Below, piece after piece: positions 1 through 61,872 of a stretch of 61,872 nucleotides of DNA. Made by a program: the position numbers and the translations under genes. The notes below the pieces were generated by a model that made no database searches, had not been told where the DNA came from, and worked only from the letters and a program-made list of their open reading frames with translations. Origin of the DNA: Lampropedia hyalina DSM 16112 (GTDB taxonomy: Bacteria > Pseudomonadota > Gammaproteobacteria > Burkholderiales > Burkholderiaceae_C); assembly GCF_900129055.1 (NCBI RefSeq), contig NZ_FQUZ01000021.1:1-61872 (forward strand), given 5' to 3'. Positions within the stretch are counted from its first letter, which is position 1; each line of letters starts with the position of its first letter.

Positions 1-315
1 GGCCAGCGTTGCAAAGAAATGAAGGTAACGCCCTCCATGGGGACGGTGGGTGATGCCTACGACAACGCCATGGCTGAGAGCTTTTTTGCGAGTCTGGAAT
101 GTGAGTTGATTGACAGGAGAAGTTGGCCAACAAAGGCAGGAGCCAAGCGCGACATCTTTAGCTGGATCGAGGGCTGGTACAACCCGCACCGGCTGCATTC
201 AGGCATCGGTTACCTGTCGCCTGTAGAGTTTGAAAAAAGGAGGAAAGGCAGCAAGAAATCTGTTTCCAAACCAACGCCAGAAATGGCCGATCCAGTGTTC
301 TATACCCTCCGGTAA
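1..315 (+). CDS. IS3-family transposase OrfB, C-terminal fragment
   Basis: This is the C-terminal end of a DDE (rve-type) integrase. The reading frame is open to base 1, so the gene starts outside the window. The stretch YDNAMAESFFASLE carries the final catalytic Glu, and WYNPHRLHSGIGYLSPVEFE is the conserved C-terminal block of IS3 transposases. The protein is nearly identical to the partial transposase at the right end. The TAA stop overlaps an ATG (TAATG) that reads in frame into the truncated PKD gene. Confidence 0.9.
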   Translation, partial: GQRCKEMKVTPSMGTVGDAYDNAMAESFFASLECELIDRRSWPTKAGAKRDIFSWIEGWYNPHRLHSGIGYLSPVEFEKRRKGSKKSVSKPTPEMADPVFYTLR

Positions 316-330
316 TGTGGGGGAACTTCA
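1..330 (+). mobile_element. IS3-family insertion sequence, right-end fragment
   Basis: The sequence matches, in inverted orientation, the element at the other end of the window (61515-61872). The two copies are collinear up to TGAAGTTCCCCC (read inward from the tip) and then diverge, which fixes the element's end at base 330. A tip starting TGA is typical of IS3-family inverted repeats. The left end and most of the transposase lie outside the window. It truncates the PKD protein that follows. Confidence 0.85.
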
Positions 331-1175
331 GCAGTGACAGAGATGGGGATCCCTTGACCTATCAATGGAGCTTGGTGTCAGTGCCTTCCCTGAGTCAGGT
401 AGCTTTGTTGAATGCAACTGTAGAAAGTACGAAGTTTACGCCAGATCAGCCTGGGACCTATGTGGTGGAACTGGTTGTCAATGATGGCCGTGCCGATAGT
501 CTGCCCAGCCGGGTTGTGGTAACGGTAGATCCTGTCAATGCAGTTCCCACGGCGAATGCGGGTAGTGCAAGCACTATTCTTGTGGGCAGCAATGTGCTCC
601 TGGATGGCAGAGCCAGCACGGATGCTGAAGGAGAAAAACTCAATTATCGCTGGACATTGTCTGGGCCTAGAAACAGCGTCGCAGTTCTCTTGGAAGCAGA
701 TACCGCGACTCCCAGTTTTCTTGCAGATGTGGCTGGCGATTATGTAGCAACCTTGATTGTCAATGATGGTGAACAGGATAGCGAGCCAGCACAAGTGGTT
801 ATCAAAGCAGCCAAGGGACTCAAACTCTATTCAAGTTCGGGTGAAAGTTCTTTGCCTTACTATGCACAGACTTCTAGATCTAGTGTCTCTATCGGCGGAT
901 CCAATGTGATGGATATTGACAGATTTAGATTGCAGGCAGAAATCGGCACTTACACGATCGTTAATGTATCGGCCACCACAAACATGAATGCACAATTAAT
1001 CAATCCAAGATTTGACGGCTTGTATGAAGGTTTGGTCATTACACCGGGTAATGTTGCAGAATTTACACTGCGGTCAAACAAGACAAATGGCCAGACAGTG
1101 GAAATGACGTACCGCTTCACTATCAAGGAGACGGGTGAAACGTTTATCTATACGGGAAACTTCAATTTCCGGTGA
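315..1175 (+). CDS. PKD-domain surface/secreted protein, 5'-truncated by IS
   Basis: This is the C-terminal 280 or so residues of a larger extracellular protein. It begins inside a PKD/REJ-type Ig-like domain (DGDPLTYQWSL ... GTYVVELVVNDG). A second PKD domain follows at roughly residues 75-165 (ANAGSASTILVGSNVLLDGR, YVATLIVNDGEQDSEP), then a unique beta-rich tail of about 120 residues ending NFNFR. PKD domains usually mediate protein or carbohydrate contacts in secreted and surface proteins. The N-terminus, including any signal peptide, was removed by the IS3 insertion. The first five residues (MWGNF) come from the IS tip, so this is probably a non-functional remnant despite the open frame. 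Base composition is less G+C-rich than the zinc genes nearby. Confidence 0.75.
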   Translation: MWGNFSSDRDGDPLTYQWSLVSVPSLSQVALLNATVESTKFTPDQPGTYVVELVVNDGRADSLPSRVVVTVDPVNAVPTANAGSASTILVGSNVLLDGRASTDAEGEKLNYRWTLSGPRNSVAVLLEADTATPSFLADVAGDYVATLIVNDGEQDSEPAQVVIKAAKGLKLYSSSGESSLPYYAQTSRSSVSIGGSNVMDIDRFRLQAEIGTYTIVNVSATTNMNAQLINPRFDGLYEGLVITPGNVAEFTLRSNKTNGQTVEMTYRFTIKETGETFIYTGNFNFR

Positions 1176-1261
1176 GCAAAGCACAAAATTGTGCTGAACA
1201 GTGCCTTGGGGGGGATGCGGGCACAGTTCATCGGAGTTGATGGATTTTATTTGACGATCAG

Positions 1262-1406
1262 TGTTCGCGCTCGTTGTGGGCGTGGCCGTGGGTCACTTCC
1301 TATGCGGATGCGGGCGTATCGACAGCATGTGCGCCATGAAGCGCACATGCTTGCCAGCGAGCGGGTGGTGCCATTCAGCAGCACTTGCTGGCCTTGGATA
1401 TCGTGG
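1262..1406 (-). pseudogene. Decayed duplicate of the slyD 3' end
   Basis: On the minus strand this stretch matches the last 45 or so codons of the intact slyD gene at 2006-2482. The core HVRF-x-x-x-x-LS-x-RP and the downstream GTGACCCACGGCCACGCCCA tail are recognisable. The copy has a one-base deletion near the DGNHPLAGK equivalent, substitutions, and an early stop, so it cannot encode SlyD. It lies between the IS-truncated PKD gene and an HTH gene, which suggests a local duplication or rearrangement followed by decay. Confidence 0.75.
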
Positions 1407-1663
1407 GCTATGCTTGCTCCCTACTTTCTAGGTACTGGCAAACTGGGTAAAAGAAACACGATGTAACCATAATGTGATCGCCCTGTCGTGACGGCATTGT
1501 TCCTTGTAAAAAGGTGTTTTTCTATACAAAATAAATGCATTGAATCAATCAATCTGTATAGAAAAATGTCGATATGAAGTCCTGCACCCTGTAACTGTAT
1601 TGCCAGGATCAGTGGCATGACATGGCCGAGCATATGCAGGTGCTGGCCTGAGGAGGGAGTCGC
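1407..1663. other. Non-coding stretch before the HTH gene
   Basis: No convincing gene was found here. A short open frame on the plus strand ends in TGA at 1649-1651, just before the AGGAGG ribosome-binding site of the following HTH gene, and could be the tail of another degraded gene. Part of the stretch near 1530-1565 is AT-rich and could hold the HTH gene's promoter. Confidence 0.4.
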
Positions 1664-1954
1664 ATGGATAAACGCTACAAGGCCTTGAGCCTGCCGGAGC
1701 AGTTGCTGCTGCGCAAGCAGGCCATCGATGACGTGCTGGCCCACCCGGAGTGGACGCTGCCACAGTCCGTAAGGCACCTCAAGCGCACCATGCGCCTGAC
1801 CAGCGCGGAACTGGCCGGCATGGCGGGTATTGCCCAGAAAACGTTGCTCGACATCGAGCAGGGACGCAGCAGTGGCAACGTGCAGACGCTCAACAAGCTG
1901 TTGGGTGTGCTGGGCCTGCAACTGGGTGTGGTGCGCAAGAGTGCCCGCAACTGA
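1664..1954 (+). CDS. XRE/HipB-like helix-turn-helix regulator
   Basis: This 96-residue protein has an XRE-type HTH at about residues 44-90 (LTSAELAGMAGIAQKTLLDIEQG, then NVQTLNKLLGVLGLQLGVV). Such small proteins bind operator DNA and often act as antitoxins (HipB type) or phage-like repressors. The start is supported by an AGGAGG ribosome-binding site about seven bases upstream. No HipA-like kinase or other toxin gene is adjacent: upstream lies decayed DNA and the IS copy, and slyD converges 51 bases downstream. It may therefore be an orphan antitoxin or a stand-alone regulator left behind after rearrangement. Confidence 0.75.
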   Translation: MDKRYKALSLPEQLLLRKQAIDDVLAHPEWTLPQSVRHLKRTMRLTSAELAGMAGIAQKTLLDIEQGRSSGNVQTLNKLLGVLGLQLGVVRKSARN

Positions 1955-2005
1955 CTGCCCTGTTGGGCCTTGCTGATCTGAGGCGCGCCCTGTGCCGCAA
2001 GAAAA

Positions 2006-2482
2006 TCAATGGTGGTGGCCGTGTTCGCCGTGGGCGTGGCCGTGGGTCACTTCCTCGGCGGATGCGGGGCGTACCGACAGCACGCGCACCACGAAGCGCA
2101 CATGCTTGCCTGCCAGTGGGTGGTTGCCATCCAGCAGCACTTCCTGGCCTTTGATCTTGAGGACGTGGTAAACCCGTTCGTTGCCTTCTGCATCCGGGCC
2201 ACGCAACTGGCCGCCGACTTTCACACCCGCCGGAAACTCGGCGCGGGGGATGCTTTTGAGCAGGTTCTCGTCGCGCACGCCAAAGCCTGTTTCCGGTGGC
2301 AGGTCGATGGTGGTGGAATAACCCACCTCCTGGCCTTCCAGGGCGGTTTCAATGGCGGGCAGCAGGTTGTCGTAGCCGCCGTGCAGGTAGGCGACTTCTT
2401 CCACGCGCGATTGCAGCGGCTGGCCGTGGGCGTCGTCCAGACGGTAGCGGATGGTGACGACGGAGTCTTTTTGGATGAGCAT
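2006..2482 (-). CDS. slyD: FKBP-type peptidyl-prolyl isomerase SlyD
   Basis: A 158-residue cytoplasmic FKBP-fold prolyl isomerase and chaperone. The N-terminal FKBP half is MLIQKDSVVTIRYRLDDAHG, the inserted-flap region is centred on DLPPETGFGVRDENLLKSIP, and the second FKBP half contains DGNHPLAGKHVRF. The tail is short and His-rich (HGHAHGEHGHHH), like the metal-binding tail of Escherichia coli SlyD but much shorter. It lies 83 bases downstream of znuB on the same strand, so it may be cotranscribed with the zinc transporter. This suggests a metal-handling role. A decayed copy of its 3' end lies at 1262-1406. Confidence 0.92.
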   Translation of the reverse strand: MLIQKDSVVTIRYRLDDAHGQPLQSRVEEVAYLHGGYDNLLPAIETALEGQEVGYSTTIDLPPETGFGVRDENLLKSIPRAEFPAGVKVGGQLRGPDAEGNERVYHVLKIKGQEVLLDGNHPLAGKHVRFVVRVLSVRPASAEEVTHGHAHGEHGHHH

Positions 2483-2565
2483 GGTTGGCAGTCAAGTAAG
2501 AATGAATGAAAGGCAGGAATATACCGGCCTTTTGCCCTGTTTTCTCTCGCTTGGCACCGCAATGC

Positions 2566-3390
2566 TCAGAGGCGTTGCGTTCCGGCCTTTTGGCCCGCTG
2601 GCAGCCACTGCGGCCACGGCAGCAGGCTGCACAGGAACAGTCCCAGTGCCGCCACCACGATGGAGGGGCCGGAAGGCGTGTCCCATTGCAGCGACCCCCA
2701 CAGCCCGCCTGAGACCGCCAGCATGGCCATCACGGCCGCCAGCACCGCCATGGCTTCCGGGGTGCGCGAGAAACGCCGTGCCGCCGCTGCCGGAATGATG
2801 AGCAGCGAGGTAATCAGCATGATGCCCACCACCTTCATGGCAATGGCGATCACTACGGCCATCAGCAGCATGAAGCACAGTTGTGCCCGTTGCGGATGCA
2901 GGCCTTCGGCTTCGGCCAGTTCGTGGCTGATGGTGGAGGCCAGCAGGGGCCGCCACAGCCAGGCCAGCAGGGCCAGCGTCAGCAGCCCGCCCGCCCAGAT
3001 CAGGGCGATGTCGCCGGAGGTGACGGCCAGAATGTCGCCGAACAGAAAGGCCTGGAGGTCGATGCGCACCCAGTACATGAAGGAGACGATCACCAGCCCC
3101 AGGGCCAGTGTGGAATGCGACAGGATGCCCAGCAGCGCGTCGGTGGAGAGGGCGCGGCGGCGTTGCAGCAGCAGCAACAGCAGCGAGATGGCCGCTGCCA
3201 CCACAAACACGCTGAGCAGCAGGGGAAGCTGCATCAGCAGGGCCAGTGCCACGCCCAGCAGCGAGGAGTGCGCCATCGTGTCGCCAAAGTAGGCCATGCG
3301 CCGCCACACCACAAAGCAGCCCAGCGGGCCGGCCACCACCGCAACGCCCAGACCGGCAAGCAGGGCGCGGACAAAGAAATCATCGAGCAT
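2566..3390 (-). CDS. znuB: Zinc ABC transporter permease ZnuB
   Basis: A 274-residue inner-membrane permease of the ABC-3 family with about eight hydrophobic segments, starting MLDDFFVRALLAGLGVAVVA. The family hallmark GDTMAHSSLLGVALAL is near residue 40. An upstream in-frame extension is only the znuC 3' end read in another frame, so the ATG at 3388-3390 is chosen; it overlaps the end of znuC by 11 bases, consistent with translational coupling. With ZnuC and ZnuA it forms the high-affinity zinc importer. Confidence 0.92.
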   Translation of the reverse strand: MLDDFFVRALLAGLGVAVVAGPLGCFVVWRRMAYFGDTMAHSSLLGVALALLMQLPLLLSVFVVAAAISLLLLLLQRRRALSTDALLGILSHSTLALGLVIVSFMYWVRIDLQAFLFGDILAVTSGDIALIWAGGLLTLALLAWLWRPLLASTISHELAEAEGLHPQRAQLCFMLLMAVVIAIAMKVVGIMLITSLLIIPAAAARRFSRTPEAMAVLAAVMAMLAVSGGLWGSLQWDTPSGPSIVVAALGLFLCSLLPWPQWLPAGQKAGTQRL

Positions 3391-4291
3391 GGGGGCGGGT
3401 CTCCGGGGTGTGCGCAGGCGCGGGCGGGTGAGGGTGGGGATGCGCGTGGGGATGGGTGTGGGGTGTGCCATCCTCCGGGCCGTGGTGGTGGCCGTCGCCG
3501 GGGTGGCAGTGGTCGGTGATGCTGCCGTCGGCGTGCTGGGTGCGGCCATCGGGCAGGTGTACATGGTCGTGGTGGTGCTGGTAGATGGCCAGTGCGCGGG
3601 CGGCGCGGGGGCCGAACAGGCGCAGGTATTCCGGGCTTTCGCTCACCACCTGGGGCGTGCCCCGGCAGCACACATGGCCGTTGAAGCAGATGACGGTGTC
3701 CGTCTCGGCCATGACCACATGCAGGTCGTGGGAAATCAGCAGGATGCCGCAGCCGGTGCGCTGGCGAATGTCACGAATGAGGTCGTAGAGCGCGATCTCT
3801 CCTGAAAAGTCCACGCCCTGCACCGGTTCGTCCAGCACCAGCAGGTCGGGCTGACAGGCGATGGCACGCGCCATCAGGGCACGCTGGAATTCGCCGCCCG
3901 ACAGGTGCTGCACGGCGGCATGTTCCAGGTGCGCGATGCCGGTGGCTTCCAGGGCGGTGCGGATGGCGGCATCGTCCAGCCGACCGGCCAGCGTCATCAG
4001 GCGGCGCACTGTCAGCGGCAGCGTCCAGTCCACAGCCAGCTTCTGCGGCACATAGCCCACGCGCAGGCCGGGCATTCGTTGCACCGTGCCTTCGCTGGGG
4101 TGCAGCACGCCCACGGCCATTTTCGCGCTGCTGGATTTGCCCGAGCCATTGGGGCCTATCAGCGTGACGATTTCGCCACGGCGCACGCTCAAGTCCACCC
4201 CCCGCACCAGCCAGCGGCCTTCGCGCAATACCCCGGCGTTGTGCAGGGACAGTAAAACTTCATGAGAGGGAGATGAGGGCGGCGCAGCCAT
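3380..4291 (-). CDS. znuC: Zinc ABC transporter ATPase ZnuC with His-rich C-terminal extension
   Basis: A 303-residue ATPase that powers zinc import through ZnuB. Visible motifs are Walker A GPNGSGKSS (46-54), Q-loop around VPQK (81-84), signature LSGGE (130-134), Walker B LLVLDEP (150-156) and switch His in ISHD (186-189). From about residue 239 to the end the protein carries a His-rich tail (HHHDHVHLPDG, GHHHGPEDG, HPHAHPHPHP). This makes it longer than a minimal ZnuC; some ZnuC proteins have such tails. The tail may bind or sense zinc. The gene is divergent from znuA, with a Zur-like palindrome 16-35 bases before its start. Confidence 0.93.
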   Translation of the reverse strand: MAAPPSSPSHEVLLSLHNAGVLREGRWLVRGVDLSVRRGEIVTLIGPNGSGKSSSAKMAVGVLHPSEGTVQRMPGLRVGYVPQKLAVDWTLPLTVRRLMTLAGRLDDAAIRTALEATGIAHLEHAAVQHLSGGEFQRALMARAIACQPDLLVLDEPVQGVDFSGEIALYDLIRDIRQRTGCGILLISHDLHVVMAETDTVICFNGHVCCRGTPQVVSESPEYLRLFGPRAARALAIYQHHHDHVHLPDGRTQHADGSITDHCHPGDGHHHGPEDGTPHTHPHAHPHPHPPAPAHTPETRPHAR

Positions 4292-4306
4292 GAGAGTCTC
4301 TGAAAA

Positions 4307-4326
4307 AATGATATTGAGTTATTATT
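4307..4326. promoter_or_regulatory. Candidate Zur operator between znuC and znuA
   Basis: The 20-bp sequence AATGATATTGAGTTATTATT is an imperfect palindrome: six of the seven outer positions pair (AATGATA with TATTATT). It sits in the short AT-rich gap between the divergent znuC and znuA starts, where Zur (the zinc-dependent Fur-family repressor) normally binds. The assignment rests on position and symmetry, not on a motif scan. Confidence 0.5.
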
Positions 4327-4387
4327 GTGACGATGCTGTCGGAAAACCGCAACAGACCTCCATTGTATGGATTCTCATCTCCTCGCC

Positions 4388-5404
4388 ATGCCACTGAAAA
4401 AAATCACATTGACGGCCTTCGCGCTGCTGGCCTGCGGGCTGGCTCAGGCACAGACCGCTTCCGTGCCTGCACCTGCTCCTGTCGCTTCCACCCGCACTGC
4501 CCCGGCCGGGCAGACTGCGCCACGGGTGCTGGTCTCCATCAAGCCCATCCACTCGCTGGTGGCGGCCATCATGCAGGGCGTGGGCACGCCCCAGGTGCTG
4601 CTCGATGGCAATGCCTCGCCGCATACCTTCCAGTTGCGGCCCTCCCATGCCCGCCAGATTCATCAGGCCAACGTGCTGTTCTGGGTCGGCCCCGATCTGG
4701 AAAAGTTTCTGGAAAAACCGCTTCAGGCACTGGGCGACAAGGCTCAGGTGGTGACGCTGGCCGATGCACCGGGCCTGCAATTGCTCGATTACCGCAGTGG
4801 CGGAGCCTTCGAGTCGCACGACCACGATTCTGCGCACGATCGGCATGACCATGCAGACGACCACGACCACGACCACGGCGAAGGCAAGGACCTGCACTTC
4901 TGGCTGAACCCGCTGAACGCGCAGGCACTGGCAGGTGAAATCGCTGCCCGCCTCACCCAGGCCGACCCGGCCCATGCCGAGCACTACCAGCGCAATCTGC
5001 AAACGCTGCAACAGCGTCTGGCGGCACTCGACAGTGAGCTGTCCAGTCTGCTCCAGCCCGTGCAGGACAAACCGTTTGTCGTCTTTCACGATGCCTACCA
5101 GTACCTGGAGGCACGCTATCACCTCAACGTGAGCGGTTCCATCACCGTCAGCCCCGAAGTGGTGCCGGGTGCGGCGCGCATTGCGCAGATGCGCCAGAAA
5201 ATCCAGTCGCTGGGGGCTGCCTGTGTGTTCTCGGAACCGCAGTTCGAGCCGCGCATCATCCAGACGCTGGTGCAGGGCACACCGGTGCGCACCGGCGTGC
5301 TGAACCCGGAAGGCGGAGAGTTGCCAGCAGGCGAAAACCTCTACTTCGACCTGATGCGCAGCAACGCCAAGGCACTGCGCGATTGCCTTGGTCAGGGCCT
5401 TTGA
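4388..5404 (+). CDS. znuA: Zinc ABC transporter substrate-binding protein ZnuA
   Basis: A periplasmic cluster A-I metal-binding protein of about 338 residues. It has a Sec signal peptide (KKITLTAFALLACGLAQAQ). Likely zinc-ligand regions are PIHSLVAA, SPHTFQLRPSHA, DLHFWLNP and VSPEVVPG. An acidic His-rich loop (HDHDSAHDRHDHADDHDHDH) lies before HFWLNP, as in other ZnuA proteins. The ATG at 4388 is preferred because it leads directly into the signal peptide; an in-frame ATG at 4367 would add seven residues. Divergent from znuCB. Confidence 0.92.
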   Translation: MPLKKITLTAFALLACGLAQAQTASVPAPAPVASTRTAPAGQTAPRVLVSIKPIHSLVAAIMQGVGTPQVLLDGNASPHTFQLRPSHARQIHQANVLFWVGPDLEKFLEKPLQALGDKAQVVTLADAPGLQLLDYRSGGAFESHDHDSAHDRHDHADDHDHDHGEGKDLHFWLNPLNAQALAGEIAARLTQADPAHAEHYQRNLQTLQQRLAALDSELSSLLQPVQDKPFVVFHDAYQYLEARYHLNVSGSITVSPEVVPGAARIAQMRQKIQSLGAACVFSEPQFEPRIIQTLVQGTPVRTGVLNPEGGELPAGENLYFDLMRSNAKALRDCLGQGL

Positions 5405-5518
5405 GATCGTGCGCGAATCCTGACCCTCTGCGGCGTGCCATCCCTCGCGGATAATACGCCTCTCGCCCGCTTGGACTGGCCCAGCCGCCGCCACGTCAGC
5501 CACCGGATTTTTTCTGTC

Positions 5519-6082
5519 ATGCCCGTGATGGAGGATGGCGTGGCCAATTCACTCTCGACCCAGAACTACCAGGAACTGCTGAACTTCTGCACCCGGCACA
5601 CCCGTAACCGCGATGATGCCGCCGACCTCGTGCAGGAAACCTATGCCCGCGCACTGGCCCTGATGCAGGCGCAATCTCCATCCACCGATGCCGTGCAGGA
5701 TGTGCGCGCCCTGCTGTACCGCACACTGCGCAACCTCCTCATCGACCAGCACCGCCGCCGTCAGTTGCGCCAGCATGAATCACTGGAGCATCTGTCCGAA
5801 GCCGAATGGCCGCTGCTGCCTGCCCATCTGCAACCCGAGGCCGTGCTGGCATTCTCCCAGTACGCCCGGGCCATCGTCGCTGCCATCGAGAGCCTGCCGC
5901 CGCGCTGTCGCGAAGCCTTCGTGCTCAGCCGCTTCGATGGCTGGCCGCACCAGCGCATTGCCGAACACATGGGCATCTCGCGCAACATGGTGGCACAGCA
6001 CATGGTGCGCGGCATTCTGGTCTGCAAGGCCGCACACCAGCGGTTTCATCAGTCTCCTCTGCCCGGTGTGGCCGGGCATTGA
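5519..6082 (+). CDS. FecI-like ECF RNA polymerase sigma factor (first set)
   Basis: An ECF sigma factor of about 187 residues. Region 2 contains RNRDDAADLVQETYARAL and ALLYRTLRNLLIDQHRRRQ. Region 4 contains LPPRCREAFVLSRFDGWPHQ followed by RIAEHMGISRNMVAQHMVRG, the -35-recognising HTH. It is followed 19 bases later by fecR and then by a TonB receptor with an N-terminal signalling domain, the arrangement of iron-siderophore cell-surface signalling. The frame is open upstream to 5435, but the segment from MPVMEDG (5519) matches usual FecI length. An alternative start is 5528. Confidence 0.85.
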   Translation: MPVMEDGVANSLSTQNYQELLNFCTRHTRNRDDAADLVQETYARALALMQAQSPSTDAVQDVRALLYRTLRNLLIDQHRRRQLRQHESLEHLSEAEWPLLPAHLQPEAVLAFSQYARAIVAAIESLPPRCREAFVLSRFDGWPHQRIAEHMGISRNMVAQHMVRGILVCKAAHQRFHQSPLPGVAGH

Positions 6083-6101
6083 GCGTATCCCGCCTCATTC
6101 C

Positions 6102-7298
6102 ATGCGCCACGTTCCTGCTGCCTCCTCCTGCCCTGCCTCTTCTGGTGATGACGAAGGGCTGGCCGACTTCCTCGCTGGGCAAGACCCGGTGGAAGTCGCT
6201 GCCGCGCACTGGCTGGTGCGTCGGCAGGAAGGGCTGAATGCCCAGGAGCAGGCCGAATACCAACACTGGCTGCAACAGGACGAAAAACACGCCCAGGCCA
6301 TTGCCGAACTGGAAGAAGTCTGGGGCGATATGGACGCACTGCCCGATGACGACGTGCAGGCCCTCCAATCCGGCCTGCCACAGCGCGAGGAACGCCAGCC
6401 GTGCGGCCTGCCACCAGAGCCGCAAAATCTTCCCACTCCTGACCAACGGCCAGTCACAGCGGACATCGGCAGGCCGTCATCCAGAACACCCCCGCCCCGC
6501 ATCCGCTGGCTGGAAACCCTGGTACTGCTCATCCCCCGTCTGGCGGTGCTCCTGTTCATGGTCACCATGCTGGGCGCGGGTTGGCTGGGTTGGGAAAGCT
6601 GGCAGCGCAAACCCACCTTTGTACAGGCTTTCCAGACCGAACGTGGCCAGCAGCGCAAGATCGACCTGCCCGATGGCAGTCGGCTCTGGCTGGATGCCGC
6701 CAGCCGTGCCGAAGTCGCCCTCTATCGCCAGCGGCGCGAAGTGGTATTGCCGCAGGGGCAGGCCCTGTTCAGCGTGCAGGCCAGCACCACCCAGCCGTTC
6801 CATGTGCTGGCCGGGCCGTTGCGCATCACCGTGGTCGGCACGCAATTCTCTGTGCGCAACGACCTGGTGACCGCTGCCGATGGCAGCACCACCGGCAGTG
6901 TCAGCGTCGTGGTGGAACAGGGGCATGTGCATGTGGCTCGCCTTGATGAGAAAGCCAAAAACGCCACATGGCCGCTGGAACTGGGCGCGGGCCATGCCAT
7001 CACCACCGATGCACAAGGCCAGATCACCCGCCAGAGCACCACCGCCACCGATGCCGCCCCTTGGCGACAGGGCCGCGTCGTCTTTGACGGGGCAACCCTG
7101 GCGCAGGCACTGGCCGAGTTCGAACGTTATGGCAACACCCACCTTGTCATCCGCGATCCTCAGGTTGCTGCGCTCAGAATTCACGGCAGCTACAGCCTGC
7201 ACGGCCTGCCATCCTTTGCCAGCGCATTGCCACAGGTACTGCCGGTGCGCCTGATACGCGGGGCGGATGGCAAGACCGAGATCGTGATGCGGCGGTGA
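6102..7298 (+). CDS. FecR-family anti-sigma factor / signal transducer
   Basis: A 398-residue inner-membrane regulator. The N-terminal cytoplasmic DUF4880-like region (AAHWLVRRQEGLNAQEQAEY, residues 35-54) should contact the sigma factor. A transmembrane helix at about 139-164 (LVLLIPRLAVLLFMVTMLGA) leads to the periplasmic FecR domain (KIDLPDGSRLWLDAASRAEV, VVGTQFSV). The C-terminal region (YSLHGLPSFASALPQVLPV) resembles the STN-interacting end. It is somewhat long because of a Pro-rich linker at 85-135. It lies between the sigma factor and the receptor and should relay ligand binding from the receptor to the sigma factor. Confidence 0.88.
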   Translation: MRHVPAASSCPASSGDDEGLADFLAGQDPVEVAAAHWLVRRQEGLNAQEQAEYQHWLQQDEKHAQAIAELEEVWGDMDALPDDDVQALQSGLPQREERQPCGLPPEPQNLPTPDQRPVTADIGRPSSRTPPPRIRWLETLVLLIPRLAVLLFMVTMLGAGWLGWESWQRKPTFVQAFQTERGQQRKIDLPDGSRLWLDAASRAEVALYRQRREVVLPQGQALFSVQASTTQPFHVLAGPLRITVVGTQFSVRNDLVTAADGSTTGSVSVVVEQGHVHVARLDEKAKNATWPLELGAGHAITTDAQGQITRQSTTATDAAPWRQGRVVFDGATLAQALAEFERYGNTHLVIRDPQVAALRIHGSYSLHGLPSFASALPQVLPVRLIRGADGKTEIVMRR

Positions 7299-7436
7299 AG
7301 CTCCAGGGTGTGCATCGACCCGAGAAGATATTGGGTTGTAATAAATCGTAATTGCATTCGTTGTCACCTCAACACAAAACCCCGTCGTGCGTCTTCAGTC
7401 CAGAACCCATTGTTTTTTTGGATGGAGAACCATTGC

Positions 7437-9842
7437 ATGCAAGCCCGCATCTCGTTGAAGAAGTCCCCGCCTGGCCGGGGCCGCCGCAGTACCGCTGCAC
7501 CAAAGGTCAGCACTGCCACTGAAAATCTGTTTTTCAGGCCCGCACCGCTGGCCTTGGCGATGGCACTGGCCGTGGGCGGGGCCGGGTATTGGCCGCAGGC
7601 CGTGCAGGCGCAGGCCGCCAGCCGCATCCAGATTGCTGCACAGCCGCTGGGCAGCGCACTCCATGAACTGGCGCGTCAGGCCGGGCTGCAACTCACCGCC
7701 ACCCCTGATCTGCTGGCGGGCAAAACGGCACCGGCTGTGTCTGGAACCCTGACGGCACAACAGGCACTGAACCAGTTGCTGGCAGGCAGCGGGCTGGTGG
7801 CGAACATGGATGGCAATGCGGTGGTGATACGGCCTGCACCGACGAAAACCCCAACCCCGACCGGCAGTGCGGTGAATGCCTTGCCTGAAGTGGTGGTCAC
7901 GGCTGCGCTGGACAACAGCGGCACCACCGAAGGCACGGGCAGCTACACCCAGACCGGCCCCAGCGGTGCCGCTACCGGCCTGGGCCTGAGCCTGCGCGAA
8001 ACGCCGCAATCGGTCACGGTCATGACGCGCCAGCGCATGGATGACTTCAAATTGGAGACACTGACTGATGTGATGGAACAGACGCCGGGCATCACCGTCG
8101 TGCGCCAAGGCAGCCACGTTGGCTTTCAGGCGCGCGGCGCAAGCGTCAATTTGCAGACCGATGGCAGCCGCCAACGCTCCTCGGGCTACAGCTATTTCAC
8201 CAGCACCAATTTCTCACTGGACAACCTGATCGACATTGATCGTATCGAAGTGCTCAAAGGATCCAATGGTTTGATTGCCGGCCAAGGCTCGACCGGTGGC
8301 ACCGTCAATTTGGTCCGCAAGCGGCCGACACGCGAGTTTCAGGCGCGTGCACAAGCAAGTGCTGGCAGTTGGAGCAACTACGGCGTGCAGGCCGACATCA
8401 GTGGGCCGCTCAACGACAGTGGCACATTGCGTGGGCGACTGGCTGCTACCCTGAGTGATGGCAAGGGTTTCCGCGATGACGAAGAAAGCAAAGGCCGCGC
8501 CCTGTTTGGTACCGTGGAACTGGATCTCACGCCTGATACCACACTGGGAGCGGGGCTGACCTACCGCCAACGCGAAGAGCGCGCCATTTCACTCTGGTCA
8601 TCCATTCCCATCTACGAGAACGACGTGTATGTCGGCACGCGTCCACGCTCGACCAACATGGGCGGGGCTTTGAGCGGTTACAAGCAAGACTCACTGAACG
8701 CTTTCGTGCGGCTGGAGCACCGTTTTGCAAACGATTGGACCAGCAAGGTACAGGTTGCACACGAGAACATTGAAATCCCGGAGATGCTGCTGTACGACGC
8801 GGGCGAAGACATCGCCCAGGCCACGCGCTACCTGGATACCAAGAACAAAACCTCCAGCCTGATTCTTGATGTCAAGGGGCCGTTGCACCTTTGGGGGCGC
8901 GAGCATGAGCTGTTGCTGGGTGCTGGCATGTACGACAACCAGTCCACGTTCGACTCCAACAATTTTGGCGCGAGCAAGCATGATCGAGAGCAGGCTTACG
9001 GCTATGCGGCTGGCCACTTCCGCCTTGCCGAACCGTTGAAGTTGATCACCGGCCTGCGCGTGACACGCTACAAGGCAAGCGATTTAACCTTGTACGGCAG
9101 CGGCGGCTACAACGAAAGTGGCGTGCTGACGCCTTATGCAGGTTTGGTGCTGGATGTCACACGCGACATCTCTCTGTACGGCAGCTACGCGAGCATCTTC
9201 ACCCCTCAGACGGCACAGGACGAGCAAGGCCGCACTCTGGATCCACAAGAGGGCCTGAGCTACGAATTGGGCACCAAAGGTGAATTCTTCGATGGTCGCT
9301 TGAATGCCAGCATCGCGCACTTCTGGATGCGAAACGACAACGTTGCCGAGCAAACCGGCGGCAAGACACCCGGCGGAGCCGATGCCTACCGTGCAGTGAT
9401 GGGGGCCAGCCGCCGGGGATATGAGCTGGAGTTTTCTGGCGAGGTGGCGCGCAACTGGCAAATGCAGGGCGGCTACACGATGAACAGCAGCAGCCTGAGC
9501 AGTGCCAGCCGTTATCCAAAACACCAGTTCAAGCTGGGCACGACTTATCGCTTCGGCGACGCGACCCTGCAAGGCCTCTCTGCCGGTATCGCAACGCGTT
9601 GGCAAAGCAAAACATCGGTCACCGTTGCCTCCAACGGCCGCTCCATCGAGCAACCCGCGTATTGGCTTCTGGATGCGATGTTGCGCTATCAGATCAATAA
9701 CCAACTGAGCGTAAGTGCCAACATCAACAACGTATTGGACAAGAAGTATTTCTCCGACGTTGCCAACGCTTCAGGCTATGGGCTTGGTTACACCTGGGGC
9801 ACCCCGCGCAGCTTTGACATCGGCGTGCGCTACGACTTCTGA
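7437..9842 (+). CDS. TonB-dependent siderophore receptor with STN signalling domain
   Basis: An outer-membrane receptor of about 801 residues. After the signal peptide (ending near AVQAQAAS) comes the STN domain (IQIAAQPLGSALHELARQAG ... VANMDGNAVVIRP). The plug domain follows (SLRETPQSVTVMTRQRM, DVMEQTPGITVVRQG, IDRIEVLKGSNGL), then the 22-strand barrel ending in the terminal aromatic (SFDIGVRYDF). The family imports ferric siderophores using TonB energy, and the STN domain talks to FecR. The start at 7437 is chosen for its GGAGAA ribosome-binding site; 7422 is an alternative and frame extension to 7308 is unlikely. The ligand cannot be read from sequence. Confidence 0.9.
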   Translation: MQARISLKKSPPGRGRRSTAAPKVSTATENLFFRPAPLALAMALAVGGAGYWPQAVQAQAASRIQIAAQPLGSALHELARQAGLQLTATPDLLAGKTAPAVSGTLTAQQALNQLLAGSGLVANMDGNAVVIRPAPTKTPTPTGSAVNALPEVVVTAALDNSGTTEGTGSYTQTGPSGAATGLGLSLRETPQSVTVMTRQRMDDFKLETLTDVMEQTPGITVVRQGSHVGFQARGASVNLQTDGSRQRSSGYSYFTSTNFSLDNLIDIDRIEVLKGSNGLIAGQGSTGGTVNLVRKRPTREFQARAQASAGSWSNYGVQADISGPLNDSGTLRGRLAATLSDGKGFRDDEESKGRALFGTVELDLTPDTTLGAGLTYRQREERAISLWSSIPIYENDVYVGTRPRSTNMGGALSGYKQDSLNAFVRLEHRFANDWTSKVQVAHENIEIPEMLLYDAGEDIAQATRYLDTKNKTSSLILDVKGPLHLWGREHELLLGAGMYDNQSTFDSNNFGASKHDREQAYGYAAGHFRLAEPLKLITGLRVTRYKASDLTLYGSGGYNESGVLTPYAGLVLDVTRDISLYGSYASIFTPQTAQDEQGRTLDPQEGLSYELGTKGEFFDGRLNASIAHFWMRNDNVAEQTGGKTPGGADAYRAVMGASRRGYELEFSGEVARNWQMQGGYTMNSSSLSSASRYPKHQFKLGTTYRFGDATLQGLSAGIATRWQSKTSVTVASNGRSIEQPAYWLLDAMLRYQINNQLSVSANINNVLDKKYFSDVANASGYGLGYTWGTPRSFDIGVRYDF

Positions 9843-9859
9843 GCCAACGCCCTGCATCT

Positions 9860-9905
9860 GCTCCCTCGGCTGCAAAGTGCAAGGGAGCTTTCTTTCTTCT
9901 TCCTG
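9860..9905 (+). terminator. Terminator-like hairpin after the TonB receptor
   Basis: GCTCCCT (9860-9866) pairs with AGGGAGC (9882-9888) and is followed by a T-rich tail (TTTCTTTCTTCTT). It lies 17 bases after the receptor stop and just before the YncE-like gene, so it could limit readthrough into that gene. The loop is long (15 nt). Confidence 0.5.
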
Positions 9906-9916
9906 GATTTGCCCTC

Positions 9917-11038
9917 ATGACGATCTCATCTTCCTCCTTCCCGCAACGCGCCCTGCGCCTGGGTGCGGCCGCGCTGGCCTCGCTTTGCCTGCTGGCCTGC
10001 ACTTCGACTCCTTCCACACCATCGGCCGCTGCACCGGTGTCTGCCACACCATCTGCGGCCATCTCCCAGACCCGTCTGCGCGGCGTGTATGAGCTGGTTT
10101 ACAGCAGCACCAACAATGCCATCTACGTGGCCAGCATGGGCGAACGCTTCGGCGACGGCAAGGGCGGCTTCATCTACCAACTGGATGCCAATACCCTTGC
10201 ACTGCAAAAGACCATCGAGCTGCCGCTCAAGCCGTTCGCGCTGGCCATCGACAACCGGGCGGGCATTCTTTATGCGGGCCATTCGCTGGAGAGCACCATC
10301 ACGGCCATCGACGTAGCCACTGGCGCGGTACGCGGCACGGCGCGGCTGGAGCTGTTGAACGATGAGGGCAAGGCCATTCGCACCCGGCAGTTGCTGGCCG
10401 ATGAAGCCACCGGCACGCTGTATGTGGGCGGTGTCGGAAAGGGTGGCATTCTCTGGGTGCTGGATGGCCGAACACTGGCGCAAAAGCAGGTGTTGCGCTC
10501 GCCCGATGGCAAAAGCATCGGCCTTGTGCTGGATGCCGATGCGCAGCGTCTTTACACCGGTGCCACGGGCGCATTCGAGGTCATCGATACGCGCAGCCTC
10601 AGCCGTGTTGCCCTGCACACCGTGCCCAAGCCACCGGGGCAGGAAGACAGCTATGGCCGCTATTTCGTCAATCTGGCATGGGACAGCCGCACTGGGCGGT
10701 TGTTGGCGGCTGAATCCACCTATGCGGGTGAATTGTTTGTTTTCGATGCGCAGACCGGCAAGGTGCTGCACACGGTGGAGACGGGCAAATCGCCCGTGGG
10801 CATCCGCTTCAATCCGGTGCGCAATGAAGTTTATGTGGCCAACCGCGAAGGCGGCACCGTCACGGTGATCGATGCCAGCAGCTATGCCATCAAACGCCAG
10901 ATTGCACTGTCGCTGCATCCCAACAGCCTGGCGTTGTCGCCCGACGGGCAGGTGTTGTTTGTGTCGGTGAAGCGGGAGTTTCCGAAACAGGGAGAGCTGG
11001 CACCGATGGAAAGCGTCGTGCGCATCGATCTGCGTTAA
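9917..11038 (+). CDS. YncE-like beta-propeller lipoprotein
   Basis: A 373-residue protein with a lipoprotein signal peptide (LASLCLLAC, lipid-modified Cys about 28), then repeated beta-propeller blades (IYVASMGERFGDGKGGFIYQ, LFVFDAQTGKVLHTVETGKS, VYVANREGGTVTVIDASS). This is the pattern of YncE/YVTN-type seven-bladed propellers. E. coli YncE is Fur-regulated, DNA-binding in vitro and of unknown physiological role. Its position directly after a FecI-FecR-receptor set supports a link to iron uptake. Confidence 0.82.
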   Translation: MTISSSSFPQRALRLGAAALASLCLLACTSTPSTPSAAAPVSATPSAAISQTRLRGVYELVYSSTNNAIYVASMGERFGDGKGGFIYQLDANTLALQKTIELPLKPFALAIDNRAGILYAGHSLESTITAIDVATGAVRGTARLELLNDEGKAIRTRQLLADEATGTLYVGGVGKGGILWVLDGRTLAQKQVLRSPDGKSIGLVLDADAQRLYTGATGAFEVIDTRSLSRVALHTVPKPPGQEDSYGRYFVNLAWDSRTGRLLAAESTYAGELFVFDAQTGKVLHTVETGKSPVGIRFNPVRNEVYVANREGGTVTVIDASSYAIKRQIALSLHPNSLALSPDGQVLFVSVKREFPKQGELAPMESVVRIDLR

Positions 11039-11084
11039 AAACGTAAACACGTTCTAACAACGGCTGGGTCGGTTGCCCATCACC

Positions 11085-11116
11085 CAGCCCCAGACCTGCT
11101 GGACGGGTCTGGGCTG
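11085..11116. terminator. Hairpin between convergent genes
   Basis: CAGCCCCAGACC (11085-11096) pairs with GGTCTGGGCTG (11106-11116) with one bulge. It lies between the convergent YncE-like and NYN genes, where a shared terminator is expected. There is no clear T-tract, so a factor-independent role is uncertain. Confidence 0.45.
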
Positions 11117-11128
11117 TACTGGCAATGC

Positions 11129-11770
11129 TCAGCGGAACAGGTCGTCCAGCAGGTCGGCGCAGTCGTCTTCCTGGATGCCGTCGATCAGGTCGGAGAAGGG
11201 CAGGTGGTAGGCGGCTTCTTCCACCAGCCGTTGCGATGTCTTGGCGTAGTTGGGCAGGTCGAAGGAGGGAACCAGCACGCGCACGCCCTTGCTTTGCAGC
11301 TTGCGCACCAGCGGGGCGAAGTCGGATGCGCCGGAGAACAGCACGACCACGTCGAATTGCTTGTGGATGGCCAGGTCGTAGGTTTCCAGTGCCAGGTTGA
11401 TGTCCACGCCTTTTTCCTCGGGGGGCGAGACGGCTTCGTTCATCGGCTGGTAGTGGGCGACCACGCCAGCCCACATCAGAACCTGATCCTGGAAGCGGTC
11501 GGTCTCAAGTTGCTTGAGGGGGTCGCGCGTGTTCTGCACGGCCTTGAGGGAGAAGCGACCCCGGAAGAAGTGTGCTTCGGCAATCTGGCATTGGGTCACG
11601 CGCCCATCGGTTTCGAGGGCGGCGATCTGGTGGCGCAGGTAGTTGTGCAGTGCGCTGATGTTGAGGTGGCTTTGGCGGTCGTGGCTGAAGCGGTAGTAGT
11701 TGCTGATGCGCCAGAAGAAGCTGCCATCGTAGATCACGGCGATATTGAGAACGGATTTAGAAGACTGCAT
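11129..11770 (-). CDS. NYN-domain (PIN-like) putative ribonuclease
   Basis: A 213-residue protein with a NYN/LabA-type fold. Conserved acidic positions appear in NIAVIYDGSFFW (near the N-terminus), EKGVDINLALETYDLA (middle) and VLFSGASDFAPLVRKLQSKG, the three Asp motifs expected for a Mg-dependent PIN-like nuclease. NYN proteins are thought to act on RNA. The ATG at 11770 is preferred; the upstream start at 11806 would be TTG. The end of the protein is acidic (QEDDCADLLDDLF). Convergent with the YncE-like gene. No partner is obvious. Confidence 0.82.
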   Translation of the reverse strand: MQSSKSVLNIAVIYDGSFFWRISNYYRFSHDRQSHLNISALHNYLRHQIAALETDGRVTQCQIAEAHFFRGRFSLKAVQNTRDPLKQLETDRFQDQVLMWAGVVAHYQPMNEAVSPPEEKGVDINLALETYDLAIHKQFDVVVLFSGASDFAPLVRKLQSKGVRVLVPSFDLPNYAKTSQRLVEEAAYHLPFSDLIDGIQEDDCADLLDDLFR

Positions 11771-12078
11771 GTAGTGTGCTGGTTGGATGAGATGGGTGTT
11801 GTGCAAAACGTCTGATTGTCAGAAAAAGCGATCAAAAATGAGTTGATGTTTGGTGGCAATCGAGGGTTTTGGCGGAGGTTTCCCTGGGGGTGAAAAAAAG
11901 AAACGTGGAGGGTATCCACGCACGATGCGGTGCTGGCATGGATGGTGTGGCGCAGATCGCAGGGAGTTCCCACGCCGACTTGCCGGTGCGGGTTGGCGAA
12001 GACAGCCAAGGATGACTTGTGCTGGCGACGGCCGAAAATGATAACAGCGGTGGGCATGTTTCGCTGTGTAAAGACCCG
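11771..12078. other. Intergenic region between NYN gene and dusA
   Basis: No coding sequence with family resemblance was found. The region contains the NYN promoter and the end of dusA transcription. No clear hairpin with a T-tract was seen. Confidence 0.4.
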
Positions 12079-13113
12079 TCAGTCGGTACTGTGCGCATGG
12101 TGCAGGGCATGCAGCCGCTCCTGTACCGCGCGTGCAGGCAGGTGCTTGAGGCGGTGGTCGCTCCAGGTCTGCCGCCATTTGCGCGCACCGGGCAGGCCGC
12201 TGCGCAGTCCCAGCAGGTGGCGGGCGATGCTGTACCAGGAGGTGCCGTGCTGCTGTTGCTCGGCTTCCATGTAGGCGACCATTTGCGCCTCCACGGCTTC
12301 GCGGCTGCGGGCCGTGGCCGGGTCGGGGCTGCCGAAGAAGTGGCTGTCCCAGCCTGCCAGCCACCAGGGGTTGTGGTAGGCCTCGCGGCCTATCATGGCT
12401 CCATCGACCTGCTGCAACTGTGCATCGACTTCGGCGGTGGTGCGCAGGCCGCCATTGACGACGATGGTCAGGTGCGCAAAGTCCTGCTTGAGCCGTGCGG
12501 CCACGGCATAGCGCAGGGGCGGGATGTCGCGGTTTTCCTTGGGGCTGAGTCCTTGCAGCCAGGCGTTGCGGGCATGGACGATGAAGACCTGACAGCCTGC
12601 CTGGGCGATCTGGCCGACGAAGTCGCGCACAAAGCCGTAGTCTTCGTCCGCATCCAGGCCGATGCGGTGCTTGACGGTGACGGGCAGGTGCGTGGCATCG
12701 GTCATGGCCTTGATGCAGTCGGCCACCAGCAGCGGCTCGCGCATCAGGCAGGCCCCGAATGCGCCGCGCTGCACGCGTTCGCTGGGGCAGCCGCAGTTGA
12801 GGTTCACTTCGTCGTAGCCCCATTCCTGCGCCAGCCGGGCGCAGCGTGCCAGGTCGGCGGGTTCGCTGCCGCCCAGTTGCAAGGCGATGGGGTGCTCGCA
12901 GTCCGAGAAGCGCAGATGCCGTGCCACGTCGCCGTGCAGCAGCGCGCCGGTGGTGACCATTTCGGTGTAGAGGCGGGCGTGGTGGCTGAGCTGGCGGTGA
13001 AAGTAGCGGCAGTGCCGGTCGGTCCAGTCCAGCATGGGGGCCACGCACATGCGCCAGGGGCTGGGCGCAGCGGTGGCCACGGCAGTGTCGGTGGCAGGCA
13101 GGGACGTTGGCAT
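12079..13113 (-). CDS. dusA: tRNA-dihydrouridine synthase A
   Basis: A 344-residue FMN enzyme that reduces U20/U20a in tRNA to dihydrouridine. The DusA subgroup is shown by RMCVAPMLDWTDRHCRYFHR near the N-terminus, TEMVTTGALLHGD, and NLNCGCPSERVQRGAFGACL, which carries the catalytic Cys (about 109). Also seen are KHRIG, FIVHARNAWLQGLSPKENR and VNGGL, typical phosphate- and tRNA-binding segments. Length fits the family. It is transcribed alone, with 150 bases separating it from ahpF. Confidence 0.93.
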   Translation of the reverse strand: MPTSLPATDTAVATAAPSPWRMCVAPMLDWTDRHCRYFHRQLSHHARLYTEMVTTGALLHGDVARHLRFSDCEHPIALQLGGSEPADLARCARLAQEWGYDEVNLNCGCPSERVQRGAFGACLMREPLLVADCIKAMTDATHLPVTVKHRIGLDADEDYGFVRDFVGQIAQAGCQVFIVHARNAWLQGLSPKENRDIPPLRYAVAARLKQDFAHLTIVVNGGLRTTAEVDAQLQQVDGAMIGREAYHNPWWLAGWDSHFFGSPDPATARSREAVEAQMVAYMEAEQQQHGTSWYSIARHLLGLRSGLPGARKWRQTWSDHRLKHLPARAVQERLHALHHAHSTD

Positions 13114-13263
13114 CAGTGGGGTGTGCAGGCAATAGAAGGAGGTACAACAAAACCCCCGTGCTGCACATGACAGGACAGGGGCGTGGACAGAGCGGCGATT
13201 CTACTGGAGTGGCGGGCCACTCGCTTTCGCCCTGTTCTGCCACCGGGGTGGTGGCAGCCGGTT

Positions 13264-14829
13264 TTATGCCGGTGCGCTGGTGCGGATGAGGTGGTCGAAG
13301 GCACTGAGGGCTGCCTTCGCGCCTTCTCCGGCAGCAATCACGATCTGCTTGTACGGCACGCTGGTGCAGTCACCGGCGGCGAATACGCCCGGCACATTGG
13401 TTTTGCCGTGGGCATCGACGACGATTTCGCCCATGCGGTTCAGCTCCACGGTGCCCTTGAGCCAGTCGGTGTTGGGCAGCAGGCCGATCTGTACGAAGAT
13501 GCCTTCCAGCGGCAGATTCTTCACTGTGCCGGAGACACGATCCTTGTAAGTCAGGCCATTGACCTTGCCTTGCGCGCCGGTGACTTCGGTGGTCTGGGCG
13601 TTGAGGATGACATCCACGTTGGGCAGGCTGCGCAGTTTGCGTTGCAGCACGTCGTCGGCCCGCATCTTGTCGGCAAATTCCAGCAGGGTGACGTGGGCGA
13701 CGACACCGGCGAGGTCGATGGCGGCTTCCACACCGGAGTTGCCGCCGCCGATCACGGCCACGCGCTTGCCCTTGAACAGCGGGCCGTCGCAGTGCGGACA
13801 GTAGGTCACGCCCTTGGTGCGGTATTCTTCTTCACCGGGCACGTTCATGGAACGCCAGCGTGCGCCAGTGGCCAGAATGACGGTCTTGGCCTTGAGGCTG
13901 GCCCCGTTCTCCAGGCGCACTTCCACGCCGCTGTCGGTGGGCACCAGCAGCTTGGCCTGTTGCAGGTTCATGATGTCCACTTCGTAGTCGCGCACATGGC
14001 GTTCCAGGTCGGCGGCGAAGCGTGGGCCATCGGTCTTGGGCACGGAGATGTAGTTCTCGATGTCCACGGTGTCCAGCACCTGCCCGCCAAAGCGTTCAGC
14101 GGCCACGCCGGTGCGGATGCCCTTGCGGGCGGCATAGATGGCTGCGGCTGCGCCAGCAGGGCCGCCGCCGACGATCAGCACGTCGAACGGGTCTTTCTGG
14201 TTCAGGGCCTCGGCGGCACGGGTGGCCGCACTGGTGTCGATCTTGTTCACGATCTCGGCCAGTTCCATGCGACCCTGGCCGAATGGCTGGCCATTGAGGA
14301 ATACGGCGGGCACGCCCATGATTTCGCGCTCGTCGATTTCCTTCTGGTAGAGCGCGCCGTCGATGGCGGTGTGGGTGATGCCGGGGTTGAGCACGGTCAT
14401 CAGGTTCAGGGCCTGAATCACGTCCGGGCAGTTGTGGCAGGTGATCGAGTAGTAGGTCTCGAAGTGGTACTGTCCCTTCAGGCCGCGAATCTGCTCCTGA
14501 AGCTCTTGCGGTTCCTTGGAGGGGTGGCCGCCGATTTGCAGCAGGGCCAGCACCAGCGAGGTGAATTCGTGTCCCAGTGGCACACCGGCAAAGCGCAGGC
14601 CGCTGATGGTGCCGGGGTTGGTGATGAGGAAGGAGGGCTTGCGCTCGTTGTCGTCGAGGCGTTCGACGACGGTGATTTTCGTGCTCAGGGCCTTGATCTC
14701 GTTGAGCAGGCCTTTCATCTGGCGCGATCCCTCGCTGTCGTCCAGCGAAGCGACCAGCTCCACGGGCTTGGTCAGACGCTCCAGGTAGGCTTTCAATTGG
14801 GTTTTGAGGGTATCGTCCAGAATCGACAT
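13264..14829 (-). CDS. ahpF: Alkyl hydroperoxide reductase subunit F
   Basis: A 521-residue flavoprotein that passes electrons from NADH to AhpC. The N-terminal tandem thioredoxin-like domain has the redox pair in ITCHNCPDV. Then come FAD-binding [10 protein letters not shown], a second redox pair in [14 protein letters not shown]-binding [10 protein letters not shown] and the C-terminal FAD motif VFAAGDCTS. Length matches AhpF. It lies 157 bases downstream of ahpC with a strong terminator between them, so its expression should be lower than that of ahpC. Confidence 0.96.
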
Positions 14830-14918
14830 GGCAGGTTTCTCGCGCTAAAAAACGGTGTAAACGGTGGAATTGTTGTGGATTTAACAACAATCAGACGCAA
14901 GCTAGGGATTTCAGGGTG

Positions 14919-14944
14919 AAAAAAACCGGGTGACCAGCACCCGG
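14919..14944 (-). terminator. Rho-independent terminator after ahpC
   Basis: On the minus strand CCGGGTG (14938-14944) pairs with CACCCGG (14926-14932) around a five-base loop and is followed by seven Ts (14919-14925). It lies about 43 bases past the ahpC stop and before ahpF, so ahpF is reached only by readthrough or from its own promoter. Confidence 0.85.
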
Positions 14945-14986
14945 CATGGCTCATGAAATAGGCGTCTGTCTCAATGGGGCAGTGGT

Positions 14987-15550
14987 TTAGATTTTGCCGA
15001 CCAGGTCGAGCGAGGGAGCCAGGGTGGCTTCGCCTTCTTTCCACTTGGCAGGGCAGACTTCGCCAGGGTGGGATGCCACGTACTGGGCGGCCTTCACTTT
15101 GCGCAGCAGCTCCTGTGCATCACGGCCGATGCCACCGGCGTTCACTTCGATGATCTGGATCTTGCCATCGGGGTCGATCACGAAGGTGCCACGGTCGGCC
15201 AGACCAGCTTCTTCGATGTACACGTCGAAGTTGCGGGTGATGGTGCCGGTGGGGTCGCCAATCAGTGGGTACTGGATTTTGCCGATGGCGGGGGAGGTGT
15301 CGTGCCAGGCTTTGTGGGTGAAGTGGGTGTCGGTGGAGACACCGTAGATTTCCACGCCCAGCTTCTGGAAGGCTTCGTAGTTGTCGGCCAGGTCTTCCAG
15401 CTCGGTGGGGCAGACGAAGGTGAAGTCGGCAGGGTAGAAGAACACCACAGACCATTTGCCCTTCAGGTCTTGTTCGCTCACATCGATGAACTTGCCGTTG
15501 TGGAATGCGGTGGCCTTGAAGGGCTTGACTTCGGTATTGATTTGGGACAT
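14987..15550 (-). CDS. ahpC: Alkyl hydroperoxide reductase subunit C (peroxiredoxin)
   Basis: A 187-residue typical two-Cys peroxiredoxin that reduces H2O2 and organic peroxides and is recycled by AhpF. The peroxidatic Cys is in [15 protein letters not shown] and the resolving Cys in [27 protein letters not shown] is a further AhpC hallmark. Length is standard for the family. An OxyR-like site and a sigma-70 promoter precede it, and a terminator follows it. Confidence 0.97.
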
Positions 15551-15646
15551 TGCGGTTTCTCTCCAGAGTGTATGAATGCAATCGATGGCAGTCCTGCTGC
15601 CTGTGCCGTGAAAGTCAGGAAACGACTTGTTTTCAGCGACAGACGA

Positions 15647-15675
15647 AGATTAACCCAGTTTTCATCATTGAACAA
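15647..15675 (-). promoter_or_regulatory. Candidate ahpC sigma-70 promoter
   Basis: On the minus strand TTGTTC (15670-15675) and TAATCT (15647-15652) are separated by exactly 17 bases, about 100 bases upstream of ahpC. The -35 box abuts the OxyR-like site, the geometry expected for OxyR activation. Confidence 0.6.
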
Positions 15676-15712
15676 ATAGATTGATTGGATTATCTCGATA
15701 GCTAATGGTAAT
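15676..15712. promoter_or_regulatory. Candidate OxyR binding site upstream of ahpC
   Basis: Two ATAG quarter-sites (15676-15679 and 15698-15701) are spaced 22 bases apart, as in the OxyR consensus ATAG-N7-CTAT-N7-ATAG-N7-CTAT. The other two quarter-sites are GGAT and TAAT, each matching at two positions. Placement next to the -35 box of ahpC, a classical OxyR target, supports the call. Confidence 0.55.
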
Positions 15713-15750
15713 CAAAAGGCCACGGGCTTGTCACACATGGCCGCAGCCGT

Positions 15751-16488
15751 TCAGCGGGGGCGGGCGGACAATTCGCGCTGGGCTGCCCATTCCTGCATGC
15801 GCGAGACCAGCCGGTCGCGGTTAGCGCGCAGGGCGAAGTCGCTGGCGGTGAGGCCCTGGTCGTTTTGCAAGGCGGTGTCGGCACCGCTGGCGATCAGCAG
15901 TTGCACCACGGCCTCGGAGCCGTAGCTGGCGGCCAGCATCAGCGGTGTGGTGTTGTTGGGGGAGCGGGCATTGATGGGCGTGCGATAGACCAGCAGCAAC
16001 TGGATGATGGCCTGCTGCTCGTCGGTCTGGCCCGAGGCCGCGTAGTGCAGGGCGTTCCAGCCGGGGGTGTTCACGGCCGCGCCCCGGCGCAGCAGGTGCT
16101 GCACCATCTCCAGGTTGCCCGTCAGCGCGGCAATCATCAGGGGCGATTCCTTGCGGCGGTTGCTGAAGTTGATGTCGATGTGCTGGGACACCAGCAGCGC
16201 GTACAGTGCCTTGTCGCTGTCCAGTTGCAGCGCGAGGGTCAGCGGGGTCTGGCCGTCCGGGCCGATGACATTGACGTTGAGTGCCTGCTCTTCCAGCAGG
16301 CGGCGCAGTTGCCTGCCGTTGTTGCGCTTGACGGCGGTGAATATGGCTTCTTCGGGCTGGTCGTTGCCCCGTGCCACGGGGGGCAGCAGCCCTGCCATCC
16401 CTGCCAATGTGGCCAGCAGCACGGAGCGTCGGGTCATGCGGGCGCGCGGGCTGGGGCAGGGCCACGATGGCGGGGGCGCAGGGGTCAT
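15751..16488 (-). CDS. Ankyrin-repeat protein, exported
   Basis: A 245-residue protein (228 if started at the ATG at 16437). A hydrophobic export signal with adjacent arginines (MTRRSVLLATLAGMAGLLPP) is followed by about five ankyrin repeats (DGQTPLTLALQLDSDKALYA, RKESPLMIAALTGNLEMVQ, GWNALHYAASG, NTTPLMLAASYGSEAVVQL, DQGLTASDFALRANRDRLV). Ankyrin repeats bind proteins; some periplasmic bacterial examples support catalase or other partners. It overlaps tatD by four bases (ATGA), so it is the last gene of the mltG-tmk-holB-PilZ-tatD operon. Its partner is unknown. Confidence 0.83.
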   Translation of the reverse strand: MTPAPPPSWPCPSPRARMTRRSVLLATLAGMAGLLPPVARGNDQPEEAIFTAVKRNNGRQLRRLLEEQALNVNVIGPDGQTPLTLALQLDSDKALYALLVSQHIDINFSNRRKESPLMIAALTGNLEMVQHLLRRGAAVNTPGWNALHYAASGQTDEQQAIIQLLLVYRTPINARSPNNTTPLMLAASYGSEAVVQLLIASGADTALQNDQGLTASDFALRANRDRLVSRMQEWAAQRELSARPR

Positions 16489-17294
16489 GGGGCGTTCACT
16501 CCCTGAAACAGAGCGTTGAAGTTCGCGCTGGTGGCTTGGGCCAGCTCATCCACGGCCATGCCGCGCAGGCCGGCAATGTGGTGGGCGACATGGGCGACGT
16601 AGGCGGGCTGGTTGGTCTTGCCCCGGTAGGGCACGGGTGCGAGGTAGGGGCTGTCGGTTTCCACCAGCATGCGATCCAGCGGCACGAAGCGTGCCACCTC
16701 CTGCAGCGTGCGGGCACTCTTGAAGGTGACGATGCCCGAAAACGAGATGTAGTAGCCCATGTCCAACACCTGCCGGGCCACGTCCTGGTCTTCCACGAAG
16801 CAGTGGAACACGCCACCGGCCTGGTTGTGGCGGCCATCCTCGCCTTCCTCGCGCAGGATGTGCAGGGTGGCGGCGGTGGAGTCGCGGGTGTGGATGACCA
16901 GCGGCTTGCGTGTCTGGCGGGCGGCGCGGATATGGGTGCGGAAGCGTTCGCGCTGCCACTCCATGTCGGCAATGCTGCGCCCGCCCTTGCGTTCTTCCAT
17001 CTGGTAGTAGTCCAGCCCGGTCTCACCGATGGCAATGACGCGCGGACGCTGCGCCAGTGCGGTCAGCTCCTCCAGCGCAGGCTCATGCACCCCTTCGTTG
17101 TCGGGGTGTACGCCCACGGAGCACCAGAGGTTGTCGTGCTGCATGGCCAGGCCGTGGACGGTGTCGAATTCTTCCAGCGTGGTGCAGATGCACAGGGCGC
17201 GGCCGACCTGTGCGGTCTGCATGGCAGTGAGTACGGCGGGGATGTTCTCGATCAGGCCGGGATAGCTCAGGTGGCAGTGGGAGTCGGTCAGCAT
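16485..17294 (-). CDS. TatD-family metal-dependent hydrolase / DNase
   Basis: A 269-residue TIM-barrel hydrolase of the TatD family. Metal-site motifs are DSHCHLSYPG at the N-terminus, IAIGETGLDYYQ, LVIHTRDS, FHCFVED and LVETDSPYLAPVPYRGK. Family members are 3'-5' exonucleases or DNases. In Burkholderiales a tatD paralogue regularly follows holB and a PilZ gene, as here. It overlaps the ankyrin gene downstream and lies 39 bases after the PilZ gene. Confidence 0.92.
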   Translation of the reverse strand: MLTDSHCHLSYPGLIENIPAVLTAMQTAQVGRALCICTTLEEFDTVHGLAMQHDNLWCSVGVHPDNEGVHEPALEELTALAQRPRVIAIGETGLDYYQMEERKGGRSIADMEWQRERFRTHIRAARQTRKPLVIHTRDSTAATLHILREEGEDGRHNQAGGVFHCFVEDQDVARQVLDMGYYISFSGIVTFKSARTLQEVARFVPLDRMLVETDSPYLAPVPYRGKTNQPAYVAHVAHHIAGLRGMAVDELAQATSANFNALFQGVNAP

Positions 17295-17333
17295 GGGGCG
17301 ATGGTGTGCAGGGCAGGGCGGGGGAGCGCGTTC

Positions 17334-17705
17334 TTACACCGTATGGGTGGGTTTCTCGGAATTGAGGGCCGCGCCGAGTTTGTTTTCGATGGTATGGCGC
17401 AATTGTGCCGATTTTTCGTCGGCAGGGAAACGCACGCCCACGCCCTGGGTGCGGCCACCGGGCGCGCCCGCCGGGGTGATCCAGGCGACTTTGCCCGCAA
17501 TCGCGTATTTCTGTGGATCGTCGGGCAGGCTGAGCATGACGAAGATGCTGTCGCCCATTTTGTAGGGTCGCTGTGTGGGCACGAAGATGCCGCCTTCCTT
17601 GAATAGCGGAATGAACGAGGCGTACAGTGCGGCCTTTTCCTTGATGTTGAGCTGGATGACGCTGGGGCGTACCGGACGCGATTCGGTGTCGGAAATGTCG
17701 GACAT
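17334..17705 (-). CDS. PilZ-domain protein
   Basis: A 123-residue single-domain PilZ protein of the type encoded next to holB. Recognisable segments are RPSVIQLNIKEKAALYASFI, GGIFVPT, YKMGDSIFVMLSLPDD and AWITPAG ... GVGVRFPADE. This subgroup (like Pseudomonas PilZ) is needed for type IV pilus assembly and often lacks the full c-di-GMP-binding RxxxR motif, which is also not evident here. It sits 36 bases after holB and 39 bases before tatD in one operon. Confidence 0.9.
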   Translation of the reverse strand: MSDISDTESRPVRPSVIQLNIKEKAALYASFIPLFKEGGIFVPTQRPYKMGDSIFVMLSLPDDPQKYAIAGKVAWITPAGAPGGRTQGVGVRFPADEKSAQLRHTIENKLGAALNSEKPTHTV

Positions 17706-17741
17706 GGCGGAACTCCAGGGTTCGGGTCAATGAATGGGAGG

Positions 17742-18842
17742 CTATCGCCTGCGTCCCCAGTGTAGGGCGTTTCGGGCCTGTTCCACCAGGCTGGCCAGCA
17801 TCAGTTCGGGAGCCAGCGGGTGTTCGGCGGTGCGGGCGGTCTGCGCCAGTTGCTGTGCCCATTGTCCCAGCGCGGCCCACGCGGTGCTGGCAAGGGGCGC
17901 GTCGGTGGCGGGTTGCCACGCGGTCAGGGACTGGGGCGGGAAGTAGCGTGGTGCGCCGCCTGCCAGCAGGCTGTGCAGGTCGTGGCAGAGTTTTTGCAGC
18001 ACGCGCACGGCCTGCGCGGGCGGCAGCGGAGCGAGCAGGCCGGCATGGCCCTGCGCCAGTGCCTGGGGCAGGTTCAGCCAGTCCTGCACGTTCATGCCGC
18101 TGTGCGCCAGTGCCAGCGCGTCGAGTGGGCGGCCACCAACGATTTGCAGCAGCGTCGCCGCCTGCGCCTCGGCCACGCCGTGCCGGTGCAGCCAGTCGGC
18201 GGCTTCGCGGGCATCGGGCCACTGCATGGCCCAGGTGTGGCAGCGGCTGCGGATGGTGGGCAGCAGCCGGTCGGCGGCATCGGAAACCAGCAGAAATCGG
18301 GTGCCGCCGGGCGGTTCTTCCAGTGTCTTGAGCAGGGCATTGGCCGTGACGGCATTCATGTTTTCGGCCGGGTACACCAGCACCACCTTGCCGCGCCCGC
18401 GCGAATCGGTGCGCTGGGAAAAGGTAATCATCTGGCGCATGGCATCGACGCGAATATCGCGGCTGGGTTTGCGCTTGGTGGTCGATTTGGCTTCGCCATC
18501 GGCGGCATCGCCACTGTCCACCGTCCAGCCCAGTTCCAGTTGGTGGGCTTCGGGCATGAGCACCAGCAGATCGGGGTGGGTGCGCACGGCAATGGCGTGG
18601 CAACCGGCACAGTGGCCGCAGGGCGCGGCCGCCGGTGCATCGGGCGGGCGCGATTCGCACAGCCAGGCACGCGCCAGATACAAGGCCAGCCCGAACTGCC
18701 CCAGCCCCGAGGGGCCTTGCAGCAGCAATGCGTGGCCGGGCTGGTGCAGCAGGCGGCTGGCTTGCCGTGCCAGCCAGGGCATGTCAGCGGCATTGGTGGT
18801 GGCCGCCGCAGCGTTCATGGGGGTGGAGGTGGTCTTGCTCAT
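17742..18842 (-). CDS. holB: DNA polymerase III subunit delta'
   Basis: A 366-residue clamp-loader subunit. It has an AAA+ P-loop-like segment [19 protein letters not shown], in which the Walker Lys is absent as in many delta' subunits. A zinc-binding module follows ([10 protein letters not shown] plus upstream Cys), then [37 protein letters not shown] and an SRC-motif segment [11 protein letters not shown]. The ATG at 18842 overlaps the tmk stop by four bases (ATGA), which decides the start over an upstream frame extension. It works in the replisome to load the sliding clamp. Confidence 0.92.
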
Positions 18843-19543
18843 GCGTACACAGGCGGCGTGGTGGGGCCGGACAGATAGCCGCGTTGCGCAAGGCACTGGC
18901 GCACCTGAGTGGCCACCTGCGCAATGGGCTGGTGGGCATCGATGCGGCAGAACCGCTCGGGAGCCTGCTGGGCGCGGCGGGCATAGCCAGCGGCCACGTT
19001 GGTGAAGAAGGCCAGCGTCTGCGCCTCGAAACGGTCGGGGGTGCGGGCCTTCTGCAAGCGTTCGGCCGCAATCGCCGGGGGCAGGTCGAACCAGAGGGTG
19101 CAGTCCGGCGACTGGAAGTGTGGGCTGTCTGCGGCTGGTGTGGTCTGCACCCATTGCTCCAGCCATTCCAGTGCCACCCAGTCCACGCCCCGGCCCGCGC
19201 CCTGATAGGCGAAAGTGGCATCGGTGAAGCGGTCGGACACCACCGTGTGTCCTTGCTCCAGAGCGGGCACGATGGTCTCCAGCAGGTGTTGGCGGCGGGC
19301 GGCAAACGCCAGCAGGGCTTCGCAGCGGGCATCCATGCCTTCGTGCAGCAGCAAGGCGCGGATTTTTTCCGCCAGTGGCGTGCCGCCGGGTTCGCGTGTC
19401 AGCACCACGGTGTGGCCAGCGGCTTCCAGGGCCTGGGCGATGGTGGCCAGATGCGAGGATTTGCCTGCGCCGTCAATGCCCTCGATGCTCAGGAACAGCC
19501 CTTTTCTGGCGGGGGTGGGCGCAGCAGTGTGGCAGGTGGGCAT
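18839..19543 (-). CDS. tmk: Thymidylate kinase
   Basis: A 234-residue dTMP kinase. P-loop [15 protein letters not shown], dTMP-site [34 protein letters not shown] and the LID-like region [18 protein letters not shown] are visible. The start at 19543 overlaps the mltG stop by one base (TGATG), which fixes it; longer upstream frames are out-of-frame mltG sequence. It supplies dTDP for DNA synthesis. Confidence 0.95.
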
Positions 19544-20601
19544 CAGCGTCCCCGGATGTAGCGATCGACTGCGCGGTTGTGCTCGGGCAGGCTGTCGCTG
19601 AACTGGCTGCTGCCATCGCCGCGCGATACGAAGTACAGCGCGGTGGTGGCTTCGGGTTGCACGGCGGCCAGCAGCGAGGCACGGCCGGGCATGGCAATCG
19701 GTGTGGGGGGCAGGCCCGCACGGGTGTAAGTGTTCCACGGCGTGTCGGTGTCCAGGTGCTGGCGGCGCAGGCGGCCTTCAAAGTCCGGCCCCAGACCGTA
19801 GATCACCGTGGGGTCGGTTTGCAGGCGCATACCGCGCCGGATGCGGTTGGTGAACACCCCGGCCACCTTGCCCCGGTCGCTCTCCAGCCCGGTTTCCTTC
19901 TCGACGATGCTGGCCAGAATCAGGGCTTCCTCGGCCGTGCGCAAGGGCGTGGCAGGATCGCGCTGGCTCCAGGCGGCTTCCAGCATATTGTCCATGGCCC
20001 GCATGGCCTGGCGCAGCACGGCCAGATCGCTGGATTTTTTCGCCACCGTGTAGGTATCCGGGAAGAAGCGGCCTTCCGCCGCCATGCCCGGCCGCCCGAG
20101 TTGTTCCATGATCTGCGCGGCCGTCAGTCCCTCGGTTTGCGCCAGCAGCGGCTGGCGTGCCAGAGCCTGGCGCATCTGGTGGAACGTCCAGCCCTCGATG
20201 AAGGTGATGCTGACCAGCGTCTGCTCCCCATTCACCAGACGTTCGAGCAAACGCCGGGGCGTGGTGCCCGGCTCCAGTTCATAGTAACCGGCTTTCAGCG
20301 AACGGCCATGACCGGAGAGGCGAAACCACAGATGCAACACATCCGGCGGAGCCTGCACGCCCGCTGCCACGGCAGCCCGTGCCACGCCCTGCGCCGACGC
20401 ACCGCGCGGCACGGTCAGTTCGACGGGTGCATGTTGCAGCTTCAGAGGCTGTTGCGTCCACCACAGGCCATAGGCTCCCAGGCCGCCCAGCAGCAGGAGG
20501 ATGAAAAAAATGAATAAAGCCAGCTTTCGCAGCAAGGGAGTGAATCCTCTGTTAAAACAGGTGGCAGATTCCGCCTGGCCGCGCAGTGATCGTGCAGTCA
20601 T
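19543..20601 (-). CDS. mltG: Endolytic murein transglycosylase MltG
   Basis: A YceG-like protein of about 352 residues that cuts nascent glycan strands and is thought to end their elongation. A single N-terminal membrane helix ([20 protein letters not shown]) is followed by a LysM-like region and the YceG domain with the catalytic Glu in [20 protein letters not shown] and [13 protein letters not shown] are family signatures. The ATG at 20601 avoids overlap with the divergent ygfZ gene; upstream in-frame starts to 20667 are less likely. First gene of the operon. Confidence 0.92.
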
Positions 20602-20659
20602 CAAGGGCAGGCGGATGTTCTGAAAGCATCGAATCATAAAGTAAACCAGCACTTCGACT

Positions 20660-21631
20660 ATGGCCAATTCCTTTCACGGTATCGCCCCGATTGCCCATCT
20701 GGGCGTATTGCTTGCCAGCGGCGAGGACTCCCGCCAGTTCCTGCACAGCCAGCTCAGCAATGATTTCAAGCTGTTGGGGCACGACAAGGCACGACTCGCC
20801 GCTTTTCTCACCGCCAAGGGGCGGATGCAGGCCAGCTTCATCGGCCTGCGCCATGGCGAGCAGGACGTGCTGCTGATCGGCGACCAAAGCCTGCTGGCCG
20901 CCGTGCACAAACGCCTCTCCATGTTCATCCTGCGCAGCAAAACCCGCCTGACGGATGTATCGTCACAATGGCGGCTCTACGGACTGGCCGGGGATGCCGT
21001 GACAGCCCTCGCACCCCAGACCCAACAGCCCTGGGATGTGCAGCAGCCTGCGCCAGGGCAGTACGCCATCCGCCTGTACCCGGCACTGGGCGCAGAGCGT
21101 GCCCTCTGGCTCGCTGCGGCAGAGACTCCCGCGCCGGGCGAACTGAACCTGTCCGCATCGGACTGGCTGCACAGCGAGGTCGAAAGCGCAGTGGCCACGC
21201 TCAGCGCGCCGGTGATTGATGCCTTCGTGCCACAGATGCTCAACTACGAATCGGTGGGCGGCGTTCACTTCCAGAAGGGCTGCTATCCCGGCCAGGAAGT
21301 GGTGGCGCGCAGCCAGTTCCGGGGGGCCATCAAACGCCGCACCTTTGTGGCACACGGCCAGCAGGCCACTTCCGAGCCACCGATTGCCGCTGGCGATGAA
21401 GTATTCGCAGAACACCACCCCGCTGCCGATGCCTCGCCCTGTGGTCTGGTCGTGCAGGTGGCTCCCGTGGGCACAGCAGAGACCGGCGCATTCGCTGCAC
21501 TGGTGAGCCTGCAAACCAATGCCGCCGAGGGCGAGCTGTCCGTGCGCAAGGCCGGTGCCGAAGCCGCCACCGCCCAGGCCGTGCCCATTACCCTCGCACC
21601 CCTGCCGTATCCGTTGCGCGACGATATTTGA
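20660..21631 (+). CDS. ygfZ: Folate-binding Fe-S maintenance protein YgfZ
   Basis: A 323-residue aminomethyltransferase-like protein that uses tetrahydrofolate to help assemble or repair certain Fe-S enzymes (such as MiaB). The diagnostic KGCYPGQE motif is at about residues 212-219, preceded by NYESVGGVHFQ. Length matches the family. Divergent from mltG, an arrangement common in Burkholderiales, and followed by a bidirectional terminator shared with rpsI. Confidence 0.94.
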   Translation: MANSFHGIAPIAHLGVLLASGEDSRQFLHSQLSNDFKLLGHDKARLAAFLTAKGRMQASFIGLRHGEQDVLLIGDQSLLAAVHKRLSMFILRSKTRLTDVSSQWRLYGLAGDAVTALAPQTQQPWDVQQPAPGQYAIRLYPALGAERALWLAAAETPAPGELNLSASDWLHSEVESAVATLSAPVIDAFVPQMLNYESVGGVHFQKGCYPGQEVVARSQFRGAIKRRTFVAHGQQATSEPPIAAGDEVFAEHHPAADASPCGLVVQVAPVGTAETGAFAALVSLQTNAAEGELSVRKAGAEAATAQAVPITLAPLPYPLRDDI

Positions 21632-21691
21632 GATGGGGGAAGGGCCTGCCTCAGAAGTGGGGCAGAGCCGTCCTTTGCCAGGCATGAAAAA

Positions 21692-21724
21692 AGCCACGCG
21701 GGCCAGAAACCAGCGTGGCTTTTT
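21692..21724. terminator. Bidirectional terminator between ygfZ and rpsI
   Basis: AGCCACGC (21692-21699) pairs with GCGTGGCT (21713-21720), followed by TTTT on the plus strand and preceded by a run of As, so it also has a T-run on the minus strand. It lies between two convergent genes. Confidence 0.85.
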
Positions 21725-21745
21725 GTGCCGCAGCACCCAGGCGGA

Positions 21746-22141
21746 TTAACGCTTGGAGAATTGCTTGCGACGGCGGGCGGAGTGCAGACCGACCTTTTTA
21801 CGTTCCACTTCGCGGGCGTCGCGGGTCACATAACCGGCGGCACTCAGTGTGGGCTTGAGGGTTTCGTCGTAGTCGATCAGTGCGCGGGTAATGCCGTGGC
21901 GCACTGCACCGGCCTGACCGGATTCGCCACCGCCATTGACATTGACCAGAATGTCGAAAGTCTCGACATGATCGGTCAGCACCAGTGGCTGCTTGGACAC
22001 CATGATCGAAGTCTGGCGGCCAAAATATTCCTGAATGTCCTTGCCATTCACGGTAATCTTGCCCGAACCTTTTTTGAGGAAGACACGTGCCACGCTGGAT
22101 TTGCGGCGGCCGGTGCCATTGTTCCAATCACCAATTGCCAT
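21746..22141 (-). CDS. rpsI: 30S ribosomal protein S9
   Basis: A 131-residue ribosomal protein. The conserved N-terminal segment is [20 protein letters not shown], followed by [11 protein letters not shown], and the tail is the usual basic [13 protein letters not shown] that reaches the P-site tRNA. It follows rplM by 11 bases, the standard operon order. Confidence 0.98.
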
Positions 22142-22152
22142 CTGAAAGCTCC

Positions 22153-22584
22153 TTAGATTTCAAGCACTTTGGGCTGTTGGGCGGTATGCGGGTGCTCTGC
22201 GCCGCCATACACCTTGAGCTTCTTGATCATGGCATAGCCCAGTGGCCCCTTGGGCAGCATGCCCTTGACGGCCTTTTCCAGCGCGCGGCCGGGGTGCTTG
22301 GCTTGCAGATCACGGAAGTTGATGGCCTTGATGCCGCCGGGGTGGCCGGTGTGGCGGTAGTACACCTTGTCCAGGTCCTTGTTGCCAGTGACCTTGAGTT
22401 TGGATGCGTTGATGATGACGATGAAGTCACCTGTATCAACGTGAGGTGTGTAAATGGCTTTGTGTTTGCCGCGCAGACGCAGGGCAACTTCGCTGGCTAC
22501 CCGGCCAAGCACCTTGTCGGTGGCGTCGATCACAAACCATTCATGTTGCACCTCAGCGGGTTTTGCGCTGACTGTATAAGACAT
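22153..22584 (-). CDS. rplM: 50S ribosomal protein L13
   Basis: A 143-residue ribosomal protein. [34 protein letters not shown] and [19 protein letters not shown] are L13 signatures. The ATG at 22584 (MSYTVSAKP) gives the normal family length; an upstream in-frame extension is the leader. First gene of the rplM-rpsI operon. Confidence 0.97.
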
Positions 22585-22670
22585 GAATAATCCTTTGATG
22601 GATGAATAACAACCCTTTTCCACGGTCGGTGCTCTTCTTGTGATGGAGCCTCTTAGGTGGGAGGTGCCAT

Positions 22671-22692
22671 GCCGCACTGCAAGCGGTGCGGC
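22671..22692 (-). other. Hairpin in the rplM leader region
   Basis: GCCGCAC (22671-22677) and GTGCGGC (22686-22692) form a perfect seven-base stem with an eight-base loop, about 90 bases upstream of the rplM start. Ribosomal protein operons are often autoregulated through leader structures, but no known L13 leader motif is claimed here. Confidence 0.3.
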
Positions 22693-22816
22693 GGGCATTT
22701 TGCTGCGGGGTCGTGCAATCGCTGCAAAACCCGACATTATAGCGTTCATTCAAATAAATCAGCCATTTTTTTCTGCGAAGCTCTTGCCCCCACGCCAGAC
22801 CGCTACCATATCCGCC

Positions 22817-23743
22817 ATGTTCAGTTATCGACACGCCTTTCACGCAGGCAACCATGCCGATGTGCTCAAGCACACGGCCCTGCTCTGCATTCTCCAGCAC
22901 CTCACGGCCAAGGAAACCCCGCTCAGTGTGGTGGATACCCATGCCGGGGCCGGCCTGTACCGCCTCGACGGGGATTTTGCCCAGACCAGCAACGAGAGCG
23001 AGGAGGGGGTGTTGCGGCTGTTTGCCAGCCAGCCCGCTCCCAGGGCCGCTGCCATCCAGACCTATATGGCGGCATTGCGGCACTACAACCCCGGCATGGC
23101 CGATGGCGGCAAGCTGCGCATCTATCCCGGCTCTCCCGTGCTGGCCCAGCATTTGTTGCGTGCGCAAGACAAGCTGCACTTGTTTGAATTGCAGCCTGCC
23201 GACATGCGCGCGCTGCGTGGCAATACCGAGCAACTGCAAGCCAACAGCAGGCAGGTGCAGGTGTACCACGAGGACGGCTTTGCTGGCGCGTTGCGCTTGC
23301 TGCCACCTCCGTCACGCCGGGGCCTGTTGCTGTGCGACCCCAGCTACGAACTCAAGAGCGATTACGCCCAGGTGCATGCGTTCATCGGTGCGGCATTGAA
23401 GAAGTTTGCCACCGGCGTGTATGTGGTCTGGTATCCGATCATTCCCCGACCGGAAGCCCACGAATTGCCGCGCAAACTCAAGGCACTGGCGCGGCAGGCA
23501 GGTAAATCTTGGCTGAATGCCAGTGTCACGGTCAAATCCAGTGCAAAGTCGGGTATTCAGTTGCCTGGCGAGAAAGTCAAACGCCCTGGCATGGCTGCCA
23601 GTGGTATTTTCATCATCAACCCACCCTATCCACTCAAGGGCGCGCTGCAATCGGCCTTGCCGGAACTCAGCCGTGCCCTGGGGCAAGACCATCTGGCAGG
23701 ATTCAAGCTGGAAAATGGTGAGGCCAGCAGCCAGCGTCCATAA
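22817..23743 (+). CDS. rlmJ: 23S rRNA (adenine(2030)-N6)-methyltransferase RlmJ
   Basis: A 308-residue SAM-dependent methyltransferase. The N-terminus FSYRHAFHAGNHADVLKHTA is the RlmJ hallmark. VVDTHAGAGLYRLD is the SAM-binding motif I region, and LLLCDPSYELKSDY corresponds to catalytic motif IV (DPSY here). The ATG at 22817 places this hallmark at the N-terminus as in the family. Its 3' end is seven bases before the SelW-like gene, so the two are probably cotranscribed. Confidence 0.93.
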   Translation: MFSYRHAFHAGNHADVLKHTALLCILQHLTAKETPLSVVDTHAGAGLYRLDGDFAQTSNESEEGVLRLFASQPAPRAAAIQTYMAALRHYNPGMADGGKLRIYPGSPVLAQHLLRAQDKLHLFELQPADMRALRGNTEQLQANSRQVQVYHEDGFAGALRLLPPPSRRGLLLCDPSYELKSDYAQVHAFIGAALKKFATGVYVVWYPIIPRPEAHELPRKLKALARQAGKSWLNASVTVKSSAKSGIQLPGEKVKRPGMAASGIFIINPPYPLKGALQSALPELSRALGQDHLAGFKLENGEASSQRP

Positions 23744-23750
23744 ATACACC

Positions 23751-24059
23751 ATGTCCATGCCTTCCGAAACCATCGCCGCAGTTGAACCTCTGCCGCGTAT
23801 TACCATTCGCTATTGCACCCTGTGCCAATGGCTGTTGCGGGCAGGCTGGATGGCGCAGGAGCTGCTCAATACCTTTGGCACGGCACTGGGTGAGGTCGCG
23901 CTGATTCCCGATACAGGCGGCATATTCCAGATTCACTGCAATGGCGTATTGATCTGGGATCGAAAAGTCGATGGCGGCTTTCCCGATGTCAAGACACTCA
24001 AGCAGCGTGTGCGCGATCAAATTGCCCCGGATGTTTCTCTGGGGCACATTGATCGTTAG
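23751..24059 (+). CDS. SelT/SelW/SelH (Rdx) family redox protein
   Basis: A 102-residue protein with a thioredoxin-like Rdx fold. The redox motif CTLC lies in ITIRYCTLCQWLLRAGWMAQ; selenoprotein relatives have CxxU, here both positions are Cys. Other conserved parts are GGIFQIHCNGVLIWDRKVDG and FPDVKTLKQRVRD. The family is thought to act in redox or oxidative stress, but no precise reaction is known. Start at 23751, seven bases after rlmJ. Confidence 0.88.
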   Translation: MSMPSETIAAVEPLPRITIRYCTLCQWLLRAGWMAQELLNTFGTALGEVALIPDTGGIFQIHCNGVLIWDRKVDGGFPDVKTLKQRVRDQIAPDVSLGHIDR

Positions 24060-24144
24060 GGAAGCTCTGCAATAGGGAGTCGTGTGGCCATGGAACCGCG
24101 CATGGCGTTGGACTCATGTAAAAACCCTGTATGGCGGGTAATGG

Positions 24145-24174
24145 TTATTTCGAGAGAATAAATCCATATATAAT
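24145..24174 (+). promoter_or_regulatory. Candidate promoter of the H-NS-like gene
   Basis: A perfect TATAAT -10 box is at 24169-24174 in an AT-rich stretch, 42 bases before the H-NS-like start. A weak -35 (TTATTT, 24145-24150) lies 18 bases upstream. Confidence 0.5.
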
Positions 24175-24216
24175 GGCTTCACTTCAATTATGGATAGTTT
24201 CCCAACAAGGAAAATC

Positions 24217-24507
24217 ATGAGCAACCCTACACTCGACGAACTGCTGTCGCAACAGCAAACCCTCCAGCAACAGATTGACGAAGCACGCCTTCGCGAAAGC
24301 GGAGAGGCCCTGCAACAAATCAAGGCATTGATTAAAAAGTTTGACTTCACACCCGAGCAGGTGTTTGCTGCTGGCAAAAGCAGCACCGAAGTCAAAAAGG
24401 TTCAGCCCAAGTACCGCAATCCGGCTACTGGCGAGACATGGACTGGCCGTGGCAAGCCACCGCTGTGGATTCAGAACCAGGATCGCGAGCAGTTCCTGAT
24501 TGCCTGA
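24217..24507 (+). CDS. H-NS-family nucleoid-associated protein
   Basis: A 96-residue H-NS-like protein. The N-terminal coiled-coil oligomerisation region (LDELLSQQQTLQQQIDEARL) leads to a linker and the C-terminal DNA-binding motif YRNPATGETWTGRGKPPLWI. These proteins bind AT-rich DNA and silence acquired genes, relevant to the AT-rich island at 56-58 kb. The ATG at 24217 follows an AAGGA ribosome-binding site. A strong hairpin follows the gene. Confidence 0.92.
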   Translation: MSNPTLDELLSQQQTLQQQIDEARLRESGEALQQIKALIKKFDFTPEQVFAAGKSSTEVKKVQPKYRNPATGETWTGRGKPPLWIQNQDREQFLIA

Positions 24508-24550
24508 AACCCCGGATAAAAAACGGGCTGGCATTCACTGGCATGCTCAT

Positions 24551-24578
24551 ACAAAACCCCGCATTGGCGGGGTTTTGT
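24551..24578 (+). terminator. Terminator after the H-NS-like gene
   Basis: ACAAAACCCCGC (24551-24562) pairs perfectly with GCGGGGTTTTGT (24567-24578) around a four-base loop, with the T-run inside the 3' arm. This is a strong rho-independent terminator that could act in both directions. Confidence 0.88.
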
Positions 24579-25177
24579 ATTGGAGCGTTTGCTTGTATTC
24601 TGAATCAGTGGTCGGGCTTCTGAAAGGTCTGCGCAGATACGCATTTTTCCGAGGAATTGCACGCTTCTCACACCATCTGTCCGACTTGTTTGGGTATCCA
24701 GAAACAAGGATGCGTGGGCCGGATCGAATCATTCAGTGTCTCCCTGGGGGCTGGACTATGGCTTCAATCCGTTTTGCCACTAGATATGGCCAAAAATACA
24801 AACTGTGCAAGGCATTGCGCGGGGCTTTCCGATTGACCGAGAACCCTGGTGTCTGAGTCGTGAATGGTATAAGGGTTAATGGTTTTTGGTCCGCATGGAT
24901 TGCCACAAGCGGGTGTATTGGTGTGGTTCGCAGACCATCTGCCTTCTTCCTGCCAGCATCTTTCGTATTCGACGAATATGCACGATTGAAATCGTGGTTG
25001 GGGTTTGTAAAAAACATTTCCATCAGTAGGGTTTTGGGTTCTTGAATGGATTGCATGCAGTGATGGCAGTGGGAATGGGGAATTCTTCCGAAATGGTTTT
25101 TAATACCAGTGTGCGGATTGGTTGATGGGTGAGCATCAAAATGGCGTGGGTTTTTCTGGACTTTGCAGGTTTCTCGA
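24579..25177. other. Intergenic region upstream of cobQ
   Basis: About 600 bases with no convincing gene: the open frames on both strands have no family resemblance and lack good start regions. I looked for the conserved boxes of a cobalamin riboswitch before cobQ and did not see them. The composition is more AT-rich than the flanks. Confidence 0.4.
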
Positions 25178-26701
25178 ATGGCTGATTCATTGCTTCCCCT
25201 ACCCTTTCCTTCCTATTCATCTGGCGATGACCATTTGCCGCCGCGTGCCTTGTGCATCATGGTGCTGGGCACCAGCAGCCATGCGGGCAAAAGCTGGCTG
25301 GCCACCGCGCTGTGCCGCTGGTACAGCAACCGGGGCTATCGGGTGGCTCCCTTCAAGGCGCAGAACATGAGCAACAACGCCCGCGTGGTGGCTACGCCCG
25401 ATGGTGGGCAGGGCGAAATCGGCAGTGCGCAGTATTTCCAGGCTCTGGCCGCACGCACGGTGCCCGATGTGCGCATGAACCCGCTGTTGCTCAAGCCCGA
25501 AGCCGATACCCGCAGCCAGGTGGTGGTGCTGGGGCAGGTGAGCGACACCTTCACACGCATGCCGTGGCGTGAGCGTGGCCCCCACCTCTGGCCGGTGCTG
25601 GCGCAGGCTCTGGATGCGCTGTGCGCCGAAAACGATGTCGTGGTTATTGAGGGAGCCGGTTCCCCCGCTGAAATCAACCTGCACGACAGCGACATGGTGA
25701 ACATGCGCGTGGCTCGGCATGTGCAGGCGCATTGCCTGCTGGTGTGCGACATCGACCGGGGCGGGGCATTCGCCCATCTCTACGGCACCTGGGCACTGCT
25801 GCCACCGTCTGAGCAGGCATTGCTCCGGGGCTTTGTGCTCAACAAGTTCCGGGGCGATGCCGCCTTGCTGGAGCCAGGGCCGCAGATGCTGCACGACCTG
25901 ACCGGCGTGCCGGTGGTGGCCACCATTCCGATGCTGTGGCAGCATGGTCTGCCGGAGGAAGATGGCATGTTCCACTCCGCTGCCCCGGCATCTGGCACGG
26001 TCAGCCCGAAGGCAGCACACACGCGCATTGCCATCGTGGCCTACCCGCGCATCAGCAATCTGGACGAGTTCCAGCCGCTGCACAACGTGGCCGGGGTGCA
26101 GCTGGTGTGGGCACGCACGGTGGCCGATCTGGCCGATGCCGACTGGGTCATCCTGCCCGGCTCCAAGGCGACGGTGGCCGATCTGCACTGGTTGCGCCAA
26201 CAGGGCCTGGACCGTGCCATTGCCGACCATGCCGCGCAGGGGCGGCGGGTATTGGGCATCTGTGGGGGCCTGCAAATGCTGGGCGAGGCATTGGTCGATA
26301 GCCACGGTGTGGACGGCAATGCCCACGGTCTGGGCCTGCTGCCGCTGGTGACGCAGTTCGCCCCAGACAAAACCGTGCGGCACAGCCAGGTGCGCATGGG
26401 CACGCTTACCGGCGCGTGGCAGGCCCTGTCGGGGCTGGAGCTGCATGCCTACGAGATTCACCACGGCCAGACAGCCGTGCATCCGGCCATGCTGGCCGCA
26501 GGGCAGGGTGTGCAGACTGCCATGGAGGGGCTGGCATGGGCGAATGCGTCAGGCCATGTGCTGGGCTGCTACCTGCATGGCCTGTTCGAGAGTGCAGCGG
26601 TATTGCAGGCCCTGTTCGGTGCGCAGGCACAGGATATGGATGCTGTGTTTGACCGTCTGGCCGCAGGGGTGGACTCCTGGTTTGCAAGGCCCGTTGCCTG
26701 A
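25178..26701 (+). CDS. cobQ: Cobyric acid synthase (CobQ/CbiP)
   Basis: A 507-residue glutamine-dependent amidotransferase that amidates the b, d, e and g side chains in cobalamin synthesis. The N-terminal ATP-binding domain has LGTSSHAGKSWLATALCRW, FKAQNMSNNARV and EGAGSPAEINL. The C-terminal class-I-like glutaminase domain has the nucleophile in GICGGLQMLGEA and a catalytic His in GCYLHGLFE. The ATG at 25178 is used; an upstream TTG at 25163 would add five residues. cobT follows 35 bases later. Confidence 0.95.
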   Translation: MADSLLPLPFPSYSSGDDHLPPRALCIMVLGTSSHAGKSWLATALCRWYSNRGYRVAPFKAQNMSNNARVVATPDGGQGEIGSAQYFQALAARTVPDVRMNPLLLKPEADTRSQVVVLGQVSDTFTRMPWRERGPHLWPVLAQALDALCAENDVVVIEGAGSPAEINLHDSDMVNMRVARHVQAHCLLVCDIDRGGAFAHLYGTWALLPPSEQALLRGFVLNKFRGDAALLEPGPQMLHDLTGVPVVATIPMLWQHGLPEEDGMFHSAAPASGTVSPKAAHTRIAIVAYPRISNLDEFQPLHNVAGVQLVWARTVADLADADWVILPGSKATVADLHWLRQQGLDRAIADHAAQGRRVLGICGGLQMLGEALVDSHGVDGNAHGLGLLPLVTQFAPDKTVRHSQVRMGTLTGAWQALSGLELHAYEIHHGQTAVHPAMLAAGQGVQTAMEGLAWANASGHVLGCYLHGLFESAAVLQALFGAQAQDMDAVFDRLAAGVDSWFARPVA

Positions 26702-26736
26702 ATTCATTTTTTTCTGAAACTTTTCTCCTGCCTTTC

Positions 26737-27810
26737 ATGACTGCTTCCATTCCTTCCCCGCTGGCCGATGTGCTGGCCCGTATCGTGGCACCGGGCACAC
26801 CGGCTCTGGCCGACGCGCTGCAACATCTGCTGGATCACAAGACCAAGCCCGTGGGGTCGCTGGGGCGGCTGGAGCCGCTGGCACGGCAGATCGGCGGCAT
26901 TCTGGGCACCACCGAACCCCGTCTGGAAGCTCCGCAGATGCTGCTGTTCGCCGCCGACCACGGTCTGGCGCGGCAGGGCGTATCGGCCTACGGGCAGGAA
27001 GTGTCGTGGCAAATGGCGCAGAACATCCTGCACGGCGGGGCGGCCATCAGCGTGCTCACGCGCCAGCATGGCATCGGCTTGACGCTGATCGATTGCGGCA
27101 TCGCCCAGCCTTTGCCCGCCCACCCGCAATTGCGCAGTGCCAAGGTATTGCCCGATGGCAGTGCCGATGCCAGCGAGCAACCGGCCATGACCCTGCCGCA
27201 GTGCCTGCAAGCCATCGAGGTGGGGCGCGAAGCCGTGCGCCACGCCCCCGGCAATGCCATCCTGTTAGGCGAGCTGGGCATTGGCAACACCTCGGCGGCT
27301 GCCCTGTTGCTGGCACGGCTGGAAAACCTGCCGATTGAAGACTGCACCGGCGCGGGCACCGGCATGCACGGCGCGGCCTGGGAACACAAAGTGGCCGTGT
27401 TGCGGCAGGTTCTGCACACCCATGCAGCCGTGACTGAACCGCTGGATGTGCTGGCGGCCCTGGGCGGGCTGGAGCTGGCCGCCATGGTGGGCGCGGTGTT
27501 GCAGGCTGCGCTGGAGCAGCGCGTCATTGTGGTGGATGGCTTTGTCACCAGTGCTGCCGTGCTGGTGGCGGCGCGCTTGCAGGCGCAGGTGCTGGGCTAT
27601 TGCGTGTTCTCGCACCTGTCCCACGAGCAGGGGCATCGCCTGATGTTGCAGGCATTGCAGGCCAGCCCGCTGCTGCAAATGGACTTGCGCCTGGGCGAAG
27701 GCTCCGGCGCGGCACTGGCCTGGCCACTGCTGGAATCGGCCTGTCGCATTCTGTGCGAGATGGCCAGTTTTGCCAGTGCCGGGGTCTCCACGGCACGAAC
27801 TGCGGTCTGA
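26737..27810 (+). CDS. cobT: Nicotinate-nucleotide--dimethylbenzimidazole phosphoribosyltransferase
   Basis: A 357-residue enzyme that makes alpha-ribazole phosphate for the lower ligand of cobalamin. Signatures are KPVGSLGRLEPLARQIGGI, FAADHGLARQGVSAY, LGELGIGNTSAAALLLARL and VVDGFVTSAAVLVAARL. LRLGEGSGAALAWPLLESA near the C-terminus contains the catalytic Glu region. It is in an operon with cobQ. No other cob gene is in the window, so the rest of the pathway, or salvage, lies elsewhere. Confidence 0.95.
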   Translation: MTASIPSPLADVLARIVAPGTPALADALQHLLDHKTKPVGSLGRLEPLARQIGGILGTTEPRLEAPQMLLFAADHGLARQGVSAYGQEVSWQMAQNILHGGAAISVLTRQHGIGLTLIDCGIAQPLPAHPQLRSAKVLPDGSADASEQPAMTLPQCLQAIEVGREAVRHAPGNAILLGELGIGNTSAAALLLARLENLPIEDCTGAGTGMHGAAWEHKVAVLRQVLHTHAAVTEPLDVLAALGGLELAAMVGAVLQAALEQRVIVVDGFVTSAAVLVAARLQAQVLGYCVFSHLSHEQGHRLMLQALQASPLLQMDLRLGEGSGAALAWPLLESACRILCEMASFASAGVSTARTAV

Positions 27811-27837
27811 AATCAATTGGCATATTGACCCCACTGC

Positions 27838-27939
27838 GTCATTGCGGCGAAGGCCGCAATCCAGTGACGACGTTGAAAAAACACCGGTATTGCCCAATGG
27901 CACATGGGGTGACTGGATTGCGGCCTTCGCCGCAATGAC
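27838..27939. repeat. REP-like palindromic element between cobT and the RND gene
   Basis: A perfect 28-bp inverted repeat (27838-27865 and 27912-27939) flanks a 46-bp centre. Each arm contains its own hairpin (ATTGCGGC / GCCGCAAT). The centre has TGACGACGTTGAAAAAACACC, close to TGACGACGTATCAAAAAAACACC in the repeats at 58.5 and 60.3 kb, so these are members of one family. It lies between convergent genes and may also stop transcription. Confidence 0.85.
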
Positions 27940-27967
27940 AGGCGGCTTCAGAACCCTGTGGATGAAC

Positions 27968-30900
27968 TCAGACGGTGGCCGATGGGGCCGGGTGTTGGTG
28001 GCCTGCCTCTGCGGCATCGACCTGATCGTCGCGCCGCTCTCCCGGTACGCGCTGGCGGGCCAGCAGCAGGTAGATGGTGGGCACCACGAACACCGTCAGC
28101 AGCGTGCCCACCGTCAGACCGCCCACGATGACCCAGCCGATCTGCATGCGGCTCTCGGCCCCGGCTCCGCTGGCCAGTGCCAGCGGCAGCGAACCCAGTA
28201 CCATCGCGCCGGTGGTCATCAGAATCGGGCGCAGCCGCTGCTCGGCGGCATGTACCAGTGCGTCCACCTTGTCCATGCCTTGCTGGCGCAACTGGTTGGC
28301 AAACTCCACGATCAGAATGCCGTGCTTGGTAATCAGCCCCACCAGCGTAATCAGGCCAATCTGTGAATACACGTTCAGCGTGCCACCCGTCCAGCGCAGG
28401 GCCAGCAGTGCCCCCACCATCGACAGCGGCACCGACACCATGATGATGAGCGGATCGATAAAGCTCTCGAACTGCGCCGCCAGCACCAGATAGATGAACA
28501 CCAGTGCCAGCGCGAACACCAGCGTCATGGCCCCTTGCGAATCGCGGAACTCGCGCGACGCGCCATTCAGGTCCACCGAATAGCCGTTGGGCAGAATCTG
28601 CGCCACGGTGGCATCCATCCAGTCCAGGGCCTCTCCCAGTGCGTAATCGGGCGGAATCTGCGCCGTGAAAGTGGCAGAACGCCGTTGCCCGAAGTGGTTC
28701 AGCTCGCGCGGACTGGCCGTCTCCTGCCAGTTCACCAGGGCCGACAGCGGCACCATCGCCCCCGCTGCCGTGCGCACATGAATCTGCTCTATCTGCGCCG
28801 GGGCCAGCCGTTCGCCCGGCCCGGTCTGCACCAGCACATCGTATTGTTCGCTGCCCTTCTGGTAGCGCGTGACGGTGCGCCCGCCCAGCAGCGTCTCCAG
28901 CGTGCGCGAGACCGTCGCCACGTCTACGCCCAGATCGGCGGCGCGTGCCCGATCCACCTCCAGCCGCACTTCTGGCGTGTTCATGCGCAGATCGACATCC
29001 AGCATGGAAATGCCGGGGTAATCTTCCACGGCCGCGCTGATCTGCTGCACCACTTCGTGCAGGGCTTCGTAGGATTCGCTGGTCTGAATCACATACTGGA
29101 ACGGGCGGGAGCTGATGCTCATGCCCAGCGGCGGCGGCATGTTCAGAATGCTGAACACCCCCGGCAGTGTCTGGGTGTCGCGCCGGATGTCGCCCATCAG
29201 ATCGAACACGCTGCGTTCGCGCTCGCTCCAATCGACGGTGCGCAGAATCACATTGCCATTGACCACGCTGGGGTTGCCGATGTTGGCAAAGATGCGGTCG
29301 AACTCCGGGTACTTGCGGGCAAAGTCTTCCACGCGCTGCGCGTGCGCATCCGTGTATTCCAGCGATGCACCATCAGGAGCCGACAGGCGCACCTGCAAGG
29401 TGCCCCGGTCTTCCATCGGGGCCAGCTCCGAGGGCAGGCGCGGGTACACCCAGGCCAGGGCCACGCCACAGGCCAGCATGGCCAGCAGCACCAGCCAGCG
29501 CGCTTGCAGCAGCTGACCGCGCGGGCCGCTGGCGCGGGCCGTCACCAGCCAGCGAAGCAGCCGCCCATACGTCTGCGACATACCCGTCAGATGCCGCTCC
29601 ATGAAACGGTCGAAGCGATTGGGCTGGGGGTTGTGCTTGAGCAGCACCGAGCACAGCATGGGCGAGAGCGTCAGGGCCACGAAGCCCGACACCAGCACCG
29701 CCCCGGCCAGTGCGAGCGCGAACTCGGCAAACAGCCGCCCCGTGCGCCCCGGAGTGAAGGCCAGCGGCGCGTACACCGCCACCAGCGTCAGCGTCATGGC
29801 CACAATCGCAAAACCGATCTCCCGCGCACCCTGGAGTGCAGCGGCAAACGGCTCCATGCCCGCCTCGATGTGGCGATAGATGTTCTCCAGCATCACGATC
29901 GCATCGTCCACCACCAGCCCGATGGCCAGCACCAGAGCCAGCAGCGTCAGCGTGTTGATGGAAAACCCCGCCAGAGACATCAGCGCAAACGCGCCGATCA
30001 GGCTCACCGGAATCGTCACAATCGGAATCAGCGAGGCCCGCACCGTGCGCAGGAACACAAAAATCACCAGCACCACCAGCACCACCGCCTCGGCAAGCGT
30101 GGCGTACACACTCGCAATCGAGCGTTCGATGAACACCGTGTTGTCGTTGGCAATGTCCACCTGAATGTCATCGGGCAGTTCCTCGCGCAACACCGCAAGA
30201 GCCTCGCGCACCCCGGCTGCGACCTCCAGCGGATTGGCCGTGGCCTGCCGCACAATCCCCATCGACACCGAATCCACGCCATTGAAGCGCACCCGGCTGC
30301 GCAGGTTCGCCACGCTTTCCTCCACCCGCGCCACATCGCGCAGGCGCACCGAAAACCCATTCACCGTCTTGATGACCACCGCCTCGAACTCTTCCACCGT
30401 GGCCAGATTGGTCTGCGACACCACATTGAACTCGCGCTGCTGCGATTCGATGCGCCCTGCAGGCAATTCGAGGTTCTGGCTGCGGATGGCCGCCTCCACC
30501 TCGGCCACCGTCACCTGATAGGCCGCCAGCCGCTGCGGATCGAGCCACACTCGCATGGCGTAACGCCGCGCCCCGTAAATGGGCGTATCGGCCACGCCCG
30601 GCACGGTTTGCAGGCGGGGCCGTGCCATGCGTTCCATCAGGTCATTGATCTCCAACTGGCTGCGCTGCGCACTGGCGAAGGCCAGGAACATCACCGGAAA
30701 GGCATCGGCCTCTACCTTGGCGATCACTGGCTCGTCCACCTCGTCGGGCAGGCGGTTGCGCACCCGCGATACCCGGTCGCGCACCTCGGCGGCGGCCGTG
30801 TCGGCATTTTTCTCCAGCAGAAACCGCACCGAAATCTGCGCCTGCTCGGCCCGGCTGATGGACGTGATCACATCCACGCTGTCGATGCCCGCAATCGAAT

Positions 30901-31105
30901 CCTCCAGCGGCTTGGCCACCTGCGACTCCATCACCCGCGCCGACGCGCCGGGGTAGTTCACCCGCACCGTCACCACCGGCTCGTCGATCTGCGGATACTC
31001 GCGCACCGGCAGGCCCAGGAAACTGACCGCACCGATCAATAGAATCAGCAGCGACAGCACGGTGGCAAACACCGGCCTGCGAATGGAAATTTCAGAAAGG
31101 GACAT
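27968..31105 (-). CDS. RND efflux transporter permease (HAE1/AcrB-like)
   Basis: A 1045-residue inner-membrane proton-driven efflux pump. It begins SLSEISIRRPVFATVLSLLI and has two six-helix halves and two large periplasmic loops. The proton-relay segment LALVLAIGLVVDDAIVMLEN in TM4 contains the paired Asp residues. GPGERLAPAQIEQI and LVLAAQFESFIDPLIIMVSV are typical of the MdtB/MexF-type group. No membrane-fusion protein or outer-membrane channel gene is adjacent, so its partners must be encoded elsewhere. The substrate is unknown. Confidence 0.93.
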   Translation of the reverse strand: MSLSEISIRRPVFATVLSLLILLIGAVSFLGLPVREYPQIDEPVVTVRVNYPGASARVMESQVAKPLEDSIAGIDSVDVITSISRAEQAQISVRFLLEKNADTAAAEVRDRVSRVRNRLPDEVDEPVIAKVEADAFPVMFLAFASAQRSQLEINDLMERMARPRLQTVPGVADTPIYGARRYAMRVWLDPQRLAAYQVTVAEVEAAIRSQNLELPAGRIESQQREFNVVSQTNLATVEEFEAVVIKTVNGFSVRLRDVARVEESVANLRSRVRFNGVDSVSMGIVRQATANPLEVAAGVREALAVLREELPDDIQVDIANDNTVFIERSIASVYATLAEAVVLVVLVIFVFLRTVRASLIPIVTIPVSLIGAFALMSLAGFSINTLTLLALVLAIGLVVDDAIVMLENIYRHIEAGMEPFAAALQGAREIGFAIVAMTLTLVAVYAPLAFTPGRTGRLFAEFALALAGAVLVSGFVALTLSPMLCSVLLKHNPQPNRFDRFMERHLTGMSQTYGRLLRWLVTARASGPRGQLLQARWLVLLAMLACGVALAWVYPRLPSELAPMEDRGTLQVRLSAPDGASLEYTDAHAQRVEDFARKYPEFDRIFANIGNPSVVNGNVILRTVDWSERERSVFDLMGDIRRDTQTLPGVFSILNMPPPLGMSISSRPFQYVIQTSESYEALHEVVQQISAAVEDYPGISMLDVDLRMNTPEVRLEVDRARAADLGVDVATVSRTLETLLGGRTVTRYQKGSEQYDVLVQTGPGERLAPAQIEQIHVRTAAGAMVPLSALVNWQETASPRELNHFGQRRSATFTAQIPPDYALGEALDWMDATVAQILPNGYSVDLNGASREFRDSQGAMTLVFALALVFIYLVLAAQFESFIDPLIIMVSVPLSMVGALLALRWTGGTLNVYSQIGLITLVGLITKHGILIVEFANQLRQQGMDKVDALVHAAEQRLRPILMTTGAMVLGSLPLALASGAGAESRMQIGWVIVGGLTVGTLLTVFVVPTIYLLLARQRVPGERRDDQVDAAEAGHQHPAPSATV

Positions 31106-31266
31106 GGAGGTGGCAAGAGCAGCAACAGACGCAGAAGCAAACAGAGGCAGCGTCAGTCACGCCGCTACCCCGAATGCCGAAAGTATAGGCTTACAGGGAA
31201 AAACCCTGCATGGCCAAGCCACTCACCGGATGCCATGGATCGTTCCCACGCTCCTGCGCGATCTGC

Positions 31267-31746
31267 TCAGACCGCCTTGCACTGAATGGCAGCCATTCTT
31301 CCAATCTCCAGCGTCAGATCATCTCCCTTGCCACGGATGGTGTTGGGGCCGTTGCTGTAGATGAACCCGGAGCCGCTGGGCTGTTGTTTCAGTTCCACCG
31401 TGGCACCTGCGCGCTCCAGTTGCGCCCGTTCCTGATCCACAAAGTAGGTCACCGTCACGTTCTGTTGCGGCTCGCAGCGATAGCGAACCACATTGACCTT
31501 GGGTAGGGTGGAGGATGCCTGGCTGCTGCGGAACAGCTCCCATTCATCGATCTCTCGTCCATCGGGCAAGACACAGATGCCAGCCTCTCCCGCCGGGGTT
31601 TTCTCGATGCGCAGTGTTCCGCCCGACTGCACACAGAACTGCGAGGCTGGATTGGCGAGTTGAACCGGAGGTGCTTCTTTCTCGGGCGCAACCGACGAAC
31701 AGGCGGCCACAAGAGCTGTCATGGCAATGGGAATAAGGTATTTCAT
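31267..31746 (-). CDS. DUF333-MliC two-domain lipoprotein (lysozyme inhibitor)
   Basis: A 159-residue lipoprotein with lipobox LVAAC (Cys 16). Residues about 30-75 form a DUF333 module (NPASQFCVQSGGTLRIEKTP, CVLPDGREIDEWELF). Residues about 85-159 form an MliC-type domain (VRYRCEPQQNVTVTYFVD, GFIYSNGPNTIRGKGDDLTL, CKAV). MliC proteins inhibit c-type lysozymes at the cell envelope. It lies 26 bases downstream of the Slam gene on the same strand, so it is likely cotranscribed and could be displayed on the surface by Slam. Confidence 0.85.
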   Translation of the reverse strand: MKYLIPIAMTALVAACSSVAPEKEAPPVQLANPASQFCVQSGGTLRIEKTPAGEAGICVLPDGREIDEWELFRSSQASSTLPKVNVVRYRCEPQQNVTVTYFVDQERAQLERAGATVELKQQPSGSGFIYSNGPNTIRGKGDDLTLEIGRMAAIQCKAV

Positions 31747-31772
31747 GCGGCCAGTTTACCCCATAGTCCTTT

Positions 31773-33281
31773 TCAGAACGCCCGCTCCAGCGTCAGGGCC
31801 AGTTGCTTTTCGTCGCGGTCGTAGGCATACAGATTGCTGTTTACCTTGGAGTAGCTGAAGTTGATTTTCGGCGTGAAGCCCGCCACCTGCCAGTGGCGTT
31901 GCCACAGCGAGGCATCCAGCCCGTATTCGTCATCGCGGCGCAGGCGCAGCAGGAACAACTGATAGGGGTCATCAAAGCGGCGGCGTGTGTAGCGCACACT
32001 GGCGCGGCTGCTCAATCCGTTGCCGAAATTCTTCACCGCCCCTGCCTGTACCGTCTGGCGCAGCGAAGACTCCTCCCCGCCACGCGCATTTTCGTCCTGC
32101 ACTGCCAGAGCACCGAACACCCACCAATCCGGCGACATCACCCGCACCAGACTCAGTGACAGCGCGTGAATATTCCCTTCGTAATTGCGGTAGTTCTCGC
32201 CCGAATAACTGCGCTCCAGCCAGGAATAGGTGCCCGACACCTGCCAGCGCGTGCCCAGCCAGCGGCCATGTTCCGCGCTGATGCCCCAACTGCGGCTGTA
32301 GGAATCACCTCCCAGCCACATCTGGTTCACATTCGGAGTGATGGCATACCAGGAACGAATGTCCTGCCAACGCCAGCCCGCCCGCGCATTCACCGCAGTC
32401 TCGTTGTAGTCCGAAGCATTGCGGTATTGCGCTGCACTGCCACCTGCTCCCAGCGTCAGGAAATGATTGCCGCGCAGATTGAATTCCCTGCCGACATGCC
32501 CCGCCACGTTGAAGCCGTGGGCACTGCGCGGCAGGTCCTTGGCATCCTTCTCCATCTCCCAGAAGTAATACACATCGTTTTCGTCCTTGCCCACCGGCAG
32601 GTACAGAAAACGGTTGTCGCTGGCATTCTGCACGTTGCTTGTCCATTCATGCCCCAGCGTCAGGTTGCCACTCCAGCCCTGTCGTGCGGCCAGAGCCTGC
32701 TGGTATTGCAGGGCACTGTGCCGCGCGGCAGGCACCAGGCGCATATCGCGCAGCACCGTCTGAAGGGCTTCGCCCGCATCCCGGTACGCCTTGTTCTCCA
32801 GCAGCATGGCGGCCAGATCCAGGCGTACATAACTCAATGTCGGATCATGGGCCAGCATGCGACGGTAGCGCGTGATGGCCTCGTGGTGGCGACCCGCACG
32901 GCGTGCCAGCGCACCCTGCACAAAATCCACCAGCATGGCATCCGCCCCCTCCATCTGCGGATAGAACTGCATCACCCGCTCCAGCGTATCCCAATCCTCG
33001 CGCAGCATGGCCGTGTTGATGACATGTTCGGCCAACGGGCGATTGGCTTGCAGGTCTTCATCGGTCACCTGTGGCAATGGCGCATTGGCCTGCTCACCCC
33101 CAGCCGATGCCCCACTGGGCCGCCCGATGGGAGCCTGTTGGCGCAGTGTGGGCAGAGGCTGGGTGAGCAGGCGGTCGTCCTGGGGCGTGGCTGTGACTGG
33201 CATGACTGGCGCGGTCGGTTGTGCCGCCAAGCTGGTCGCGCAGACTGACAATGCGAGCAAAAGAAAGGGGCGATGGGGCAT
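31773..33281 (-). CDS. Slam / DUF560 surface lipoprotein assembly modifier (type XI secretion)
   Basis: An outer-membrane protein of about 502 residues that moves specific lipoproteins or soluble hemophores across the outer membrane. After a signal peptide, the N-terminal periplasmic part has TPR-like helices (DWDTLERVMQFYPQMEGAD, GRHHEAITRYRRMLAHDPTL, YVRLDLAAMLLENKAYRDAG). The C-terminal 14-strand DUF560 barrel has alternating aromatic strands (GHEWTSNVQNASDNRF, WRWQDIRSWYAITPNVNQMW) and ends KQLALTLERAF. An AGGAG ribosome-binding site favours the ATG at 33281 over a TTG at 33299. Upstream lie two likely cargo genes. Confidence 0.88.
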   Translation of the reverse strand: MPHRPFLLLALSVCATSLAAQPTAPVMPVTATPQDDRLLTQPLPTLRQQAPIGRPSGASAGGEQANAPLPQVTDEDLQANRPLAEHVINTAMLREDWDTLERVMQFYPQMEGADAMLVDFVQGALARRAGRHHEAITRYRRMLAHDPTLSYVRLDLAAMLLENKAYRDAGEALQTVLRDMRLVPAARHSALQYQQALAARQGWSGNLTLGHEWTSNVQNASDNRFLYLPVGKDENDVYYFWEMEKDAKDLPRSAHGFNVAGHVGREFNLRGNHFLTLGAGGSAAQYRNASDYNETAVNARAGWRWQDIRSWYAITPNVNQMWLGGDSYSRSWGISAEHGRWLGTRWQVSGTYSWLERSYSGENYRNYEGNIHALSLSLVRVMSPDWWVFGALAVQDENARGGEESSLRQTVQAGAVKNFGNGLSSRASVRYTRRRFDDPYQLFLLRLRRDDEYGLDASLWQRHWQVAGFTPKINFSYSKVNSNLYAYDRDEKQLALTLERAF

Positions 33282-33321
33282 GGCACTCCTGAAAGACAAG
33301 AATTGTCGCTTTGTTCAGGTA

Positions 33322-35064
33322 TCAAAGGGCGTATTGCGAACCAGTCGAATATGCCTCGAGTTGCTGGCCGCTCTTGTCCAGCAATGGCTTGGTGCCTTCA
33401 GGCGTACCGTCAGTGACCCAGAGCTTGGCTATGTTGCTGGTTGAACTTCCTTCGTGAATCTGGAATATGGCCCGATTGGAACCAGCTTGCTGCCAGCCAA
33501 TTGAGATGTTTTTAGTAAGAAAAGCATCTACACCTGCGGTGGACAAACGTTTGGTGCCGTTAGCAGTGCCATCGGTACTCCAAAGGTAGTATGGGGCTTG
33601 ACCGCTGGTAACGCCTTCTGCAGTCATGAAAACCAAGCGATCGCTTAAGACAAAGACATTTTGAGGATTAAGACCACTGGGTCCGGGAATGGCATCCTTG
33701 ACGATTTGTGTGCCTGCTTCGGTGCCATCGCTGACCCACCATTCAGAGCCAGTGACACCTCGGTCGTTGACGGTAAATAGCAGCTTTCCATCTAACACAG
33801 CATGGAGGCTGACACGCATGATATCTTTGACTAGCCGAAGGTTTGTGCCATTGGGATTAATCGCATAGAGCTTGGCGGTCTCATTATTGGTGGCTGCTCC
33901 ACTGAAATAAAGTTCACCGTTGAATTCAATCGGGGTATTGTTGAACCATGCTGCATTGAATTCTGTAGTGCCAGCCGCTGTGCCGTCGGAAAACCATTGT
34001 TTCTGGTTGGCGTCCTGTAAGTATATTCGGCTACCTACTACATAGAAAGATCCTGCTGTCTGATTCAAACCCAGATCTGTTACCGTGCCGTTGTTATCTA
34101 TTGCATAAACCTTGTTTTGTGACTTGAAAAACAGTTTGTCTCCAGCAATGGTTAAGTTTTCTGCTCCGTTGAACGCACTGCCATTGAAAAGCACTTTTTG
34201 TGTACCTGTCTCGGAACCATTGCTGACCCATAAGGAGCCACCTGAGCCGTCATTTGCTGTGAAATAAAGCTTGCTGCCCAAGGCCACTAAGTTAGAAGGT
34301 ATGGAGCCCGTACCGACGCCAGCAGTTACAGTTGTGTGGATATCTTTGACCAAACGGGTGATTGTCCCATTAGTGGCACGCAACTCCCAGCCGGTGGCAC
34401 TATTGACATCATCATCCTTGGCTGATATGTAAAGTTCATTATCTACCAGTGCAGATACGCTGTTGGTAGTTGTGTTGTGAACCATTAATGCAGGGTTTAG
34501 CCATTGAGCCTGTGAGCCATCAAGTTTGGCAGTAAGAACATTTAGCCCACTACCTGCTGTAGAGGGGAGTACCGAGACTAGCCTTTGTTGCACCACTGCG
34601 GTGATTTTCTGATTGCATTCTACGACCTGTGATGTATCACTAGTTAAGCTGGCCAGCAAGCTGCCATTGGCTTGTAATGTGCCGGCCAAAGGCTCAGAAA
34701 ACGCGCAATTCACCAGGTAAGGTTGTTCGGTGGTTAGCTTCAGATTACCCAGTGTGATCTGGGTGTTGTTGGCGTTCTCGATGGCAAGGCTGGCACTTGA
34801 CGATGTGAGGTTGGCATTGGCACTGCCGTAGGTGACAGGCAGTGTAATTCCCTCGGGAAGACCTTGTATCTGAAGGGTGAGTGTGCGGCTAACTGGTTCA
34901 GTACTAGAGCCGCCGCCATTGTTGCCTGTATTCCCTCCGGGATTATCGGGCTGTGTTGTGGAACTATCGCTGCTGCCACCACCACCACAGGCAGCAAGCA
35001 TTAGTGCAATGCTCAGGCAAGTTAGTGTTTTTGCACCGGGGAAGGAGAGAGAATGATTTGTCAT
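33322..35064 (-). CDS. ELWxxDGT-repeat surface lipoprotein, candidate Slam cargo
   Basis: A lipoprotein of about 580 residues: signal peptide with lipobox LMLAAC (Cys 26) followed by a Gly/Ser/Asn-rich tether (GGGGSSDSSTTQPDNPGGN). The body carries repeated ELWxxDGTxxGT-like motifs (LWVSNGSETGTQKVL, WFSDGTAAGTTEF, WWVSDGTEAGTQIV, LWSTDGTANGTKRL, LWVTDGTPEGTKPL), which suggest a beta-propeller-like fold. The ATG at 35064 gives a proper signal peptide. Its place directly before the Slam gene (40-base gap) and the poly-Gly tether suggest display on the cell surface. G+C is visibly lower than in neighbouring core genes. Confidence 0.8.
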   Translation of the reverse strand: MTNHSLSFPGAKTLTCLSIALMLAACGGGGSSDSSTTQPDNPGGNTGNNGGGSSTEPVSRTLTLQIQGLPEGITLPVTYGSANANLTSSSASLAIENANNTQITLGNLKLTTEQPYLVNCAFSEPLAGTLQANGSLLASLTSDTSQVVECNQKITAVVQQRLVSVLPSTAGSGLNVLTAKLDGSQAQWLNPALMVHNTTTNSVSALVDNELYISAKDDDVNSATGWELRATNGTITRLVKDIHTTVTAGVGTGSIPSNLVALGSKLYFTANDGSGGSLWVSNGSETGTQKVLFNGSAFNGAENLTIAGDKLFFKSQNKVYAIDNNGTVTDLGLNQTAGSFYVVGSRIYLQDANQKQWFSDGTAAGTTEFNAAWFNNTPIEFNGELYFSGAATNNETAKLYAINPNGTNLRLVKDIMRVSLHAVLDGKLLFTVNDRGVTGSEWWVSDGTEAGTQIVKDAIPGPSGLNPQNVFVLSDRLVFMTAEGVTSGQAPYYLWSTDGTANGTKRLSTAGVDAFLTKNISIGWQQAGSNRAIFQIHEGSSTSNIAKLWVTDGTPEGTKPLLDKSGQQLEAYSTGSQYAL

Positions 35065-35157
35065 GATTGGCAGAAGAGGAAGAATGCTGTGTGGGGTATA
35101 TTTCGGAAATAGCCCCATCCCAAACAGGGAGGGGCTTTGGGATGGTTTATTCAGCGA

Positions 35158-36114
35158 TTACCGTTTGCCGATGATGGCCACGCCGCCAATTCGCTCGGGC
35201 AAACCAATGATGGTACCGGCGACTTCTCGGGCTACATCAGTGCCACTGTTGGTGCCAAAGAAGTTCAGGTAGTATTTGGGATCTACCGTGGTAGTACTGT
35301 TGGCAACAACGATGTTCCACAAGGCGACTTGCGAGGCGTCGCTCGGGTTCTGGGCTCCAGCCGTGACGGAGCCGCCTTCAATACCTGCTGAGCCGACAAT
35401 ACCGTTGGCATCCGCTATCAGGCTGGTACTGTCCAGTGTGCCACTGACATTCAGGCTGCCTTGCGTACCGCCATTCCAAGAGGCGGGCACAAGAATATTG
35501 TCAAGTGTGAACAAGCCAGCCCCAGTCTGAGTGAGCAGATCCACTGTATAGCTGAAATTACCCGTTGGGAAATTGCTGAATGCAATGCCGTTATAGGTAT
35601 AGCTGTCTTCTGGCAAAGCCTGCAATGCGGTCAGTGTGCTACCTTGCCCGACTACAGCCTTCACGAAGTGTTTGCGCTCCTCTTGTTCGTGGTTTGCACC
35701 CTTGGTCAAATTACCGGCAATCGCGGAATATTCCTGGTAGTAGAAACGGTAAACCACATTGCTGCCACGGGTGCCATCGGAGTATTTATAGGTGCCAGCA
35801 TTCCCGAGTTTGATGCCGTTTTCGTCTGTCGAAATCAGCGAATTGGCGGAGCCAGTAAATGCAGTTTCCAGGTTGATGCTGCTGGCGGATGGGGCGGATA
35901 CGCCGGTGGTGGGGTTGGCGACCCCATTGATGGGGCTGTTTGTCGGGCCGTAAACCACTCCTTCGTAAGTGAAGGATCCACGGAATGCCGGAGTGTCACC
36001 GGCGATGTTTTGCGTGCTGTTGAAGTCAATGGTCAGGTTTTGTGCCTGCGCTGCACCGATGGCAGCAAAGGCAGCGATGGTGACCAGGGACAGGCGGCCA
36101 AGTTGAATAGCCAT
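35158..36114 (-). CDS. Hemophilin-like secreted protein, candidate soluble Slam cargo
   Basis: A 318-residue secreted protein with a Sec signal peptide cleaved near AQA-QN (residue 24) and no lipobox. The C-terminal half looks like the eight-strand barrel of Slam cargo (TbpB/hemophilin type): YTYNGIAFSNFPTGNFSYTV, then YYLNFFGTN ... VAREVAGTIIG and a closing GGVAIIGKR. The N-terminal half is Tyr/Asn-rich with His 142 and His 149, possible heme ligands. In Acinetobacter and Haemophilus, hemophilins are heme scavengers exported by a neighbouring Slam and used by a TonB receptor, and here both neighbours are present. A good ribosome-binding site (AAAGGA) precedes the start. The heme ligand is inferred. 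Confidence 0.62.
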   Translation of the reverse strand: MAIQLGRLSLVTIAAFAAIGAAQAQNLTIDFNSTQNIAGDTPAFRGSFTYEGVVYGPTNSPINGVANPTTGVSAPSASSINLETAFTGSANSLISTDENGIKLGNAGTYKYSDGTRGSNVVYRFYYQEYSAIAGNLTKGANHEQEERKHFVKAVVGQGSTLTALQALPEDSYTYNGIAFSNFPTGNFSYTVDLLTQTGAGLFTLDNILVPASWNGGTQGSLNVSGTLDSTSLIADANGIVGSAGIEGGSVTAGAQNPSDASQVALWNIVVANSTTTVDPKYYLNFFGTNSGTDVAREVAGTIIGLPERIGGVAIIGKR

Positions 36115-36153
36115 AAAGATTTTCCTTTGAATGATATATAAAAATGCCAGTGG

Positions 36154-36201
36154 TGTGAAATAATTCCACAGGCGGATATTTGACGTTTTTCAGACGTCAA
36201 A
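36154..36201 (-). promoter_or_regulatory. Two inverted repeats upstream of the hemophilin-like gene
   Basis: TGTGAAAT-A-ATTCCACA (36154-36170) is a 17-bp near-perfect palindrome. TTTGACGT (36179-36186) and ACGTCAAA (36194-36201) form a perfect eight-base stem with a seven-base loop. Both lie 40-87 bases upstream of the start, where an operator or a 5'-UTR structure would be. Neither matches a known box that I can name. Confidence 0.5.
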
Positions 36202-36531
36202 TTCTATGGCTACCCGACATTTGATGAATGTTGAAATGTTGGGTTGCCTTGAGTTTTTATCGTGGTGTGTGGCATTGTTGAAAAATGCTGTTTTTGTATC
36301 TGTTATCAATGGTGTGTAATGTAAGTCAGTTTTTATGTTTTTGATATATTCCATGAAGATTTTGTGGATATTGGATTTTAAAATGGCAATAATCATCCAT
36401 GAGGCTAATTTAATGGCCTCGTGATTTTTTTATGGAGTGCAGCCTTTTTTTTATGAAACTATTTGTCTGGCCTGTTGAGAAAATATACTGTCTTGTGCAA
36501 TGTTGATGCTGCTGAAATTTTTTATTACATG
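36202..36531. other. AT-rich gap between receptor and hemophilin-like genes
   Basis: No gene is seen. The stretch is strongly AT-rich compared with both sides. A weak hairpin GAGGC / GCCTC near 36401-36420 is followed by a T-run on the plus strand, which is not the direction of the flanking genes. The gap may hold the promoter of the hemophilin-Slam genes. Confidence 0.4.
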
Positions 36532-39216
36532 TCAAAATTTCATACTGATGCTGGCAGTGAAGCTGCGTGGTATTCCGTAGTTCCCTGTGCTGGAGTTGGT
36601 GAAATAGGTCTTGTCGAACAAGTTGTTCACATTGACCCCGATGGTGCTGTTCTTGTTGATGCGCCAGCGAGCCATCAGGTTGTAGGTGGCATAACTGCCT
36701 TGCCACCAGTAATAGTCTGTACCATCTTCTTTGACATATCGAATATTGCCTCGTCCGGCGGATTGCCAGTAGGCTCCACCACCTATGGTGAATTGGCGGT
36801 TGTCGCCAAAGTCGTAGCTGCTGAATAGCTTGAAGGAATTTTTTGGAAAGAAGAATTGTGATTCGAAATCTTCGCCCGTTTCGATGCCCCAGAAGTCGCT
36901 GGGCAATTTCTGACGCTGGTGTACATAGCCACCCATGACTTGCCAATTAGGGGTAATTTGGCCAGCGGCATTGAACTCCATTCCATAAACGCGGTATCCG
37001 TCCAGGCCGACATAACCTTGCCAATAGGTACCGGGGTAATTGGGGTTTTCGATGTAGCGGTTGGTTTGGATCGGGTAGTTGTCCTGCGTCATCGTGAAGT
37101 ACGTCGCAGCGATATTGAGGCGGTTGTCGAAGAAGCCACCCTTGATGCCCGCCTCAACGGTGTTGGCTTTCAGAGGATCAAGCCAGTCGCCACTATCGAC
37201 ATCAATGGGAAATGCGTTGTCGAGGGTGTTGGGTTTTTCGATGCGTGCATAGCCGGCATAGACGTTGATGCTGGGAGTCAGTTCATAGACCAGACCGCCA
37301 TAGGGCTGGAAGGTGGAAGGCTGGCTGTAGATTTTTTCACCCTTGCCGTAGCGGGTGCCGAGGATGACTTGCAGGCGTTCAAGCGGGCGCAGACGTACGG
37401 AGCCGTAGATGCCTTTCTGGTCACGTTTGAATTGGTCGATGCGGTAAGGGGTTTCCCATGAAGGCACCAGACCGATTGCAGCCCAGTTGGGAAGATCGAG
37501 TGCGGGCATGGCGATGTCGCCATCATTCCACTGGCTGGGGCGTAGCCATGCTTCGGTTCGCCAATAGGTGCTGTTGGGATCGTCCACCTGCGATTGCTGG
37601 TTGGGGCGGGTGACGTCAGACATGGAGGGATGGTTGTAATTGGTGCGGTCGGACTTGGTCTGGTTGGCACCGATGACGAAGTCGTGCTGGCGGCCCAGCA
37701 GGTCAAACGCACCTTTGAGATATACGTCAAAGGCATTGGTGGTGTTGTCGTAGTGTTCACGGCCCCAGGCGTAGCTCGCTACATCCCACTGTGGCATGTA
37801 GAAGGTGGTGCCCATCACGCCATAAAGGCGGTCGCTTTTGGCGTTGAAGTGGTTGTAGGCACCGACGATTTGCCAGCCGTTGTCGAACATGTGGTCGGCA
37901 TGGACGAAGATGTTGCTGTAGTCGAAGTCGCGGTAGCTCCAACGGGTGGCGTTGTTGTAGCTGCGGCCCAGCTCGGTGTTGGGGCTGTTTCTGTTGGTTG
38001 TGCGTGTGATGCCATGCGGACCGGTACCGTCGAGGCGACGGTTGATTTGGGTGCCGCCCAAGCTCAGGCGGGTTTGCGGCGTGATGTCCAGTTCGGTGAT
38101 CGCATACAGGGTTGTGCCTTTCTGCTTGACGCGGTCGATATAGGCATTGCCGTGGTCGCCGGTAGCAACAATGCGGCCGCGCCAGGTGCCACTGGTGTTG
38201 AGGGGGGTGGAGAAATCGAGTTCGGTTCGTTTGGTACTCCAACTGCCATATTTGAAGTTGGCCAGCAATTGCCGCTCTTGCCGCGGTTTCTTGCGTACGA
38301 AGCTGAGACTGGCAGAAGGATCGCCTTGGCCGGTGGTCAAGCCTGTGGAGCCTCTGATGATGTCTATTCGTTCGTAGAGGAACGAGTCCTGCATGCCGAC
38401 GGCAGTGCGGTTGCTTTGGTTGTTTTGCGCACCGAAGGCGGCTCCATCGGTCATCAGGCCGTCGATTTGGAAGCTGTTGATGGCAAAGCCGCGTGAATAG
38501 TATTCCACCCGCCCCGCACCGGGTACGCCGTTTTCGACCACGGTGACACCGGGTGTGTATTCGAGGACTTCGCTGATGTTGGTGGCATTGAGGTCCTGCA
38601 CCAGTTTTTCGGTGAAGGTGGTGATGGTTTGCGGGGTTTCCTTGACCAGCAAATCCAGCTTGGCGGCACTGCTGCTCTGGCTGACGGTGTACTGGGTGGC
38701 GGATTCCACTGCCTGGGGGGCTTCCAGCGAGGTGATGATGGTCACTTCGGGGAGGGTGTTGGCATTGCTGCTGTGGCCGCTGGTGGGCTGGGCCTGGGAC
38801 GCAGGGCGGGGCCGCAATGTGTATTCGGTCGCACTCTGTGGCTGAACTTCCAGGTTGGTGTGGCGCAGCAATTGTGCGAAGCCTTGCTGCACGGTGTATG
38901 GCCCTTGCAGGCCGTTGCTGTACTGGTCGGCGGTGAGTTCCGGCGCGAAGGAGAGGCTCACCCCGGCTTCTCCGGCAAAGCGCGACAGTACCTGGGTCAG
39001 GCTGCCTGCGGGGATGCTGTAGTGGTTTTGTGGGCTGGTCGCGCTGTGGGTGGCGGTGGCGTGGTTTGGCTGGGTCTGCGCGATACCGGCTGTCGGGTGG
39101 AGTGCGCTGGCTCCCAGTGCGAGCAGGGCCGCACAGGCCAGCAGTGAGCGAGGGAATTTATTTGAATAGTGATGGTAATAGTCATGCAAATGAGATGTTT
39201 TTATTTTGTTGGGCAT
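36532..39216 (-). CDS. FecA/FhuE-like TonB receptor with STN signalling domain (second set)
   Basis: An outer-membrane receptor of about 894 residues. After the signal peptide (SLLACAALLALGASALHPTA) comes the STN domain (YSIPAGSLTQVLSRFAGEAG ... SATEYTLRP). Then a plug (LLVKETPQTITTFTEKLVQD, SEVLEYTPGVTVVENG, YERIDIIRGSTGLTTGQGD) and a barrel ending SFTASISMKF. It resembles FhuE/FpvA-type ferric-siderophore receptors. The ATG at 39216 precedes the signal peptide; upstream in-frame starts are unlikely. It lies between FecIR and the hemophilin/Slam genes, so heme, heme-protein or siderophore are all possible ligands. Confidence 0.88.
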   Translation of the reverse strand: MPNKIKTSHLHDYYHHYSNKFPRSLLACAALLALGASALHPTAGIAQTQPNHATATHSATSPQNHYSIPAGSLTQVLSRFAGEAGVSLSFAPELTADQYSNGLQGPYTVQQGFAQLLRHTNLEVQPQSATEYTLRPRPASQAQPTSGHSSNANTLPEVTIITSLEAPQAVESATQYTVSQSSSAAKLDLLVKETPQTITTFTEKLVQDLNATNISEVLEYTPGVTVVENGVPGAGRVEYYSRGFAINSFQIDGLMTDGAAFGAQNNQSNRTAVGMQDSFLYERIDIIRGSTGLTTGQGDPSASLSFVRKKPRQERQLLANFKYGSWSTKRTELDFSTPLNTSGTWRGRIVATGDHGNAYIDRVKQKGTTLYAITELDITPQTRLSLGGTQINRRLDGTGPHGITRTTNRNSPNTELGRSYNNATRWSYRDFDYSNIFVHADHMFDNGWQIVGAYNHFNAKSDRLYGVMGTTFYMPQWDVASYAWGREHYDNTTNAFDVYLKGAFDLLGRQHDFVIGANQTKSDRTNYNHPSMSDVTRPNQQSQVDDPNSTYWRTEAWLRPSQWNDGDIAMPALDLPNWAAIGLVPSWETPYRIDQFKRDQKGIYGSVRLRPLERLQVILGTRYGKGEKIYSQPSTFQPYGGLVYELTPSINVYAGYARIEKPNTLDNAFPIDVDSGDWLDPLKANTVEAGIKGGFFDNRLNIAATYFTMTQDNYPIQTNRYIENPNYPGTYWQGYVGLDGYRVYGMEFNAAGQITPNWQVMGGYVHQRQKLPSDFWGIETGEDFESQFFFPKNSFKLFSSYDFGDNRQFTIGGGAYWQSAGRGNIRYVKEDGTDYYWWQGSYATYNLMARWRINKNSTIGVNVNNLFDKTYFTNSSTGNYGIPRSFTASISMKF

Positions 39217-39316
39217 GGCAGGTTCTGGTGTGGTCAGGGGTGTGAATGGGGGAAGGGAGTGCCTGAATGGCTTACTTTGGATATGCCGTTTGGGAATGGC
39301 AAAAAGGGCCATGTTT

Positions 39317-39348
39317 GGCGTTTCATTTTTGTAAAAAAATGAAACGCC
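39317..39348 (-). terminator. Long perfect hairpin between fecR and the receptor gene
   Basis: GGCGTTTCATTTTT (39317-39330) pairs with AAAAATGAAACGCC (39335-39348), a 14-base perfect stem with a four-base loop. It lies about 94 bases after the fecR stop and about 100 bases before the receptor start on the minus strand. It probably ends the fecIR transcript, leaving the receptor to its own sigma-dependent promoter, as in classical fec systems. Confidence 0.7.
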
Positions 39349-39441
39349 TTGGTGGCTTGGTGCGAGAGCCGATGCGGTGGATGCAGCCCGCAGGGCACGG
39401 CTTGACCGTGCGGGACTGTTCAGAGAACCTTGAACAGGTTT

Positions 39442-40512
39442 TTACAGGGTATTGGTATTGGCTTCGACGCTGACCCAGTACGGGCGTTTGCGGATGCGTA
39501 TGGGCAGGGTGGCGGCGACGATGTCGAGGATTTTGTCGGTGTCGCGCAGTTGGTATGCACCCGAGAGGCGCAGGTGTGCCACTTCGGGGGCGCAGCGAAG
39601 GTGGCCGGGGCGATGGCGGGCGAGTTCGCGCAGGAAGTCATCCAGTCGCATGTTGTCGGCGTAGAGCACGCCGTGGCTCCAGCCAGTGGCCAGCGGGATG
39701 TTGGCGGGGCTGTGGTGAATGTGGTGTGGGTCGAACCAGGCTTGCTGGCCGGGGTGCAGTTGCAGGGGCGTGTCGTGGCTCTGGCCGGGGTGAATGGCAA
39801 CGCGGTGTTCGAGTACGGCCACCCAGGTGAGCGTGTGGGTCGGTTGCCAGTGAGTGGGGAAGTTTTCGCGTGCCGCTGTGCCGATGCCCGAGGCAGGCAG
39901 GATGCGCACGGCAAACCGGGTGCCCAGTGCCTGTATGCGGCCTTGCGGGGTGTGTACCCAGAAGGGGCGTGGCGGGGAGGCGGTGTCGGGAGCGGTCTGC
40001 ACCAGGATTTCTCCCCGGTAGAGTTGCAGGCGGCGTTCGTCGGGGTGGTAGTGGATGTCCAGTGCGGTGGCGGTGTTGAGCTGGATGCGAGTGCCATCGG
40101 GCAGGGTGATGTCCTGCCGTTCGCCGGTGGCGGTGCGGTAGCCGGCTTGCCAGCTTTGCCAGAGGGCGTGTCGATGGGCCTGCCAGGCCAGTGTGCCCAC
40201 CAGGCCGATTCCTGCGATGGATTTGAGGACGGTGCGGCGCGGCAGGGAGGGCGGGCGTGTGAGTACGGGGACTCCCAGAGTGGGCGGGATGCTGCCGAGT
40301 TTCTGGCTGAGTTGCTGGGCGGTTTCCCAGGCTTGCTGGTGGGAGGGGTGGGCCTTGCACCAGGCATCGAAATCACGCCATTGCCGGGGGCTGGCCTTGC
40401 CGGAGTGCAACAGTGCCAGCCATTGCGCGGCTTCGCGGATGATGCGGGCAGAGTCGCCCTGAACGGCCAGCCGGGTGTGCGGTGGTGGGTCGGGAGAAGC
40501 GGAGGCGGGCAT
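39442..40512 (-). CDS. FecR-family anti-sigma factor / signal transducer (second set)
   Basis: A 356-residue inner-membrane regulator. The N-terminal DUF4880-like part is EAAQWLALLHSGKASPRQW ... HPSHQQAWETA (about 27-66). One membrane helix follows (SIAGIGLVGTLAWQA, about 98-112), then the periplasmic FecR domain (DITLPDGTRIQLNTATALDI, IQALGTRFAVRI). The C-terminal segment LRLSGAYQLRDTDKILDIVA should contact the receptor's STN domain. The start is five bases after the sigma factor stop, indicating one transcript. Confidence 0.88.
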   Translation of the reverse strand: MPASASPDPPPHTRLAVQGDSARIIREAAQWLALLHSGKASPRQWRDFDAWCKAHPSHQQAWETAQQLSQKLGSIPPTLGVPVLTRPPSLPRRTVLKSIAGIGLVGTLAWQAHRHALWQSWQAGYRTATGERQDITLPDGTRIQLNTATALDIHYHPDERRLQLYRGEILVQTAPDTASPPRPFWVHTPQGRIQALGTRFAVRILPASGIGTAARENFPTHWQPTHTLTWVAVLEHRVAIHPGQSHDTPLQLHPGQQAWFDPHHIHHSPANIPLATGWSHGVLYADNMRLDDFLRELARHRPGHLRCAPEVAHLRLSGAYQLRDTDKILDIVAATLPIRIRKRPYWVSVEANTNTL

Positions 40513-40517
40513 GGCGG

Positions 40518-41045
40518 TCAGTGGCCGAGTGCGTCCTGCATCATCAGGGTCAGGCAGACTTCAAAGGCGCGGGCCATGTGGCGTTTGATGGTGCGTTCCG
40601 AGAGTTGCAGCTCCTGGGCAATGTCTGCATAGGCGAGTCCTTCCAATTGCGAGAGCAGGAAGACCTGGCGCACGGTGGGGGAGAGTTCGCCGAGCAGCCG
40701 GTCGAGTTCTTGCAGGGTTTGCCAGACGATCAGCCGTTCTTCCTCGGAGGGCAAGCTGGCGGGGGGCAGGGCTGCCAGGGTGTCCAGCCATGCCTGTTCG
40801 ACGGCCATTTTGCGCCAGTGGTCGTGCAGCAGCCCTTTGGCAATGGTGGTGAGGTAGGCGCGTGGCTGGCGCAGCTCTCCAGGCGGCAGGTGCTTGCCGA
40901 GCAGGCGCACAAAGGTGTCCTGCATCAGGTCGGCGGCGATGTCGGGGTTCTGCACCCGCTGCTGCAACCAGGTCTTGAGCCACGAATGGTTCTGCTGGTA
41001 CAGCATGGCAACTTGTTCGGACGGGGATGATCCTTGCATGGTCAT
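40518..41045 (-). CDS. FecI-like ECF RNA polymerase sigma factor (second set)
   Basis: An ECF sigma factor of about 175 residues. Region 2 is PDIAADLMQDTFVRLLGKHL and PRAYLTTIAKGLLHDHWRKM. Region 4 is LSPTVRQVFLLSQLEGLAYA followed by DIAQELQLSERTIKRHMARA, the HTH. The ATG at 41045 (or 41039) gives the usual FecI length; the frame runs further upstream but shows no conservation. It should transcribe the receptor gene and perhaps the hemophilin-Slam genes when the receptor is occupied. The gene lies downstream of pilS on the same strand. Confidence 0.87.
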   Translation of the reverse strand: MTMQGSSPSEQVAMLYQQNHSWLKTWLQQRVQNPDIAADLMQDTFVRLLGKHLPPGELRQPRAYLTTIAKGLLHDHWRKMAVEQAWLDTLAALPPASLPSEEERLIVWQTLQELDRLLGELSPTVRQVFLLSQLEGLAYADIAQELQLSERTIKRHMARAFEVCLTLMMQDALGH

Positions 41046-41213
41046 GGTTTGACAGGGGCGAAGCCCGACAAAAGATGGAAGATGCCACGAGGCAATGCAC
41101 CTGCACTGTGCGATTGCGGGCAATGGCAGGCTGCGTGCGCCCCAACGCGCTATGGTAAACCCGCAGTGGGGCACATGGGGCATCGTCCACCCCGCTGACA
41201 TGGGATAGCCAGT

Positions 41214-42947
41214 CTATGCGTCGGATGGCGCAGAGGTTGCTTGCGGTGATGCGCAAGAGGAGGCCAGACCATGAAAGTATACGGTGAAGGCGTTGCCCGC
41301 CACCATGCCGCGCTGGGTGGGAATGTTCTGCCGCTGGTAGCCGATGCGGGCATGGTGGCGTTCGCAGAGTTCACGGCAGAGGAACAGCCCCAGCCCCGAT
41401 GAGCGGCTTTCCGAGGAGAAGAATGGCTCGAACAGATGGCGTTCGACGGACTTCTCCAGAGGCTCGCCATCGCTCCAGACTTGCAGGAAGGTCTGGCCGC
41501 TGGAATCGATGCCGGTGGCCACTTGCAGGGAGTCGGGGTGCGGCCCCATGTAACGCCGGGCGTTGTCCAGCAGGTTCAGCAGAATGCGGCGTAGATGTTC
41601 GTGGTCGAACGGGACGTGTACCTCTGGCGCGTTCAGGTGCAGGGCGTGCGGTGCCGGGGCCATGCGGTGCTGGCTGATCCAGTCCTGCCAGACTTGGGCG
41701 GTGGTTTCGTCCAGGGGCAGCGTGCTGTCGCTGGCAGTGCCGGTTTCGGTGGCCTGTCGTTGCACCCGCACAATGTCCAGAATGTCTTCGGCAATGCGCC
41801 TGAGGCGTTCGGCGTTCTGCCCGATCATGGTGGTCAGGCGTTGTGATCCCGGATCGGGCAGGTCTTCGGCGAGCAGGGCATTCGCCTGCACGATGGCCGA
41901 CAGCGGATTGCGGATTTCATGTGCCACAGCCGCCGACATGCGCCCCATGGCAGCGAGTTTCTCGGTGCGCAGTTGTGCCTGCATGGCGCGCAGGTCGTGC
42001 AGAAAAATCACGCACTGCACTTCCATGTTGCGGCGCAGCCGGGTAGGCTGTGCGGTCAGCCATGAACGGGCGTGGACACCCCAGGGGGTTTGCTGCCCAC
42101 TCGCCAGCGTCAGATCGGCAGATTGGGGCTGGTGATGGATGAAGGTACTTTGGACCAAGGCCACCAGCGGCTGCCAACTGGCATCCTGTGTCAGCAAGAA
42201 GGGCAAACGGTGTTGGGCTGGCAGACCGAGAATCTCCCGTGCCGCAGGATTGAGGGAATTGACCGACAGGTCTCGCCCCAGCACGATGACGCCATCGTTG
42301 AGGTTGCGGATGATGAGTTCGCTGATCTGGCTTTGCAGCAGCGCGTGGCGGCGGCTTTTGCGCGCTTCCTGCTCCTCGCTGGACAGGCGGGTGGCCAACT
42401 GGTGTACCAGCAGGGCCAGCACCAGAAACCCCAGCCAGGTGACGAATGCCTGGTAATAGACCTGGGGACTGGTGGCACTGAACCCTTTGGGCCAGCCACT
42501 GACCAGCATCAGAACAGCAAAAAGCGTGGCAATCGTCAGTGCCATGACGCTGGTACTGCCCATGGCCGCTGCCATCAGCACAGGGATGCCGAACAGGGCC
42601 AGAAAACTGATGGAGCCACCGGCATACCACAGTTGCAGCAGGGCGCAAACGCCGATGTCGAACCCCACCGTCAGCAGCCAGTGCCAGGCCAGTCCACGGC
42701 GGGGGCGCACATGGCGCATCAGTCCCCGCAGCAGCATGGCTTGCGAAAAGTAGATGCCCACCAGCCACAGCACCCTGGACGAAACCGTGCCATCCATGAC
42801 GTGCTCGGCCAGCAGCAGCACACCGATGGCCAGTGCCAGCATCAGGCGACCGGTCAGAAAACCCGCCCACAGCCGCTGGAATGGCTCGGAAGAGGCCACC
42901 AGTGAACGCCGCAGGCCCAGCATGTGCAGAAGGTCGGAAAAGCCCAT
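41214..42947 (-). CDS. pilS: Sensor histidine kinase PilS-like
   Basis: A 577-residue kinase. About six N-terminal membrane helices are followed by a PAS-like domain (LIIRNLNDGVIVLGRDLSVN). HisKA has the phospho-His in MSAAVAHEIRNPLSAIVQAN, and the HATPase region has LLNLLDNARRYMGP and SSGLGLFLCRELCERHHARI. The topology and the adjoining ypjD-ffh genes fit PilS, the pilin-gene sensor. Its usual partner pilR is not next to it: downstream lies the FecI gene instead. The start at 42947 (MGFSDLLHML) is preferred. Confidence 0.82.
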   Translation of the reverse strand: MGFSDLLHMLGLRRSLVASSEPFQRLWAGFLTGRLMLALAIGVLLLAEHVMDGTVSSRVLWLVGIYFSQAMLLRGLMRHVRPRRGLAWHWLLTVGFDIGVCALLQLWYAGGSISFLALFGIPVLMAAAMGSTSVMALTIATLFAVLMLVSGWPKGFSATSPQVYYQAFVTWLGFLVLALLVHQLATRLSSEEQEARKSRRHALLQSQISELIIRNLNDGVIVLGRDLSVNSLNPAAREILGLPAQHRLPFLLTQDASWQPLVALVQSTFIHHQPQSADLTLASGQQTPWGVHARSWLTAQPTRLRRNMEVQCVIFLHDLRAMQAQLRTEKLAAMGRMSAAVAHEIRNPLSAIVQANALLAEDLPDPGSQRLTTMIGQNAERLRRIAEDILDIVRVQRQATETGTASDSTLPLDETTAQVWQDWISQHRMAPAPHALHLNAPEVHVPFDHEHLRRILLNLLDNARRYMGPHPDSLQVATGIDSSGQTFLQVWSDGEPLEKSVERHLFEPFFSSESRSSGLGLFLCRELCERHHARIGYQRQNIPTQRGMVAGNAFTVYFHGLASSCASPQATSAPSDA

Positions 42948-42986
42948 TTTTGGAAGTGCAGAGTGACGCAAGACGCAGAGCTACCG

Positions 42987-43781
42987 CTACAGGATGATTT
43001 CCTGTACGAAGCGCGAACCCACATAGGCCAGCAGCAGGAACACTGCACCCAGGTTGAGTATATTCAGTGCCTTGCGCCCACGCAGCCCCGTGCGCCAGCG
43101 TCCCAGCAGCAGGGCGGCAAACGTCAGCCAGGCCAGCACGGCAAAGACCTGTTTGTGCTGCCATGCCCAGGCACGTCCATACACCTGTTCGCCAAACAGC
43201 AGGCCGGCCAGCAGGGTGGCCGACAGCAGCACAAAACCAGCCGTGACAAAACGGAAGGTCAGCCGCTCCAGCGACAGCAGGGGAATGCCCTCGTGTGAGT
43301 CGATGGCATTGCGCATCTTGCGGTCGGCCTGCCGCATCAGCCAGCCGTGTGCCACGGCCGTGGCAAACAGGCCATACGAGGCAATGCCCAAGGCCAGATG
43401 CAGTGCCATCCACGGGGTCTGGTGCGCCTGCAAGTTGTTCAGTGCATGACCCGGAAACATCGTACCAATGACCACGGCCACCGCCCCGAACAGGGCCAGT
43501 GACCAATGGGGCCGAAAACGCGGCATCAGCAGGTACTCGATGCCGTAGATGGTCAGCACCAGCCAGGCCGTCACCGAAATGGCCGAGCCAAAACCGAAGT
43601 GCGCCTGCTCCTGCCCCAGACTGCTGACCAGTGCCATGCCGTGCAGCAGCCAGGACATCCAGACACTGGCCTGCGCCCATTTCGGGTGCGAACGGCAATG
43701 AAACAGGCCCGCCAGGCCATAGGCCAGCACGGCCAGACCCGCCAGTACCCAGGTTGCAGGAGAGGAGCTGATTACAATCAT
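42987..43781 (-). CDS. CcsA/YpjD-family cytochrome c biogenesis-like membrane protein
   Basis: A 264-residue membrane protein with about eight helices. The family motif is seen in RAWAWQHKQVFAVLAWLTF, and conserved His residues occur in MALHLALGIASYGLFATAVA and elsewhere. Proteins of this group, often encoded beside ffh and called YpjD or CcsA-like, relate to heme-handling cytochrome c assembly proteins, but YpjD is not proven to act on cytochromes. Start at 43781 (MIVISSSPA). Divergent from ffh and 39 bases upstream of pilS. Confidence 0.85.
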   Translation of the reverse strand: MIVISSSPATWVLAGLAVLAYGLAGLFHCRSHPKWAQASVWMSWLLHGMALVSSLGQEQAHFGFGSAISVTAWLVLTIYGIEYLLMPRFRPHWSLALFGAVAVVIGTMFPGHALNNLQAHQTPWMALHLALGIASYGLFATAVAHGWLMRQADRKMRNAIDSHEGIPLLSLERLTFRFVTAGFVLLSATLLAGLLFGEQVYGRAWAWQHKQVFAVLAWLTFAALLLGRWRTGLRGRKALNILNLGAVFLLLAYVGSRFVQEIIL

Positions 43782-43916
43782 GGCCACAGTGTACCTTTTG
43801 GTGTTGCAGTGCCGCACAAAGAGCCTGCGGGCATCGACACACCGATCGCCCTAGGGCGAATCTGATGGAGGACACGCCCCAGGCAACCTCTTATTTTTCT
43901 TGCTGCGGAGAATCAC

Positions 43917-45299
43917 ATGGCATCAGCCCTGAGCGACAAGCTCGCCAAAATCGTCAAGGAAATGCGCGGCCAGGCCCGCATCACCGAATCCAACGTCCAG
44001 GACATGCTGCGCGAAGTGCGCATGGCCCTGCTGGAAGCCGACGTGGCCTTGCCCGTGGTGCGCGAATTCATCGCCCGCGTCAAGGAAAAGGCACTGGGGC
44101 AGGATGTGGTCGGCTCGCTCAAGCCCGGCCAGACGCTCGTGTCCATCGTCAATAAGGAACTGGCGGCCATCATGGGCGAAGGCCAGGCCGAACTGAACCT
44201 CAACGTGCAGCCGCCCGCCATCATCCTGATGGCCGGTTTGCAGGGTGCGGGCAAGACCACCACCACCGCCAAGATCGCCAAGCTGTTGCGCGAGAAGCTC
44301 AAGAAAAAAGTGCTCACCGTCTCGGGCGACGTGTACCGCCCCGCAGCCATCGAACAGCTCAAGACCGTCACCGCCCAGGCCGGGGCCGAATGGTTCCCCA
44401 GCACCCCCGACCAGAAGCCGCTGGACATAGCCACCGCCGCGCTGGACTACGCCAAGAAGCATTACTTCGACGTGCTCATCGTCGATACCGCCGGGCGGCT
44501 GGCGATTGACGAAGTACTGATGAACGAAATCCGCGAACTGCACAGCACGCTCCAGCCCGCAGAAACCCTGTTCGTCGTCGATGCCATGCAGGGGCAGGAT
44601 GCCATCAACACCGCCAGGGCGTTCAAGGAAGCATTGCCGCTCACGGGCATCGTCCTGACCAAGCTCGATGGCGATTCGCGCGGCGGCGCGGCCCTTTCGG
44701 TCAAGCACATCACCGGCGCGCCCATCAAGTTTGCCGGGGTCAGCGAGAAGATCGATGGCATCGAGATTTTCGATGCCGAACGCCATGCCGGGCGCATCCT
44801 GGGCATGGGCGACATCGTGGCACTGGTGGAGCAGGTCACGTCCGGCGTGGACTTGCAGGCCGCGCAAAAGCTGGCAGAGAAAGTCAAGAGCGGCGACAGC
44901 TTCGATCTGAACGACTTTCTCATGCAGTTGCAGCAGATGAAGCAGATGGGCGGCCTCTCCTCCCTGCTCGACAAGCTGCCCGGTGAACTCGCCGCCAAGG
45001 CCGGTCAGATGGACATGGACCGCGCCGAAAAAGACATTCGCCGCAAGGAAGGCATCATTTGCAGCATGACCGCACTGGAGCGCAAGAAGCCGGAACTCAT
45101 CAAGGCACAGCGCAAGAAACGCATTGCTGCCGGTGCGGGCGTACAGGTGCAGGAAGTCAATCGCCTGCTCAACGAATTCAACCAGATGCAGGGCATGATG
45201 AAAAAAATGAAGGGTGCGGGCATGATGAAAATGCTGCGCAAGCTCGGCGGGACCAAGGGGCTGCTGGGCGGTGGCGGCCTGCCGAAACTGCCGTTCTGA
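43917..45299 (+). CDS. ffh: Signal recognition particle protein Ffh (SRP54)
   Basis: A 460-residue GTPase that with 4.5S RNA brings membrane-protein ribosome complexes to FtsY. The N domain is followed by G1 GLQGAGKTTTTAKIAKLL, DTAGRLAIDE and TKLDGDSRGGAALSVKHITG. The Met-rich M domain binds signal sequences and RNA (FNQMQGMMKKMKGAGMMKML). A GGAG ribosome-binding site supports the start. Length is standard. Confidence 0.97.
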   Translation: MASALSDKLAKIVKEMRGQARITESNVQDMLREVRMALLEADVALPVVREFIARVKEKALGQDVVGSLKPGQTLVSIVNKELAAIMGEGQAELNLNVQPPAIILMAGLQGAGKTTTTAKIAKLLREKLKKKVLTVSGDVYRPAAIEQLKTVTAQAGAEWFPSTPDQKPLDIATAALDYAKKHYFDVLIVDTAGRLAIDEVLMNEIRELHSTLQPAETLFVVDAMQGQDAINTARAFKEALPLTGIVLTKLDGDSRGGAALSVKHITGAPIKFAGVSEKIDGIEIFDAERHAGRILGMGDIVALVEQVTSGVDLQAAQKLAEKVKSGDSFDLNDFLMQLQQMKQMGGLSSLLDKLPGELAAKAGQMDMDRAEKDIRRKEGIICSMTALERKKPELIKAQRKKRIAAGAGVQVQEVNRLLNEFNQMQGMMKKMKGAGMMKMLRKLGGTKGLLGGGGLPKLPF

Positions 45300-45421
45300 T
45301 GGTGGATGCGGGCGGCGCAACGGGTTTTGCAGACCTTCCCTAAGACATGGAGTAGTCAAGAAACTGAAATGAAGTGCGCTTAGACTGGCCTCACCATACA
45401 ACGGGCTTTGAGGTGGCCAGC

Positions 45422-46015
45422 ATGTTGATACAGAGAACACCCCACGCCGCAAAGGCATTGTCTGACAGGGCTGCATGCTCGTTGCGCGAACGGCAGCTTT
45501 TGATTATGTGCAACGGAACCCGCAGCAGTATGGATATCGTCACTCTGCTGGGGCATGAGGTGCTGCCGTTGCTGTTGCAAATGGAAGGCAAAGGGCTGCT
45601 GACGGGTGTTTCGCAGCCCATCAAGGAAGCCATTGGAATCAAGACGATTCCTGTGGAGCCGCCTCCCAAGCCTGTATTGCCGCCACGCTCCAAAAGTCCA
45701 TCGCTGGCATCGGCCAAGGTTTATGTCATGGATCTGATGCAATTGCAGCAAAACGAAAGTGCCGAAAAGATTGCACGGGCACTGCAAGTGGCATCAGAAC
45801 CCAATGAAATGATGAAGCTGATGTTGTGGGCCTTGGCCACCATCTTGCAGCGTTCAGGCGAAAGTTATGCCGAACGGGCCGTTCAGCGAGTGTTTGAGGT
45901 CATCCCCGCCGCGCACTTGCAGGAATTCATGAACTACGCCCAGGAATTCAACATCCCCCTGTTTGATCGCATCACCCAACTTTATCGCGCACACCTGCCC
46001 ACGCCCAGCGCGTGA
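45422..46015 (+). CDS. Uncharacterised protein, possible degenerate regulator
   Basis: A protein of about 197 residues; I do not recognise its family by function. The N-terminal half (LSDRAACSLRERQLLIMCNG, then MDIVTLLGHEVLPLLLQMEG) resembles small helical regulatory modules seen in Burkholderiales hypothetical proteins. A Pro/Lys-rich linker follows (PVEPPPKPVLPPRSK), then a helical C-terminal half. No signal peptide or membrane helix is seen. The ATG at 45422 is preferred. It follows ffh by 122 bases and is convergent with the phosphatase gene. Confidence 0.6.
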   Translation: MLIQRTPHAAKALSDRAACSLRERQLLIMCNGTRSSMDIVTLLGHEVLPLLLQMEGKGLLTGVSQPIKEAIGIKTIPVEPPPKPVLPPRSKSPSLASAKVYVMDLMQLQQNESAEKIARALQVASEPNEMMKLMLWALATILQRSGESYAERAVQRVFEVIPAAHLQEFMNYAQEFNIPLFDRITQLYRAHLPTPSA

Positions 46016-46042
46016 CCTGCGGGCCGTGCCAGTGCCAGGGTT

Positions 46043-46693
46043 TCAGGCAATGCCTTCATCGAGTGCCAGCGTGGCCGGGCCATCTTCCAGATGGGCAATG
46101 TCACCCCAGGCCAGCAACGTGAAGGCATCGGGTGACCACAGAAAGCGGTGAATCGAGGCGTTCTCGATTGTCCAGGTGCGCGGTGCATCCAGCCCCTGTC
46201 CCGTGGCATGGCGGTAGAGAATGTCCAGCACACCCCCATGCGTCACCAGGACAATGTGCGCATCCACATGGGCCTGTGCCAGATGCGCCACCCCCTGCAA
46301 TACCCGTTCATGCAAGTCCAGCAGGGATTCTCCATGCTCTGGAGTGAAGTGCAGATCGCGCTGCTGCCACGGCAGGGCAATGTCAGGGAACTGTTCGGCA
46401 ATCTGCGTGGCTGTATGGCCTTCCAGTACGCCAAAGGCGCGTTCGCGCAGCGCGGGCTGGGGCACAGGGGCGTGCCGAATCTGCTCGCCCAGGCTCTGGG
46501 CGGTTTGCCAGGCGCGTTGCAGATCACTGCTGTAGAGTGCATCGAACGCCTCGTCTTGCAGGGCGCAGGCCACCTGCCGGGCTTGCCACATGCCTCGGGC
46601 ATTGAGCAAGACATCGGTGTGGCCCTGAATGCGCCCCGACTGGTTCCAGTCGGTCTCACCGTGGCGAACGGCCGTGATGCGGGTGGATTGCAT
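46043..46693 (-). CDS. Histidine phosphatase family protein (phosphoglycerate-mutase-like)
   Basis: A 216-residue protein of the branch-1 histidine phosphatase superfamily. The catalytic RHG motif is in ITAVRHGETDWNQSGRIQGH. The second active-site His is in IVLVTHGGVLDILYRHATG, and the acid-base Glu region is ALRERAFGVLEGHTA. This group includes cofactor-dependent mutases and broad phosphatases such as GpmB and CobC-like enzymes; the exact substrate cannot be told. Same strand as the DUF4136 gene upstream, 25 bases apart. Confidence 0.88.
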   Translation of the reverse strand: MQSTRITAVRHGETDWNQSGRIQGHTDVLLNARGMWQARQVACALQDEAFDALYSSDLQRAWQTAQSLGEQIRHAPVPQPALRERAFGVLEGHTATQIAEQFPDIALPWQQRDLHFTPEHGESLLDLHERVLQGVAHLAQAHVDAHIVLVTHGGVLDILYRHATGQGLDAPRTWTIENASIHRFLWSPDAFTLLAWGDIAHLEDGPATLALDEGIA

Positions 46694-46718
46694 GGAAAAA
46701 TACCAGGTATGCAGACGT

Positions 46719-47336
46719 TCAGGGAGCCACCGTGTGGTGCAACACCCTCACGCCCTCTGCCGGGGTGGGGAAACCGTCGAGAGCGGCCTTGAGCAGCGCG
46801 CGGTAAATCTCGGCTTCGTTGAACCACACGTCGTCATAGCGTGCCTGCGTTTCATACACCACCTGCCCGGTGGAATCGCGCAGCACCAGCCGCACCTCCA
46901 GCACATACACAGTGGGCGGGCGATCGCGCCAGTTGCCGTAGTAGCCCAATACCGGATGCCAGCCCCACGGCCCATAGCCCATGCCCCAGGTAAAGCCCAG
47001 ATCATGCGGCCAGTACGCGCGGTGGCTGCTGGCATGGCTGAACAGCTCCAGCCGGTACGCGCCATTTGCATCGTCGCGTTGCATTCCGTGCTCTGCCAGA
47101 GCCTGCGTGGTCACGGCTTCCAGCAACTGGCGTTGCCGCCAGGCACCATCGCGCCGCAGACCCTGCTGGGAGGGCAGACGCTCCAGCCGGTAGGTGGCGG
47201 GGTCAGGCTGTGCCGTCAGCGTGGAATAACTCTGTACCTGACTTTCAATCGTGCGGGTGCTGGCGCAGCCCGTGATGAACAGCGCGCTGGCCGCCAAGGC
47301 CAGTGCCAGGGAGACTTTTTTGAATCGTTGCTGCAT
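46719..47336 (-). CDS. DUF4136-type lipoprotein
   Basis: A 205-residue lipoprotein with lipobox LFITGC in a signal peptide starting MQQRFKKVSLALALAA. The body has the DUF4136 pattern: ATYRLERLPSQ, AVTTQALAEHGMQRDD, a Gly/Trp/Tyr-rich loop (WGMGYGPWGWHPVLGYYGNW) and VLEVRLVLRDSTGQVVYETQ. The function of the family is unknown; it is envelope-associated. An AGGAGG ribosome-binding site decides the ATG at 47336. Confidence 0.85.
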   Translation of the reverse strand: MQQRFKKVSLALALAASALFITGCASTRTIESQVQSYSTLTAQPDPATYRLERLPSQQGLRRDGAWRQRQLLEAVTTQALAEHGMQRDDANGAYRLELFSHASSHRAYWPHDLGFTWGMGYGPWGWHPVLGYYGNWRDRPPTVYVLEVRLVLRDSTGQVVYETQARYDDVWFNEAEIYRALLKAALDGFPTPAEGVRVLHHTVAP

Positions 47337-47396
47337 ACAAACCTCCTTTGCCGGCAAAACCAACCACCCAATACGGCGATTCAGATACTGTGACTG

Positions 47397-47422
47397 TGCG
47401 CCACAGCACCGATTGTGGCGCA
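47397..47422. terminator. Inverted repeat after ttcA
   Basis: TGCGCCACA (47397-47405) and TGTGGCGCA (47414-47422) form a perfect nine-base stem with an eight-base loop, 44 bases past the ttcA stop. There is no T-run, so termination is only likely, not certain. Confidence 0.45.
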
Positions 47423-47465
47423 GCCACCGCCACCCGCATGCTTCAAGAACACGCCGACAGTGGGG

Positions 47466-48410
47466 TTACTGAACCTGAATGGCAATGCCCAGCGTGTCGC
47501 CATCGGCAGCCGGGGCGAAATGCTCGGTGAACGTGTCGGGGTCAAATGCCGTATCGCCTGCCGGATCGGCAATGCCTGTCGCTTTGGCGTGGTAGAAATC
47601 GTGCAGCTTCGGATCCATCATGTGCGTCGTCACCACGTTCTGCATCGAACGGAACATGCTCTCCAGCCTGCCGGGGTACTTCTTGTCCCAGTCGCGCAGC
47701 ATCTCTCCCACGATCTGGCGTTGCAGATTGTCCTGACTGCCGCAGAGGTTGCACGGAATGATCGGGAACTGCTGGTATTGCGCCCATTGCACCGTGTCTT
47801 TTTCCGGGATGTAGGCCAGCGGGCGAATCACCACATGCTTGCCATCGTCGCTCACCAGCTTGGGCGGCATTCCCTTCATGCGGCCCCCGAAGAACATGTT
47901 CAGCAGCAGCGTTTGCAGAATATCGTCGCGATGGTGGCCCAGCGCAATCTTGGTGCAGCCCAGTTGATCGGCCACCGTGTACAGAATGGCGCGGCGCAGG
48001 CGGCTGCACAGCCCGCAGGTCGTCTTGCCCTCGGGAATCACCCGCTTGACGATGCTGTAGGTGTCCTGGGTCTCGATGTGGAAGTCCACCCCTTGCGCCC
48101 GCAGATAGTCGGGCAGGATGTGATCGGGAAAGCCCGGCTGCTTCTGGTCCAGGTTCACCGCCACGATGTCGAAATGAATCGGCGCACGCTTTTGCAGCTT
48201 GCGCAGAATGTCCAGCATCGTGAAGCTGTCCTTGCCGCCGGACATGCACACCATGATCTTGTCGCCTTCCTCGATCATGTTGAAGTCGCTGATCGCACGC
48301 CCGACTTCCCGGCACAGGCGTTTTTCCAGCTTGCGCGCTTCGCGCTGGTCTTTCTCGGTTTTGCTGAGGGTACGGGGGGCTTCGGTAATGGCGTTCATCG
48401 GCGTGGGCAT
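47466..48410 (-). CDS. ttcA: tRNA 2-thiocytidine(32) synthetase TtcA
   Basis: A Fe-S enzyme of about 314 residues that thiolates C32 of tRNA. The PP-loop ATP pyrophosphatase motif is in [16 protein letters not shown]. Cluster-binding Cys pairs are in [12 protein letters not shown], and further conserved Cys are in [29 protein letters not shown] is also diagnostic. Start at 48410 (MPTPMNA); 48398 is an alternative. It marks the boundary of the backbone before the GTPase operon upstream. Confidence 0.93.
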
Positions 48411-48569
48411 GGGCAAAAAAGAGGACGGGCCGAACCCGACCCGCAAACCGGCATTTTATCGAATGCCCGCCCATCTGCCACTTCCTTGAGCAAGGAGGCA
48501 GGGCAATCGTGCCATGCGATGCCCCGACATGACGATGCCTAGGAGTTTCAGGCGAGGGCAACGCTGCGT

Positions 48570-49889
48570 TCAGTGGTTTCCCGATGTGGCTGTCGCCTTG
48601 ATTGGCGGTTTGGCCAGCAGTGACTGGCTTGGAACCTCAATGCTGAAGCGGTAATGGCCATTCTCATCCGGACCTTGCAACTTCTCCCTGGGGATCATCA
48701 GAGGCGGCTGGTCTGCGATCTGAATCGTGGCACTGTGGGGTACGGCTCCTGCCGGTGTCTGAATGATTCCATTGATGGTGGTGCTGTCCCCTTCAGGTGG
48801 AATGATGAATTCATCGAGTAGGACGACTGGGACAGGTGGTGTGGCCGTTTCGCCAGCGGTAGTGTTGATGCCTGCTGCGAGCGTGGTGGTCTCGCTGGAT
48901 GGTAGTGGGGTTTCAGTGCCTACCGTGGTGGTTTCGGCGTGGTTTGAGGAGGTTTCTCTCGGCTCTTTTGAAAAAAAAACAGCAACGGCCACCACCACTA
49001 CTACTATTGCGACCCCTGCGGCTGCAACAGGCACTGTACTTGAGGTCTTTTTAGGTTCTGGGCGAACAGTAGATGGCTTCAGATTGGCTGTCGAATATTT
49101 TGGGGTTTTGGCAAGTGCACGAGTTTCAGGGAGTGGGACAGGTTTTGCCAAAGGAATCAGCCGGTTTCTCAGTGGCTTTGCCGATTGGCTGATCAGCAAG
49201 GCCAACGGAAGCTCATCCTGCATCAAGGCAAGCAAGTCATTTTCTGCGTATTCCTGCCCATCCACCAGATTCAGCAGGGCCGCAGAGCCTGTTTGTGTGC
49301 CGGACAGCAAATCCCGTATGCGTGCCATCCATGCCTGGGTTGCCTGGGGTGAATCCAGTTCTCCCAGCCACGAGCCTTGGGGCGCGTGGGCACTGATGGC
49401 GGTGTTGGCAGTGGCCGCAGGCAGTTTTTGCAGAAAGGTGGACAGCAGGTTTGCCGCAGTGTGAGCGGTTTCCAGGCTTCCTGGGTCTGCCAGCAACTGG
49501 TCGATATTGACCTGTGTTTCGTTGAAAACCTCATCCAGCAGGCTCGGCAGTGTGCTGCCCGTGCCCTGCGTGCTGAATGTGGTCAGTGCCTGCTGAAGCA
49601 GGCACAGCACTTTTTCCGCATCTTCTGCATCTTTCGCGCTGCCGCTGCTGGGGTCGGCCTCCAGCACGAGCGTGTAACGAATGGGCGTACTGACGCGGTC
49701 CCGGCGTCGGGATGGCAGTCCGCTGATATAGCCTCGCCATTGGCCAGGCCCTTGGGCTTGCACAATGATGGTCGGTTTCTCAAAAGAGGTGCCTTCTTCA
49801 TATGGTTTGCGCCACCACGGCTGGGCCGGTGTGGCCCCCAGAAATCCATAATCACGGCCATAACCACGGGTTTGAATGAATATTTTCAT
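48570..49889 (-). CDS. Single-pass membrane protein of the GTPase operon
   Basis: A 439-residue protein whose family I do not recognise. Residues 1-80 form a compact N-terminal domain (IFIQTRGYGRDYGFLGATP, IIVQAQGPGQWRGYISGLPS). Residues 85-250 are mostly helical. A strongly hydrophobic helix at about 286-307 (VPVAAAGVAIVVVVVAVAVF) is followed by a Thr/Glu-rich stalk and a small beta-rich C-terminal domain (DEFIIPPEGDSTTINGIIQT). Its start overlaps the upstream GTPase gene by four bases (ATGA), so it is translated with it. It could be the membrane-acting component of the system. Confidence 0.7.
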   Translation of the reverse strand: MKIFIQTRGYGRDYGFLGATPAQPWWRKPYEEGTSFEKPTIIVQAQGPGQWRGYISGLPSRRRDRVSTPIRYTLVLEADPSSGSAKDAEDAEKVLCLLQQALTTFSTQGTGSTLPSLLDEVFNETQVNIDQLLADPGSLETAHTAANLLSTFLQKLPAATANTAISAHAPQGSWLGELDSPQATQAWMARIRDLLSGTQTGSAALLNLVDGQEYAENDLLALMQDELPLALLISQSAKPLRNRLIPLAKPVPLPETRALAKTPKYSTANLKPSTVRPEPKKTSSTVPVAAAGVAIVVVVVAVAVFFSKEPRETSSNHAETTTVGTETPLPSSETTTLAAGINTTAGETATPPVPVVLLDEFIIPPEGDSTTINGIIQTPAGAVPHSATIQIADQPPLMIPREKLQGPDENGHYRFSIEVPSQSLLAKPPIKATATSGNH

Positions 49890-51054
49890 GAGGGCTTTTT
49901 CCCTGAATGAATGACGCGCATCCGGCTGCCCGGTTTTTTCTTGGTCAGCAGTTGCAGCACTTGGCCGATATTGCGGGCTTTCTGCATGGTAGCTTCTGCA
50001 TCGTTTTTCTTGAAACGAGCGTATTTTTCATCACTGGTCTCGTAGTCGAACAGCCATGTTCCGATGTCTTCTAGCAAGGTTTTGTTTTCTGCTGCTTGCC
50101 GGGCAGAGTATTGCGCCTCGATGGACTTTTCTTCCGCTGAGCGATGCAGCACTTTTTCTTTGAAAGACACGATCTGGTGACTGATGGAAATCAGCAGGCC
50201 ATCGGCTCCCTTGACCGATAGCTTGCCATCGCCGCGCACCTTGAAGGAGGGCGAGAACGTGTAACCGCCATCCACCTGTCTGTCCTCTCTCCATTCTGCT
50301 TCGACAAATTCCACGCAGCCAATCGTATCGACGGGCATGTACAGAATATCGGTGTGCCCTGCATTTTCTTCTTCAATGATGTCGGGAAGGGGGTGGTAAA
50401 TACTGGTGACGGCACGAAACAGTTCATCGGAGCGATCCGTGGAGCCGCCGTTGTCCGCGAAATAGCTTTCGCACTTGACAGGGCAAAGAATCAGCAATCC
50501 GGGTTCGTCGGTGTGCTGTGAGCGCGTTTTTGCCCATGCCCGCACGACATCTTCCACTTCCGCCACATTCAGGATGCCGGGAACGGCTTTTTTTTGCTTG
50601 CTGATCATGGCTTCCATGATGAGCGAGGCATCGATAATGACCAGCAATACTGTGCTTTGCTGAATGAACCGCACGCAACGTGCCCAGTCCCCTCCCTGGT
50701 CGTTCGCAAGCGAGGTGGGGCTCATCCATTTTCCAGGGAAGTCCAGCAGCTTGAGATTGACACCCTGTTCTTCGTCAGACTGGTTGTAACCCAGGTACAA
50801 CTGGAACTCGAATGCCTCCTGTGTGCCTTCCATTTTGCCGGCATCGAATTCCCGGGCATACAGTGAGCCGCGCAGGGCGTTGTCGTGCTGGCTGATGCGT
50901 GCGCGGGTTTTGCCATCCTTGCTTTGATGCTGACCGGGGAGCCTGCCAGCAAATCCTTGGCGTTGGCGAGAATGGAAGTCACCAGCGAGGTTTTGCCGAC
51001 CCGACTGGGGCCGACAATGCCGATCTTGAATTCCACGTCGTTTGTATCACTCAT
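49886..51054 (-). pseudogene. TRAFAC-type GTPase of the double-GTPase kind, one frameshift
   Basis: One gene broken by a single-base deletion. The first frame encodes a P-loop (IGIVGPSRVGKTSLVTSI, residues 12-29) and stops being sensible at SIKA. One base more (GCAAAGG in place of GCAAGG, near plus-strand 50919-50921) continues as KDGKTRARISQHDNALRGSL and on to LKLLDFPGKWM, the G3-like motif, then an open frame to 49886. The restored protein is about 389 residues. The family resembles the double-GTPase (DO-GTPase) group found in bacterial conflict operons. The deletion may be real or a sequencing error in an A-run. It lies 27 bases after the dynamin-like gene. Confidence 0.72.
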
Positions 51055-51081
51055 TCAATTTCTCCGTAATGGCTGTTTGGT

Positions 51082-53349
51082 TTATTGGGACAGGGTTTCC
51101 CGAATGGCTTTGGCCGCACTCTGGACGTTGGCAATGCGGGTATTGGCCGCTTCCAGTCCAGCAAAAATGCCGGGCCAGATGTCGTCGCGGTACGAGCGCG
51201 CCAGCCGGTGAAAGTGCGTCAGCGATTCGCCAGAGCGAATGAACGCATCGTCGAATTGCTCCACCGTGGCATGAATCACCAGGGCCGGAGCCAGGGCTTC
51301 TCCAATCAATGCTTTCTTGGCAGAATAAATGGCCTGCCGTGCCAAAGCGGTCATTTCCAGGAAAAGCTGTCCTGCGCCTTCTTCATCGGGGCGGCAGGCG
51401 TAGCGTACTTTTTGAACCTGGGGGTTTTCTGGATCGTCGTATTCCCATTCCAGGGCATCCAGTGACTGGCGAACCCGTGGGTGCAGTTGGGTGCGATAGT
51501 CCAGGCGCAGATCGAGCAAATCCCGGGTTGCCGATGCCAGGACCGTGCAAGGTTCGGGGGCTTCGTGGAGCAGTTTTTCCAGTTGCTCCAGCGCGGCCTT
51601 GCCCTCCTGTTCTGCGAGGAGTCTGCCGAGGTGGGGGCGCAGAATATCGAGGATTCTGGCCCACAGACCATCGGTCGATTGCTGGAAATAGCCATCAATT
51701 TCAGCGAACTTGTGGCTGATTTCCACGCGAATCCGGTTGCTTTCATGAATGCCGAATCCACCACTGCCTTTGTCGGCTTTCATGATTTTCAGGGCATCCT
51801 GGCACCAGGCTTCCTTGCCTTTGCCAAAACCGGCATCAATCCACGATTTGGCCGATTGGTAGGCGCACTCCACCGCTTCCACATAGCGATTGTCTTCTTC
51901 CTTGGCGCGGGCCTGTTTCTTGAGTTCGAGCAGGAAGTTGTGCAGTTCGCTGGCAATGTTTTTGTGCATCTCCCCTGTTCTCTTGTACAGGTCTTCGGCG
52001 GCACTGGCTGTGGGTGCATGCGTTCTGCCTGTGCGCAGTGCATTCTCCACGTCGTCCAGAAACTGTTGGATCTGCTCCTGTGTGGCGCGGTAGCGGCTGC
52101 GGGTTCCTTCCAGGATTTCGGCATCCATGACCGGCAGTCTTTCTGCCAGATGGCGCAATACCGGGTGCAGCACCTGTTCATAGACCGCTTCTTGCTTCAG
52201 GGCATTGGTCTCGTAAACCTGGTAATGGCGGTTGGGTTCGCCATCATTGACATTGCGCAGGACATCGCCGCGCAAGGCCGTAATGAGCGACTCTGTCGCT
52301 CCCCCTGTGTTGAGCACCAGCGAGACGAAATCACGCCGGTTCTTGATGAACCCACGCGCCTTGTCCAGCAGGTCGGCAGCAGCTCCGTCTTCCTTGCCCC
52401 AGTAGGCCATCCCTTCGACGGGACGCTTGACCATCAATACCAGGTCCACTTCATTTTGCAAGCCCGACAAGTGGTACTCCTCTGCGTTGGCTGCGAGTTC
52501 GCCCAGGCCCGGCAGGTCGATGATGCCCAGTTGCTCTACCTGGGCATAGGGAAACTGGCATTCGATGCGCACGTCGCGCACGGCCAGATAACGTCGATCG
52601 TTCTCCCCGGCTTCGATCTGGGTGGCGGTAGGGTAGGCGACATATTGGCGCAATTCATCCAGCGAAACGGTTTTTTCGCCGCCGGTGAGGTCTTGCTCAT
52701 AGGAGGGAAGAGCCAACTGCATTTCCCGCAGGCGGCGCAAGATGGTGATGGCACTGCTTTCCTGGCGTTTGCTTTCGGGCAGTTCCCGTTCCGATGGGGG
52801 GTAGGCGTATTGGCTGAAGTCTTCGAGCCGTTGCGGGGCCTGCGGCAACCCCAATTCTGTGTGGTAAGGCTGTAGCACGTCCTGACGGAAAGAGGCGTAG
52901 GTGTGCAGAATGAGGGTGGCCCGATGCTGCTGCTCGGAATGGAAAATGCGGCTGCGCACCGCTGTCACAGGCAAACCACTGCCTGTTGGAATCTGTTCGT
53001 CACCCAGGCCGGAAATGGCTTGCAACAGGGTGCTTTTCCCTACTCGGGCGCGACCGCTGACCCCGATATTGAGTGTGTTGCGGGAGAACCGGGCCTTGAT
53101 CTGGTTGAGGTTCTTCAGGGTTTCGGCAATATTGCTGTCAATCTGTTCGATGTGAAACCCTGAAAAATTCCTCTTGAGCGACTCGGAGGTTTCTGGGTGC
53201 GTTTTCAGTGTTTCAATCGCCTCCTCCAGTGCGCTGATCTGTCGATCCAGTTTTTTCCACTGCTCGATTTCTTTCTCGACCTTGGCAAGCTGTTCTTTGC
53301 GGGAATGGAGGATCGCTGTAATTTTCCGTTGTGCTTCAGAGTGTTCCAT
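51082..53349 (-). CDS. Dynamin-like large GTPase
   Basis: A 755-residue GTPase. An N-terminal coiled coil (residues 1-60: RKEQLAKVEKEIEQWKKLDR, ISALEEAIETLK) precedes the dynamin-type G domain: G1 VSGRARVGKSTLLQA (97-111), a G2 Thr in LPVTAVRSR, and G3 IIDLPGLGELAANA. The later G4 region (VSLVLNTGGATE) departs from the canonical TKxD. The long C-terminal part is helical, with no membrane helix seen, as in bacterial dynamins and GTPase-conflict proteins. It sits between the DUF1232 and second GTPase genes with 27-base gaps on both sides, indicating one operon. Confidence 0.85.
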   Translation of the reverse strand: MEHSEAQRKITAILHSRKEQLAKVEKEIEQWKKLDRQISALEEAIETLKTHPETSESLKRNFSGFHIEQIDSNIAETLKNLNQIKARFSRNTLNIGVSGRARVGKSTLLQAISGLGDEQIPTGSGLPVTAVRSRIFHSEQQHRATLILHTYASFRQDVLQPYHTELGLPQAPQRLEDFSQYAYPPSERELPESKRQESSAITILRRLREMQLALPSYEQDLTGGEKTVSLDELRQYVAYPTATQIEAGENDRRYLAVRDVRIECQFPYAQVEQLGIIDLPGLGELAANAEEYHLSGLQNEVDLVLMVKRPVEGMAYWGKEDGAAADLLDKARGFIKNRRDFVSLVLNTGGATESLITALRGDVLRNVNDGEPNRHYQVYETNALKQEAVYEQVLHPVLRHLAERLPVMDAEILEGTRSRYRATQEQIQQFLDDVENALRTGRTHAPTASAAEDLYKRTGEMHKNIASELHNFLLELKKQARAKEEDNRYVEAVECAYQSAKSWIDAGFGKGKEAWCQDALKIMKADKGSGGFGIHESNRIRVEISHKFAEIDGYFQQSTDGLWARILDILRPHLGRLLAEQEGKAALEQLEKLLHEAPEPCTVLASATRDLLDLRLDYRTQLHPRVRQSLDALEWEYDDPENPQVQKVRYACRPDEEGAGQLFLEMTALARQAIYSAKKALIGEALAPALVIHATVEQFDDAFIRSGESLTHFHRLARSYRDDIWPGIFAGLEAANTRIANVQSAAKAIRETLSQ

Positions 53350-53376
53350 GAATGTATTCCTTGCAGTTGGGGTATG

Positions 53377-53706
53377 TCAGTTGAACCATTGGCGCATTTT
53401 CTGGGCGGTTTCTTCCTTGATCTCTTCGGTCACATGTGCCGACACAGTGGCCAGTGCTGCGGCCAGCGCGCCCAGGTCATCGGTGAAGCCTGCGACGGGG
53501 AGGACATCGGGGATGGCATCGATGGGCAGGATGAAGTAGGCCAATGCGCCGTAGATGGTGGTTTTCGCCCAGGTGGGGGTTTTGGCATCCTGCGCGGTGT
53601 AGTAGAGCCAGAGTGCTTTCTCGATGACTTCCTTGCCCGCACTTTGGCCGAAGTTCTTGACTTTGTCCCAGAAATTGGTGTCGCTGTAGTGTTCGGTGGT
53701 GTTCAC
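53377..53706 (-). CDS. DUF1232 (YkvA-like) membrane-associated protein
   Basis: A 109-residue protein with the DUF1232 core KTTIYGALAYFILPIDAIPD followed by VLPVAGFTDDLGALAAALAT. This short hydrophobic module, with its conserved PxDxxPD-type motif, is common and poorly understood. The start is GTG, supported by an AAAGGAG ribosome-binding site. It is the first gene of the four-gene GTPase operon and may link the GTPases to the membrane. Confidence 0.88.
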   Translation of the reverse strand: MNTTEHYSDTNFWDKVKNFGQSAGKEVIEKALWLYYTAQDAKTPTWAKTTIYGALAYFILPIDAIPDVLPVAGFTDDLGALAAALATVSAHVTEEIKEETAQKMRQWFN

Positions 53707-54043
53707 GGTTTTCTCCTTTTTTCGGATAGGAGGGTGTCGGTTGTCTCTGAATATTGAGATTCATTTGCGAAAAAGCAAGCAGTCGATCTTATTACATGGC
53801 GGCGACAGGTGGTGTCGTTCTCGGAATCAGTAAAACAATTTTTGGTATGGGGGGCGATGGTCAGAACAAATCTGGAAAATTCAATAGACACAGCGGCGGT
53901 CGGGATGCAACCATGAAATTCGATATTTGTGGCTGGCAGATTAGAATGCCGCCTTTGCAGGCGGTCAGATGGCGCATCGATGGCGCACAGGTACGGTGTT
54001 CTGCGGCTGCCCATTTTTTGTTACCCCACCTTCTGGAGTCTTT
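53707..54043. other. Divergent promoter region between GTPase operon and tkt
   Basis: No gene seen. The 337 bases hold the start regions of both the GTPase operon (minus) and tkt (plus). Open frames here have no family resemblance. No clear operator was identified. Confidence 0.4.
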
Positions 54044-56083
54044 ATGGCCAACACCACCGCGATGGCCAATGCAATTCGTGCATTGGCCATGGATGCCGTT
54101 CAACAAGCCAATTCGGGCCATCCGGGCGCGCCCATGGGCATGGCCGACATGGCCGTGGCCTTGTGGGCACGCCATCTGCGGCACAATCCTGCCAATCCGC
54201 AATGGGTGGATCGGGATCGCTTCATTCTCTCCAACGGCCACGGCTCCATGCTGCTGTACGCGCTGTTGCACCTGACGGGCTACGATCTGCCCATCGAGGA
54301 GCTGAAGAACTTCCGCCAACTGCACAGCAAGACCCCCGGCCACCCGGAGGTGGACATTACCCCCGGTGTGGAAACCACTACCGGTCCGCTGGGGCAGGGC
54401 ATCACGAATGCCGTGGGTTTTGCACTGGCCGAGAAGCTGCTGGCCGCCGAGTTCAACCGCCCGGAACATGCCATCGTCGATCACCACACCTATGTGTTCC
54501 TGGGCGACGGCTGTCTGATGGAAGGCATCAGCCACGAGGCTGCCGCATTGGCCGGAGCCTGGAAGCTCAACAAGCTGGTCGCACTGTACGACGACAACGG
54601 CATTTCGATTGACGGCCAGGTGGCTCCCTGGTTCGTGGACAATACCGCCGAGCGTTTCAAGGCCTATCAGTGGAATGTGATTGGCCCGGTGGATGGCCAC
54701 GATGTGGACGCGGTCGATGCAGCAATTGCCCAGGCCAAACAAAGCGGCGACAAGCCCAGCCTCATCATCTGCAAGACCCATATTGGCAAGGGCAGCCCGA
54801 ATCGCCAGGACACCGCCAAGGCCCACGGCGAGCCGCTGGGAGCGGAAGAAATTGCCCTGACCCGTGCCCAGTTGGGCTGGGATGCCGCGCCGTTCGAGAT
54901 TCCCGCCCCAGTGTATGGCGACTGGGATGCCAAGGCAGGCGGCACACAGGCCGAACGCGACTGGGATGCCCGCTTTGCTGCCTATGCCCAGGCGTACCCG
55001 GAGCTGGCGCAGGCGTTTTCGCGCCGCGTTGCTGGCGCATTGCCCACGAATTTTGCTGAAATCGCGGCACAGGCCCTGGAACAGGCCCATGCCAAGCAAC
55101 AGGCCGTGGCCACCCGCAAGGCCAGCCAACTGGCACTGGAAGCCTTTACGGCCGCCCTGCCGGAACTGCTGGGCGGTTCCGCCGACCTGACCGGATCCAA
55201 CCTGACGAATACGCCATCCACCCCCGCACTGCGGCTGGATGCCCAGGGTGCCGTGGTGCGCACCGACGATGGCCGCATCGGTCGCCACATCAATTACGGT
55301 GTGCGCGAGTTCGGCATGGCCGCCATCATGAACGGCGTGGCCCTGCATGGCGGTTTCATTCCCTATGGCGGCACTTTCCTGACCTTCAGCGACTACAGCC
55401 GCAACGCCATCCGCATGGCCGCGCTGATGAAACGGCGCGTGGTGCATGTCTTCACGCACGACTCCATCGGTCTGGGTGAAGACGGCCCCACCCACCAGTC
55501 CATCGAGCACGCGGCCAGCCTGCGCCTCATCCCGAATCTGGATGTATGGCGGCCTGCCGACACTGCCGAAACCACAGTGGCATGGACGCAGGCTTTGCTG
55601 AACCAAGACCGGCCATCGGCCCTGCTGCTGTCGCGCCAGGCCGTGCCGTATGCACCCAAGCGCGATGTGGCACTGGCCGACATCGGGCGCGGTGCGTATG
55701 TGCTGGCCGAACCCCAGGATGCCGGACTGGATGCGCCCGCCCAGGCGGTGCTGATCGCCACCGGCACCGAAGTGGCCTTGGCCTTGCAGGCGCAGAAGCT
55801 GCTGGCCGGGCAGAACGTGGCAGTGCGCGTGGTCTCCATGCCCAGCACCAGCGTGTTCGACCGCCAGGATGCCGACTACCAGCGTGTGGTGCTCTCCCTC
55901 GGCCTGCCCCGCGTGGCCGTGGAAATGGGCACGACCAGCCTGTGGTGGAAGTACGGCTGCACCGCCGTGGTCGGCATCGACAGCTATGGCGAATCCGCTC
56001 CCGCTGCCAAACTGTTCGAGCACTTTGGCTTCACACCGGAGAACGTGGCCGCTACCGTGCAGGCGGTGCTGGATCCGTCGTAA
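54044..56083 (+). CDS. tkt: Transketolase
   Basis: A 679-residue thiamine-diphosphate enzyme of the pentose phosphate and Calvin pathways. The N-terminal part has [20 protein letters not shown] and [20 protein letters not shown]. The ThDP motif is [20 protein letters not shown] ... [12 protein letters not shown], and the pyrimidine domain has [34 protein letters not shown] and [14 protein letters not shown]. The start follows a GGAG ribosome-binding site; the frame extends upstream without conservation. The product is full length. Confidence 0.97.
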
Positions 56084-56184
56084 CAGGTATAAGTATTAAT
56101 AATGCTGTGAAAATAGTGCCGCTGCGCTAAAGTGTTTGCGGCATCTTGTTCGTTTTTTTACTGTAGTGCCTATGAGGTAATGAT

Positions 56185-57290
56185 ATGAAAAAATTTTACT
56201 GTTGTATTATGTTTTTTTAACATCTTTGTGTTATGCAGATGGATGGCTAGAATCAGTGGAGCCAGATGCTTATTCCGGGTGGGCATGTGAGTTTGGTAAT
56301 TCCGGTTATGTTGGAATTCATGTGTGGCGAGATGATGGTTTGTTTTTGGGGGGTGGTAATGCTGCTCTAAATCGTGAGGATGCGGTTAAGAACGCATGTA
56401 ATAGTGAACATAGCTCACATGGGTTTAATTTGAAATTCGATTTGCCGAATCATGTTTATGATGGAAATTACCATTCTGTGAGTGTTTATGCGATATTTGA
56501 TGATGGAAGTAATGAGTTATTGGGGAATTCTCCAGTCAATATTTTATTTGTTGATAAAAGTATCCCTCCTAGGCCAACGAGAATAGGGATGGTTGTAGGT
56601 AGAGATTTAGATTATCCGTATCCATTATCAATTCAGGGGCATGTTGGAATATGGGATGGATATAGGGTTATAGAGGTTTTTAATGATAATAGTAATAGAA
56701 AAAACAGGGTCCAGAAAATATCGTGGGAAGAGTTTTCGCGAGAGACCAAGGCTTGGCCTAATGTGAATAAAGATCTGCCAGATTATTATATATCAACTTG
56801 TATTAAGGAGTATTGTGCTGAAAATCCACTGGATTATGAAGAGACTAGATCTCGTTTGAAAGTGTATAAGGCTATTATAAAGAGGGCGGAGCAGATTATG
56901 GTGATTGGGGCTTCGTATACATATTCGGCTACACCAACGCCAGCAAAACCTGGAACTTTGGTTCCAGTAATAAATCCGAAATGTTACTCTGGGCCATTTT
57001 CGACTACATCAGGAGGTGGCGTAGCTGGGAACTCGAGTTCTTGTATTATTGGGTACAAGGAAAATTTAAAACCTATTCCTGGTGTATATAGATGTGATTC
57101 GTTTGTAGTAGATGCTTACGCTTCTACTGCGCAAACTAGATATGCACTTTCGTCTTTTCAAACATCTCTTTCTTTTTATAATAATCAAAGAAAACAGCAG
57201 GAAAGTTGGCAAAAAAATATGGTTGAGTTGGCAAATATGTTTCGTACACCAAACCGAATCTATGGAAAAATAAAGGATGGAATGTGGTGA
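56185..57290 (+). CDS. Permuted NlpC/P60-like secreted hydrolase with frameshift in the signal peptide
   Basis: The main open frame runs 56202-57290. A good ribosome-binding site (GAGGT) precedes an ATG at 56185 whose frame meets TAA after a run of seven Ts; eight Ts would join MKKFYCCIMFF to LTSLCYA, a normal signal peptide. After it comes a GWACEFGNSGYVGIHVWRDD domain, common in secreted proteins. A papain-like pair in permuted order follows: His in GHVGIWDGYRVIEVFND (His 147 in the open frame) and Cys in YRCDSFVVDAYAS (Cys 298). The enzyme could cut peptidoglycan peptides or other amides. Very AT-rich, so acquired. The next gene overlaps it. Confidence 0.65.
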
Positions 57291-58255
57291 AAAAATTTTT
57301 GTTTATTCTTTTGTTTATTCTTTTGTTTATTTATTCTTATGAAAAATATAATAATATTTTGGCAGATGATTTTGGTGATGGCTCTTTGTTGAGTGATGTA
57401 GAAAGTAATTATAAAGAAAATAGTGGGTTTAAATTGAAATATAATTCAAGTTCATATAGGAAATTGATTGATGATTTGCAGGCTGAAGGTGATGATTTTG
57501 AGTTGGAGAGTATTGTTTATAGGCATCTTGCCAGCAAGGTTAATTTGTCTGATGAAAGGAAGAGTGATTTTGCAAATGAATTAAAATATATTATATATTC
57601 GGATTTTCCTGATAGTGCTAAAGGTGCTGCTATTGTTGCATATTCAAGATTGGGGAGGTATGGTGATTTGCATGAGGTTTTAAGGTATGGGAAAAATAAC
57701 CATCTGATTTCTGAGGATGATTACTATGGGGAGTTGGTTCAAATGATTCCAACTGGTTTTTATGAGAAAGATGATGAAATAATTAATGAATTGATTGTTG
57801 CTTCTAATGATTTTGGGAATAATGTATTGATGAGTCAGTTGTCTGGAAATCCTGCTGTATTTTTGTACTTGACAGATATGCAGAAAAAAATATTGCATCA
57901 ATATATTTTTTCCCATAAGCCTGAATTGCCTCAGAATTTTTCTGAGCTTGGATTGCTTGATGCTATTCGATATGAAAAATGGCTGGGTTCGCTTTTTAAT
58001 ACATCCATTGAGTCAATGGAAGGGGATGTTTTTTTGAATTATGTTTCTGATTTTTATGTGAATGGATTTAGTGATCCTAGAGATGCGGTTTTATTGGGGC
58101 ATGCTGATTTTATTGATGAGATTCGTGGTAAAAATCCCGAGTTGTTTAATATGTTGGTGAAAACTGTGGAGAAGTATTATGATAGTTATTCAAATAATAT
58201 TTTGGCCGAATACTTGGTTCGAGAATTTAAAGAGGAAAATGTGTTACTCCATTAG
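57287..58255 (+). CDS. Membrane-anchored partner protein of the AT-rich pair
   Basis: A protein of about 322 residues that I cannot assign to a family. An N-terminal hydrophobic helix (FLFILLFILLFIYSY) anchors or exports it. The rest is acidic and helical, with repeat-like pairs (DFELESIVYRHLASKV, SAKGAAIVAYSRLGRYGDL, DEIINELIVASNDFGNNV), consistent with an alpha-helical repeat fold. The start is GTG at 57287 (or 57284), overlapping the stop of the enzyme gene, so translation is coupled. Codon use is as AT-rich as in that gene. An immunity or accessory role is possible. Confidence 0.6.
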   Translation: MKKFLFILLFILLFIYSYEKYNNILADDFGDGSLLSDVESNYKENSGFKLKYNSSSYRKLIDDLQAEGDDFELESIVYRHLASKVNLSDERKSDFANELKYIIYSDFPDSAKGAAIVAYSRLGRYGDLHEVLRYGKNNHLISEDDYYGELVQMIPTGFYEKDDEIINELIVASNDFGNNVLMSQLSGNPAVFLYLTDMQKKILHQYIFSHKPELPQNFSELGLLDAIRYEKWLGSLFNTSIESMEGDVFLNYVSDFYVNGFSDPRDAVLLGHADFIDEIRGKNPELFNMLVKTVEKYYDSYSNNILAEYLVREFKEENVLLH

Positions 58256-58283
58256 CTTGTGTTTTTTATGAAGAATTTATGGC

Positions 58284-58577
58284 ATGGGTTTATGCTAATA
58301 GTGTGGGAACACTTTGCGGCAGAGCAGTGTCACTGCCAACATCGACTGTAATAAGCTTATTTCAAAAAAAACGCTGCCGAAATGAAACATCCAGCAGTGG
58401 AATGCAGCGATCATGAACAGGTTCTTGGAACGTGTTTACGATTTCATGGCGATGCCGTACAAGTGGCACCGTCATTGCGCGCTTGACCCGAAAGCCAGTG
58501 ACGACGTATCAAAAAAACACCTTGCTTCTCAATGGGATAAGTTGCCGCTAGATTCCCGCTTTCGCGGAAATGACGGG
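58284..58577 (+). repeat. Direct repeat copy A (about 294 bp) downstream of the monooxygenase gene
   Basis: This region matches copy B (60107-60407) along its whole length in the same orientation. Shared pieces include GGAACACTTTG, AACATCGACTG, TAAGCTTATTTC, AACATCCAGCAG, CGTGTTTACGATTTCATGGC and ACGACGTATCAAAAAAACAC. Copy A is more degraded: its hairpin arms no longer pair fully, but on the minus strand a T8 run still follows. Its right part (58470-58577) is a REP-like palindrome. It fills the gap after the AT-rich pair. Confidence 0.8.
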
Positions 58578-58616
58578 TAGTCCCCTTGACTCAACAGCAT
58601 TGGGTTATGGGGGCAA

Positions 58617-60005
58617 TCACTTCTGCACGCCTTCGCGCTTGATTTTTTCGATGTCGCGGTACTGTGCGGCCGGGTGGTTGTCCGGCAGGTAGGGGCCTTG
58701 GCCGAACAGTTTTTCGCGCAGCGTGCCTTCGCGGTATTCCCTGGCATACACGCCACGGCGTTGCAGTTCCGGCACCAGGTGTTCCACCACGTCGGTGAAG
58801 GTTTCGTGGGCCACTGCGTAGGCGAGGTTGAAGCCGTCCAGGTCGGTCGCGTCCACCCATTCCTGCAATTGGTCGGCCACGGTGGCTGCGGAGCCGACGA
58901 ACAGCGGGCCGAGGCCGCCGATGCTGGCCCACTTGGCCAGCTCCTCGATCGTCCAGGTCTTGCCGCCTTCCGAGAGTTCTTCGACGGCCGAGATGATGGC
59001 GTTGGTCTCCACCTTGCGCACGTTGTCGCCGGGGGCGTAGCGGCCAAAGTCGATGCCGGTCCAGCCCGAAGTCAGCACCAGGCCACCATCGTAGGAGGCG
59101 TAGCTCTGGTATTCCTTGAGCTTGGCGTGTGCCTTTTCGTCGGTTTCGTCCACGATGATGGTAACCAGTGCGTAGATCAGCAGCTTTTTCGGATCGCGCC
59201 CGGCTAGCGCGGCACGGGTGCGGATGTCCTGCACATAGGCGCGGGTGGTGGCCTGTGTGGGGGTGGAGATGAATACCAGCTCGGCATTGCGGGCGGCAAA
59301 GTCCTTGCCTGCGTTGGAGGCTCCCGCCTGAAACAGCACCGGCGTGCGCTGTGGTGAGGGTTCGCTGAGGTGGTAGCCGGGCACCTCGAAATACTTGCCC
59401 TTGTGGCCGATCTCGTGGATTTTCTCGGGGATGGCGAAGATGCCCTTCTCGCGATCGCGCACCACCGCCCCCTCCTCCCAACTGCCTTCCAGCAGCTTGT
59501 AGAGCACTTCAAGGTACTCGTTGGCCACCTCGTAGCGGTTGTCGTGGCGTTTCAGGCCGACTTCGCTGATGTTCTTCGCGCCGCTTTCCAGGTAGGACGT
59601 GACGATGTTCCAGCCTACCCGGCCCTTGGTGTGGTGGTCGGCCGTGGAGAGCCGCCGCGCGAATGTGTAGGGGTGCTCGAACGAAGTCGATGCGGTGATG
59701 CCAATGCCCAGGTGCTTGGTGACCGAGGCAATCGGGTTGGCCAGTTGCAGCGGGTCATTGACTGGAATCTGCACACCGCCCAGGAAGGCGTGGTCGTTGT
59801 TGCCCTTGTAAACGTCGTAGTAGCCGATGACATCGGCAATGAATACCGCGTCGAAGATGCCGCGTTCGAGAATCTGGGCCAGATCGGTCCAGTATTCCAC
59901 GTCCTTGTATTGCCAGGAGCGGTCGCGCGGATGCCGCCAGAGGCCGGGCGACTGGTGCGCCACGCAGTTCATTTCAAAGGCGTTGAAGTGGATTTGTTTG
60001 CTCAT
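58617..60005 (-). CDS. LLM-class flavin-dependent monooxygenase (NtaA/SnaA/DszA-type)
   Basis: A 462-residue FMNH2-dependent monooxygenase of the luciferase-like superfamily. Signature segments are HFNAFEMNCVAHQSPGLWRH, DAVFIADVIGYYDVYKGN, GITASTSFEHPYTFARRLST, GRVGWNIVTSYLESGAKN and VLFQAGASNAGKDFAARNAE. The family oxidises nitrilotriacetate, dibenzothiophene, pristinamycin precursors and sulfonate-like compounds; the substrate here is unknown. The ATG at 60005 (MSKQIHF) is the normal family start. No flavin reductase gene is adjacent. The gene is flanked on both sides by related 300-bp repeats. Confidence 0.92.
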   Translation of the reverse strand: MSKQIHFNAFEMNCVAHQSPGLWRHPRDRSWQYKDVEYWTDLAQILERGIFDAVFIADVIGYYDVYKGNNDHAFLGGVQIPVNDPLQLANPIASVTKHLGIGITASTSFEHPYTFARRLSTADHHTKGRVGWNIVTSYLESGAKNISEVGLKRHDNRYEVANEYLEVLYKLLEGSWEEGAVVRDREKGIFAIPEKIHEIGHKGKYFEVPGYHLSEPSPQRTPVLFQAGASNAGKDFAARNAELVFISTPTQATTRAYVQDIRTRAALAGRDPKKLLIYALVTIIVDETDEKAHAKLKEYQSYASYDGGLVLTSGWTGIDFGRYAPGDNVRKVETNAIISAVEELSEGGKTWTIEELAKWASIGGLGPLFVGSAATVADQLQEWVDATDLDGFNLAYAVAHETFTDVVEHLVPELQRRGVYAREYREGTLREKLFGQGPYLPDNHPAAQYRDIEKIKREGVQK

Positions 60006-60106
60006 GCTTGCTGTGTCGAAAAACGGAAAACAGGACAGGAGCAAAACCGGGAGCATGTGCCATGCCAGCAATAATGAGAAATAAAATCAGTAAGTTGTAT
60101 TTATGA

Positions 60107-60407
60107 TGTGGGTTTGTGCTGATGCTGGAGGAACACTTTGTGGCAGGGCTGTGCCATTGCCAACATCGACTGGAATAAGCTTATTTCCAAAAAACAACCC
60201 CGCTGCCGGAATGGAACATCCAGCAGCGGGGTGTAGCAATCATGAGCAGGTTTTTGGAGCGTGTTTACGATTTCATGGCGATGCCGTACCAACAGCACCG
60301 TCATTCCGGGCTTGACCCGGAATGCAGTAACGACGTATCAAAAAAACACCTTGGTTCTCCATGGGATACCTTGCTGCTGGATTCCCGCTTTCGCGGGAAT
60401 GACGGGT
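60107..60407 (+). repeat. Direct repeat copy B (about 301 bp) upstream of the monooxygenase gene
   Basis: The better preserved partner of copy A. Its left part contains the near-palindrome GGAATAAGCTTATTTCC and a nine-base-stem hairpin. Its right part (60299-60407) is a REP-like palindrome of the form CGTCATTCCGGGCTTGACCC ... GGATTCCCGCTTTCGCGGGA, with TATCAAAAAAACACCTTGG in its centre. The same centre type occurs at 27838-27939. Confidence 0.82.
60189..60231 (-). terminator. Terminator in repeat copy B
   Basis: On the minus strand CCCCGCTGC (60223-60231) pairs with GCAGCGGGG (60198-60206), a perfect nine-base stem, followed by TTGTTTTTTGG. It would end transcripts coming from the truncated symporter gene. 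Confidence 0.75.
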
Positions 60408-60453
60408 GCTTTTCTTGATTGAACAGTATGGTCCTGAGATCGTAAATACGTTC

Positions 60454-61514
60454 CTATGCCGTCGCGGTAATCATGTGGTGTGGAATGCCCTTGGTGTCCT
60501 TGAAGAACTGGGGGGCCAGTGAACCGGCCACCATCGCAATCGCAGCAGCCAGCACGCCCACCAGTTGCGGTGGGAAGTGCTCGCTGAAGTCGCCCCACAG
60601 CGAGAAGAAGCCCCACACGACAATGCCGAAAACCACCGAGAGAATCGCACCCTGTGTGGTGGCGCGCTTCCAGTACAGGCCGAAGACCAGCGGCACGAAT
60701 GCGCCCACCAGTGGCAACTGGTAGGCTTCGGCCACCAGGTCGTAGATGGATTTGCCTTCCATCGTGATGGCATACACCAGCACCATCACGGTGAAGACCA
60801 GCACCGAAATGCGCGTGGCCTTGAGGGTTTGCGCATCGTTCAGGCCGGGCTTGATGTTGCGCAGCACGTTCTCCATGAAGGTGGTGGACGGGGCCAGCAG
60901 CGTGGCCGAGGCGGTGGACATGATGGCCGACAGCAGCGCGCCAAAGAACAGCACCTGAAGCGCGAAGGGCATGTGCTCCAGCACCAGCGTGGGCAGGATG
61001 TACTGCGGATCATCGGCCAGCATGGTGGCCGATTCCTGCGGCATCACCAGAATGGCGGCCATCACGATGAACATGGGCACGAAGCCAAAGATGATGTAGA
61101 AAATACCGCCAATCACCGGCCCCCGGCTGGCGGCTTCGGCACTGTTGGCGGCCATGACGCGCTGGAACACGTCCTGCTGCGGAATGGAGCCGAGCATCAT
61201 GGTGATGAGCGAGGCCACGAAGAACATCCAGGCCTTGCCGTCGCCCCATTCGGGGAACAGTTGCAGCTTGCCTTCGGTGGCGGCGTAGTCAATGACCCGC
61301 CCTGCGCCCCCGGCCAGATCGGCGGCAAACCAGGCCACCGCCAGCAGGCCGATGACGATCACCGTCATCTGCACCAGATCGGTGAAGGCCACCGACCACA
61401 GGCCGCCGAACAGCGTATAGACCAGCACCACTGCGGTGCCGATCATCATGCCGGCAACGAAGGAAATCTGCCCACCCGATAGCATGTTGAACACCAGCCC
61501 CAGGGCCGTCACCT
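60454..61514 (-). CDS. Sodium:solute symporter, N-terminally truncated by IS
   Basis: About 353 residues of the C-terminal part of an SSS-family (SLC5-like) symporter. Typical segments are GTAVVLVYTLFGGLWSVAFT, DLVQMTVIVIGLLAVAWFA, SIPQQDVFQRVMAANSAEAA, FGALLSAIMSTASATLLAPS and GLYWKRATTQGAILSVVFGI. About nine membrane helices remain; the first four or five, including much of the sodium site, have been removed by the IS3 copy ending at 61515. The frame begins with IS-derived MWGNF at 61530. Almost certainly non-functional unless a rescue fusion acts. Confidence 0.88.
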
Positions 61515-61872
61515 TGAAGTTCCCCCACATTACCGGAGGGTATAGAACACTGGATCGGCCATTTCTGGCGTTGGTTTGGAAACAGATTTCTTGCTGCCTT
61601 TCCTCCTTTTTTCAAACTCTACAGGCGACAGGTAACCGATGCCTGAATGCAGCCGGTGCGGGTTGTACCAGCCCTCGATCCAGCTAAAGATGTCGCGCTT
61701 GGCTCCTGCCTTTGTTGGCCAACTTCTCCTGTCAATCAACTCACATTCCAGACTCGCAAAAAAGCTCTCAGCCATGGCGTTGTCGTAGGCATCACCCACC
61801 GTCCCCATGGAGGGCGTTACCTTCATTTCTTTGCAACGCTGGCCAAACGCCAAGCTGGTGTATTGGCTGCCC
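61515..61872 (-). mobile_element. IS3-family insertion sequence, right-end fragment (second copy)
   Basis: An inverted copy of the element at 1-330, with 28 further bases inward. The tip at 61515 reads TGAAGTTCCCCC inward. It has inserted in the sodium:solute symporter gene. The window ends inside it. Confidence 0.88.
61530..61872 (-). CDS. IS3-family transposase OrfB, C-terminal fragment
   Basis: The frame is open to the window edge. GSQYTSLAFGQRC lies just after the second catalytic Asp of the DDE domain, and YDNAMAESFFASLE carries the catalytic Glu. WYNPHRLHSGIGYLSPVEFE follows. The shared part is nearly identical to the left-end copy, so both moved recently. Confidence 0.9.
   Translation of the reverse strand, partial: GSQYTSLAFGQRCKEMKVTPSMGTVGDAYDNAMAESFFASLECELIDRRSWPTKAGAKRDIFSWIEGWYNPHRLHSGIGYLSPVEFEKRRKGSKKSVSKPTPEMADPVFYTLR

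Follow-up and report, generated by a model that had tools for sequence, protein, structure and literature searches.

A sporadic, horizontally mobile trio of dynamin-like GTPase, second GTPase and membrane protein as a candidate conflict module in Lampropedia hyalina

Introduction

Shango (SngABC) is a validated anti-phage system, and the LeoBC model of PADLOC represents Eleos, the LeoA/LeoBC dynamin defence system. DynA of Bacillus subtilis is a bacterial dynamin which, according to the abstract of PMC8844932, protects populations from phage via delayed lysis, and which is also credited there with membrane surveillance against antibiotics. In the DO-GTPase/GAP1 systems (Kaur et al. 2020, PMC7159879), N2-type GAP1 partners frequently have transmembrane segments at their ends, and some carry further extracellular domains.

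Here we describe an operon trio of a dynamin-like GTPase, a second GTPase and a membrane protein. Like the DO-GTPase/GAP1 systems, the trio is mobile and accompanied by variable extra genes, and it places a GTPase distantly akin to DO-GTPase2 directly before a partner protein; it differs in being led by the dynamin-like GTPase, a word "dynamin" that does not occur in PMC7159879. DynA resembles the proposed role of the trio dynamin in the anti-phage effect reported for it, and the abstract of PMC8844932 mentions no operon that would join DynA to a switch GTPase and an anchored protein.

Results

Throughout, the window is the whole 61,872-nt stretch of DNA that was analysed (contig NZ_FQUZ01000021.1, Lampropedia hyalina DSM 16112), and positions are window positions. 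The ORF list and the sequence bore out the minus-strand operon of the preliminary description with its coordinates and spacings; by ORF coordinates, the first two gaps between genes measure 27 bp each, and the last two genes overlap by 4 bp (Table 1). Four genes had been proposed. The DUF1232, dynamin and membrane protein genes are intact, whereas the second GTPase is split over two frames. The G+C content of the operon is 56.0%, compared with a mean of 61.1 (sd 3.5) in 87 overlapping stretches of the same length, and a foreign base composition was not retained because this departure is weak, only ~1.5 sd. The operon ends carry short, imperfect repeat matches only, and counts of promoter-like (4 versus 2.5 in shuffles) and terminator-like sites (8 versus 8.6) were uninformative.

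Table 1. Positions of the operon features in the window.
Feature	Position	Strand	Evidence
DUF1232 (YkvA-like) gene, 109 aa, GTG start	53377..53706	-	Pfam, PHROG
Dynamin-like GTPase gene, 755 aa	51082..53349	-	Dynamin_N, clade identity, hydropathy
Second GTPase, first piece (ORF 51054-50722): start codon and P-loop	50722..51054	-	ORF list, frames, relatives' alignment
Second GTPase, second piece (ORF 50833-49886), other frame: switch region DFPGK onward	49886..50833	-	identity, ORF list
Third gene, membrane protein, 439 aa	48570..49889	-	alignment A6, hydropathy

The dynamin-like GTPase, of the length first described, was confirmed by a match to Dynamin_N (PF00350; 2.5e-6, 28.1 bits, cut-off 27) over residues 95-307, which places a dynamin superfamily G domain in the protein. 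It is 43-56% identical to its relatives in a clade of five dynamin loci (support 100/100), made up of the window, L002 (Gluconobacter vitians), L003 (Neokomagataea anthophila), L004 and L049. No transmembrane segment was predicted from its hydropathy. Dynamin chains in the PDB gave no sequence match to it, and solved structures offered no convincing relative for any of the three trio profiles.

The smaller GTPase had been described with a GPSRVGKTS P-loop. This motif is present on the first piece of the gene, but no single open frame covers the gene, the remainder of the conserved protein lying on the second piece in a different frame. Between the first start codon and the last stop codon there are 1169 nt, a length not divisible by three, and near 50,920 the resemblance to intact relatives switches frame. 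In the clade relatives the protein is encoded by one ORF of 381-388 aa, with 46-49% identity to the second piece (alignments A2 and A5); the first piece gave weak P-loop matches in Pfam. As assembled, the second GTPase of the window copy is not intact, and this copy of the module may be inactive.

Scoring of this protein against the Pfam models of the DO-GTPase families (DO-GTPase1 and DO-GTPase2, cut-off 27 bits) gave mixed results. DO-GTPase2 scored above the cut-off in the two cyanobacterial loci L005 (35.9 bits) and L051 (36.4 bits) and below it in L002 (21.5), L049 (20.2) and L004 (14.0), with no match in L003. In the window, the P-loop piece reached 11.5 bits, below the cut-off, and the second piece had no match. 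These scores suggest that the second GTPase is distantly related to DO-GTPase2. Matches to DO-GTPase2 at E up to 0.001 occur in 19 of 398 genomes of the phylum, three of them over the cut-off; the genome of L. hyalina is missing from the 19 because its second GTPase gene is split. At E up to 0.01, the trio profiles matched nothing in the fetched DO-GTPase2 loci of the phylum.

The third gene product was confirmed as a single-pass membrane protein, hydropathy predicting one transmembrane segment at residues 288-306. Alignment A6 shows a conserved N-terminal domain preceding this segment, and 133 residues beyond it that are present in the window copy only. No Pfam family scored above its cut-off, neither this protein nor the second GTPase matched a PADLOC model at E up to 0.01, and among 369 genomes of the class only that of L. 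hyalina itself matched the membrane-protein profile. The third protein of the cyanobacterial locus L005 scored 24.09 against the clade profile, a value reached by none of 200 letter shuffles, with an hhalign probability of only 2.6% to 9.3%; these values point to a weak kinship between the two. A 992-aa protein of Stanieria was also compared with the third protein, with a negative result (E 0.29; profile score 13.44).

Dynamin, second GTPase and membrane protein follow in the same order, tightly spaced, in all five clade loci, and the recurrence of this order in the four loci besides the window is more than chance. A more distant version of the trio was found in Nonomuraea and on two cyanobacterial plasmids. 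The expectation that homologues would be neighbours held for the whole clade but was looser among more distant dynamins: by profile, the second GTPase is absent from six of nine such loci, and dynamin and GTPase are therefore separable. The conserved unit is rare, occurring in one of 398 genomes of the phylum, that of L. hyalina. Of 60 relatives searched, only this genome has the dynamin, and for that reason a neighbourhood table for close relatives was empty.

The distribution of the trio is sporadic, and the trio is horizontally mobile and found at unrelated sites. In Neokomagataea it sits between cobJ and cobK, within a cobalamin cluster; cobJ and cobK matches end 11-51 bp apart in five of seven other cobJ loci. 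Copies occur on Streptomyces and cyanobacterial plasmids, and the Streptomyces copy groups with proteobacterial copies in the dynamin tree. Ten plasmid records hold the dynamin, and all four plasmid records found with the second GTPase (queries L004, L005 and L002) hold a dynamin beside it. Phage records and viral contigs yielded no relative.

Pfam confirmed the DUF1232 identity of the first operon gene (1.3e-14), and its product also matched PHROG 14750 (1.1e-40). The preliminary description had treated all four genes as one system. Conservation of the trio agrees with this for three of them, whereas a search of 13 other dynamin loci did not recover the DUF1232 gene (a single tblastn match, E 0.82), and, being seen at the window locus only, this gene was rejected as a system component. 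On this comparison of loci, the DUF1232 gene is a local accessory outside the conserved unit. Its homologues were present in 13 plasmid records; in the five of these inspected they adjoin unrelated, non-defence genes, and no dynamin or GTPase is annotated next to any of them. A Halomonas copy is adjoined by a 683-aa protein that looks by eye like a multi-pass membrane protein.

The chromosomal site had been described as an insertion between the core genes ttcA and tkt. The flanking genes do carry PP-loop and transketolase domains (Pfam); the name ttcA is that of the earlier account, the domain evidence being PP-loop. Searches for ttcA succeeded in 20 of 22 genomes, including that of L. hyalina, and in none of the 19 others was tkt beside it (within a flank of up to 1.5 kb, shorter at contig ends). 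In G003, the only one of nine congeners with both genes on one contig, they are ~20 kb apart. The idea of an empty ttcA-tkt site was accordingly rejected, since the junction is not conserved in relatives.

One of the five clade loci lies in a clear defence island. In this genome, G480, the trio sits between SngA (2.6e-66) on one side and SngB (3.2e-178) and SngC (2.6e-237) on the other. Further ORFs intervene, and beyond lies a Fic protein that belongs to the candidate defence family PDC-S24 (8.2e-143). Shango and the trio have this locus in common; their proteins differ, and Shango is a neighbour, not a relative. No defence neighbour was seen at the window copy.

We compared the operon proteins with models of the described systems. 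None of the third proteins of the window, L002, L003, L004 and L005 matched a GAP1 model at E up to 1; as a positive control, the library GAP1-N1 model found all three control GAP1 proteins at 1.6e-19 or better. The N-termini look alike by eye, but the idea of a diverged GAP1 was rejected, as the profile score of 13.75 was reached by 23 of 100 column shuffles, in a comparison with three controls that were all of type N1. Pfam found neither GASH (N1 type) nor FNIII (N2 type) among the window operon proteins, the GASH model finding both controls tried. The Walker-B glutamate, read as DxxGE as in three DO-GTPase1 control proteins (DYGGE in control L096), is absent in the clade (DFPGK in the window; DFPGG in L002, L003 and L049; DYPGG in L004) and in L050 (DYPGK), and present in the cyanobacterial L005 and L051 (DPSGE). 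The best reading of these comparisons would place the trio near, but outside, the described DO-GTPase/GAP1 systems.

With Eleos, the trio has a dynamin-like GTPase in common, and the window dynamin weakly matches LeoBC (3.2e-6, residues 32-123). LeoBC matches are short, however (about 90-150 residues), the Streptomyces dynamin has none at E up to 0.01, the LeoA model has no match in the trio, and the partners are instead a DO-GTPase2-like protein and an anchored protein. An identity with SrfABC was dropped: the membrane protein matches the NCBIfam model SrfA_fam only weakly (E 0.071; 12.5 bits, cut-off 150), over residues 209-420 and not its conserved N-terminus, and the operon proteins matched no other Srf model at E up to 1.

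Discussion

The preliminary description had read the operon as a defence or envelope-stress system. Clade linkage, mobility, the Shango locus and kinship to DO-GTPases speak for that reading, whereas four intact genes, DUF1232 as a component and a clean insertion between ttcA and tkt were not supported. We think it somewhat probable that the trio is a horizontally mobile, membrane-linked GTPase conflict module, most likely anti-phage. In such a module, the third protein would be fixed in the inner membrane, its conserved N-terminal domain facing the cytosol, and the second GTPase would serve as a nucleotide-controlled switch on this membrane anchor. An infection signal would flip the switch, and the soluble dynamin would be recruited to the membrane, where it would oligomerise and remodel it. 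Either the membrane would be shored up and lysis delayed, as reported for B. subtilis DynA, or it would be damaged and the infection aborted. In the window, the DUF1232 gene and the additional C-terminal stretch of the membrane protein would be variable add-ons.

Alternatively, the trio might be a mobile module for membrane maintenance or envelope stress. The anchored protein would then sense damage from antimicrobials or solvents, the second GTPase would control loading, and the inner membrane would be repaired or reshaped by the dynamin, phage being incidental. An anchored partner whose window copy continues past the membrane segment fits this proposal, as do the non-defence neighbours in all five inspected plasmid cases of DUF1232 relatives and the link of DynA to membrane surveillance against antibiotics (abstract of PMC8844932); we nevertheless regard it as unlikely, since the sporadic, mobile spread and the Shango locus of G480 suit conflict better than housekeeping. 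Less probable still is an addiction or plasmid-borne selfish module that would serve its mobile element, through maintenance or exclusion of rivals, with no anti-phage benefit. The plasmid records of the dynamin favour such a role, as do two cyanobacterial plasmids on which a TrsK-like transfer gene lies within a few hundred bases to 2 kb of the trio. Against it, the source genomes or contigs of four of the five clade copies are not known to be plasmids, and the trio contains no recognised toxin-antitoxin pair.

A further explanation is limited to the window copy and is compatible with a conflict module: whatever its relatives do, the window operon could be a decaying remnant in which the second GTPase is interrupted and the remaining genes are being lost. 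One conserved protein divided between two frames, over 1169 nt, speaks for this. The other three operon genes are intact, however, and a single local frame change can come from assembly error, and we consider a remnant rather doubtful.

If the trio is a defence module, it would join the few dynamins reported to act in immunity of bacteria, and two further elements would be added to that set: a DO-GTPase-like switch and an anchored adaptor that belongs to no family. More tentatively, it could represent a new type of immunity, with a dynamin effector, a DO-GTPase-like switch and a membrane-anchored adaptor of unclassified family, and be a functional counterpart of the antiviral dynamin-family GTPases of animals, descent not being shown. 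Intact versions of the trio occur in Gluconobacter vitians and Neokomagataea anthophila, both Acetobacteraceae, and on a Streptomyces plasmid.

Gene content of the operon

The four minus-strand genes reported in the preliminary description at 53706-48570 agree with the ORF coordinates (see table), and their junctions consist of two 27-bp gaps followed by a 4-bp overlap. The Dynamin_N score of the dynamin-like protein, 28.1 bits, is barely above the Pfam cut-off of 27, and on reading the sequence we found LVLNTGG at the site of the [NT]KxD motif that dynamins usually carry, a difference that bears on its nucleotide specificity. The second GTPase gene is split in the assembly over two ORFs in two frames, spanning 1169 nt from start to stop, and its similarity to clade relatives shifts frame near 50,920; in all four of these relatives it is a single ORF of 381–388 aa. 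The split may be a sequencing error or a true interruption of the gene. At 56.0%, the G+C content of the operon lies below the average of 87 overlapping windows matched to it in length (61.1%, sd 3.5), a weak mark of foreign origin.

Features of the window operon and of the Shango-associated locus in genome G480
Feature	Location	Strand	Description
DUF1232 gene	window, within 53706-48570	-	109 aa; Pfam DUF1232, 1.3e-14
Dynamin-like protein	window, within 53706-48570	-	755 aa; Pfam Dynamin_N, 2.5e-6
Second GTPase gene, start and P-loop piece	window, ORF 51054-50722	-	
Second GTPase gene, remainder	window, ORF 50833-49886, other frame	-	
Membrane protein	window, within 53706-48570	-	439 aa; no Pfam family above cut-off
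SngA	G480, 783,076-785,289		PADLOC, 2.6e-66
SngB	G480, 797,111-798,442		PADLOC, 3.2e-178
SngC	G480, 798,455-800,773		PADLOC, 2.6e-237
Fic protein, next after SngC	G480, 800,987-802,597		candidate defence family PDC-S24, 8.2e-143

A conserved trio of dynamin, GTPase and membrane protein

A neighbourhood comparison in close relatives had been proposed, and it found nothing to compare: as a single query, the window dynamin matched its own genome alone among 60 relatives. Its own genome was also the sole match to a four-row dynamin profile among 398 genomes from the phylum and to a membrane-protein profile among 369 genomes of the class. A pattern scan of a species-genome collection, which detects close relatives only, returned Gluconobacter vitians (55%) and Neokomagataea anthophila (51%), and in the family of the latter the dynamin profile matched 2 of 200 genomes, N. 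anthophila and G480. Ten of 72,556 plasmid records held dynamin matches, from Streptomyces aurantiacus (42% over 98% of the query), Nonomuraea (38% over 32%) and cyanobacteria (eight records, 26–32% over 30–96%). The sampling as a whole is weighted to plasmids and a few genome groups. No relative was found in 50,697 phage records, and none was encoded by the 63 stretches of viral contigs with a pattern match.

Fourteen dynamin loci, including the window, were readable, and 12 were placed in a tree. It recovered a five-locus clade (window, Gluconobacter, Neokomagataea, G480 and Streptomyces) with support of 100/100; the program warned of long branches opposite this clade. In 5/5 clade loci the order is dynamin, GTPase, membrane protein, with the third gene in two copies in G480. 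The preliminary description had paired the dynamin with a second GTPase. The pairing stands throughout the clade, and fails at six of the nine other loci (L005–L009, L050–L053), where a profile built using the Gluconobacter, Neokomagataea and Streptomyces sequences recognised no second GTPase beside the dynamin. The three where it did are the cyanobacterial plasmids L005 (2.8e-15) and L051 (1.8e-15) and the Nonomuraea locus L050 (4.4e-21). Within the plasmid collection, the dynamin adjoins the second GTPase in all four records found to hold the latter.

The third-protein profile had no match in these three loci. Alignment identified the L050 protein, whereas the L005 protein emerged from comparing profiles, with a score that beat 200/200 shuffles but a low hhalign probability; the L051 protein is 99.7% identical to that of L005. 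Hydropathy was computed for eight third proteins, and in seven it placed a hydrophobic segment after the conserved part. The exception is one copy of the G480 pair, the Neokomagataea protein has a borderline second segment, and among the eight the window protein alone extends 133 residues beyond it.

The two dynamins kept out of the tree, in pieces or short, are on cyanobacterial plasmids of Pseudanabaena (L008 7001-10368, two annotated pieces) and Anabaena (L053 6983-7891, one short gene), and are perhaps decaying copies. Two Calothrix plasmids (L006 6938-9313, L052 6905-9313) have a dynamin but no second GTPase, and genes with a filamentous haemagglutinin-like annotation are nearby, an association different from the trio.

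The DUF1232 gene, earlier counted as part of the system, is better regarded as a local add-on. By tblastn of 15 fetched stretches, its single match at the 13 other dynamin loci had an E value of 0.82. It is the only DUF1232 match in its own genome, matches PHROG 14750 (1.1e-40) and had a tblastn hit in 1 of 50,697 phage records. Homologues occur in 13 plasmid records, and in the five inspected no adjacent gene was annotated as a dynamin or GTPase.

Mobility and genomic setting

In Neokomagataea, the trio occupies 4.7 kb between convergent genes which, from their sequences, we take to be cobJ and cobK. The cobJ locus was found in 8 of 21 genomes searched, one being Neokomagataea itself. At five of the other seven (L058–L062) the site is empty, the cobJ and cobK matches ending 11–51 bp apart, and at L063 the distance is ~830 bp. 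The remaining contig (L057, genome G505) stops 707 bp past cobJ and has no cobK. The reading frames in that stretch (L057 1-707) resemble a transposase, so the junction that holds the trio in Neokomagataea may be a repeated target.

The window is an entire contig of a 3.18-Mb genome in 58 contigs, and its operon is flanked by ttcA (so named in the preliminary description) and tkt. ttcA was present in 20 of 22 genomes searched, its own included. In all 19 of the others, tkt was absent from the sequence retrieved next to ttcA, up to 1.5 kb, and G003, the only congener among nine to have the two genes on a single contig, has them ~20 kb apart. Because the two are not neighbours elsewhere, the suggested insertion at their junction cannot be shown. 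Directly past tkt, two adjacent plus-strand ORFs (56202-58255; 362 and 323 aa; 35% G+C) had no Pfam match with an E value of 0.01 or below, and look like a separate foreign insert. A solute-symporter-like ORF (60454-61530) is abutted by a contig-end fragment (61530-61872), which we read as an IS3-type transposase.

Defence neighbourhood and proposed mechanism

The G480 trio (C1:790,433-795,910) lies between SngA and SngB plus SngC of Shango, a validated anti-phage system, with a few other ORFs between. The Streptomyces plasmid encodes an nSTAND1-WD40 protein ~1.3 kb past the third gene. No defence neighbour was recognised for the Neokomagataea or window copy, and the Gluconobacter contig, at just 6 kb, bounds the view there.

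These loci directly show which genes the set contains and how they are arranged, its mobility, its nucleotide-binding motifs and, by hydropathy, a membrane anchor; context and precedent suggest a role in defence. The anchored third protein would recruit the second GTPase, which would act as a switch, and upon infection the dynamin would be loaded on the membrane and act there. The dynamin DynA of B. subtilis, which is reported to delay lysis after phage infection (PMC8844932), is a precedent for protection of this kind.

Relation to described systems

The second GTPase is predicted to be a distant DO-GTPase2. Against a cut-off of 27 bits, the L005 and L051 proteins scored 35.9 and 36.4; those of Gluconobacter (21.5), G480 (20.2) and Streptomyces (14.0) fell below it, and that of Neokomagataea had no match. 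In the systems of Kaur et al. (2020, PMC7159879), a GAP1 protein, which in some cases ends in transmembrane segments, comes after the DO-GTPases, and DO-GTPase/GAP1 systems are nearly absent from cyanobacteria; the word “dynamin” does not occur in the paper. None of the papers in the collection we searched joins DO-GTPase and dynamin; dynamin, DUF1232 and operon; or DUF1232 and phage defense.

Three canonical systems taken as controls (from genomes G376, G142 and G103) have DO-GTPases in tandem, then a GAP1-N1 protein, and the models recovered GAP1-N1 in 3/3, DO-GTPase1 in 3/3 and GASH in 2/2 tested. The control DO-GTPase1 proteins carry D-x-x-G-E, whereas the trio clade GTPase carries D-[FY]-P-G-[GK]. 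No GAP1 model matched the third protein, a finding strengthened by the recovery of all three control GAP1-N1 proteins, and its resemblance to their N-termini was not above shuffles. Eleos differs as well: its PADLOC model, LeoBC, matches the window dynamin (3.2e-6) over residues 32–123 only.

Two cyanobacterial plasmids bear other arrangements. In Nostoc sp. ATCC 53789 (L009 1-9631), a dynamin faces a gene cluster that includes a vWA protein and a DO-GTPase1 protein (2e-10), a further dynamin/DO-GTPase neighbourhood unlike the trio in make-up. In Stanieria (L007 1652-14898), behind the dynamin come a DO-GTPase1-like protein, under the cut-off at 1.6e-5, and a 992-aa protein of no known family, with an annotated NB-ARC protein ~3 kb upstream.
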